DNA of 32,995 nucleotides from Caldifarciminota bacterium (GTDB lineage: Bacteria > Hydrothermota > Tepidihabitantia > SM23-42): contig JAFGPO010000092.1 of NCBI GenBank assembly GCA_016936155.1, forward strand, positions 1-32,995, written 5' to 3'. Within the stretch, counting starts at the first letter, position 1, and the number at the start of each line of letters is the position of its first letter. Positions 1-32,995 of the stretch are shown here, one piece after another. The translations under genes were made by a program, and so were the position numbers. A model generated the notes under the pieces. It was not told the DNA's origin. It saw only the letters and a program-made list of their open reading frames with translations, and searched no databases.

Positions 1-2167
1 AAAGATTGTTGCAGAAAGGTCCGCAGCGCGTTCAAAAAAGCAAAATGTTCCCGGTATTTATACGATCGAAGTAGTGGGCAAGAATGGAAAAAATATTCCT
101 GTTGAAATAAGTGTTTCAGTGATGCAATATATGGGCAATCCCGCCACGTTGGCTATATTCCGCAACATTTCTGATCGACGTAAGGCTGAAACCATGTTAA
201 GGCAGAGTGAGGGAAAATACCGTCTGTTAAGTGAAAATATACCCGTGGCCGTATATAGTGTCCTGCCCGACAAGCATTTGACCACACTTTTTGTTTCTCA
301 TCAGATCTATTTTATAACCGGTTACAAAGCTCGGGAGTTTCTCGGGGATCCTAAATTATGGTGGAATATCATCCACCCGAACGATCGGGCATTTGTTCGC
401 CAAACCTGGTCTAAAGTTAAAAAGAAAAGAACCAAAATTGATATTGAATACCGTATAATCACAAAAAACAAAACGACGAAATGGTTGTGTGAACGGGCAG
501 TTCCTTTGTTTTGTAAGCGTAAAACCATTGTACAGTACAACGGATATCGAGAGGAAATCACGCAAAGGAAAACCGTTCAGGAACAACTAAGTCGAAGTGA
601 AGTGCGATATCGTAGTATTGTTGAAAATACCGGGGTCGGCGTAGCAACAACAAATACAGAGGGAAAATTTACCTTTGTGAATGAAAGATTATGCAGGATG
701 ATCGGCTACCGCAAAAAAGATATGATCAACAAACCATTTACACAATTTTTACACCCTGACGATAGAAAACAAATCATGGATATTCTTTTGGCTGCTCCCA
801 AAAACCGAACAAGACGTCTCGATCTTGAATTTCGTATTGTTCATAAAAATGGCGGCATTATTCACATATACTCAAGCCCGACTCTCAAGTTGATTGAAGG
901 CAAAATTGTAGGATTCAGTGTCATCATTCAGGACATTACGCGGCTCAAAAAAACAGAAGAAGAGATCAAACAACGCAATGAGGAACTCGCAACTCTTAAT
1001 AGCCTAAGTGCGGTTATAAGTCAAACGCTGGATCTTAAAGAAATTTTGGGGACGGCAATCGACAAACTGCTTGAGATCATTCATTTCAACGTGGGCGGTA
1101 TTTACCTTTACGATGCAACAGATATGACATTGAAACTCACAACCGCCAGAGGTTTGTCGAGGAAACAAATGCACGCATTCGGCGAAATACAGCTTGACCA
1201 ACGCACGTTGAACTATGCGAATGAAATGGCGCGTCGCGATAGATTTCTGATACCCACATCGACGTTACCTGGAATTCTACAACGCTTGCCGTCAATACTC
1301 AATGCGGCGAATAAAGAAAAGTTCAATCTGAATCATATGATTGTATCTCTGCTGCACGCAAAAAAACATATTGAAGGTCTTTTGGTAGCCGTATCAGAAA
1401 CAAATTTTACCCTGGATAAAAAACAGCAACGGCTTTTTGAATCAATCATCCGACAAATCACCGTGGCCATCCTTAATGCCAAGTTGTATGAAAAAAGTAA
1501 ACATGAAATAAACGAACGCATAAAATCAGAGCAGCAGATCAAGCAGTCATTAAAGGAAAAGGAAGCCCTGCTCAAGGAAGTTCACCACCGGGTCAAAAAT
1601 AATTTACAGATCATTTCAAGCCTGTTAAACCTGCAAGCCGGTCACATCTCTGACGAACATTATCGCAATATTTTTAAAGAAAGCCAAAACCGCATACGGT
1701 CTATGGTCCTGGTGCACGAGAAGCTCTATCAATCTATGGATCTGACGCGTATTCAAACTCAAACGTATCTGGCGGGTCTATTACATCATCTCTTTCAATC
1801 GTATGGAGTACAACCGGATTCGATCAAACTCGAACTGGAAACGCAGAACACATTATTGAATATTGATACTGCAATTCCTTTCGGTCTGATAATAAACGAA
1901 TTGGTGTCCAATTCTTTGAAATACGCATTCAAAATTTCCCGGGACAGGGTACCAATGATCCGTGTTACTCTCTCCCGAAACAGAAATTCTCTAAGGCAGC
2001 TCTGCGTAAGTGACAACGGTATAGGAATTCCAGAAACAATCGACACGGCAACAAGCTCAACCCTCGGGCTACAACTTGTTCATGCGCTTGTCGAGCAACT
2101 CAATGGAACCATTACTATCGATCGTACTGAAGGTACGTCCTTCACAATCACCTTTAAAAACAAATGA
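1..2167 (+). CDS. PAS-PAS-PAS-GAF sensor histidine kinase, HisKA_2 type (5' partial)
   Basis: The reading frame is open from base 2, so the gene begins upstream of the window; the GTG at 74 lies inside a PAS domain and is not a credible start. Numbering from that GTG, the C-terminal end of one PAS fold is followed by two complete PAS domains (about 45-175 and 176-310), a GAF domain (about 320-480), a HisKA_2 dimerisation helix with the phospho-acceptor box HHRVKNNLQ at about 504, and a HATPase_c domain with N-box NELVSNSLKYAF, G1 box DNGIGIP and a final glycine-rich box. No transmembrane segment is visible, so the kinase is probably cytosolic. HisKA_2 kinases autophosphorylate on His and pass the phosphate to receiver proteins. 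The stop overlaps the next start (ATGA), which points to co-translation with the following hybrid kinase. The signal sensed is unknown. Confidence 0.93.
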   Translation, partial: KIVAERSAARSKKQNVPGIYTIEVVGKNGKNIPVEISVSVMQYMGNPATLAIFRNISDRRKAETMLRQSEGKYRLLSENIPVAVYSVLPDKHLTTLFVSHQIYFITGYKAREFLGDPKLWWNIIHPNDRAFVRQTWSKVKKKRTKIDIEYRIITKNKTTKWLCERAVPLFCKRKTIVQYNGYREEITQRKTVQEQLSRSEVRYRSIVENTGVGVATTNTEGKFTFVNERLCRMIGYRKKDMINKPFTQFLHPDDRKQIMDILLAAPKNRTRRLDLEFRIVHKNGGIIHIYSSPTLKLIEGKIVGFSVIIQDITRLKKTEEEIKQRNEELATLNSLSAVISQTLDLKEILGTAIDKLLEIIHFNVGGIYLYDATDMTLKLTTARGLSRKQMHAFGEIQLDQRTLNYANEMARRDRFLIPTSTLPGILQRLPSILNAANKEKFNLNHMIVSLLHAKKHIEGLLVAVSETNFTLDKKQQRLFESIIRQITVAILNAKLYEKSKHEINERIKSEQQIKQSLKEKEALLKEVHHRVKNNLQIISSLLNLQAGHISDEHYRNIFKESQNRIRSMVLVHEKLYQSMDLTRIQTQTYLAGLLHHLFQSYGVQPDSIKLELETQNTLLNIDTAIPFGLIINELVSNSLKYAFKISRDRVPMIRVTLSRNRNSLRQLCVSDNGIGIPETIDTATSSTLGLQLVHALVEQLNGTITIDRTEGTSFTITFKNK

Positions 2168-3630
2168 AGCCGGCATCGAAAAATCACGCCAGTCGAATTC
2201 TTATTGTCGAGGACGAGATGATCGTTGCCAAAGATATCCAACAAAGATTAATGGCTCTTGGTTACGCCGCCGGTAAAATCGTTCAAACCGGGCAGACAGC
2301 CGTCGCGGCAGTTAAAACAAGAAAGTTTGATCTTGTGCTCATGGACATACGCCTGCAAGGCTCTATGGATGGCATTGAAGCAACGAGAGCGATCCAGAAA
2401 TTCAGCTCTATTCCTATCGTCTATCTCACCGCCTATGCAGATCAAAAAACACTCCGGCGGGCAAAGCTTACCGAACCGTTCGGTTATATCTTGAAACCGA
2501 TTGATGATGCTGCACTCCATACCACCATTGAAATAGCATTATATAAAGCAACAATGTATGAGCAATTGCGACAAAGCGAGAGGCGATTTCGTGAAATTTT
2601 CGAAAGCGTAAACGACATAATCGTATTCATCGACATGAATGGCGTTATCCGTGACGTAAACAGAAAAGTCAAAGATCTATTCGGATATTCTCCACAGGAA
2701 ATACTCGGAAAACAATTCACCAAGCTTCCTCTGTTTCACGGTAAACAACTGTTACAAGTTGTTAAACATTTCAATAATATGATCGCCGGTACGTCCAAAG
2801 CAGATTTGATTGAACTGGAAGTCTGTACAAAACAAGGTAAGACGGTCATTATCGAAGCAAATACTACGTATATTAGAAACCACGATGGAAGAGATGGATT
2901 CCTCAATATCATCCGAGATATCACAGAAAAGAAAATGGTTGATCGAGAGCTTGTTCAGGAGCAAAAACGCAGCCGAGAGCTAACCAAGAAAATCATCAGT
3001 TCCCAAGAAGAAGAACGTTTGTTTCTCGCATCAGAAATACATGACGAACTCCTCCAGGGATTAGTCGCCATTCTCTATTTTCTACAAAAGCTTGAACTTT
3101 CAAAACTGGATGAACCAACACGTGCCCGCAATAAACAATTGGTTGAGATGATCAAATCGTCTATTCAGCATGGACGTGCTCTTATAAGTGACATCGAACC
3201 TCTAAGGAATTCACATATCGGTTTGATCCCTGCAATCAAAAACGTAATAAGTCAACGCTATTCATTATTAGGGACCAAAGTAGAACTCAAATGCTCATGT
3301 GCGGTTCCTGAGTTAGAGCAGTTTGCTAAGGTAAATATCATACGAATCATCCAGGAAGCATTGCTGAATGCCCAGAAGCACGCCGAGTCAGATGCTATAA
3401 TCGTAAAAATACATATTCAAAAAAATGTGCTGAATGTAGATGTTGTCGATGATGGAATCGGCTTTCATACGGCGGTCTACCTGTCGCTGCGGAACACGGA
3501 GCACCACGGACTTTTAACCATGCAGGAACGCGCCAAACTTATCGGTGGAACCCTAACAATTAAGAGCAAACCCAACGAGGGGACTATAGTAAAAGCAACA
3601 TTCCCTTTAGAGAGCATCAAAAAAACATAG
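2164..3630 (+). CDS. REC-PAS-HisKA_3 histidine kinase (receiver at the N terminus)
   Basis: The ATG overlaps the preceding stop by four bases. Residues 10-128 form a receiver with acidic pocket E16/D17, phospho-acceptor D61, T89 and K111. A PAS domain spans about 138-255. A short coiled segment leads to a HisKA_3 dimerisation domain with EIHDELLQ (H293), followed by a HATPase_c domain with N-box IIQEALLNAQKHA and G1 box VDDGIGF. HisKA_3 kinases (NarX/DesK family) normally partner with LuxR/NarL-type regulators, and one lies directly downstream. The N-terminal receiver suggests it takes phosphate from, or is gated by, another kinase such as the upstream HisKA_2 protein; that wiring is inference. 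No membrane segment is seen. Its receiver subtype closely resembles the first receivers of the proteins at 5553 and 10422. Confidence 0.93.
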   Translation: MKPASKNHASRILIVEDEMIVAKDIQQRLMALGYAAGKIVQTGQTAVAAVKTRKFDLVLMDIRLQGSMDGIEATRAIQKFSSIPIVYLTAYADQKTLRRAKLTEPFGYILKPIDDAALHTTIEIALYKATMYEQLRQSERRFREIFESVNDIIVFIDMNGVIRDVNRKVKDLFGYSPQEILGKQFTKLPLFHGKQLLQVVKHFNNMIAGTSKADLIELEVCTKQGKTVIIEANTTYIRNHDGRDGFLNIIRDITEKKMVDRELVQEQKRSRELTKKIISSQEEERLFLASEIHDELLQGLVAILYFLQKLELSKLDEPTRARNKQLVEMIKSSIQHGRALISDIEPLRNSHIGLIPAIKNVISQRYSLLGTKVELKCSCAVPELEQFAKVNIIRIIQEALLNAQKHAESDAIIVKIHIQKNVLNVDVVDDGIGFHTAVYLSLRNTEHHGLLTMQERAKLIGGTLTIKSKPNEGTIVKATFPLESIKKT

Positions 3631-3794
3631 TAATTGGGTAAAAAAAACCCCCTTTTGCTGATTTGATGATGATCCACCAATGAATATCCTGATATACTGA
3701 TCTACTAAGTACAACTACTTAGACGATAATAAGTATCATCCTTCGTTGCCTTCAAGATCACTACCGTTACACTTCTATTGTATTGGAAAAAACA
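3631..3794 (+). other. Intergenic leader before the NarL-type regulator
   Basis: About 160 noncoding bases. A small hairpin is visible at 3705-3722: arms CTAAGTA and TACTTAG around a CAAC loop. The stretch 3665-3705 resembles the degenerate 'accagtataccagta'-like repeat seen again, on the same strand, around 24831-24870. I see no convincing sigma70 promoter or terminator, so the regulator may be read through from the kinases or have its own unrecognised promoter. Confidence 0.4.
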
Positions 3795-4460
3795 ATGAGA
3801 AAGCAGACCGTATTTATTGCCGATGACCACAAACTTGTGCGCGACGGGGTAAAACGCATCGTTGAAGAAGATAAAACCTATACAGTCATTGCTGAAACCG
3901 GAGATGGATTAGGAATAATACCAATCATCAGGAAATTTGCTCCCGACATCCTCCTTCTCGATATTTCCATGCCCGACATGAGAGGTATAGAAGCAATCAA
4001 AAAAATCAGGAAATTTAATCGTAAAACGAAAATTCTTATCGTGACCATGCACAAGAATGAAGATTATGTATGTGAATGTCTCATGTCGGGAGCGAATGGC
4101 TATGTTCTTAAAGAAGATGCGGATGTTGAACTTATGAATGCATTACATACTATCCAGAATGACAAATTATATGTTTCACCATTGTTGTCAAGCGATATCA
4201 TACGAAATTTAATCGCTCGCAAGCCTGATTCCAGGGTTTCTGCAAGAAACCCCTCTATGAGAAAACTGACCCCACGGGAACAAGAAGTGCTTACATTGAT
4301 CGTCGAGGGGTACTCGAACAAGAAAATTGGAGATATCTTCTCGATTAGTGTAAGGACCGTTGAACATCATCGTCTGAGCGCCATGCGGAAATTGGGGACT
4401 TCAAATACCGTGGATCTGATAAAACGTGCTATAAAGAGTGGATTGGTCGACATTATATGA
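3795..4460 (+). CDS. NarL/FixJ-type response regulator (REC + LuxR HTH)
   Basis: I place the start at the ATG at 3795, with GGA a few bases upstream; the in-frame TTG at 3783 would add only four residues. The 221-aa protein has a receiver with acidic D10/D11 and phospho-acceptor D56 in LLLDISMPD, then a GerE/LuxR-type helix-turn-helix at about 155-215 with the hallmark LTPREQEVLTLIVEGYSNK and SVRTVEHHR segments. It is the only DNA-binding protein in the island and hence the likely transcriptional output of the HisKA_3 kinase immediately upstream, the canonical partnership for these families. Its targets cannot be read from the sequence. The stop overlaps the ATG of the receiver remnant (ATGA at 4457-4460). 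Confidence 0.93.
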   Translation: MRKQTVFIADDHKLVRDGVKRIVEEDKTYTVIAETGDGLGIIPIIRKFAPDILLLDISMPDMRGIEAIKKIRKFNRKTKILIVTMHKNEDYVCECLMSGANGYVLKEDADVELMNALHTIQNDKLYVSPLLSSDIIRNLIARKPDSRVSARNPSMRKLTPREQEVLTLIVEGYSNKKIGDIFSISVRTVEHHRLSAMRKLGTSNTVDLIKRAIKSGLVDII

Positions 4461-4621
4461 AATACACTTTGAGCCCGGTCATTCTATGGACATTATGCTT
4501 ACACGCGGTTGTAAATGAATACCATGACCGAGCGAAAAATGCTGACAGTGCTGGCTTCATCCATAAACCGATCGATATAAAGAGTTTAAAATACAAGGTT
4601 TTTGAACTCTTAGGATCCTGA
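4457..4621 (+). pseudogene. Truncated receiver-domain remnant (54 aa)
   Basis: A 54-codon frame begins at an ATG overlapping the regulator's stop and ends two bases before the next ATG, filling the gap exactly. Its translation starts MKYTLSPVILWT and ends HKPIDIKSLKYKVFELLGS. The end matches beta-5 and alpha-5 of a CheY fold, with the conserved Lys-Pro, and closely resembles the C terminus of the single receiver at 15258-15617 (TKPIDIKALKTKVFELIGE). PVILWT fits beta-4. The first half of the fold, including acidic pocket and phospho-acceptor Asp, is missing. It is either a decayed gene left by a deletion or a small translated protein that might interfere with receiver dimers. The translational coupling is intact, which is odd for debris. 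Confidence 0.7.
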
Positions 4622-4623
4622 CC

Positions 4624-5556
4624 ATGCGCGAAATAGATATTGATAACGGCATCCTTGAACCACAGGATATCCGAACCTCAATTGACCGTGTTCTTCTCGT
4701 AGAAGATCAACAAACATCCATCGACGAATTAAGCGCTTTATTGATCGAAGCTCTCGATACGCGCTTTGAACTTGTGTCTTGCTCGCGACTTGATGCTGCG
4801 CTCGAAAAGCTATACAGTGATCAATATAGTCTTATCATCGCCGACCTCTCCCTTCCTGACGCTCAGGGACCGGAAGTTTACAGCATGCTCAATACACAAG
4901 CCCCACATACCCCAATAATTGTCACTGCCGAAGCACAAGATGAAGCCATGGCAGTGAAGGCGGTTCAGCTGGGAGCCCAAGAATATATCATAAAAAGCAC
5001 GATTGATGTACCTCAATTACAATGTACCATTAAATATGCACTTGAGCAAAAAGCTGTCCAGGAAGAGCTCAGTACATTGGCACTGATCGATAAGGCAACA
5101 GGGCTGTATAATCGACCGTCATTTCTGACACTCACCGACCACTATTTAAAGCTGGCGGATCGTGCGCAAAAAGGACTGATCTTTCTTCACATTCGCTTGC
5201 AGAATTTTTATGATATAGAAAGTGCTTATGGAACACACGGCGCTGAAAAAGCACTGGTAGACTCAGCACGCATCCTGAAACAGACATTCCGGCGTTCTGA
5301 TATCATCTCACGATACACCGACGATGAGTTTGCCGTGGTTGCACTTGAAACAAGAAAAGACTGCGATTCGGCAATACTCAAACGGCTGCAGCAAAATCTG
5401 GAGGTTCATAACCACGCGTGCGCTGAAGATTCGAAGTTGAAATTCTCCATCGGCACCGCATACTATGATTCCCAAGCACCGGTGTCGCTCGCAGAACTGG
5501 TAGCGTTAGCCAGAAGATCTCAATGTCACCGGTACATAAAAGAGTGTTCACAATGA
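4624..5556 (+). CDS. REC-GGDEF protein with degenerate active site and retained I-site
   Basis: This 310-aa protein has a receiver (about 20-140, phospho-acceptor D74 in IIADLSLPD) followed by a GGDEF fold (about 150-308, opening with LIDKATGLYNR). The signature GGDEF is TDDEF (232-236), and the first metal-binding region, normally D-x-D, reads HIR (189-191), so diguanylate cyclase activity is very unlikely. The allosteric RxxD motif is preserved (R223-D226) exactly five residues before the signature, so it could still bind c-di-GMP as a receptor; that is inference from known degenerate GGDEF effectors. The C-terminal helix motif is also eroded compared with the intact paralogue inside the 10422 protein. 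It overlaps the REC-HD-GYP gene by ATGA, suggesting the two work as a pair. Confidence 0.9.
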   Translation: MREIDIDNGILEPQDIRTSIDRVLLVEDQQTSIDELSALLIEALDTRFELVSCSRLDAALEKLYSDQYSLIIADLSLPDAQGPEVYSMLNTQAPHTPIIVTAEAQDEAMAVKAVQLGAQEYIIKSTIDVPQLQCTIKYALEQKAVQEELSTLALIDKATGLYNRPSFLTLTDHYLKLADRAQKGLIFLHIRLQNFYDIESAYGTHGAEKALVDSARILKQTFRRSDIISRYTDDEFAVVALETRKDCDSAILKRLQQNLEVHNHACAEDSKLKFSIGTAYYDSQAPVSLAELVALARRSQCHRYIKECSQ

Positions 5557-6563
5557 AAAAGCTGTCGAACAAGAAAAAAGCGCGCATTTTGATCGTTGAA
5601 GACGAAGCAATAACTGCACGCGATATTGCGGAAACGCTCGTTGCTAACGGCTACGAAGTATGTGGTACCGCAATGACCTCTGATGATGCGATCGAAAAAA
5701 CCGTAGCGCTTGAACCGGATCTTATTTTGATCGACATCGTACTTAGCCATGGAAAGGACGGGATCAAAACGGCAGCGGCAATACATGAAAAAATCGATGT
5801 ACCGATCGTATATCTGACTGCTTACACGAATGACACAATTTTAGAGCGTGCCAAGGAGACTGAACCACACGGCTATCTGATTAAACCCTTTAAAGACCGC
5901 GAGCTCCAAACCACAATCGAAATCGCTCTTTACAAACACGCAAACGAGAGAAAGTTAAAAGAAAGTCTCGACAAATTAGGGAAAGCACTTCTAAACACGG
6001 TCACCGCACTCGCAACTGCAGTTGAAATACGTGATCCATATACTGCCGGACACCAACGCAGGGTTGCACAGCTCGCCCATGCAATTGCCCGGGATTTGAA
6101 CCTCGCAAAAGATAAAATAGAAGCAATTCGCATTGCCGCGACCATTCATGATATTGGAAAACTCAACGTGCCGGCGGAAATCCTGGGCAAACCCGCAAAG
6201 TTAACGGACGCTGAATATGAGATCGTCAGGTCTCATTCACAGATCGGATACGATATACTGAAGAATGTCGAATTTCCGTGGCCAGTAACTCAAATCGTGC
6301 TCCAACACCACGAACGTCTGAATGGTTCTGGATATCCAAAAGGCCTGGATGATGGCAATATTTTACAAGAAGCACAGATTCTCGCGGTGGCAGATGTTAC
6401 AGAAGCGATGCTATCACATCGTCCTTATCGTCCAGCACATAGTTTAAATGCGACACTGGAAGAACTATTAAAAAACAAAAATACATTATATAACTCAGAC
6501 GCAGTTGAGGCATGTATTAAATTGTTTAAAGAAAAAAAGTTCGATTTTGAAACTGAATTTTGA
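5553..6563 (+). CDS. REC-HD-GYP response regulator (predicted c-di-GMP phosphodiesterase)
   Basis: The ATG at 5553 overlaps the previous stop (ATGA) and gives 336 aa; an in-frame ATG at 5523 would add ten residues inside the upstream gene and is less likely. The receiver spans 10-128 (D61 acceptor, T89, K111). The HD-GYP domain spans about 145-330, with metal-site residues in GHQRR (H167), IHDIGK (H199-D200), SHSQIGYDIL, and the defining HHERLNGSGYP (252-262). HD-GYP proteins hydrolyse c-di-GMP, usually to GMP, and receiver-linked forms are switched on by phosphorylation. Placed directly after a degenerate GGDEF protein, it probably forms the degradation arm of the local circuit. About 115 bases with a hairpin separate it from the next gene. 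Confidence 0.94.
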   Translation: MKKLSNKKKARILIVEDEAITARDIAETLVANGYEVCGTAMTSDDAIEKTVALEPDLILIDIVLSHGKDGIKTAAAIHEKIDVPIVYLTAYTNDTILERAKETEPHGYLIKPFKDRELQTTIEIALYKHANERKLKESLDKLGKALLNTVTALATAVEIRDPYTAGHQRRVAQLAHAIARDLNLAKDKIEAIRIAATIHDIGKLNVPAEILGKPAKLTDAEYEIVRSHSQIGYDILKNVEFPWPVTQIVLQHHERLNGSGYPKGLDDGNILQEAQILAVADVTEAMLSHRPYRPAHSLNATLEELLKNKNTLYNSDAVEACIKLFKEKKFDFETEF

Positions 6564-6581
6564 AAATTGTTACTTACTGGA

Positions 6582-6622
6582 ATGAAAAATTGACGGGACT
6601 ATTACCGTGATGCAATTTTCAT
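6582..6622. other. Hairpin between the REC-HD-GYP gene and the PAS kinase
   Basis: Arms ATGAAAAATTG (6582-6592) and CAATTTTCAT (6613-6622) pair with one bulged base, and an inner ACGG/CCGT stem (6593-6596 with 6605-6608) extends it. No U tract follows, so it is not a standard intrinsic terminator. It could be an attenuator, an mRNA-stability element or an operator ahead of the next transcription unit. Confidence 0.4.
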
Positions 6623-6679
6623 TAAGCTGGAAGAATTGAGATGTTGAGATAATGAACATGATATATTGGAGGTAAGTTC

Positions 6680-8995
6680 ATGGACAATCATGACAAAACA
6701 AGGGATGAACTTATAAAACAAGTAGAGTATATGACTCGGCGTATCGCTGAACTGGAAATCCAGCACAAGAAGACCGATGAAGAATTGTTAAAGGCGTATT
6801 TTCGTAAGAGTTTATCAAATGTACCTGACGGAGTATTTGTGATTGATAAACAGGGCATATTTACCTACGTGAATCCGACCTTTTTAAAAATGATCGGTTA
6901 TGAAAAAAGAGATGTTGTCGGTAAAACAATTCAGGAAATAGTACCTAAAATCGTGCCGCCTGACTCGGTTAAAATCATTCAAGAACGAATAAAGCAAAGT
7001 CTTGAAATCGGTGAAGCAATCATTTCTGCAGAAGTTGAGTTATTGAACAGGACAGGTACAACAATCCCAGTAGCATATTCTGCCTCCGGGATTAAGGACG
7101 AACAGGGAAATGTATTCAGAGAGATAGTTTTTTTAAAAGACATCACAGAGCAAAAGCGGGTGGAGGAAGCGCTAAGGGAGAGTGGAGAAAAATACAAAAA
7201 TTTCTTCGAGAATGCCGGAGTAGGTATGTACCAGGTTAAACTCGATGGTTCTGGTGTTCTGGCCGTCAATAAAAAGCTAACCGAGATTCTCGGACTGTCA
7301 AAGGAAGAAATTCTATCGAATCCGGCGTTTATGTACTGGGAAAACCCGGAAGATCATGAGGAAATGGTTAAGCAATTGCTGCATAAAGGTTTTGTATCAG
7401 ATTATGAAATACGTCTCGTCCATAAAAATGGCGCGGTTAAAACATGCTTGATGTCCGGAAAGGTTTATCAGAAAGAAGGGTTGCTTGGAGGAACACTGGT
7501 TGATATCACCGACCGCAAACAATCGGAGAAAGCGCTTCGAGAAAGTGAATCTCGATTAAGCAGCGTTATCCAATCTCCAATGATTGGCATTCTCTTCTGG
7601 AATGCAAACGGTGATATAACTGATGCTAATGATGCTTTCCTTGAGATGGTTGAATATACCCGAGAGGAAATTTTGTCCGGGAAAATACGCTGGAGAGATA
7701 TAACTCCTCCGGAATTTAAAGAACAGGATGATAAAGCCCTACAGGAAATTACTACCACCGGAGTAATGACTCCGATAGAGAAAGAATATATTCATAAAAA
7801 TGGAACACGGATTCCTGTCTTGCTGGGTGCAGCCTCGTTGCCCGGCCCTATTCTTAATGGGGTCGCTTTTGTTCTGGATATGAGTGAACGCAAACAACTG
7901 AAAGAGGAGCTGTTCTTGAAAAATCTCGTATTCGAAGCGTCAATCTCGGCAAATAGCACATCCGACATAAAAGGCAATATCAATCACTGCAACCCTGCTT
8001 TTTTAAATTTGTGGGGCTATGATAAAAAAGAAGAGGTGTTAGGTAAATCCATCGCTGATTTTTTTATGAACAAAGAAGAAACAGAATCTGTTCTACAATC
8101 CATGAATACAACCGGAAAATGGCAAGGCGAATTTCTCGCCAAGAGAAAGGATGGTTCAACATTTATTTCCCGTGGGTATGCTACCGTCATAAAAACCGAA
8201 AAAGGCAAAATGATTGGGTACCAATCTGCCAATCTTGACGTCACTGCTCAGGTCCAGGCAAAAGAAAAACTCAGCAAAACGTTAGAAGATCTTAAACGTT
8301 CTAATAAAGAGCTTGAACAATTCGCTTATGTAGCATCGCATGATCTCCAGGAACCGCTTCGCATGATCTCCAGTTATACCCAATTATTAGGACAAAGATA
8401 CAAAGACCATTTGGACCAGAATGCAAAGGATTTCATAAATTATTCAATAGACGGTGCCAATCGTATGCAGAGTCTTATAAATGACCTCTTATTATACTCC
8501 CGTGTGGGCACAAAGAGTATCGCGTTGACTACAACCGACTGCTCCTCGGTCATTGAAAAGGTTCACGCTAATCTAATGATAGCAATAGAAGAAAACCATG
8601 TAATTATAACAAATGATGACCTGCCAACAATTGTCGCGGATGAAGGTCAGCTTGTTCAACTTTTCCAGAATTTGATCACCAATGCCATCAAATTCCGTCG
8701 TGACGAAAATCCTCGCATCCATATATCAGCAGAAGAAAAAGCTGATGAGTGGATCTTTTCCATAAAAGATAATGGCATCGGCATAGAATCAGAATTTAAA
8801 GACCGCATATTCGTTATTTTTCAAAGATTACACGCTAAAGGCAAATACTCTGGGACCGGCATGGGTCTTGCCATATGCAAAAAAATCGTGGAACGCCATG
8901 ACGGCAGGATCTGGCTCGATTCTGTCCCTGGAAAAGGTACAACATTCTTCTTTTCTATTCCTAAAAGGAGGGATTATGACCGCACCTACCGGTAA
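6680..8995 (+). CDS. Four-PAS sensor histidine kinase, phytochrome-like HisKA
   Basis: The ATG follows a clear ribosome-binding site, GGAGGT at 6668-6673. The 771-aa protein begins with a short coiled coil and has four consecutive PAS domains (about 35-150, 165-285, 290-415 and 420-540). A HisKA domain follows with the H-box YVASHDLQEPLRMI (H554), then HATPase_c with QNLITNAIKFR, IKDNGIGI and GTGMGLAICKKIVERH. The HDLQEPLR-type H-box is typical of cytosolic phytochrome-like and related PAS kinases, which commonly pair with Rcp1-type single receivers; just such a gene overlaps the 3' end by 20 bases. There is no transmembrane segment and no GAF/PHY chromophore domain, so it is not a phytochrome; PAS ligands are unknown. 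Confidence 0.94.
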   Translation: MDNHDKTRDELIKQVEYMTRRIAELEIQHKKTDEELLKAYFRKSLSNVPDGVFVIDKQGIFTYVNPTFLKMIGYEKRDVVGKTIQEIVPKIVPPDSVKIIQERIKQSLEIGEAIISAEVELLNRTGTTIPVAYSASGIKDEQGNVFREIVFLKDITEQKRVEEALRESGEKYKNFFENAGVGMYQVKLDGSGVLAVNKKLTEILGLSKEEILSNPAFMYWENPEDHEEMVKQLLHKGFVSDYEIRLVHKNGAVKTCLMSGKVYQKEGLLGGTLVDITDRKQSEKALRESESRLSSVIQSPMIGILFWNANGDITDANDAFLEMVEYTREEILSGKIRWRDITPPEFKEQDDKALQEITTTGVMTPIEKEYIHKNGTRIPVLLGAASLPGPILNGVAFVLDMSERKQLKEELFLKNLVFEASISANSTSDIKGNINHCNPAFLNLWGYDKKEEVLGKSIADFFMNKEETESVLQSMNTTGKWQGEFLAKRKDGSTFISRGYATVIKTEKGKMIGYQSANLDVTAQVQAKEKLSKTLEDLKRSNKELEQFAYVASHDLQEPLRMISSYTQLLGQRYKDHLDQNAKDFINYSIDGANRMQSLINDLLLYSRVGTKSIALTTTDCSSVIEKVHANLMIAIEENHVIITNDDLPTIVADEGQLVQLFQNLITNAIKFRRDENPRIHISAEEKADEWIFSIKDNGIGIESEFKDRIFVIFQRLHAKGKYSGTGMGLAICKKIVERHDGRIWLDSVPGKGTTFFFSIPKRRDYDRTYR

Positions 8996-9428
8996 GGCCG
9001 TTGAAATTTTATTAATAGAAGACAGTCCAGGCGATGTACGTCTGGCAAAAGAGGCTCTTCGTGATAGCAAAATTTATAATAAATTGCATGTTATTGAGGA
9101 CGGTGTAAAAGCAATCGAATATCTTAGAAAAAAAGGCAGCTATGCAAATGAAACGCGACCCGATCTGATTCTTCTTGATTTGAACCTACCAAGAAAAGAT
9201 GGACGTGAAGTCTTAGCCGAGATCAAAGGAGATGATGATTTAAAAAGAATTCCGGTAGTAATTCTGACAATCTCAACAGATGAAGAAGATATTTTGAAAA
9301 CATATAACTTACATGCGAATTGCTACATTAGCAAACCACTTGAAGTGTTACAATTTATTAAGGTCGTTAAAGCAATTGAGGACTTCTGGTTTACTATCGT
9401 GAAATTACCACCAAATAGTGTTACATGA
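8976..9428 (+). CDS. Rcp1-type single-domain response regulator
   Basis: I choose the ATG at 8976 because it follows a strong AAGGAGGG and yields the usual 150-residue length; the open frame reaches further upstream only inside the kinase gene. The protein is a lone receiver with acidic E15/D16, phospho-acceptor D68 in LILLDLNLP, and a Lys-Pro in beta-5 (ISKPLEV). The extended loop after alpha-2 (KKGSYANETRPD) and the C-terminal extension IEDFWF are typical of the Rcp1 family, partners of phytochrome-like kinases. It overlaps the kinase gene by 20 bases and the next gene by ATGA, so stoichiometric expression with both is likely. With no output domain it may shuttle phosphate to the downstream HD-GYP protein or bind another target. 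Confidence 0.94.
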   Translation: MTAPTGKAVEILLIEDSPGDVRLAKEALRDSKIYNKLHVIEDGVKAIEYLRKKGSYANETRPDLILLDLNLPRKDGREVLAEIKGDDDLKRIPVVILTISTDEEDILKTYNLHANCYISKPLEVLQFIKVVKAIEDFWFTIVKLPPNSVT

Positions 9429-10429
9429 TAGACAATAAATTGAAGATTCTTCTGGTTGAGGACAATCCTGGTGATGCAAGGCTTATAGGTGAAATGCTAA
9501 AGTCGAATGGTAATAACCATTATATCATTAATAGTGTCGATTCACTATACGATGGACTCGAGTCTCTTAAAAAAGAGACCTTTGATCTTGTACTTCTCGA
9601 CCTGGTTTTGCCGGATTGCCGGGGATTTATGACTTTAGAAAAAATATTACCTTACACGCAGGATATTGCGGTAATAGTATTAACTGGACTCGCAGATGAA
9701 AAGATAGCTATACAAGCGATTCATCACGGTGCACAAGATTATTTAATTAAAGGTCAGGTTAATGCTTCCTTACTTACCCGCTCAATGCGTTATGCCGTGG
9801 AGCGTAAGAAAGCAGAAAAAGAGATCAAAACCAGTTACAATAAACTAAAACGTGTCTTTGAAGAGACAGTCGAGGCATTATCCTCGGTATTGGCACAAAG
9901 GGATCCATCGACCCAAAATCATCAACGCCATGTAACTAAACTTGCATACGCAATTGCTGCAAAAATGGAACTTTCACAAGATAAAATCAAGGGTCTGCAA
10001 TTAGCCGGGTTACTGCATGATATAGGAAAAATCAGCATTCCGGCTGAAATATTGATGAAACCGAATCGGTTAACTGATGCTGAATATAGAATTGTAAAAA
10101 CACATTCAAAAATAGCCTATGATATTCTCAAAAAAGTAGAATTCCCCTGGCCTATTGCAGATATCGTCCTTCAACACCATGAACGTTTGGATGGCTCAGG
10201 TTATCCCCAGGGTTTGAAGAACGGTGAAATACTATTAGAAGCAAGGATCATCGCGGTCGCGGATGTTGTAGAAGCAATGTCCTCCCATCGTCCGTATCGT
10301 CCGGCACCCGGGCTTGATAAGGCGCTTGGGGAGATTAAAAAGAACCGCGAACGCCTTTATGATCCAACCGTTGTAGATACATGTATTTGCCTGTTTGCGG
10401 ACAAGAAATTCGATTTCCAGAATGACTGA
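9425..10429 (+). CDS. REC-HD-GYP response regulator (predicted c-di-GMP phosphodiesterase)
   Basis: The start overlaps the previous stop (ATGA). The 334-aa protein has a receiver (5-125; acceptor D59 in LVLLDLVLPDCRG), a connecting helix, and an HD-GYP domain (about 140-330) with NHQRH, LLHDIGKISIPAEIL and the canonical HHERLDGSGYP motif. It is expected to hydrolyse c-di-GMP in the cytosol when its receiver is phosphorylated. Receiver and HD-GYP together look like a close paralogue of the last third of the protein at 10422, sharing phrases such as GAQD.. and the RVFEET helix before the HD domain, which suggests duplication within the island. It overlaps the next gene by eight bases. Confidence 0.94.
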   Translation: MIDNKLKILLVEDNPGDARLIGEMLKSNGNNHYIINSVDSLYDGLESLKKETFDLVLLDLVLPDCRGFMTLEKILPYTQDIAVIVLTGLADEKIAIQAIHHGAQDYLIKGQVNASLLTRSMRYAVERKKAEKEIKTSYNKLKRVFEETVEALSSVLAQRDPSTQNHQRHVTKLAYAIAAKMELSQDKIKGLQLAGLLHDIGKISIPAEILMKPNRLTDAEYRIVKTHSKIAYDILKKVEFPWPIADIVLQHHERLDGSGYPQGLKNGEILLEARIIAVADVVEAMSSHRPYRPAPGLDKALGEIKKNRERLYDPTVVDTCICLFADKKFDFQND

Positions 10430-13400
10430 GCAACCAATCAATTGCAGCCAACCTTCTCAACCGTACAAACCGAGAATTCTCATCGCTGAAGATGAAATTA
10501 TTGTTGCAAAGGACATCGAACTCGCCCTGCAAAAGCGCGGCTATGAAATAGCCGGGACCGTCACCACCGGCAAAAAAGCCATACAATATGCCGAAAAAAC
10601 AAATCCAGATCTGTTGCTTTTTGACATTAAGTTACAAGATGGGATGGATGGGATCGAAGCCGTCCGGCGAATCCTGAAACATCGTGATATCCCGGTTATC
10701 TTTCTGACCGCATATATTACCGATACAATTTCGCAACGAGCTAAAGAAATAAATCCTTACGCATTTATCATTAAACCCTTCAGCGTAGAAGAACTCCACT
10801 CGAATATCGAAATTGCACTTAGTAAACACCACATGCACAAAGTACTGCAGGAAAACGAAAAAAGGTTCGAAATTCTTTTTAAATATGCCCCGGATGCATA
10901 TTACATAAGTGATTTACATGGAACCTTCATTGATGGTAACATTGAAGCTGAGCGTCTTACCGGCTACAAAAAAAAGGAACTTATTGGAAAGAATTTTTTA
11001 AAATTAAAGTTATTACCAAAATCACAACTGTATAAGGCTGCTTCGCTCCTTGCCCAGAATTTACACGGGAAAGCAACTGGTCCTGATGAATTTACTGTAA
11101 TAAAAAAAGATAGTACGAAGGTTCCAGTTGAAATAAGAACCTATCCGATCAAACTCGCCGGGGAAATACATGTTCTCGGTATTGCGCGCGATATCTCCGA
11201 AAGGGAAAAAAATGATCACGAACGCGAGCAATTGCTCAATGCCATGAGAGAACGCATCAAGGAACTCACCTGCCTGTACGGTATTATCAATTCAGCAAGA
11301 ACACGGAAGTCACTCGATGATATCTTTAAGGACACCGCCTTCATAGTACCCAAGGGATTTACGGATCCGGAGAACGCGCGTGTCAGAATCACGTTCGATA
11401 GTACGGTTTTTCAACTCCACCCGTTCAAGGAAACCAACTGGAAAATCCATTACCCGATTGAGATAAATGGTCAGAAACGCGGTGCGATCGAAGTTTATTA
11501 TATAAATAAGCATCCGGATCTCGGTAACCAGCCTTTTTTACGAGAAGAACAGCAACTACTTAAGAACATCACGCGTTTGATCACTGAATTCATCATACGT
11601 AAACAAACGGAAGACACAGTTAACCGGCTTGCATCCATCCCCGAGCATGATCCCAATCCCATAATCGAGACATCAATCGAAGGCAAAGTCACATATATAA
11701 ATCCAGCAGCACAAATTCAATTCCCCGGTATCATTGAACAGGGACAGAACCACCCCCTGCTTGAAGATATCGTTACCGTCGCGGGAAAACTCAAAAAATC
11801 ACAAAATGCAGTAGTTACGAGAGAAATCGAATGTGATCTGAAAGTATTCGAACAAAAGATCAATTTCCTGCCAGGGCATAATCTACTCCGTACATTCACC
11901 TACGAAATCACTGAACAGAAACGGCGGGAAGGGGAACTACGCAACCTGTCACTCCTCGATCAGTTGACTGGTCTCTATAACCGCCGCGGATTTTTAATGC
12001 TTGCGAAACAACAAATTGAATTGGCAGAGCGGTCGAAAAAAGGATTATATTTTTTGTATGCTGATCTGGACCGGATGAAATGGATAAATGACAATTTGGG
12101 ACACCATGATGGTGACCTTGCTCTGAAAACAGTCGCCATGATCTGTAAAAAAACTTTCCGCAAATCGGACATTGTGGGTCGTATTGGTGGAGATGAATTC
12201 GCCATCTGTGCGATCGCAGCACAAAAGGACGGCATTAAACAGCTTACCCTGCGTATAAAAGAAAACCTGTCAAAATACAACAAAAGTCACAAAGAAAATT
12301 TTACTTTGTCACTCAGCATTGGTGCTGCGTATTACGATCCTGACAGTCCTGACACTATCGAAACACTGCTCGAGAGAGCAGACAAACTCATGTATGAGCA
12401 GAAATACAAAAAATATGATCAGCAGCGCCCTGCTGCAATTCCAACTATTCTCTCATACGGTATTGTTGACATTCATAACCGTTTGTCAATTGAAGTCATC
12501 AATGCGCTGATAATCGAAAATGATCCCGATTACCGATCACGGTTTGCCACAATGTTTGAAAATGAACAATCATGGGGAATGAAAATCACGTTTACACATA
12601 CGCTGAACGAAGGTCTAAAGGTAGTCCGTCAGGGAAAAATCGATGTAGTACTCATGGATCTTTTGCTCCCTGATTGTACCGGGATGGAAGCCATGAAACA
12701 GGTACACAGCAGTACGCCAGATGTACCGATTATCCTAATCAGCTCAAATAAAGAAGAAGACATAGCAGTCAAGGCAATCCGCGATGGAGCACAAGATTGC
12801 ATTATGAAAGATGAAACCAGAGGTTCAATCATAATGCGATCCATCAAGTACGCTATGGAACGCAAATATTTTGAACTTGAGTTGAAAAATAGCTTTGGCA
12901 AATTTCTCAGAGTATTCGAAGAAACAATCAATACACTCGCTTCGATCGCAGAAATACGCGATCCCTACACCGCGGGCCACCAGAAAAGAGTCTCGAGCCT
13001 TGCCCAAGCAATTGCCGAAAAAATGGGACTGACCTCTGACCAACAGAAGGCAATAAAACTGGCCGCATTGATCCACGATATCGGTAAAACCAATATACCG
13101 GAAGGTATCCTCAATAAACCCCAAACTCTGTCCGAGGACGAAAAACGGATAATCGAAACCCATCCGGGCGCCGGTTACGAGATCCTGAAAACAATAAAAT
13201 TCCCATGGCTTATCACCCAGATCGTTCACCAGCACCATGAGCGCCTTAACGGTTCAGGTTATCCTAAAGGATTAAAAGGCAATGATATACTCTTCGAATC
13301 GAAGATCCTCGCAGTTGCCGATGTTGTTGAAGCAATGATGTCTGACCGGCCGTACCGTGCCGCCCTTGGGAAAAATGAGGTTTTAACGGAAATCCAAAAA

Positions 13401-13481
13401 AACAAAGGAATCCTCTATGATCCTGCGGTTGTTGACACCTGTATCGCCCTTTTAGAATCTAACTCATGGATACGAAAATAG
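10422..13481 (+). CDS. Composite REC-PAS-GAF-like-PAS-GGDEF-REC-HD-GYP c-di-GMP enzyme
   Basis: The ATG at 10422 overlaps the preceding stop by eight bases and gives 1019 aa; an upstream TTG at 10395 is less likely. In order: receiver (about 15-135, D68), PAS (about 145-270), a GAF-like region (about 285-400), a degenerate PAS (about 405-505), GGDEF (about 510-670) with intact YADLD metal site, GGDEF at 589-593 and I-site RKSD (580-583), a second receiver (about 685-810, D746), and HD-GYP (about 825-1015) with IHDIGK (H885-D886) and HHERLNGSGYP (from 938). Synthesis and hydrolysis domains both look complete, an uncommon pairing in one chain, and two receivers could switch them separately. The parts match neighbouring genes: REC1 resembles 2164 and 5553, GGDEF resembles 4624, and REC2-HD-GYP resembles 9425. 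Confidence 0.93.
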   Translation: MTEQPINCSQPSQPYKPRILIAEDEIIVAKDIELALQKRGYEIAGTVTTGKKAIQYAEKTNPDLLLFDIKLQDGMDGIEAVRRILKHRDIPVIFLTAYITDTISQRAKEINPYAFIIKPFSVEELHSNIEIALSKHHMHKVLQENEKRFEILFKYAPDAYYISDLHGTFIDGNIEAERLTGYKKKELIGKNFLKLKLLPKSQLYKAASLLAQNLHGKATGPDEFTVIKKDSTKVPVEIRTYPIKLAGEIHVLGIARDISEREKNDHEREQLLNAMRERIKELTCLYGIINSARTRKSLDDIFKDTAFIVPKGFTDPENARVRITFDSTVFQLHPFKETNWKIHYPIEINGQKRGAIEVYYINKHPDLGNQPFLREEQQLLKNITRLITEFIIRKQTEDTVNRLASIPEHDPNPIIETSIEGKVTYINPAAQIQFPGIIEQGQNHPLLEDIVTVAGKLKKSQNAVVTREIECDLKVFEQKINFLPGHNLLRTFTYEITEQKRREGELRNLSLLDQLTGLYNRRGFLMLAKQQIELAERSKKGLYFLYADLDRMKWINDNLGHHDGDLALKTVAMICKKTFRKSDIVGRIGGDEFAICAIAAQKDGIKQLTLRIKENLSKYNKSHKENFTLSLSIGAAYYDPDSPDTIETLLERADKLMYEQKYKKYDQQRPAAIPTILSYGIVDIHNRLSIEVINALIIENDPDYRSRFATMFENEQSWGMKITFTHTLNEGLKVVRQGKIDVVLMDLLLPDCTGMEAMKQVHSSTPDVPIILISSNKEEDIAVKAIRDGAQDCIMKDETRGSIIMRSIKYAMERKYFELELKNSFGKFLRVFEETINTLASIAEIRDPYTAGHQKRVSSLAQAIAEKMGLTSDQQKAIKLAALIHDIGKTNIPEGILNKPQTLSEDEKRIIETHPGAGYEILKTIKFPWLITQIVHQHHERLNGSGYPKGLKGNDILFESKILAVADVVEAMMSDRPYRAALGKNEVLTEIQKNKGILYDPAVVDTCIALLESNSWIRK

Positions 13482-13628
13482 TCGATATATAATAGAACTC
13501 GAGGGCCAGATTACGACCACGGATCCCGTTAGAATTTAAATCCCTTTTCGTTTGATTGATGTTGAACCAGTCATTGTTCCCTTCGTCATTGACTGGGTTG
13601 ACAAATATATTCGGTTCATTCGCTAATC
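13482..13628. terminator. Convergent intergenic region with hairpin
   Basis: Between the converging ends of the island and the pilT operon there is an inverted repeat, CCAGTCA at 13567-13573 and TGACTGG at 13590-13596, with a 16-base loop. It could terminate both transcripts, but neither strand shows a run of T after the stem, so this is tentative. Confidence 0.35.
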
Positions 13629-14660
13629 TCAGTACAATGTCATCCGTTCCTCAAGATATTTGGGTGAGAGTAATCCTTCTAAAACGAGTTTTCTCTTTGC
13701 CTGTTCCATATTCTGCATGCCCATTTGCCGGCTGGTCTGAATTATTGACTCGATTTGGAATATTTTCTTTTCCCGAATGAGATTGCGTACGGCTTGCGTC
13801 GCGATGAGAATTTCATATGCGGCAACGCGCCCCGGCTCGTCACAGCGCGGGTAGAGCCTTTGTGCAATCACCGCCTGCAAAGATTCGGAGAGTTGAACCT
13901 GTATCCGGTCTTGCTCACCGGCCGGGAAAACATCGATGATCCGCGTGATTGTCTTCGGAGCGCTCGATGTATGTAATGTGCCAAAAACAAGATGACCGGT
14001 TTCTGCGGCAGTCAGGGCAAGAGAAATGGTTTCGAGATCCCTTAATTCACCAACAAGCACAAAATCGGGATCCTCGCGAAGGGCGCTTCGGAGAGCATTT
14101 GCGAAGGAATGCGTATTCGTACCCACTTCGCGCTGGTTGACGATACATTGCTGCGTGTGATGAAGGAATTCTACCGGATCTTCGATCGTGATGATATGCC
14201 CTGCCCGGTTTTGATTTATATGGTCGACCATTGACGCGAGCGTGGTCGATTTTCCGCTCCCGGTAGGTCCGGTTACGAGAATAAGCCCTATCTCGAGTTC
14301 CAGTAACTTACTGATCACCGATGGTAACCGTAACTCCTTCATTGTCAAAATATGATGCGGAATGACTCTAAATACAGCGCCCAGACCCTGCCTTTGATTG
14401 AAAACATTAACGCGAAATCTGCCGACATCGGCAATGTCGAGCGAAAAATCGATTTCACGATCTTTTTCAAATAACGTTCGCTGATCCGGGGTCAGTACCT
14501 GATTGACTAGTCTGTTTACGACCTCTTCACTCGCCGGATTATCGTCGATTTTGTTCATTGAACCGTGAATCCGAAGCATGATCGGTGATCCGGTGCTGAT
14601 ATGCAGGTCACTTGCCTTAGAAGCGATCGTATGCTGAAGGAGTTTGATTATTTCAGCCAT
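13629..14660 (-). CDS. pilT: Type IV pilus retraction ATPase PilT
   Basis: The 343-aa product is a near full-length PilT: an N-terminal PAS-like domain, Walker A GPTGSGKSTT (131-140), Asp box TIEDPVEF, atypical Walker B DPDFVLVGELRD (198-209), His box GHLVFGTLHTSSA, and the C-terminal AVRNLIREKK and QMGMQNME segments characteristic of PilT. PilT hexamers sit at the cytoplasmic base of the type IV pilus and drive retraction for twitching and DNA uptake. I choose the ATG at 14660, with an AAAGGA ribosome site eight bases upstream; the longer frame to 14714 has no good start. The start lies inside the MshEN gene (eight-base overlap), so the two are translationally coupled. No other pilus gene is in the window. 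Confidence 0.96.
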   Translation of the reverse strand: MAEIIKLLQHTIASKASDLHISTGSPIMLRIHGSMNKIDDNPASEEVVNRLVNQVLTPDQRTLFEKDREIDFSLDIADVGRFRVNVFNQRQGLGAVFRVIPHHILTMKELRLPSVISKLLELEIGLILVTGPTGSGKSTTLASMVDHINQNRAGHIITIEDPVEFLHHTQQCIVNQREVGTNTHSFANALRSALREDPDFVLVGELRDLETISLALTAAETGHLVFGTLHTSSAPKTITRIIDVFPAGEQDRIQVQLSESLQAVIAQRLYPRCDEPGRVAAYEILIATQAVRNLIREKKIFQIESIIQTSRQMGMQNMEQAKRKLVLEGLLSPKYLEERMTLY

Positions 14661-15261
14661 TGTGCGTGTCCTTTTTTCTGGATTCTTCCTCTGAGGCGTA
14701 TTGTATGGAGACATCAGCGGATCCGGTCGTCCGGAAAATTTGCCCTTTGTCGTTGATCAATTCGATATGAGCGGCATTCGTAATTATGCGCAGCGTGTTG
14801 AATTTATCGATCTTCTGTACGGCGGCGCCGAATCGCTGTGCGAGATAGAACCGGTCCAGCAGATGTTCGATCGTTGCCGGATCTGCCCCGGATACGATGA
14901 TATTTTTGTTTGTGCATGTCTTCAGCACGGCCGTCTTCTCGACGGCCGTAGGGTCGCCCTGCGCGACATAGATTGCCTGGTCAGTCTCGTATAACGGTAG
15001 AATCGCGTTTTCATAGAGCAGTTTTTCCGGAAATCGGCTGACCAAATCAGGATCCAGCATTTCCAGGTTCAATTCAACGAACGGAATGTCCGCCTGTTCA
15101 CTCAATATCCAGATCAGGTCTTTCGATGTCAGATAACCCAGTTCCATGAGGATTTCTCCGAGGCGCTTCTTTTGGGTTTCTTGTATGCCGAGCGCTTCGT
15201 CCAATTGAGTTTCTGCTATGAGCCCGTACTGAATGAGAAGGTCCCCGATGCGCGGCTTCAT
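14653..15261 (-). CDS. Stand-alone MshEN-domain protein, predicted c-di-GMP receptor
   Basis: This 202-aa protein matches only the N-terminal domain of PilB/GspE/MshE-type ATPases. It has two tandem 24-residue c-di-GMP-binding motifs, residues 4-27 (starting RIGDLL, ending in Gln) and 33-56 (starting RLGEIL, ending SEQ), separated by a five-residue linker, the exact architecture described for MshEN. The rest of the N1 domain follows (DIPFVELN, RFPEKLLYENAILPL, AQGDPTAVEKTAVL). No Walker motif is present; after about residue 145 comes an unrecognised tail. In known systems this domain regulates the extension ATPase it is fused to; here it is separate and coupled to the retraction ATPase PilT (eight-base overlap) and to a receiver (ATGA overlap). 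It is a strong candidate adaptor linking c-di-GMP to pilus dynamics; the partner is inference. Confidence 0.88.
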   Translation of the reverse strand: MKPRIGDLLIQYGLIAETQLDEALGIQETQKKRLGEILMELGYLTSKDLIWILSEQADIPFVELNLEMLDPDLVSRFPEKLLYENAILPLYETDQAIYVAQGDPTAVEKTAVLKTCTNKNIIVSGADPATIEHLLDRFYLAQRFGAAVQKIDKFNTLRIITNAAHIELINDKGQIFRTTGSADVSIQYASEEESRKKDTHNG

Positions 15262-15617
15262 TCACCGATCAGTTCAAAAACTTTTGTTTTCAGCGCTTTA
15301 ATGTCGATTGGTTTTGTAAAAAACGCTGCGACGTTGGAGGTTTGGACTACGATATCGTCTTCCATCAGACGAAATGCGGAGCAGATGATAATCGGAATAT
15401 CCTTGTTCCTTTCGCGGATGCGCTCTATCAGATCCAGTCCATGGATGCCCGGCATCTTTATATCCGCGATCAACAGGTCAAAATCCTCTTTTGTAATGAG
15501 ACGAAGCGCCTCGCGCCCATCCGCGGCCTGTTCGACATTATAGTCGCCTTTAAGCGTTTCAGAGATGAGCAACCGTATTGGTTCTTCATCATCACACACT
15601 AAAATTCTTTTTCTCAT
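15258..15617 (-). CDS. Single-domain response regulator (CheY-like)
   Basis: A 119-aa lone receiver with acidic D9/D10, phospho-acceptor D52 in LLIADIKMPG, a Ser after ICSA in beta-4, and Lys-Pro in FFTKPIDIK. It has no output domain, unlike PilR, the usual partner of PilS kinases. ATGA overlaps join it to the kinase upstream and to the MshEN gene downstream, so it is almost certainly the kinase's phosphate acceptor. It may signal through direct binding to the MshEN protein or PilT. Its C terminus closely resembles the receiver remnant at 4457-4621, implying a shared ancestor. Confidence 0.94.
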   Translation of the reverse strand: MRKRILVCDDEEPIRLLISETLKGDYNVEQAADGREALRLITKEDFDLLIADIKMPGIHGLDLIERIRERNKDIPIIICSAFRLMEDDIVVQTSNVAAFFTKPIDIKALKTKVFELIGE

Positions 15618-17206
15618 GATACGTCCTCCTCGTGTGCTTTATAAGGGAGTAGTACGCGAAAGGTCGTTCCGCGTCCTTTCCTGCTCGTGACGTCGATCTT
15701 CCCGCAATGTTCATCGACGATCATTTTTACGATTGATAGTCCTAATCCGGTTCCTCTTTCCTTGGTTGTATAGAATGGTACAAACAGATTTTTCATATTT
15801 TTTGGGTCAATGCCTTCCCCGTTATCCGTAATTTCGATAAAAACGTATGCATCGTCATGCCAGAAATGTATGTCGAGTCGACCATGTTCTTGCGTCGCCT
15901 CGATGCCGTTATTGATAAGATTGACGAATAACCGGCGGATGGATTCAGGTTCACCCATGACCTCGGGCACATCTTTCCCCTGGATACTAACATCAACGCT
16001 GGAAATTTGATTAATTATTGCTTCGAGGAGCATCTGGATGTTGATTGGCTGGCGCGATACGTGGCGTTTTGTCCGTGCGAACGCGAGTATATCTTCGATA
16101 ATGTTGTCAATACGCTGGGATCCTTTATGTATTTCCCGACTGAACCGTTCGATATCCGTGGAATTCTTCGTACTGAGGAGAAGTTGTGCGAATCCATCGA
16201 TCGCGGTAAGCGGATTTCGGATTTCGTGTGCTACCCAACTCGCCATCTTCCCAAGGTAGCTCAGTCGTTCACTGTGCTTGAGTTTCGTTTCAAGTTCCCG
16301 TATTTCCAGTAGATCTTTGAATACCGCCGCGCATCCACTGAAACGGTTTTCCGAACCTGTTATTAATGAAATCGACAATCCAATGGGAATACTCTTCCCT
16401 TCCGCGTTTACAATCGTGACTTCGTCACGTTTTATGGAATTATTTTGTGCCATGCACTCTTTCATCTTTTGCCAGAGCGGCGATAATCGGTCACAATCGT
16501 TCATATTGGCGTTGATTGCCTTTTCTTTAGGAAGGCCGAGCGCGCGGATTGCTTCGGGATTGAGCGTGGTGATAATCCCATCCTCCTGTACGACGATCAC
16601 TCCGCTGCTTACACTGTTGATTATCTTCTCATTATATATACGCAGCTCGATTTCCCTTGCCGCAACCTGAGCCACCTTCTCCTGCAAGGCATTATTAAAC
16701 CGCTCCAGTTCTTTCTTCTTTCGCAGTTCCTGGCGGGTCGTCTGGGACCAGTAACTTGCCATGAGACTGATTATGAAAATAAAGGGGATACGTATGAGGA
16801 TTTTGGAATCGAAAAAAGAAATGCCGGGATGTGATTGATAAATCAGCCATCCGTAGACGATGCTCGCGACAAACGCGATCGGCAGGCTTCCGCCAATATT
16901 CTGACCAACCGACGCCGCAAAAATAACCAGAAAATAGACAAGGTAAAAATCCGTCTCAATACCCTGACTCACGTAGATCGCGGCTGAAATCGCCAATATG
17001 TCGAATATGAACAAACAAAAGGATACCGGGGGCCTGCTCAGGAACGTATCGGGGATGCGATAAATAATCAGATTGGAAATCAGATAGATGAGAGCGATAA
17101 TATATCCCGGGGCAAGCACGTCGATTCCCTTTGCCGTATATGTCATAAATACAATGGTAACGAGGATTAGCACAAAACGCAGGGTGAGGAGGATCTTCTT
17201 ATTCAT
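15614..17206 (-). CDS. PilS-like membrane histidine kinase (about 6 TM + PAS + HisKA)
   Basis: From the ATG at 17206 (MNKKILL) the product is 530 aa. About six hydrophobic helices fill the first 190 residues (for example LLTLRFVLILVTIVF, YIIALIYLISNLIIY, FDILAISAAIYV, FIFIISLMASYW). A coiled segment, a PAS domain (INSVSSGVIVVQEDGIITTLNPEA), HisKA with WVAHEIRNPLTAIDGF (H327) and a HATPase_c domain with NLINNGIEAT, ITDNGEGI and GTGLGLSIVKMIV follow. The layout matches PilS, which controls pilin expression, fitting the downstream pilT. A longer start at 17278 is possible but its Shine-Dalgarno is crowded against the ATG, and the residues it adds weaken the Met-Lys-Lys N terminus. It heads the four-gene operon. 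Confidence 0.92.
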   Translation of the reverse strand: MNKKILLTLRFVLILVTIVFMTYTAKGIDVLAPGYIIALIYLISNLIIYRIPDTFLSRPPVSFCLFIFDILAISAAIYVSQGIETDFYLVYFLVIFAASVGQNIGGSLPIAFVASIVYGWLIYQSHPGISFFDSKILIRIPFIFIISLMASYWSQTTRQELRKKKELERFNNALQEKVAQVAAREIELRIYNEKIINSVSSGVIVVQEDGIITTLNPEAIRALGLPKEKAINANMNDCDRLSPLWQKMKECMAQNNSIKRDEVTIVNAEGKSIPIGLSISLITGSENRFSGCAAVFKDLLEIRELETKLKHSERLSYLGKMASWVAHEIRNPLTAIDGFAQLLLSTKNSTDIERFSREIHKGSQRIDNIIEDILAFARTKRHVSRQPINIQMLLEAIINQISSVDVSIQGKDVPEVMGEPESIRRLFVNLINNGIEATQEHGRLDIHFWHDDAYVFIEITDNGEGIDPKNMKNLFVPFYTTKERGTGLGLSIVKMIVDEHCGKIDVTSRKGRGTTFRVLLPYKAHEEDVS

Positions 17207-17570
17207 GGTTTGAGTAAATACCCTGGATATTGAAGCACACAATAGAATATATAACCTTAGGACAATAGGAAATGACATATCCTACTCAAACGCTAGTAGG
17301 TATTTTTACAGACACAACAATATATTAGGAGAAATAAAGTATGGTTGGTCGCCATAGGTACAACTGTCTTTCCATTCATCCGGTATGCCCATGCGTGCGA
17401 ACGGGATGATATTGGCATACTTTTGGACTGGAAATGCGCACCCGGGTGCGAGCTCAAGGATCCCTTGCCGCCGGTAATCACGATGCGAATTGCAAAATGC
17501 TCTCACCATGCAACTTGAGCGCAGCGCCTGCCCCGCAGGCATTAAATCGTATGGCGAGGGATCATCATGT
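17207..17570. other. Intergenic region upstream of the PilS-like operon
   Basis: About 360 bases without a recognised gene. A hairpin with arms CCTACT (17281-17286) and AGTAGG (17295-17300) lies just ahead of the alternative kinase start and could be an operator or leader structure. A short GC palindrome (GCCTGC/GCAGGC around CCC, near 17527-17541) resembles the larger GC hairpin upstream of scpA. A minus-strand frame at 17306-17650 translates to a segment including KYANIIPFARMGIPDEWK that I do not recognise; it overlaps the ddh pseudogene and lacks a good start. No clear promoter could be assigned. Confidence 0.4.
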
Positions 17571-18030
17571 TTACAGGTATTTGCGCAATAGTTCTTCCCT
17601 GGATAAACGGCTGTAGAATGCAGGAGGGATATCAAGCATTGAATACGCACCGTATGCGTGTTCTGTATGTAAGCGATAACACGCGCGCGTGCGTATCAAA
17701 ACTGTCGACCGTATTGAAAAACTGGGCAAAATATGGTCCCTGGCCCATGAGTTCCGGGGAATCAAGGTCAGACATGCGTTCCATCAACTCCTTGTCCGTC
17801 TCAGTATTAAAAAGGTCCGAGCGTGAACCGCCGCACAAAATTGCCACATCCGCATCCTTGCTGAAATCAGTGATCGACGCGATCGGAACATCGTGCACTT
17901 CTTTCTTCACCCTGCCTGGCTCCCGGCTAATGATCTGGACAGGGTCCATGTCAGGATTCTGTTCGAGTGCGCAATGAACACCATGCCCGATATTTCCATA
18001 ACCAACGATCGTCACCCTGATAGTGCTCAT
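17571..18030 (-). pseudogene. ddh: meso-Diaminopimelate dehydrogenase with internal deletion
   Basis: The first frame (18030 downwards, 132 codons) opens with the Rossmann start of Ddh, TIRVTIVGYGNIGHGV, and continues through AILCGGSRSDL to the diagnostic NTVDSFDTHAR; then it becomes nonsense. In another frame, starting at the same point (about 17681-17693) and ending at 17571, the sequence reads ACYRL...AYGAYSMLDIPPAFYS...REELLRKYL, which fits the extreme C terminus of Ddh. About 180-190 residues of the normal roughly 320 are missing, and the join lies in a CGCGCGCG stretch. The active enzyme reductively aminates tetrahydrodipicolinate to meso-diaminopimelate for lysine and peptidoglycan; this copy lacks most of the substrate and dimer domain and cannot work. 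An apparent 20-odd-residue insertion precedes GPYFAQ. A good AAGGAG ribosome site is still present, so the lesion may be recent. Confidence 0.85.
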
Positions 18031-18054
18031 AGTTACGAACTCCTTTCTTAACTC

Positions 18055-18077
18055 AGAATTCCAAGACTCTGAATTCT
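18055..18077. other. Short hairpin in the leader of the ddh pseudogene
   Basis: Arms AGAATTC (18055-18061) and GAATTCT (18071-18077) flank a nine-base loop between the radical SAM gene and the ddh pseudogene. No T tract follows; function is unknown. Confidence 0.3.
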
Positions 18078-18102
18078 CATATCAGAACCGCTGTTTGAGC
18101 TG

Positions 18103-19050
18103 TCATTTCACATAGAGGTAGCTGTTATTCAATTTTTCGGTTTCATTCAAGTGGCGCAGCACATACTGCCCGCAATTGCTGCCGATCAGATTCTCTTCGT
18201 TCTCCCCGATGCTGACGAGCACGTCAAAACCGTTTTGCTGCAGTTCATCGAGCGCGCCGTAACGCTTGTGGGGGTCGTCGGCATCGATGTACGATGTCAG
18301 TTTATTACGCTGCACATTATAGGTGGGATTGAGCGGCGTGATCTTGAACATGAACCGTTCCGGCGCGAAAACATCAATGAGTCTCTTTACATCGAACACA
18401 GATCCCCGGGCAAGGGCGAAATTAAGGGTGATCTTACGATCCCCTTCTTTGAAGTAACAATCTCCATATTCCCGGATGTCCTCGAGCGTGAACTTGGGTA
18501 CCGGCATAAGCTCATCCCGTTCCTTTTCATCTGTGGAATGAATGGAAAACTGCAATTGAAAACGGCCGGCCGTGTATAATCGATCTTTTATTTCAATGAT
18601 CCTCTCGAGGAAACGCTCACATTTTCTGGGCGCGATCGTGGAAACACACCCCATCAGCCCGGGCGCGTGGTATCGCTGAGGGAGAATTTCAAGCACATCA
18701 AGGACTGCTTCATTGTATGCCGGCTCGCCCATACGCGCGAACTGGACCTTGAACTTGTCCGCCGGAACGCGCTGATCAGCATAGCGCCGTGAAACAAGAA
18801 AATCCATTTGAGCAAGGATTTGCTGAGAAGACAGGTGCCCGTGAAAATCCATGCCTGCATCGCACATGCGGCATTTGACCGGGCATCCGCACGACGTTGA
18901 TACAAGCAAGACCCACTTCTGTTCCCGGGTATGCGGCGGCTGAAGGCTCTCCACGCACTCAACGCGCCGGCCATCGCCGAAATCCACGACATAGACGCGG
19001 GCAAGATCATCCCGGCCAAAGGAATTCACTACATTGAAGTCATTAGTCAT
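18103..19050 (-). CDS. RlmN/Cfr-like radical SAM protein
   Basis: The 315-aa protein carries the radical SAM cluster motif C56-x3-C60-x2-C63 (GCPVKCRMC). It follows the RlmN/Cfr order of conserved blocks: FARMGEPAYN (cf. GMGEP), VSTIAP, LQFSIHS, ELMPVPKF, ITPLNPT and SNCGQYV with C293, which aligns with the methyl-carrying cysteine of RlmN. The N-terminal RNA-binding domain of RlmN is absent and I see no Cys seven residues before the cluster, where RlmN has its second catalytic cysteine (C118); a Cys at 54 is nearby. It may therefore be a divergent rRNA/tRNA methyltransferase or a relative with another reaction. The ATG sits in a degenerate ACTAATGAC repeat and has no Shine-Dalgarno, so the true start could be a few codons downstream. 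It lies 63 bases after the mini-ferritin and may share its promoter. Confidence 0.85.
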   Translation of the reverse strand: MTNDFNVVNSFGRDDLARVYVVDFGDGRRVECVESLQPPHTREQKWVLLVSTSCGCPVKCRMCDAGMDFHGHLSSQQILAQMDFLVSRRYADQRVPADKFKVQFARMGEPAYNEAVLDVLEILPQRYHAPGLMGCVSTIAPRKCERFLERIIEIKDRLYTAGRFQLQFSIHSTDEKERDELMPVPKFTLEDIREYGDCYFKEGDRKITLNFALARGSVFDVKRLIDVFAPERFMFKITPLNPTYNVQRNKLTSYIDADDPHKRYGALDELQQNGFDVLVSIGENEENLIGSNCGQYVLRHLNETEKLNNSYLYVK

Positions 19051-19113
19051 TAGTTATTACGTTATTCGTAAATGCGTTGTTTCGTAATTTTCTCGCCTTA
19101 CGCATTACGCAAT

Positions 19114-19395
19114 TTAGTCAATGAGTTCCTCTACTTCCTTCTTCCCCTCTTCCATTTCTTTCACCTGTTCTTTGTCACGACGCAGGAGCAATGTCTGGAA
19201 CTCGCCGACATGTTCTTTTTCTTCTTTGGCGACAGCGAGTAAAACCTTTTTGATATTGTCATCCTGTGTAAGCGCGGCCATCTGTTCGTACAAATTGATC
19301 GCGTCGAGCTCTGCAATGATCCCGGCACGCAGGATCTCGATGTCAAGATTTTCCTTTTTGACTTTTTCAAGGTTTATCGGTATTTGTGACAGCAT
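19114..19395 (-). CDS. Mini-ferritin / rubrerythrin-like two-helix diiron protein
   Basis: The ATG at 19395 follows AGGAGAGG with proper spacing; upstream codons in the frame lie in the promoter. The 93-aa product has two amphipathic helices with iron-ligand candidates E29 and E37 (AELDAINLYEQMA) and an ExxH pair in KEEKEH (E59, H62). Such half-length ferritin-like proteins dimerise to build the four-helix diiron bundle and act in iron storage or peroxide defence; some are encapsulin cargo, but no encapsulin gene is nearby and the acidic C terminus shows no recognisable targeting peptide. It has its own strong promoter and an upstream palindrome, consistent with regulation by metal or oxidative stress (inference). 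Confidence 0.87.
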   Translation of the reverse strand: MLSQIPINLEKVKKENLDIEILRAGIIAELDAINLYEQMAALTQDDNIKKVLLAVAKEEKEHVGEFQTLLLRRDKEQVKEMEEGKKEVEELID

Positions 19396-19422
19396 AATTT
19401 TCCTCTCCTTTCTGGTTTTGCT

Positions 19423-19450
19423 ATTGTATACGCACACGCTGCAAAGTCAA
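19423..19450 (-). promoter_or_regulatory. Sigma70-type promoter of the mini-ferritin
   Basis: On the minus strand TTGACT (19450-19445) and TACAAT (19428-19423) are separated by 16 bases and lie about 28 bases ahead of the ATG. The same boxes recur upstream of the M14 peptidase and the cNMP-binding protein, which supports the assignment. Confidence 0.75.
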
Positions 19451-19475
19451 CGATATTACCAAGATATCCAAGGAA

Positions 19476-19495
19476 ACGTTTGATAAATCAAACGT
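19476..19495. promoter_or_regulatory. Perfect palindrome upstream of the mini-ferritin promoter
   Basis: Arms ACGTTTGAT and ATCAAACGT surround a two-base centre, 26 bases upstream of the -35 box. It could be an operator for a dimeric regulator. Alternatively it is a weak intrinsic terminator for the flavoprotein operon, since on the minus strand the stem is followed by TTCCTT. Confidence 0.45.
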
Positions 19496-19617
19496 CTACA
19501 AAGAAATGGAACATGGGTAATGGTTGCGGAAGCTGGAATACAGCGAAATGCTTTGTATTTTGCGTTATATTACAGCGCTGTTTCAGCATTCAGCAAGTAA
19601 CGTCCAGCGCTTTGCGT

Positions 19618-20496
19618 TTATAGTCTGCCGTTCTTTAAGGAGCGTCCAGCAATCTCCATTGCCGCCTTCACGCCGTCGCCGACTGCGATCGCGACCTGAC
19701 GCGTGTCGCGGTTCTTCACATCACCGATAAAATAAAGTGTCGGGTCGCCCTCAGGGAACTTCTTTTTCAACCCGGGCGAGAGGAAGTCGAACGCCGGGAT
19801 TCGCCCGATCGCATATACGAGGTAATCGCATGCAACGGATAATCGCCGGTCTTGCGTCGCGATTACGACCTGAAGCTCATGTTGCTTTTTCCCGATCGTC
19901 GTGACCTGGCTGTTGTGCATGACCGTGATGTTCCCGGTACTCCGAACCCGGCGCTCCAGCAGCGCAAGCGCGCGGCTGCGAAGGGTACGCTTGACGATCA
20001 TCACTTTATTGCGTTTGCTCAGGTTCAGCGCATAGTCGTATGCCGCATCGCCGGCGCCTATGATGATGATGCGTTTACCCCTGCTTTTACGTATCGGCGC
20101 GATCTCAAAGAGAACCTGACAACCGAATGAGCCGGTATCGAAAGAAGGCTTTCTCGGTGCCGTACCGGACGCGATGACAAGCACATCGGCTTTATAGTTC
20201 CGGCGCGCGCGGATACTGTATTTTTTGTTCTTCTTCGTTATACCGCGCACGCGCTGCATTCGTACTGGTATTTTCCACCGGGCCAGGTGTTCGCGCATAT
20301 TTTGAACAAGATCGTCCCCGGAAATGCCTCTTGCAAAACCCGGGTAGTTCTCGATCCAATGCGCATTCCCGAGCAGGCCGCCGACTTTGTTTTGTTCAAA
20401 AATGAGCGGCTTGAAACCGGTCCGGGTCAGCTGTAGAGCTGCTGCGATTCCGGCCGGGCCTGCGCCGATGATCGCGATACGCGCTTTCGTGCGCAT
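19618..20496 (-). CDS. Thioredoxin-reductase-like FAD/NAD(P) oxidoreductase without CxxC
   Basis: The 292-aa protein has an FAD-binding dinucleotide fold at the start (IAIIGAGPAGIAAA), WIENYPGF typical of the thioredoxin reductase family, a VLVIASGTAPRKP segment, a second nucleotide fold (IIIIGAGDAAYDYAL) and the FAD-binding C-terminal FIGDVKNRDTRQVAIAVGDG. The CxxC redox pair that thioredoxin reductase carries between the two folds is missing, so it is more likely a ferredoxin/flavodoxin-NADP reductase-type or other single-flavin enzyme. Its start overlaps the stop of the hydrolase gene by one base (TGATG). It is the last gene of a three-gene operon. Confidence 0.88.
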   Translation of the reverse strand: MRTKARIAIIGAGPAGIAAALQLTRTGFKPLIFEQNKVGGLLGNAHWIENYPGFARGISGDDLVQNMREHLARWKIPVRMQRVRGITKKNKKYSIRARRNYKADVLVIASGTAPRKPSFDTGSFGCQVLFEIAPIRKSRGKRIIIIGAGDAAYDYALNLSKRNKVMIVKRTLRSRALALLERRVRSTGNITVMHNSQVTTIGKKQHELQVVIATQDRRLSVACDYLVYAIGRIPAFDFLSPGLKKKFPEGDPTLYFIGDVKNRDTRQVAIAVGDGVKAAMEIAGRSLKNGRL

Positions 20497-21080
20497 CAGG
20501 TCGTTTGCAAACCCATGGCTTTCAGCACGTCCTGGGTGTTCACGATCGTGGCGAATCCGTACGAGAGGTTCAACAGGGTCGCTTTATGCATGTCGCTGGT
20601 ATACGTGCGCGTCGCATCATCGAGGAAAAATACGTGAAACCCGCGCATGAAGGCGGAACGCGCCGTGGTTTCACAGCAAAGGTTGGTGAGCACGCCGCAA
20701 ATAATGACCTGCGTCACGCCCTGCGCGCGCAGGCGCTTCTCCAGATCAGAGTGCAGGAACGCGTCGTACTGGTGTTTTTCATAAACAACGGCGCCCTGCA
20801 CATCGAATGCATCGCTCAGGACACTGCGCGGATCATCAACGAGGATATTCTCGCTCCACCACTCGAACATGAGGCTGGGCTTTTCCGTGTCATCGATATG
20901 ACGGGTGAAGACTATTGGACGCTGTGCCTTTTTAACTGCATTGAGCAGCTGCTTGATATTGGCAAGCAGTTTTTCAACATCGGGCACGCATGCATCACTC
21001 AATGAATCGCAGAAATACTTCTGCATGTCGATGACCAGGAGTGCGCACGTATCTTTTTTAATACTGCCGCGTTTAGGCAT
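20496..21080 (-). CDS. Isochorismatase/nicotinamidase-family cysteine hydrolase
   Basis: About 194 aa with the family triad: Asp in ALLVIDMQKYF, Lys in VYEKHQYDAF, and the nucleophile Cys in GVLTNLCCETTARSAF, with the usual cis-peptide region VIICGVL just before it. Members hydrolyse amides such as nicotinamide, ureido acids or carbamoyl compounds, or isochorismate; the substrate cannot be deduced here. An ATG at 21080 follows GAAG at normal distance; a GTG at 21086 that overlaps the peptidase stop is an alternative. It is tightly coupled to the flavoprotein downstream, which hints at a shared redox-related salvage role, but this is speculative. Confidence 0.9.
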   Translation of the reverse strand: MPKRGSIKKDTCALLVIDMQKYFCDSLSDACVPDVEKLLANIKQLLNAVKKAQRPIVFTRHIDDTEKPSLMFEWWSENILVDDPRSVLSDAFDVQGAVVYEKHQYDAFLHSDLEKRLRAQGVTQVIICGVLTNLCCETTARSAFMRGFHVFFLDDATRTYTSDMHKATLLNLSYGFATIVNTQDVLKAMGLQTT

Positions 21081-21082
21081 GG

Positions 21083-23053
21083 TCACTTCACGATAATAAT
21101 CCGCTGTGATATCCCTTGATCCTTATTCTGCAGATAGTAGATGCCTGCGGACAGGGATGAGACATCCAGGGCGGAACGCCCGACCGGGATAATCGCTCTT
21201 GATACTTCCTGACCCACAACATTATAGAATACGACGGGCAATGCATGCGCGTGGCTGTTAAAAACGGCCAGGGCAACGGATGAACGGGTAACCGTCGGGT
21301 AGACTTCGAACAGAGCGGTCAGCGATCGGACGCTGTGTTCTTCGGTTCCGGGGATCACCTGAACGGCTTCGATCGCATCGAGCATGAATTGACTGCTTGC
21401 GACAAGGCGCACGTACATGACCGAATCGAGCCCGGTGGACGCGATATCGAATTCAGTCATTGCGCTGTTCGCGGTTCCCACGGATTGCCAGGACCCGTAC
21501 CAGGAATTGCCCACATACACGGCCGCGGATCCGGTCCCGGATGAACGGAACACCGTGAAATCGTTACCCGCGCCATTGCGGATCGGGAAATCGAATGCGA
21601 GCACGATCCATTTATTGGTATCAAGACGGTACGCATCACTGTCGTGCGGGCCGATCGCCTTTGTCGGATAGGTCAGGTTCGACGAAGTCGTGACGTATTG
21701 AGAACCAATGACACGGGTCACATACACCGGCAGACTCGTATTCGGCATGAGTTTCACGTCGATGTATACGGATGAATCCCCGCTCGAGGGAACCGTGACA
21801 TTACTGATGGTCCTTGGTTCATATCCAGGAGCCATGACCGTAACATTATAGGTCCCGGGCAGATAGAACCGGTGGAAATCGCCGTTCATTGGGCATGAAT
21901 AGCTCTGCCCGTTGCCTGAGCCGACATAGATCAATGCGTAGAGCGGATCACTGGTCAGGGAATCCGTGATTGTGCCGTGTATGCCCTGTCCTGCCTTATC
22001 CATGAAATACATCATTGCCGGGCGGTCCCGGTTGAAAATGACGTCGATCGACTCGGCAGGCGGGGTCTTGGTGTAACACACCTCGATAGACCACCCCATC
22101 TCACCGCCGCACCCGTAGTCATAGTCCTTGGTTGCGCCGTTGATCGGATACATGACGATCGATCCCTGACCGTATGGATAGCCGGTGTATGCGGCATAGC
22201 CCTGGGAAAGATGACGGATCAAATTTTGTTCAGGCGGTGCAATGTATGAGGTGTATGACCACGGTTCCGAGATGCATTTCGTGCCTGCGTGGTATGATGC
22301 ATAAATTACAAAAGGGTGGCGCCAGAAGTGCGCGAGGAATGCGCGGGCTTCATTCTCACTCATGAAATCACTGCCGCAGTTGTACTCGTTCCCCCACATC
22401 CAGCCCCAGTTACGGTTCACGTCGACGCCCCGGCCGTTGTAACGGCTGTTATTGTAATACCCGTCGGGATTGACCAGGGGCGCGATCCAGATCTCGCGCG
22501 TATCGACCAGCCGCTGTACGAGCGTATCAGTCGCGTAGTGCGAAGCGAGGTATGAGAGCATACAGAAATTCACGCCCCAGGCGATCTTTTCGTCGCCATG
22601 GATGTTTCCTTCAAGGTGCAGGGGCGGTTCATCCTCATCCACGTCCGCATTGTCGGATATCCGCATTGCCAGGAGCAGACGGCCTTGGTGGCTGACGCCG
22701 AGCGTCTCAAGATGAAAGAAAGAATACGTGTTCGCAAGCACGATCATTGAATCGCGAATCTGTTCGTAGGTGAGGTACACAGCGCGCTCGGACGTGGACC
22801 GGCTGTTCTTGATGTACACGTCCGCAATATTCGTTTGCACCAGGGTGATCCTGTACCCCCGGCTTTCAATTTCAGAATACATCCGCGGATCGATCTCCCC
22901 CACGATATGGTCTTCGTGTACCTGGTTGATGATCACGCCCATGTGATCCAGTTCTGTGATTTGATCCTGCTGCGTGATATCGATGCGCACAAGATCGAGC
23001 GGAACCTGCGTGTTGTATGAAAATGCGATGAGTGCAATAAATATTATATGCAT
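21083..23053 (-). CDS. Secreted M14 zinc carboxypeptidase with T9SS-type sorting domain
   Basis: The 656-aa protein starts with a short hydrophobic signal-like stretch (MHIIFIALIAFS) after a good AAGGAG site. A propeptide-like region precedes the M14 domain, with zinc ligands H152 and E155 (GNIHGDE) and H255 (YASYHAG), the substrate-binding VNRNW (R214) and catalytic E324 (GWSIEVCYTK). A carboxypeptidase regulatory-like beta domain follows (GIHGTITDS...PGTYNVTVMAPGYEP), then a jelly-roll-like segment. The last 80 residues (FEVYPTVTRSSVAL, YNVVGQEV, LDVSSLSAGIYYL, IIIVK) match type IX secretion (Por) sorting domains. It should be exported and attached to or released from the cell surface, trimming C-terminal residues from peptides. 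It heads a three-gene operon. Confidence 0.92.
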   Translation of the reverse strand: MHIIFIALIAFSYNTQVPLDLVRIDITQQDQITELDHMGVIINQVHEDHIVGEIDPRMYSEIESRGYRITLVQTNIADVYIKNSRSTSERAVYLTYEQIRDSMIVLANTYSFFHLETLGVSHQGRLLLAMRISDNADVDEDEPPLHLEGNIHGDEKIAWGVNFCMLSYLASHYATDTLVQRLVDTREIWIAPLVNPDGYYNNSRYNGRGVDVNRNWGWMWGNEYNCGSDFMSENEARAFLAHFWRHPFVIYASYHAGTKCISEPWSYTSYIAPPEQNLIRHLSQGYAAYTGYPYGQGSIVMYPINGATKDYDYGCGGEMGWSIEVCYTKTPPAESIDVIFNRDRPAMMYFMDKAGQGIHGTITDSLTSDPLYALIYVGSGNGQSYSCPMNGDFHRFYLPGTYNVTVMAPGYEPRTISNVTVPSSGDSSVYIDVKLMPNTSLPVYVTRVIGSQYVTTSSNLTYPTKAIGPHDSDAYRLDTNKWIVLAFDFPIRNGAGNDFTVFRSSGTGSAAVYVGNSWYGSWQSVGTANSAMTEFDIASTGLDSVMYVRLVASSQFMLDAIEAVQVIPGTEEHSVRSLTALFEVYPTVTRSSVALAVFNSHAHALPVVFYNVVGQEVSRAIIPVGRSALDVSSLSAGIYYLQNKDQGISQRIIIVK

Positions 23054-23073
23054 AACAACTCCTTTCCTTGGTC

Positions 23074-23102
23074 ATTGTAAGCACGAACCGGCTGAAAGTC
23101 AA
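23074..23102 (-). promoter_or_regulatory. Sigma70-type promoter of the M14 peptidase operon
   Basis: On the minus strand TTGACT (23102-23097), a 17-base spacer and TACAAT (23079-23074) lie about 20 bases ahead of the ATG, with AAGGAG between. It is nearly identical to the mini-ferritin promoter. Confidence 0.8.
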
Positions 23103-23239
23103 GACACCGTTATACGGCACTTCGTGGCTGTAATAAAACGCTTCGCTGTAACAAGATACAGATAAACAATAACAAATACGCTTTGTGCAATTAAATATTG
23201 CGCAGCGGCGTTTAGCAATGCCTTCCCCTTTTGCGGTTC

Positions 23240-23267
23240 TTGACACTTCCTCGATTTCCTTTACAAT
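23240..23267 (+). promoter_or_regulatory. Sigma70-type promoter of the cNMP-binding protein
   Basis: TTGACA at 23240-23245 and TACAAT at 23262-23267, spacer 16. The -10 box ends seven bases before the ATG at 23274, so transcription would start at or next to the start codon, implying a leaderless mRNA unless the downstream ATG at 23289 is used. Confidence 0.72.
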
Positions 23268-23273
23268 AGAGGT

Positions 23274-23747
23274 ATGATAACACAGGAAATGCTTGAAAAA
23301 ACCAAACTGTTCGGTGATCTCAAGACGTTTCAGTGGCAGGAATTAGTAAAGATAACCAAGGAACAACGGTATATGGAAGGGGATGTTGTATTCAGCGAAG
23401 GTGATGCATCGACCGAGCTCTACATGGTGATCGAGGGAGAGGTTGCGATAACGATAAAAGTCGCGCCCCAGCTCGCTGATTCGAATGTCTTCACGGCGAA
23501 AGCATACGACATTTTCGGCGAATTCGCCTTTGTCGATCCCAAACCGCGCTCTGCTTCTGCCCGCTGCATGACAAAGAGCACGCTGGCGATCATCATGAGC
23601 AGCGATTTTGAAGAAATCACCAAGAAATTCCCGCGTATCGGGCTTAATTTCTACCGTTCCCTTGTCAATCTGTTGAGCGAACGGCTGCGCCGCATGAACG
23701 CCTATTTGCGGGACACCTTCGTCCGTTGTTCTGGTCTTGAGATCTGA
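23274..23747 (+). CDS. Cyclic-nucleotide-binding domain protein
   Basis: The 157-aa product is a single Crp-like cNMP-binding fold: beta-roll segments (GDVVFSEGDASTELYMVIEGEVAI), then the phosphate-binding cassette FGEFAFVDPKPRSASARC with the conserved Glu and Arg, and C-terminal helices. It has no helix-turn-helix, so it is not a transcription factor; stand-alone forms act as regulatory subunits. It probably binds cAMP or a related nucleotide, and an adenylate cyclase lies in the same window. The histone-deacetylase-like gene follows after 17 bases and is likely co-transcribed. The start at 23274 has GAGG directly abutting the ATG, too close for a normal ribosome site, supporting leaderless translation; the ATG at 23289 is the alternative. 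Confidence 0.88.
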   Translation: MITQEMLEKTKLFGDLKTFQWQELVKITKEQRYMEGDVVFSEGDASTELYMVIEGEVAITIKVAPQLADSNVFTAKAYDIFGEFAFVDPKPRSASARCMTKSTLAIIMSSDFEEITKKFPRIGLNFYRSLVNLLSERLRRMNAYLRDTFVRCSGLEI

Positions 23748-23764
23748 CCGGTTGATCCGATAGT

Positions 23765-24664
23765 ATGCACGTTGTCTATACGCCGCGATACACGGCGGAT
23801 ATCGGAACGCACGTATTCCCGACCGAAAAATACAATCTTATTTACCAGATGCTGGCCGGCGAAAAAATAATTCAGAAAAACGATACTATTGCGCCGGTCC
23901 GGCCCAGCGACGATGACCTGCGCGCGATCGTGACTGAAGAATACCTTGATGACCTGCTTCATGCGCGCCTCACTGCCCGCACTTACCCTTCGGAAATGCC
24001 GGTAAAGCAAAATATCATCGATGCCCAGATACTGTGCTGCGGGGGCTCTTTCCAGACTGCCCAGCACGCCATGGTATCCGGTGGGTGTTACCACATCGGC
24101 GGCGGGTTCCACCATGCCTTCCCCGAACATGCTGAAGGTTTCTGCTATCTCAACGACGTCGTTTTTGCCGCGGCCAAAATGCTCAAACAGGGCGTGGATT
24201 GCATCGCGGTCATTGACCTCGATCTTCACCAGGGAAACGGCACGGCAAAGTTCTTTGAGAACGAAACCCGCGTGTTCACGTTTTCAATGCACCAGGAACG
24301 ACTCTATCCGAAAAAAGAACGGTCCTCCCTGGACATAGGCCTGGAGATCGGGATAAAGGATGAAGAATACCTTGAAAAACTCGAGCGCGCCCTGGACCGG
24401 ATATTCAATGATGTCAAACCTTCATTAATTATTTATCTGGCTGGTGCTGATCCCTATATATTCGATCAACTCGGCAACCTGTGCCTTACCCTGGAGGGCC
24501 TGCAGAAACGGGATGAAGCGGTCATTCACCGGGCTTTTGCGAACCGTATCCCGGTCGCGATCGTGCTTGGCGGCGGATATGCCGAGGATGTTCATGACAC
24601 GGTGGAAATACACTGTAATACGGCGCGGATTTTACACAAAACGCTGATTTCGAAAATAAAATAA
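23765..24664 (+). CDS. Histone-deacetylase-family (AcuC/HDAC) zinc amidohydrolase
   Basis: The 299-aa protein has the family's catalytic layout: HIGGGFHHAF with the His-His pair, the metal ligands Asp and His in VIDLDLHQGNGT, and the third ligand Asp in LAGADPYIFDQLG; GGGYA near the end is also typical. Bacterial relatives remove acetyl groups from polyamines, acetoin-pathway enzymes such as acetyl-CoA synthetase, or other small amides and acyl-lysines. It is a little shorter than many AcuC proteins (about 340-380 aa). Its operon partner is a cNMP-binding protein, which suggests but does not prove cyclic-nucleotide control of deacetylation. Confidence 0.93.
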   Translation: MHVVYTPRYTADIGTHVFPTEKYNLIYQMLAGEKIIQKNDTIAPVRPSDDDLRAIVTEEYLDDLLHARLTARTYPSEMPVKQNIIDAQILCCGGSFQTAQHAMVSGGCYHIGGGFHHAFPEHAEGFCYLNDVVFAAAKMLKQGVDCIAVIDLDLHQGNGTAKFFENETRVFTFSMHQERLYPKKERSSLDIGLEIGIKDEEYLEKLERALDRIFNDVKPSLIIYLAGADPYIFDQLGNLCLTLEGLQKRDEAVIHRAFANRIPVAIVLGGGYAEDVHDTVEIHCNTARILHKTLISKIK

Positions 24665-24947
24665 CCGCCTTTTGAAACACCAAGATCCGATCTCTCATAT
24701 GATGAGGAAATCCTGAATCATAATTTCAAATGCCAGAGAAATCACAATGTCAAAATTTCAAATAACGAACAAAATTTCGAAGTTTGTCATATTATCCGCT
24801 CTCAAAAAAGCTAGCAGTAGAGCGGAAAAACCAGCATACCAATATCAGTACACCAGTAGACCAGATATCGTCAGAAGTACGGAATTTATAGTTTTGAATT
24901 TTGAATTTGTTTAGTATTTCGGATTTAGAATTTATTACGTAGCGCAG
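24665..24947. repeat. AT-rich degenerate repeats between convergent genes
   Basis: No gene is visible in this 283-base gap. It holds runs built on 'aatttcaaat'/'gaattttgaattt' words (about 24720-24790 and 24890-24930) and a stretch of 'accagtagaccaga' words (about 24831-24870). These look like dispersed, slipped intergenic repeats. Confidence 0.5.
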
Positions 24948-24956
24948 CTACGTAAT
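24934..24956. terminator. Perfect hairpin over the kinase stop codon
   Basis: Ten-base arms ATTACGTAGC and GCTACGTAAT flank a three-base loop; the stop codon of the Ser/Thr kinase (24950-24948) lies within it. It may act as a terminator or mRNA end for one or both convergent genes, although no long T tract follows on either strand. Confidence 0.45.
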
Positions 24957-25973
24957 GATATGTATCAGGTAGTAGATCATTAATGCAAGGACCGCGAGGA
25001 GTATGAGCAGCACCAGAAAATTATGGCGGCGCTTTCCACCTTTGCGTTTCCTCTTTTTTTCGCTTTTTTGTTTCTTGTCCGGCGCGCGCACGATCGTCGT
25101 TGCCCGCTGTTCTTGTTCAATCGACTGCAACAAATTGGCAAGTTCCTCTCCCCCGTGCGCGATCCTCTTGTAGCCAAGGAACCGGGTGAGATCGCGCACG
25201 ATGTGCCCGGCTGATGCATAGCGCTGGTTCAGTCCCTTGCTCATGGCCCGGTGGATGATCGTGGAAAAGCGCAGGCTGTGGTGCGGGCTGTTCCACAACG
25301 GCGAAGGATACTTGCCCCGGATGATCTTCGCCGTGACCGCATGGGCGTTTTCACCGGCAAAGGGTTTCTTACCGGTGATCATTTCGTACATCACGATACC
25401 GATCGAGTAGATATCGGACCGGGCAGTGAGCTCTTTGCCTTCGGCCTGTTCCGGCGACATGTAAAAAGGCGTGCCGATCACCTGGCCGGTCGAGGTCAGG
25501 TGCGGCATGTCTTCACCCCGGGCAACCCCGAAATCCGTGATCTTGACCTCGCCGGTGCGGGAGATCAGGATGTTCGTGGGTTTGACATCACGGTGAATGA
25601 TGCCGCCCTGATGGGCATGCTGCAGCGCGCAGCAGATCTCGCGGGCGATAAATGCAGCGGCCTTCGGCTCGAGCGGTGCCGCATGTTCGATCACGTGCGC
25701 CAGATCAACGCCGTCGATGTACTGCATGACGATATAACAGGAATTACCGATCGTGAAATAATCGTAGATGGGAACGATATTCTTGTGCTCGAGCCCGGCA
25801 CAGATCACTGCTTCCTGCTTGAACCGCCGGCGCGATTCGTTCTTGCCCATTTCTTTGACGACGACGATGCGGTCAAGCGAGGAGTGAATGGCCGTGTAGA
25901 TCTTTGCCATACCTCCTTTGCCGATGACATCGAGGATGCGGTAATTGCCGATATACCTATATTCTTGTTTCAT
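24948..25973 (-). CDS. Membrane-anchored Ser/Thr protein kinase (PknB-like)
   Basis: I place the start at the ATG at 25973 (MKQEYRYIGNYRIL), giving 341 aa; upstream codons lie inside the FHA-GGDEF gene. The Hanks-type kinase has a glycine loop GKGGMAK, catalytic Lys in VVVK (K40), HRDVKPTN (127-134), DFG (147-149) and GTPFYMSPEQ in the activation segment. A very basic linker (KKRKRKGGKRRH) leads to a C-terminal transmembrane helix (about 318-338) ending almost at once, so there is no external sensor domain. The gene overlaps the 3' end of the FHA-GGDEF gene by 17 bases; FHA domains bind phospho-Thr, so that protein is its obvious partner and substrate. Confidence 0.94.
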   Translation of the reverse strand: MKQEYRYIGNYRILDVIGKGGMAKIYTAIHSSLDRIVVVKEMGKNESRRRFKQEAVICAGLEHKNIVPIYDYFTIGNSCYIVMQYIDGVDLAHVIEHAAPLEPKAAAFIAREICCALQHAHQGGIIHRDVKPTNILISRTGEVKITDFGVARGEDMPHLTSTGQVIGTPFYMSPEQAEGKELTARSDIYSIGIVMYEMITGKKPFAGENAHAVTAKIIRGKYPSPLWNSPHHSLRFSTIIHRAMSKGLNQRYASAGHIVRDLTRFLGYKRIAHGGEELANLLQSIEQEQRATTIVRAPDKKQKSEKKRKRKGGKRRHNFLVLLILLAVLALMIYYLIHIIT

Positions 25974-26913
25974 CGTACACCACCACCCGGTCGCGGCCCG
26001 CGCGCTTCGCCGCATAGACGGCCTGATCAGCATGCTCCAGCACGTGCTTGAGATCGGCCCCGTGTTCCGGAAATGCCGCGACCCCGACGCTCACGGTTAT
26101 TTTGAATGAAAGGATACGGGGTGTCTGCATCGCGATGATACCGTTGATATCCTTGCCCACGATCTCAGCATCCCTGGAAGTGCTCGCCGGCAGGATCACC
26201 ACGATCTCTTCCCCGCCATACCGCGCGACCACGTCGCTCTTGCGGCAGGAAAGACGGATCAGCTGCGCGACCGTGCGCAGGGCGTCATCGCCGATTTTGT
26301 GCCCGTGCGTATCATTGACGTTCTTGAAATGATCGATATCGATGAAGAGAAGGGCTATCGGACGCTTCGAACTTTTCGCGTTCTCGAACTCCTTGCGCGC
26401 ATGCTCGTCAAAATACTGGCGGTTGAAAAGGCCGGTCAATTTATCCTCGTGCGCGAGCGATGAAAGCTGCTTCCGGCTCTTTTTGACGACCTGCTCGATC
26501 TGCTTGAATTCTTCGGCAAGATCCTTGTCCTTGACCTTATCGCGCAAGGACAGAAATTTATTCTCAATGATCTCGGTGACGCCGCCTTTTCTCCCCACCT
26601 CGGTCGCCTCGGGAAATGCTACGATCCCGGTCCCGTCATCGAGCACGAGCAGAAGGTCACCGATCGTTATCTCGTCGCCGGCATGAAGGGTGTGCTTTTT
26701 TATCGGCTGCCCGTTGACCAGTGTGCCGTTCGTGCTGTCAAGATCCTGGATAATACAGGTTGTGCCGTCAAAATCAATGGCGGCATGGTGGCGCGATACC
26801 TCCTTGCTGCTGATCATTATATCCGCATCGTCGCTCCGCCCGATAACAAACCTGCCCGCTTCGATCGTGAGCTTTTTAACGATAACGCCGCTGTCGATCA
26901 GGAGCAACTGCAT
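25957..26913 (-). CDS. FHA-GGDEF diguanylate cyclase
   Basis: The 318-aa product has an FHA domain (about 1-92) with the phospho-Thr-binding residues in GRS (25-27), SRHHA (40-44) and STNGT (60-64), a coiled linker, and a GGDEF domain (about 150-318). The metal site IDIDHFK and I-site RKSD (224-227) are intact, and the signature reads GGEEI (233-237), with Ile in place of the usual Phe. It is probably an active cyclase making c-di-GMP from two GTP, controlled through phospho-peptide binding. The overlapping Ser/Thr kinase gene downstream supports phosphorylation-dependent control. The start ATG has only a weak ribosome site. Confidence 0.93.
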   Translation of the reverse strand: MQLLLIDSGVIVKKLTIEAGRFVIGRSDDADIMISSKEVSRHHAAIDFDGTTCIIQDLDSTNGTLVNGQPIKKHTLHAGDEITIGDLLLVLDDGTGIVAFPEATEVGRKGGVTEIIENKFLSLRDKVKDKDLAEEFKQIEQVVKKSRKQLSSLAHEDKLTGLFNRQYFDEHARKEFENAKSSKRPIALLFIDIDHFKNVNDTHGHKIGDDALRTVAQLIRLSCRKSDVVARYGGEEIVVILPASTSRDAEIVGKDINGIIAMQTPRILSFKITVSVGVAAFPEHGADLKHVLEHADQAVYAAKRAGRDRVVVYDETRI

Positions 26914-27225
26914 TGCGATACCCGCAGGCGGTAAGCACTAAGCCGTATGCCGAGAAATGCGTAAAGCGTTAAGGGCGAAAAGAAAGAACCTATGGAGAAA
27001 TCGTTACTCGCACTCGTAATTCGGTAATTAGATAATTGGGTAATTAACATAATATCCTTCTCTGTCTGCATTGCTCCCTGTTTCCTTCCCGCATCAAAAC
27101 CCACGCCGATCCTCCATCCTTCAGAATTTCAGCACCAACCAACTCATCCCCTCTCCCCCTTATCAAGCGGGAGAGGGTCAGGGTGAGGGGGTTCTCCATC
27201 TGCATGCAATCAGCGTTCATAATAA
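26914..27225. repeat. Intergenic region with degenerate AT repeat and GC hairpin
   Basis: No gene is visible. At 27010-27050 there is a run of 'gtaattcggtaattagataattgggtaatt' type words, similar to 19040-19075 and 29300-29400. At 27149-27177 a hairpin has nine-base arms CCCTCTCCC and GGGAGAGGG, followed by a TCAGGGTGAGGGGG run; this resembles dispersed REP-like intergenic elements. It may end the scpA-OMP transcript, but no T tract is present. Confidence 0.55.
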
Positions 27226-28377
27226 TCAGAATTTCAACATGAGCTGAATGTACGTGTGATTGTGCATATACTTCGGCGTTGGAAAATCGCCTTCCATGGC
27301 TTCGATAAGGTAGAACCAGATGTTCTTGTACCGGTACTCCATACCCACATTGATGCGCCGGTCGCGGAACTCCCATCCCTGGTTATTGGAGTAGAATTCG
27401 CGCTGCGTGCCAAGATGCCAGATGAAATTTCCGCCCGGAGAGAACTCAACGTCGATAAGATACGCATAAACGTTCCGGTCATAATTATAGAGACTGTCAT
27501 GTCCGGTCTGGAACGCAAATACAGAATCCTGCAGTTCCTTATAATTATAGGAAAGGTATAAGTGCGGGAACCACTTTTCACTGATACGGTACGCAAACAT
27601 GGGTTCGAGAATGATCTCCGTGCTCTTTCGATCAAGGACAGTGACCGTATCCTGATTATAGTAGAGTTCGTGTTTGAAATCGACCAGACCGCCGATGCGA
27701 AATGATCTGATATCCTGCCAGAATCTGACGTATCCTCGATCATGGCGTCCGGTTTCTGTAAAGTTGCGCGGATAGAATTCGTCTGATTCAGTCGACTGAA
27801 GACAATAGAGCACGGAAATATCGCATGCCGCTTCGCAGCGTCCGGATAGCCAGTTCAGCACCGTGTGACCGATGAATTTTACCGGGAATTTCTTATAGAT
27901 GATCTTGTCCGGTCCTTCAAGATCGTGCTGCAGCGAAAAATTACGGTCAAAATCCTCGACGATTGCAAGTACTTCGAAATAGTTCACGTAATCCTCTCCC
28001 AGGGAAAATCCAATACCGAGTTCATCCTCCCCTTTGTAATAGTGGGGAGCGATTGAGAGCAGCAGGCGGGTTGACGGGCTCAGCTGAAAGAACGGCTGGA
28101 AAATATGATCGTGTATATTGAATCCATAGTCGCCATAGGTCCGGTTGCGGTAGCGCAAACCAATGACCTTGCCGAACCGCACTTCATACTTCGTGTCGAC
28201 CTCAACATACCAGTTTAGAAGGTCCAGGCACCCCTGTAGTGTGCGCAAACCGCCGACCATGGAATCATAGTGCACTTCCCATGCCTCGAAATAGTGTCCG
28301 ATTTGTTTATCAAGAAGGTACTGGCTGTTCGAATCCTCAGGCACGGCAATGCACAATAACATATACACCCAGATCAT
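27226..28377 (-). CDS. Predicted outer-membrane beta-barrel protein of unknown function
   Basis: I do not recognise the family. The 383-aa product begins with a short hydrophobic stretch (MIWVYMLLCIAV) that could be a minimal signal peptide, followed by many alternating, aromatic-rich segments such as YEVRFGKVIGLRYRN, TRLLLSIAPHYY, HLYLSYNYKEL and INVGMEYRYKNIWFYLI. It ends in a beta-strand with terminal Phe (YIQLMLKF), the classic signature of outer-membrane barrel proteins. It is rich in Tyr, Phe and Trp and has three close Cys residues near the middle (GRCEAACDISVLYC). Its start overlaps the scpA stop (ATGA), so it is translated from the same message, an unusual pairing. Confidence 0.75.
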   Translation of the reverse strand: MIWVYMLLCIAVPEDSNSQYLLDKQIGHYFEAWEVHYDSMVGGLRTLQGCLDLLNWYVEVDTKYEVRFGKVIGLRYRNRTYGDYGFNIHDHIFQPFFQLSPSTRLLLSIAPHYYKGEDELGIGFSLGEDYVNYFEVLAIVEDFDRNFSLQHDLEGPDKIIYKKFPVKFIGHTVLNWLSGRCEAACDISVLYCLQSTESDEFYPRNFTETGRHDRGYVRFWQDIRSFRIGGLVDFKHELYYNQDTVTVLDRKSTEIILEPMFAYRISEKWFPHLYLSYNYKELQDSVFAFQTGHDSLYNYDRNVYAYLIDVEFSPGGNFIWHLGTQREFYSNNQGWEFRDRRINVGMEYRYKNIWFYLIEAMEGDFPTPKYMHNHTYIQLMLKF

Positions 28378-29099
28378 GCGTTTTCCTCAGATGCGGTGGT
28401 CGTTTCGCTCAGAAACGTGCTGTCGGGTGTGCGTAGAGAACGATAGAGATAGATATCGCCGAACGCATCTTCCTGCTCAACCCGCGCCAGGCCCGCCTTC
28501 ACGATCTCCAGCATGCCGAAGAAATACGCAACCGCAAGCACGACATCGTTCTTTTCCTTCAAAAATTTAAGGAATTCGATCCTCTCCTGCACCTTGAGCA
28601 ATTCCTTGATCTCGTCGACAATGCGCTCGATCGGGATCTCCTGGCGCTTCACCACAAGCTTTTTCTCTTCCTGGGGTCTGAGACGCCGGAATGCAAGAAT
28701 GAGTTTCTCCAGATCCCCCTCTTCAAGCGGCGCTTCTTCTTTCCCGATGCGCGGATACTGAAGACTGGATTCTGCTTCCATCACGCCGAATGCCTGGGCG
28801 ATCTCCTTGTATTTCTTGTACTCCTCAACGATCTGCATAAGGGTGACCGGTTGCACTTCATCATCCTCTGCCGGCGTGCGCGGCAGCATGTGCCGTATCT
28901 TGAGTCGGATGAGGATCGCGGCCATGAGCAAAAAATCCGCCGCATCTTCCAGGTCATCGCGCTCGATCTTGCGGATATAGTCGAGATACTCTTCAGCGAT
29001 CTGCGCGATCGGGATATCGAAGATATCAACTTCCTTCTGACGCACAAGGTACACGAGAAGATCAATAGGTCCGTAGTATATACCGATGTCAATCTTCAT
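28374..29099 (-). CDS. scpA: Segregation and condensation protein A
   Basis: The 241-aa protein has the ScpA hallmarks: N-terminal YYGPIDLLVYLVRQKEVDIFDIPIAQIAEEYLDYI, which contacts the SMC head and ScpB, the LLMAAILIRLKIRHMLPR helix, an acidic linker, and a C-terminal winged-helix-like part that binds SMC. It is the kleisin of the bacterial SMC condensin needed for chromosome organisation. ScpB, often adjacent, is not in this window; instead the gene overlaps an outer-membrane-like protein. A ribosome site GGAG lies about nine bases ahead, and a GC hairpin stands just upstream in the leader. Confidence 0.94.
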   Translation of the reverse strand: MKIDIGIYYGPIDLLVYLVRQKEVDIFDIPIAQIAEEYLDYIRKIERDDLEDAADFLLMAAILIRLKIRHMLPRTPAEDDEVQPVTLMQIVEEYKKYKEIAQAFGVMEAESSLQYPRIGKEEAPLEEGDLEKLILAFRRLRPQEEKKLVVKRQEIPIERIVDEIKELLKVQERIEFLKFLKEKNDVVLAVAYFFGMLEIVKAGLARVEQEDAFGDIYLYRSLRTPDSTFLSETTTASEENA

Positions 29100-29118
29100 G
29101 CATACTCCGTGAACATAG

Positions 29119-29152
29119 CCTGCCCCGTACGATTACCATCCTACGGGGCAGG
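29119..29152. repeat. GC hairpin in the scpA leader
   Basis: Eleven-base perfect arms, CCTGCCCCGTA (29119-29129) and TACGGGGCAGG (29142-29152), with a 12-base loop, about 20 bases ahead of the scpA start. It could stabilise or attenuate the leader, or be a dispersed REP-like element; a shorter relative occurs at about 17527-17541. Confidence 0.6.
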
Positions 29153-29456
29153 TAGTGATGTAAAACAAAAATTACCGAGATAGTATCACAATAGGAAGAA
29201 CGGAGCCTGTCCCTCATGGATTATAGTCTAATCAAGGAGTGCGCGGTGTCAAGACGACGTGAAACCGCGGGAGCTAAACGCTGCTCCCGCCACGCGGGGC
29301 GTTATTACGCAATTCGTTATTAGTAATTGAATAACTAAAGGCGTACTGCGTAAGGCGGATAATTGCATAGTAACGCAATAACCAATTACCAATGACCAGT
29401 AACGAATAACGCTACGCGATGACCTTATTACCCGATACCGGCGATTGTCATTATCA
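29153..29456. repeat. Divergent intergenic region with GC hairpin and AT-rich repeat
   Basis: About 300 bases without a gene. A hairpin GCGGGAG (29267-29273) / CTCCCGC (29284-29290) lies in the middle, and 29300-29415 is a degenerate array of 'aattaccaatgaccagtaacgaataacg' words on one strand and their complements. The same words occur at about 19040-19075. A TATAAT at 29225-29220 on the minus strand may belong to the scpA promoter, but no well-spaced -35 box is visible. Confidence 0.5.
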
Positions 29457-29485
29457 TTGACATTCGATTTTCTTTACGCTAGTAT
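29457..29485 (+). promoter_or_regulatory. Candidate promoter of the tspO operon
   Basis: TTGACA (29457-29462), 17-base spacer and TAGTAT (29480-29485). The -10 box ends eight bases before the ATG at 29494, so transcription would begin about two bases ahead of it; with no Shine-Dalgarno present this suggests leaderless translation. Confidence 0.6.
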
Positions 29486-29493
29486 TGTACTTG

Positions 29494-29973
29494 ATGAAGA
29501 TACCGTTCCTTTTAAAATTGATCATGGGTATCGGGCTCTGCCTTGGCGCGGGTCTGGTCGGTTCAATGTTCACGACCCCCAATGTACCGACCTGGTACGC
29601 CCAAATACAAAAACCGGCCATTGCTCCACCCAACTGGCTCTTTGGCCCGGTCTGGACATTCCTTTTCCTCCTCATGGGTATCGCGTTCGCCCTTATCTGG
29701 CACAAATACGGAACCATACAGGGTGCGGGTGTCGCGCTCATCATTTTCCTCGTGCAGTTATTATTCAATATCCTCTGGTCAGCGGCTTTTTTCGGCCTGC
29801 GATCGCCCCTGCTCGGGTTAATCGATATCATTATTCTTTTGGTGCTGATCTTTATAACGATCAATTATTTCCACCGGGTCAGTTTTCTCGGCGCATATCT
29901 GCTTATCCCCTATGCCATCTGGGTGAGTTTTGCGACCATCCTTAATATTTCCATCTTGATCCTTAACCGCTGA
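29494..29973 (+). CDS. tspO: TspO/MBR-family tryptophan-rich sensory protein
   Basis: From the ATG at 29494 the protein is 159 aa, the usual length. Five hydrophobic helices and the family motifs are present: PTWYAQIQKP, APPNWLFGPVWTFLFLLMGIAFALIW and LLFNILWSAAFFGL. TspO proteins sit in the (outer or inner) membrane, bind tetrapyrroles and cholesterol-like ligands, and modulate responses to oxygen, light or stress. A TTG nine bases upstream is in frame but lies in the promoter -10 region. The DUF523-DUF1722 gene starts 15 bases after the stop, so they share an operon. Confidence 0.94.
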   Translation: MKIPFLLKLIMGIGLCLGAGLVGSMFTTPNVPTWYAQIQKPAIAPPNWLFGPVWTFLFLLMGIAFALIWHKYGTIQGAGVALIIFLVQLLFNILWSAAFFGLRSPLLGLIDIIILLVLIFITINYFHRVSFLGAYLLIPYAIWVSFATILNISILILNR

Positions 29974-29988
29974 TCATTGTAACCATCC

Positions 29989-30945
29989 ATGAAGCCCTCG
30001 ATATTCGCCAGTAAATGCCTCGGTTTTGACACGTGCCGGTACAACGGGGTGACGATATACGACGACTTCATCGAGAAATTAAAGCCCCACGTCGATTACA
30101 TCACCGCGTGCCCGGAAATGGAGATCGGGTTGGGCGTACCCAGGGAGCCGGTCCGCATCGTGCTGGTTAAAGGCGTACGCCGCCTTAAGCAGCCGGCAAC
30201 CAGGAAGGATATCACGGATCTGATGCTCGAACGCGGCAAAGCGATCCTCGACAATTTGCCTGAAGTGGAAGGTTTTATTCTGAAATCCCGCTCTCCCTCG
30301 TGCGGAATTAAAGACACGAAGTATTTTCCAAAAATAGAAAAGAGCGCCGCGCTTGGCCGGGGCGCAGGTTTTTTTGGCGCAGCAGTGCTCGAGCGTTTTT
30401 CGAAACACCCGATCGAAGATGAAGGTCGGATCAAAAATTACCGGATACGCGAGCATTTTCTGACGCGCGTATTCACCCTCGCGCGTTTTCGCGGTTTGAA
30501 CCCGACCATGAGTGCGCTCGTTCGTTTCCATACCGATCACAAACTGCTTCTCATGGCATACAGCCAGAAATATCTGAAGATCCTCGGTTCGATCGTGGCA
30601 AATCACGACAAGCTGCGGCTTGAGGAGGTATGCACCCGGTACTATGAACACCTGCTCGATGCAATGCTCCGGCCGCCGCGGTATACAGCCACTATCAATG
30701 TTCTCATGCACCAGTATGGATATTTTCGCAGGCTTCTCACGCCCCGTGAAAAAAAATATTTTTTCGATACCCTGGAACGCTATCGCCGCGAAAAGGTCCC
30801 TTTGAGTGCGGTGCTTATGCTCATCAACGCATGGATCGTACGTTATGAAGAAGAGTACCTTGCCCGGCAAAGATTCTTCCAGCCCTATCCTGAAGCACTT
30901 GTCGAGATCACGGATTCCGGCAAAGGGCGCAGTTCAGCAAGATGA
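29989..30945 (+). CDS. DUF523-DUF1722 fusion protein (TudS-like plus YbgA-like)
   Basis: The 318-aa protein has an N-terminal DUF523 domain (about 5-150) with Cys residues at 10, 16, 41 (TACPEMEIGLGVPREP) and 105 (RSPSCGIKD), then a DUF1722 domain (about 165-300; LARFRGLNPTMSALVRFHTDHKLLLMAYSQKY). DUF523 includes the thiouracil desulfidase TudS, which binds a [4Fe-4S] cluster through three cysteines, so a cluster-dependent desulfuration of a thiolated base or related compound is possible. DUF1722 has no settled role. It overlaps the RibD-like reductase gene by ATGA and follows tspO, hinting at a small operon in pyrimidine or flavin-precursor chemistry (inference). Confidence 0.92.
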   Translation: MKPSIFASKCLGFDTCRYNGVTIYDDFIEKLKPHVDYITACPEMEIGLGVPREPVRIVLVKGVRRLKQPATRKDITDLMLERGKAILDNLPEVEGFILKSRSPSCGIKDTKYFPKIEKSAALGRGAGFFGAAVLERFSKHPIEDEGRIKNYRIREHFLTRVFTLARFRGLNPTMSALVRFHTDHKLLLMAYSQKYLKILGSIVANHDKLRLEEVCTRYYEHLLDAMLRPPRYTATINVLMHQYGYFRRLLTPREKKYFFDTLERYRREKVPLSAVLMLINAWIVRYEEEYLARQRFFQPYPEALVEITDSGKGRSSAR

Positions 30946-31646
30946 ACATCACCGAACGTTTACAGACATTTTTAGAGGTACTACCCATCAAGGACGACCG
31001 CGCTTTCGCGACGCTCTGTTATGCACAGAGCCTGGACGGCAGTATCGCGGTCACGCGCGGCCAGCCTCGGCGCATGAGCGGACAGGAAACACGCGCAGTG
31101 AGCCATTCGCTGCGCGCTTTCCATGACGCGGTCATCGTCGGCATTGGAACGATACTTACTGATGATCCACGCTTAACAGTCCGCCATGTAAAAGACGAGG
31201 ACCCGCAGCCGGTTATCTTTGACAGTGCACTCCGTTTCCCGGCAAATGCGCGCATGATGAAGAACCGCCGCAAACCATTGATATTCACGAACGATTGTGC
31301 TGATATCAATAATAAAGCGGTTCTTGAAAAAATGGGCGCGCGCATCCTGCGCGCAAAAGCGAGCCAGGATAACAGGATCGATATACACTATGCACTGCGG
31401 GAACTCAAATTTATGGGCATGGATCGGGTCCTGGTCGAAGGCGGCGCTGATATTATCAAGTCTTTCATTACCGAAGGTGTCGTTGACGCTTATATCCTTT
31501 TTATCACACCGGTTATCGTAGACGGGCATCCGATAAAAACCGCCTCCCCGCGTAATGACAAGACACACCCTTATCCTGGTTTTGTGATCGCAGGTTCCGG
31601 GCAAATCGGCAATGACCTTGTGGTATGGGGAACGCCCGGTCCATGA
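30942..31646 (+). CDS. RibD C-terminal-domain reductase (riboflavin-type pyrimidine reductase)
   Basis: The 234-aa protein is a lone RibD_C/dihydrofolate-reductase-like domain with CYAQSLDGSIA, IVGIGTILTDDPRLTVR and RVLVEGGADIIKSF. It lacks the N-terminal deaminase of bifunctional RibD. Relatives reduce the ribosylamino-pyrimidine intermediate of riboflavin synthesis with NADPH; stand-alone forms also serve in other pathways, including reduction of pterin or deazaflavin precursors. It is the last gene of the tspO operon and is translationally coupled to the DUF523-DUF1722 gene, so a substrate related to that protein's product is possible. No other riboflavin gene is present. Confidence 0.9.
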   Translation: MNITERLQTFLEVLPIKDDRAFATLCYAQSLDGSIAVTRGQPRRMSGQETRAVSHSLRAFHDAVIVGIGTILTDDPRLTVRHVKDEDPQPVIFDSALRFPANARMMKNRRKPLIFTNDCADINNKAVLEKMGARILRAKASQDNRIDIHYALRELKFMGMDRVLVEGGADIIKSFITEGVVDAYILFITPVIVDGHPIKTASPRNDKTHPYPGFVIAGSGQIGNDLVVWGTPGP

Positions 31647-31722
31647 AATGGTGTGTTCGATGAATGACCGGGGTTTACGGCGTCCATTCAACACGGGCGC
31701 GTATGATCCGGCAATGAACGCG

Positions 31723-32995
31723 CTACGTACTCTTCACTGAATAGACAGTTACTTCTTCTTCTTTTCCTTTGACACGCACCTTGCCCAGCGCTTCGAAGCG
31801 CATGCCTGGATCCGGAATACCTTTCACTCGCTTGTAAACCTCCTCACCGCACACGATGCTTGCGTTGAACTCCTTGGTCTGCCCCTCGAGACGGGATGCG
31901 AGATTCACCGCATCGCCAATGACCGTGTATTCCATTCTCATGGGTGATCCGAAATTGCCGCTGATGACTTCACCGGTATTGATACCGATACCGATCTTGA
32001 AACCGAGTTTGTCTGCTCTATCGATCATTTCCAGGGCGGCCCGGCATGCGTTCAATGCATGGTTTGAAACGTGCACCGGATTGCCGAATACGGCCATAAC
32101 ACAGTCGCCGATGAACTTATCGATCCTCCCCTGGTGATCGAATATCACCCTTACCATTTCATCGAGGAATTTGTTCAATTTGAGCCCAACACTCTCCGGG
32201 TCAGTCTTCTCGGCGAAGGGCGTGAAATTCCGGATATCGGCAAAAAGAACCGTGCAGTCAACCTTTTCACCGCCCAGTTTCGGGGGTGTTACGGTCACCT
32301 GTTCGACAAGCTCGCGTGAGTAGTACCTTGAAAAGATCGATTTTAATTCCCGTTTCTCGCGTTCCACAAATTGATACCGGTAGATAAGCGAACATATTAG
32401 ACCGAGTACAAACACATATGTTGGCCGGATGATTCCAAGATCCAGATGCATGCTGAATAAGAAAAAGGAGATAATGAGAAAAAGCAGATAGGCGACCGCG
32501 CACGTAATAATGTAGAGATGTGCAGGCTTGGTGCATGCAAGGAAATTGAATACAATACTCAACAACAACGTTACCAGGATGATGATAAGAACCGGTATTT
32601 CGACCGTTCTTTCGTTATTGATAAAATTGTCAACAAGTATAGCCTGGAGTACGACACCAGGAAATTGGCGGTCGAAAGGTACCGCATGATAATCAAAAAG
32701 TCCCTTTGCCGTGCCGCCGATAAGAACGACCTTCATGTCAAAAAAGCCTTTTGGTACCCGCTGCAAATATACATCAGAAAACGATATGCGACGATATGAT
32801 TCTTCGTTCCGGAACATGATCAGGAACGTCTCAGGCAAATCACGGCCCCAGGCATTGAGCGCGATTTGGGCGGCAAAGGTCGTGTCATCAAAGAGCATTG
32901 AAAATCCGCGCCGGATCACGCCATCGTCATCCGCGTACACATCGCCCAGGCCCACTTTGTTGTACCGGGTGTAGATCGGATCCTGACCGAACGTG
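31723..32995 (-). CDS. CHASE2 adenylate cyclase, class III (5' partial)
   Basis: The frame stays open to the right edge of the window, so the N terminus lies outside; the GTG at 32955 is internal. The visible part begins in a CHASE2 extracytoplasmic sensor (GLGDVYADDDGVIRRG... VVLIGGTAKGLFDYHAVPF), then three membrane helices (VLIIILVTLLLSIVFNF, IITCAVAYLLFLIISFF, VFVLGLICSLIY). A class III cyclase domain follows with metal Asp in LFADIRNF and KFIGD, and the substrate-specifying Lys (DKFIGD) and Thr (EYTVIGD) plus NLASR, the K-T pair typical of bacterial adenylate cyclases. It should make cAMP in response to a periplasmic signal. The convergent gap to the RibD-like gene is only 76 bases and carries nothing I can recognise. 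Confidence 0.93.
   Translation of the reverse strand, partial: TFGQDPIYTRYNKVGLGDVYADDDGVIRRGFSMLFDDTTFAAQIALNAWGRDLPETFLIMFRNEESYRRISFSDVYLQRVPKGFFDMKVVLIGGTAKGLFDYHAVPFDRQFPGVVLQAILVDNFINNERTVEIPVLIIILVTLLLSIVFNFLACTKPAHLYIITCAVAYLLFLIISFFLFSMHLDLGIIRPTYVFVLGLICSLIYRYQFVEREKRELKSIFSRYYSRELVEQVTVTPPKLGGEKVDCTVLFADIRNFTPFAEKTDPESVGLKLNKFLDEMVRVIFDHQGRIDKFIGDCVMAVFGNPVHVSNHALNACRAALEMIDRADKLGFKIGIGINTGEVISGNFGSPMRMEYTVIGDAVNLASRLEGQTKEFNASIVCGEEVYKRVKGIPDPGMRFEALGKVRVKGKEEEVTVYSVKST

Follow-up and report, generated by a model that had tools for sequence, protein, structure and literature searches.

In the window (the whole stretch of 32,995 nucleotides analyzed here), a stand-alone MshEN protein is encoded beside a PilT family ATPase, and this protein is conserved and coinherited with one PilT orthologue. 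It is a variant of a known receptor family and may plausibly serve the retraction motor as a dedicated regulatory subunit. Where c-di-GMP is known to control type IV pili, it does so at the step of extension (MshE, PilB, and FimX-PilZ).

The gene row and its MshEN and PilT proteins

The sequence-only reading had placed MshEN, PilT, a receiver, and a kinase in one overlapping row on the minus strand, and the genes do overlap at all three junctions. The row runs as follows:

17206..15614, minus strand: membrane PAS histidine kinase, 530 amino acids
15617..15258, minus strand: receiver, 119 amino acids
15261..14653, minus strand: MshEN protein, 202 amino acids
14660..13629, minus strand: PilT, 343 amino acids

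The kinase/receiver and receiver/MshEN junctions are ATGA overlaps, and MshEN and PilT overlap by 8 nucleotides. We placed the kinase start at 17206, the Met at which the alignment of its relatives also begins. A listed PilT frame of 361 amino acids uses an earlier start to which the relatives give no support, and the 343-amino-acid form was taken. Scanning the window with Rfam gave no match at the gathering score, so it holds no known c-di-GMP riboswitch; a promoter and terminator scan scored barely above shuffled sequences.

As a definition of MshEN, we used two copies of RLGxx(LVI)2xxG(LVI)2xxxxLxxxLxxQ joined by a 5-residue linker. The window protein carries motif 1 at residues 4 to 27 (RIG..L..GLI....L...L..Q) and motif 2 at residues 33 to 56 (RLG..L..GYL....L...L..Q), each of 24 residues, with the linker at residues 28 to 32 and deviations at Ile5, Met39, and Tyr43. 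It matches Pfam PF05157 (MshEN; E = 7.9e-14) and NCBIfam NF053729 (c-di-GMP_motif; 60.4 bits, cutoff 38), and the domain search found no T2SSE match on the 202-residue chain. Thus, the two motifs, the linker, and the missing ATPase domain are all as first read from the sequence. The protein divides into three parts:

Residues 1 to 56: MshEN_N
Residues 57 to 145: MshEN_C
Residues ~150 to 190: C-terminal beta-hairpin tail

The AF2 model (mean pLDDT, 84.5) predicts the MshEN_N helix bundle and the MshEN_C fold. Its best Foldseek match in the PDB is 5htl, MshE with c-di-GMP (E = 5e-11; TMt = 0.78), and it also resembles PilF domains solved with c-di-GMP. The likeness to Vibrio cholerae MshE (PDB 5htl; PMC5013675) covers the two 24-residue motifs, the 5-residue linker, and the fold; however, the MshEN of MshE shares a chain with an extension ATPase, whereas that of the window is encoded on its own next to PilT and has an added beta-hairpin tail. 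The tail is the poorest-conserved region of the protein. It is found in the PilT-linked MshEN class and is missing from relatives of 146 to 162 amino acids that do not adjoin PilT. Profile comparison gave no support to the tail as a remnant of the PilB N2D domain.

Judged by its motifs, the MshEN protein probably binds c-di-GMP. In MshE, the first motif Arg (here Arg4) stacks on guanine (PMC5013675); 4 of the 13 aligned members have Leu or Lys at this position. Such replacements are what might be seen if MshEN had lost, or never used, c-di-GMP and served as a protein-protein module for the receiver and PilT, with phosphorylation as the sole signal. There are MshEN domains that do not bind c-di-GMP, such as XpsE (PMC5013675), and the lone receiver EmvR binds PilB in Xanthomonas (PMC11973254). 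Unlike XpsE, however, all 13 members keep both Gln residues, all four motif Gly residues, and nearly all stacking Leu positions; all 13 match NF053729, and c-di-GMP enzymes are linked to the operon (see below). We regard a scaffold of this kind as quite improbable.

The PilT of the locus scores 466 bits against TIGR01420 (cutoff, 319), with Walker A, Walker B, and the His box intact and the AIRNLIRE-type motif present as AVRNLIRE; its best PDB match is the twitching motility protein 3jvu (E = 1e-111). By model score and motifs, it is a PilT/PilU retraction ATPase with a predicted role in retraction. In domain order (MshEN, N2D, ATPase), MshEN plus PilT resembles a split PilB, PilF, or GspE, but the ATPase here is of the PilT family by TIGR01420 and the pair occupies two reading frames. 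The window's genome encodes five PilT/PilU paralogues, and because of the four others, this one may be accessory. Its orthologues form their own clade (support, 100/100).

Conservation of the MshEN-PilT pair

The MshEN class is present in 14 WOR-3/Stahlbacteria genomes, all of one order, and is absent from 133 other genomes of the phylum. It adjoins the same PilT orthologue in 14 of 14, and the two are found in the same genomes, always as two reading frames with no fusion among the 14. Recurrence of the four-gene order in related genomes, a check proposed by the sequence-only reading, was borne out: kinase, receiver, MshEN, and PilT are contiguous in 9 of the 14, and in 12 the receiver gene immediately precedes MshEN, also in genomes whose kinase lies elsewhere. 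Because it recurs in 14 genomes, the arrangement is far beyond chance. Adjacency of the MshEN and PilT genes can reflect coregulation alone. Viral contigs yielded no relative, and the MshEN matches on plasmids were all weak, most of them to ATPases and one to a glycosyltransferase.

The MshEN protein is conserved across two families with a dN/dS of ~0.1 to 0.3. These values and the constant PilT neighbor exclude a decayed, nonconserved gene, the outcome that was to count against the first reading. Loss of the ATPase from a PilB gene that came to lie beside PilT by accident could account for the one copy with an in-frame stop (G016) and for a weak alignment between the Cys4 stretch at the end of the Nitrospirota partner (described below) and the PilB zinc module (hhalign probability, 8.7%). 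Such an origin is already contradicted by the conservation, and the WOR-3 MshEN is closest to MshENs that stand alone or are paired with PilT, not to PilB; we give it almost no credence.

Freed MshEN is not unique to the window locus. In Nitrospirota (L162 to L170), PilT directly follows an MshEN protein in all nine loci examined, as in WOR-3, and the MshENs of the two groups form one clade (support, 99/92). The Nitrospirota pair differs from that of WOR-3 in that its MshEN is carried on a protein of ~355 amino acids, in which ~210 residues without a Pfam domain follow, with a Cys4 stretch in all but one, and in that no receiver lies directly upstream. No ATPase domain was found in the two proteins tested. 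We also considered the C-terminal part as a possible dead PilB ATPase; only the Cys4 stretch aligned, at the low probability given above.

Omnitrophota (L144 to L161) also have many stand-alone MshENs (146 to 183 amino acids) beside pilus ATPases, but there the neighbor is PilB, in main pilus operons, and the proteins form a clade separate from WOR-3. Some of the adjoining PilB proteins themselves have no MshEN, and in several loci the stand-alone MshEN lies between PilT and PilB. This arrangement would suit a freed MshEN whose target is PilB or the pilus base; it might, for instance, fill the site contacted by PilB's own MshEN so that PilT gains access, the adjacency to PilT then serving coordinated expression with no direct complex. 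PilB includes an MshEN and competes with PilT for a single socket (PMC11656802), and the window's genome has two MshEN-PilB proteins. However, the WOR-3 operon has PilT and no pilB in the mapped loci, the Nitrospirota pair joins PilT only, and the tail goes with PilT linkage, and we consider this role of the freed MshEN unlikely.

Outside ATPases, MshEN has been described in PA3740 and in the REC-MshEN protein Bd2402 (PMC5013675). Both resemble the window locus in this respect, and Bd2402 also in the joining of MshEN to a two-component protein. Our literature search, outside which most subscription journals lay, found no report of PA3740 or Bd2402 together with PilT and no description of an MshEN protein paired with PilT.

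Receiver, kinase, and c-di-GMP enzymes

The receiver matches Pfam PF00072 (2e-25) and shares 67 to 79% identity with its MshEN-linked relatives. The domain search found no output domain, which makes it a single-domain response regulator and agrees with the earlier statement that the DNA-binding part of PilR is lacking. Because the acidic pocket, phospho-acceptor Asp, Ser/Thr, and Lys are kept in all aligned relatives, these residues suggest that it can accept phosphate. The kinase (orthologues at 50 to 64% identity) has several hydrophobic N-terminal segments followed by PAS, HisKA, and HATPase_c domains. It had been called PilS-like, which stands for the architecture of a multihelix membrane sensor and not for the identity: no PilS-specific model among the curated families matched, the best curated matches (AtoS, PnpS, and ZraS) were all below the cutoff, and the partner is a lone receiver rather than an NtrC-type PilR regulator.

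The lone receivers PilG/PilH and EmvR control type IV pilus motors posttranslationally (PMC12632253 and PMC11973254). Their reported target is PilB, with no MshEN partner, whereas the window receiver lies with MshEN and PilT. EmvR was rejected as a precedent for a PilT-binding lone receiver, since it binds PilB and not PilT (PMC11973254).

Four c-di-GMP genes lie on the plus strand near the operon:

4624..5556, plus strand: REC-GGDEF protein whose signature is degenerate (TDDEF); 45% identity to a gene within the G015 row
5523..6563, plus strand: REC-HD-GYP phosphodiesterase; 59% identity to a gene within the G015 row
9425..10429, plus strand: REC-HD-GYP phosphodiesterase by domain search; its HD-GYP domain shares 74% identity with the HD-GYP gene that immediately precedes receiver-MshEN-PilT in G015
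10395..13481, plus strand: REC-PAS-GGDEF-REC-HD-GYP protein, 1,028 amino acids, GGDEF and HDIGK...GSGYP motifs intact; convergent neighbor of the operon

The sequence-only reading had pointed to c-di-GMP enzymes beside the locus, and their linkage to the operon is real. In the related genome G015, the row reads kinase, receiver, REC-GGDEF, REC-HD-GYP, HD-GYP, receiver, MshEN, PilT; in a second relative, G017, a homologue of the 10395..13481 gene is followed by receiver, MshEN, and PilT. In both, the GGDEF and HD-GYP genes are codirectional with receiver-MshEN-PilT and directly upstream. A c-di-GMP gene adjoins or lies within 8 of the 14 loci, and the window's 2.5-Mb genome has only ~22 such genes.

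Kinase and/or receiver orthologues occur without MshEN-PilT in five genomes (G002, G004, G011, G012, and G013), in most of which they adjoin GGDEF and HD-GYP genes. Kinase and receiver are therefore not dedicated to the MshEN-PilT output. The receiver may instead act on c-di-GMP enzymes or another target, its operon with MshEN-PilT being coexpression only, an account that is compatible with direct action of MshEN on PilT. Set against this is the position of the receiver directly upstream of MshEN in most loci, even those with the kinase elsewhere, and we hold two separate modules to be somewhat unlikely.

Proposed c-di-GMP control of retraction

With moderate confidence, we propose that the MshEN protein serves the locus PilT retraction motor as a dedicated subunit that senses c-di-GMP and acts in trans. 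It would be to PilT what the MshEN on the same chain is to the extension motor PilB. The posttranslational retraction switch of the sequence-only reading, with phosphorylation and c-di-GMP integrated, is supported in part. The membrane kinase would phosphorylate the lone receiver, and the neighboring GGDEF and HD-GYP enzymes, several with receiver domains of their own, would set the level of c-di-GMP, which would bind the two MshEN motifs. The MshEN protein would then change whether PilT engages the pilus base or hydrolyzes ATP, with the tail as the likely coupling element, and the receiver would add a phosphorylation input. The binding of c-di-GMP, the contact with PilT, the direction of the effect, and the role of the receiver are what we infer from these parts. 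The FimX-PilZ-PilB system, built of EAL/GGDEF and PilZ domains, likewise controls a pilus motor by c-di-GMP through separate proteins; it targets extension, whereas our proposal concerns retraction.

More tentatively, at least two phyla (WOR-3 and Nitrospirota) may share a family of c-di-GMP receptor subunits dedicated to PilT, through which c-di-GMP controls retraction directly and independently of the extension motor; in WOR-3, this family would be joined to c-di-GMP enzymes of its own and to a two-component input. MshEN is shown to be detachable from its ATPase and, on more than one occasion, to have been reused as a protein of its own. Floyd et al. (2020; PMC7096442) left open a c-di-GMP effect on PilT-mediated retraction that is independent of MshE. 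With an MshEN-PilT pair conserved in two phyla, that question becomes directly testable with two small soluble proteins, and MshEN encoded beside PilT suggests that retraction itself may be under direct c-di-GMP control.

Domains and conservation of the MshEN protein

The MshEN protein is the third gene in an overlapping row of four, in which neighbours overlap by ATGA at two junctions and by 8 nt at the remaining one. The genes of this operon and three nearby genes are as follows.

17206..15614, minus strand: membrane PAS histidine kinase, first gene
15617..15258, minus strand: lone receiver (119 aa), second gene
15261..14653, minus strand: MshEN protein (202 aa), third gene
14660..13629, minus strand: PilT, fourth gene
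17306-18030, minus strand: diaminopimelate dehydrogenase-like ORF just upstream; it spans just the initial third of its family model (132 aa) and looks broken
18103-19050, minus strand: radical SAM protein with a distant likeness to RlmN/Cfr, far under the family cut-offs
19114-19437, minus strand: small ferritin-like protein resembling the encapsulin cargo EncB, under the EncB cut-off

The 202-aa protein has no ATPase domain. It contains both 24-residue motifs and the 5-residue linker, as described for MshE (PMC5013675), and scored above the Pfam cut-off for MshEN and the NCBIfam cut-off for the c-di-GMP motif. Its AlphaFold2 model (pLDDT 84.5) matched MshE with c-di-GMP best, followed by PilB-PilZ and PilF GSPIIB structures; a beta-hairpin at residues ~150-190 was of lower confidence. 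Across the 13 members aligned, Gly and Gln of the motifs were conserved, as were nearly all Leu positions. The first motif Arg was replaced by Leu or Lys in four members, and the second Arg position was Arg or Lys throughout. Pairwise dN/dS was ~0.1-0.3 for the whole MshEN gene (two methods, pairs where computable) and 0.03-0.1 for PilT. In genome G016, a relative of the window's, an in-frame TAG interrupts the MshEN gene near residue 26, and the rest of the frame is well kept (L043:9484-10078); the stop may reflect a pseudogene, an assembly error, or recoding.

The C-terminal tail is the least conserved stretch of the protein, yet it is in every PilT-linked copy. It is absent from eight relatives of 146-162 aa elsewhere in the family, which descend in the MshEN tree from inside the PilT-linked group; those checked adjoin secreted or metabolic genes. 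Tailless stand-alone paralogues of this size occur at loci L047-L052, three of them within 20 kb of G003.

Linkage of MshEN to PilT

Among named genomes, those of candidate division WOR-3/Stahlbacteria contain the nearest loci. The ~200-aa MshEN class occurred in 14 of 147 genomes of this phylum, all in one order and two families, and PilT lay directly 3' of it in every one. Among the 27 genomes searched for PilT, an orthologue of the operon PilT (64-74% identity) was found in exactly the genomes that carry this MshEN, and other PilTs reached ~52% identity or less; G017, outside that search, has a PilT at 71%. We determined whether the four-gene order noted in the sequence-only reading recurs in related genomes, and it did, being contiguous and complete in 9/14. 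The receiver was directly upstream of MshEN in 12/14; kinase and receiver are divergent in G025 and lie on a separate contig from MshEN-PilT in G014.

A second phylum has the same pair. In 246 genomes of Nitrospirota, the phylum of locus L106, proteins of 351-377 aa gave good matches to the MshEN alignment, reaching E 1e-40 and surpassing the PilBs of WOR-3 itself. PilT followed directly at all nine loci examined (L162-L170), often with overlapping reading frames, at 53-57% identity to the window PilT; the MshEN proteins of these nine loci are 351-363 aa long. Pfam found MshEN and no ATPase domain in the two proteins tested. MshEN is followed by ~200 residues without an assigned domain, and a Cys4 stretch closes the C-terminus at every one of these loci except L164.

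We placed 118 MshEN domains in one tree. MshENs of Nitrospirota and WOR-3 grouped in a single clade (support 99/92), which also took in one long-branch ATPase row; nearly all PilB domains and the Omnitrophota stand-alone MshENs fell outside it. In the PilT tree, the paired PilTs of each phylum formed their own clade inside a larger group that includes partnerless PilTs, and the two clades were neither joined nor separated as sisters. The operon PilT did not cluster with the four other PilTs of the window's genome. These topologies are compatible with an ancient pairing common to both phyla, a transfer between phyla, or two separate origins.

The 285 Omnitrophota genomes contain many stand-alone MshENs (~146-204 aa). 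Those examined are in main pilus operons beside PilB, sometimes before a PilB that lacks MshEN, and MshEN detachment therefore probably occurred at least twice. At L144, L145, and L150 the extension motor is split, a 149-151-aa MshEN directly preceding a 410-417-aa ATPase without MshEN; the two of these ATPases that were tested gave a full-length T2SSE match.

c-di-GMP enzyme genes at the locus

The island of c-di-GMP enzymes first seen beside the operon proved to be non-accidental on comparison with related loci. G015 carries on one strand kinase, receiver, REC-GGDEF, REC-HD-GYP, HD-GYP, receiver, MshEN, and PilT; its three enzyme genes are 45%, 59%, and 74% identical to window 4624-5556, 5523-6563, and 9425-10429 (HD-GYP domain), respectively. 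The gene upstream of receiver-MshEN-PilT in G017 aligns with window 10395-13481 along almost all of its length, at 49% identity. In G008, G009, and G010 a GAF-HD-GYP gene immediately precedes the kinase, and an HD-GYP gene adjoins PilT in G014 and G016. Counting the window, a c-di-GMP gene was beside or inside 8 of 14 loci, and at none of the four in the second family. Across the genome of the window there are 9 HD-GYP and 14 GGDEF matches in ~22 genes (~1% of its genes), and chance would give ~0.3 such neighbours for 14 loci and two flanks (rough arithmetic; the genomes are related).

The REC-GGDEF at 4624-5556 (plus strand) has TDDEF in place of GGDEF and, judged by this motif, is likely inactive; relatives in linked loci also score weakly. 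At 24948-26913 (minus strand), a GGDEF protein with an FHA-like N-terminus adjoins a Ser/Thr-kinase-like gene (FHA and kinase read from the sequence); it is a possible further c-di-GMP input.

Five genomes have the kinase and/or receiver without MshEN-PilT, mostly with c-di-GMP genes of the types seen above alongside; thus, the signalling pair is broader than the MshEN-PilT output. The receiver may serve the c-di-GMP enzymes rather than PilT.

A candidate sensing subunit for PilT

MshEN outside ATPases is already known, with fusion partners that include receivers and glycosyltransferases (PMC5013675), as are lone receivers acting on PilB (PMC11973254, PMC12632253). Our literature search found no published account of an MshEN-PilT pair. 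Motif, fold, co-occurrence, and linkage are established here, and c-di-GMP binding by the MshEN protein, its contact with PilT, and the direction of the effect are inferred. The main rival reading is that MshEN acts as a competitor at the shared pilus base. A c-di-GMP effect on PilT-driven retraction independent of the extension motor is a named open question (PMC7096442). In our best reading, the MshEN protein would be a dedicated c-di-GMP-sensing subunit for PilT, and receiver phosphorylation may provide a second input to PilT control.
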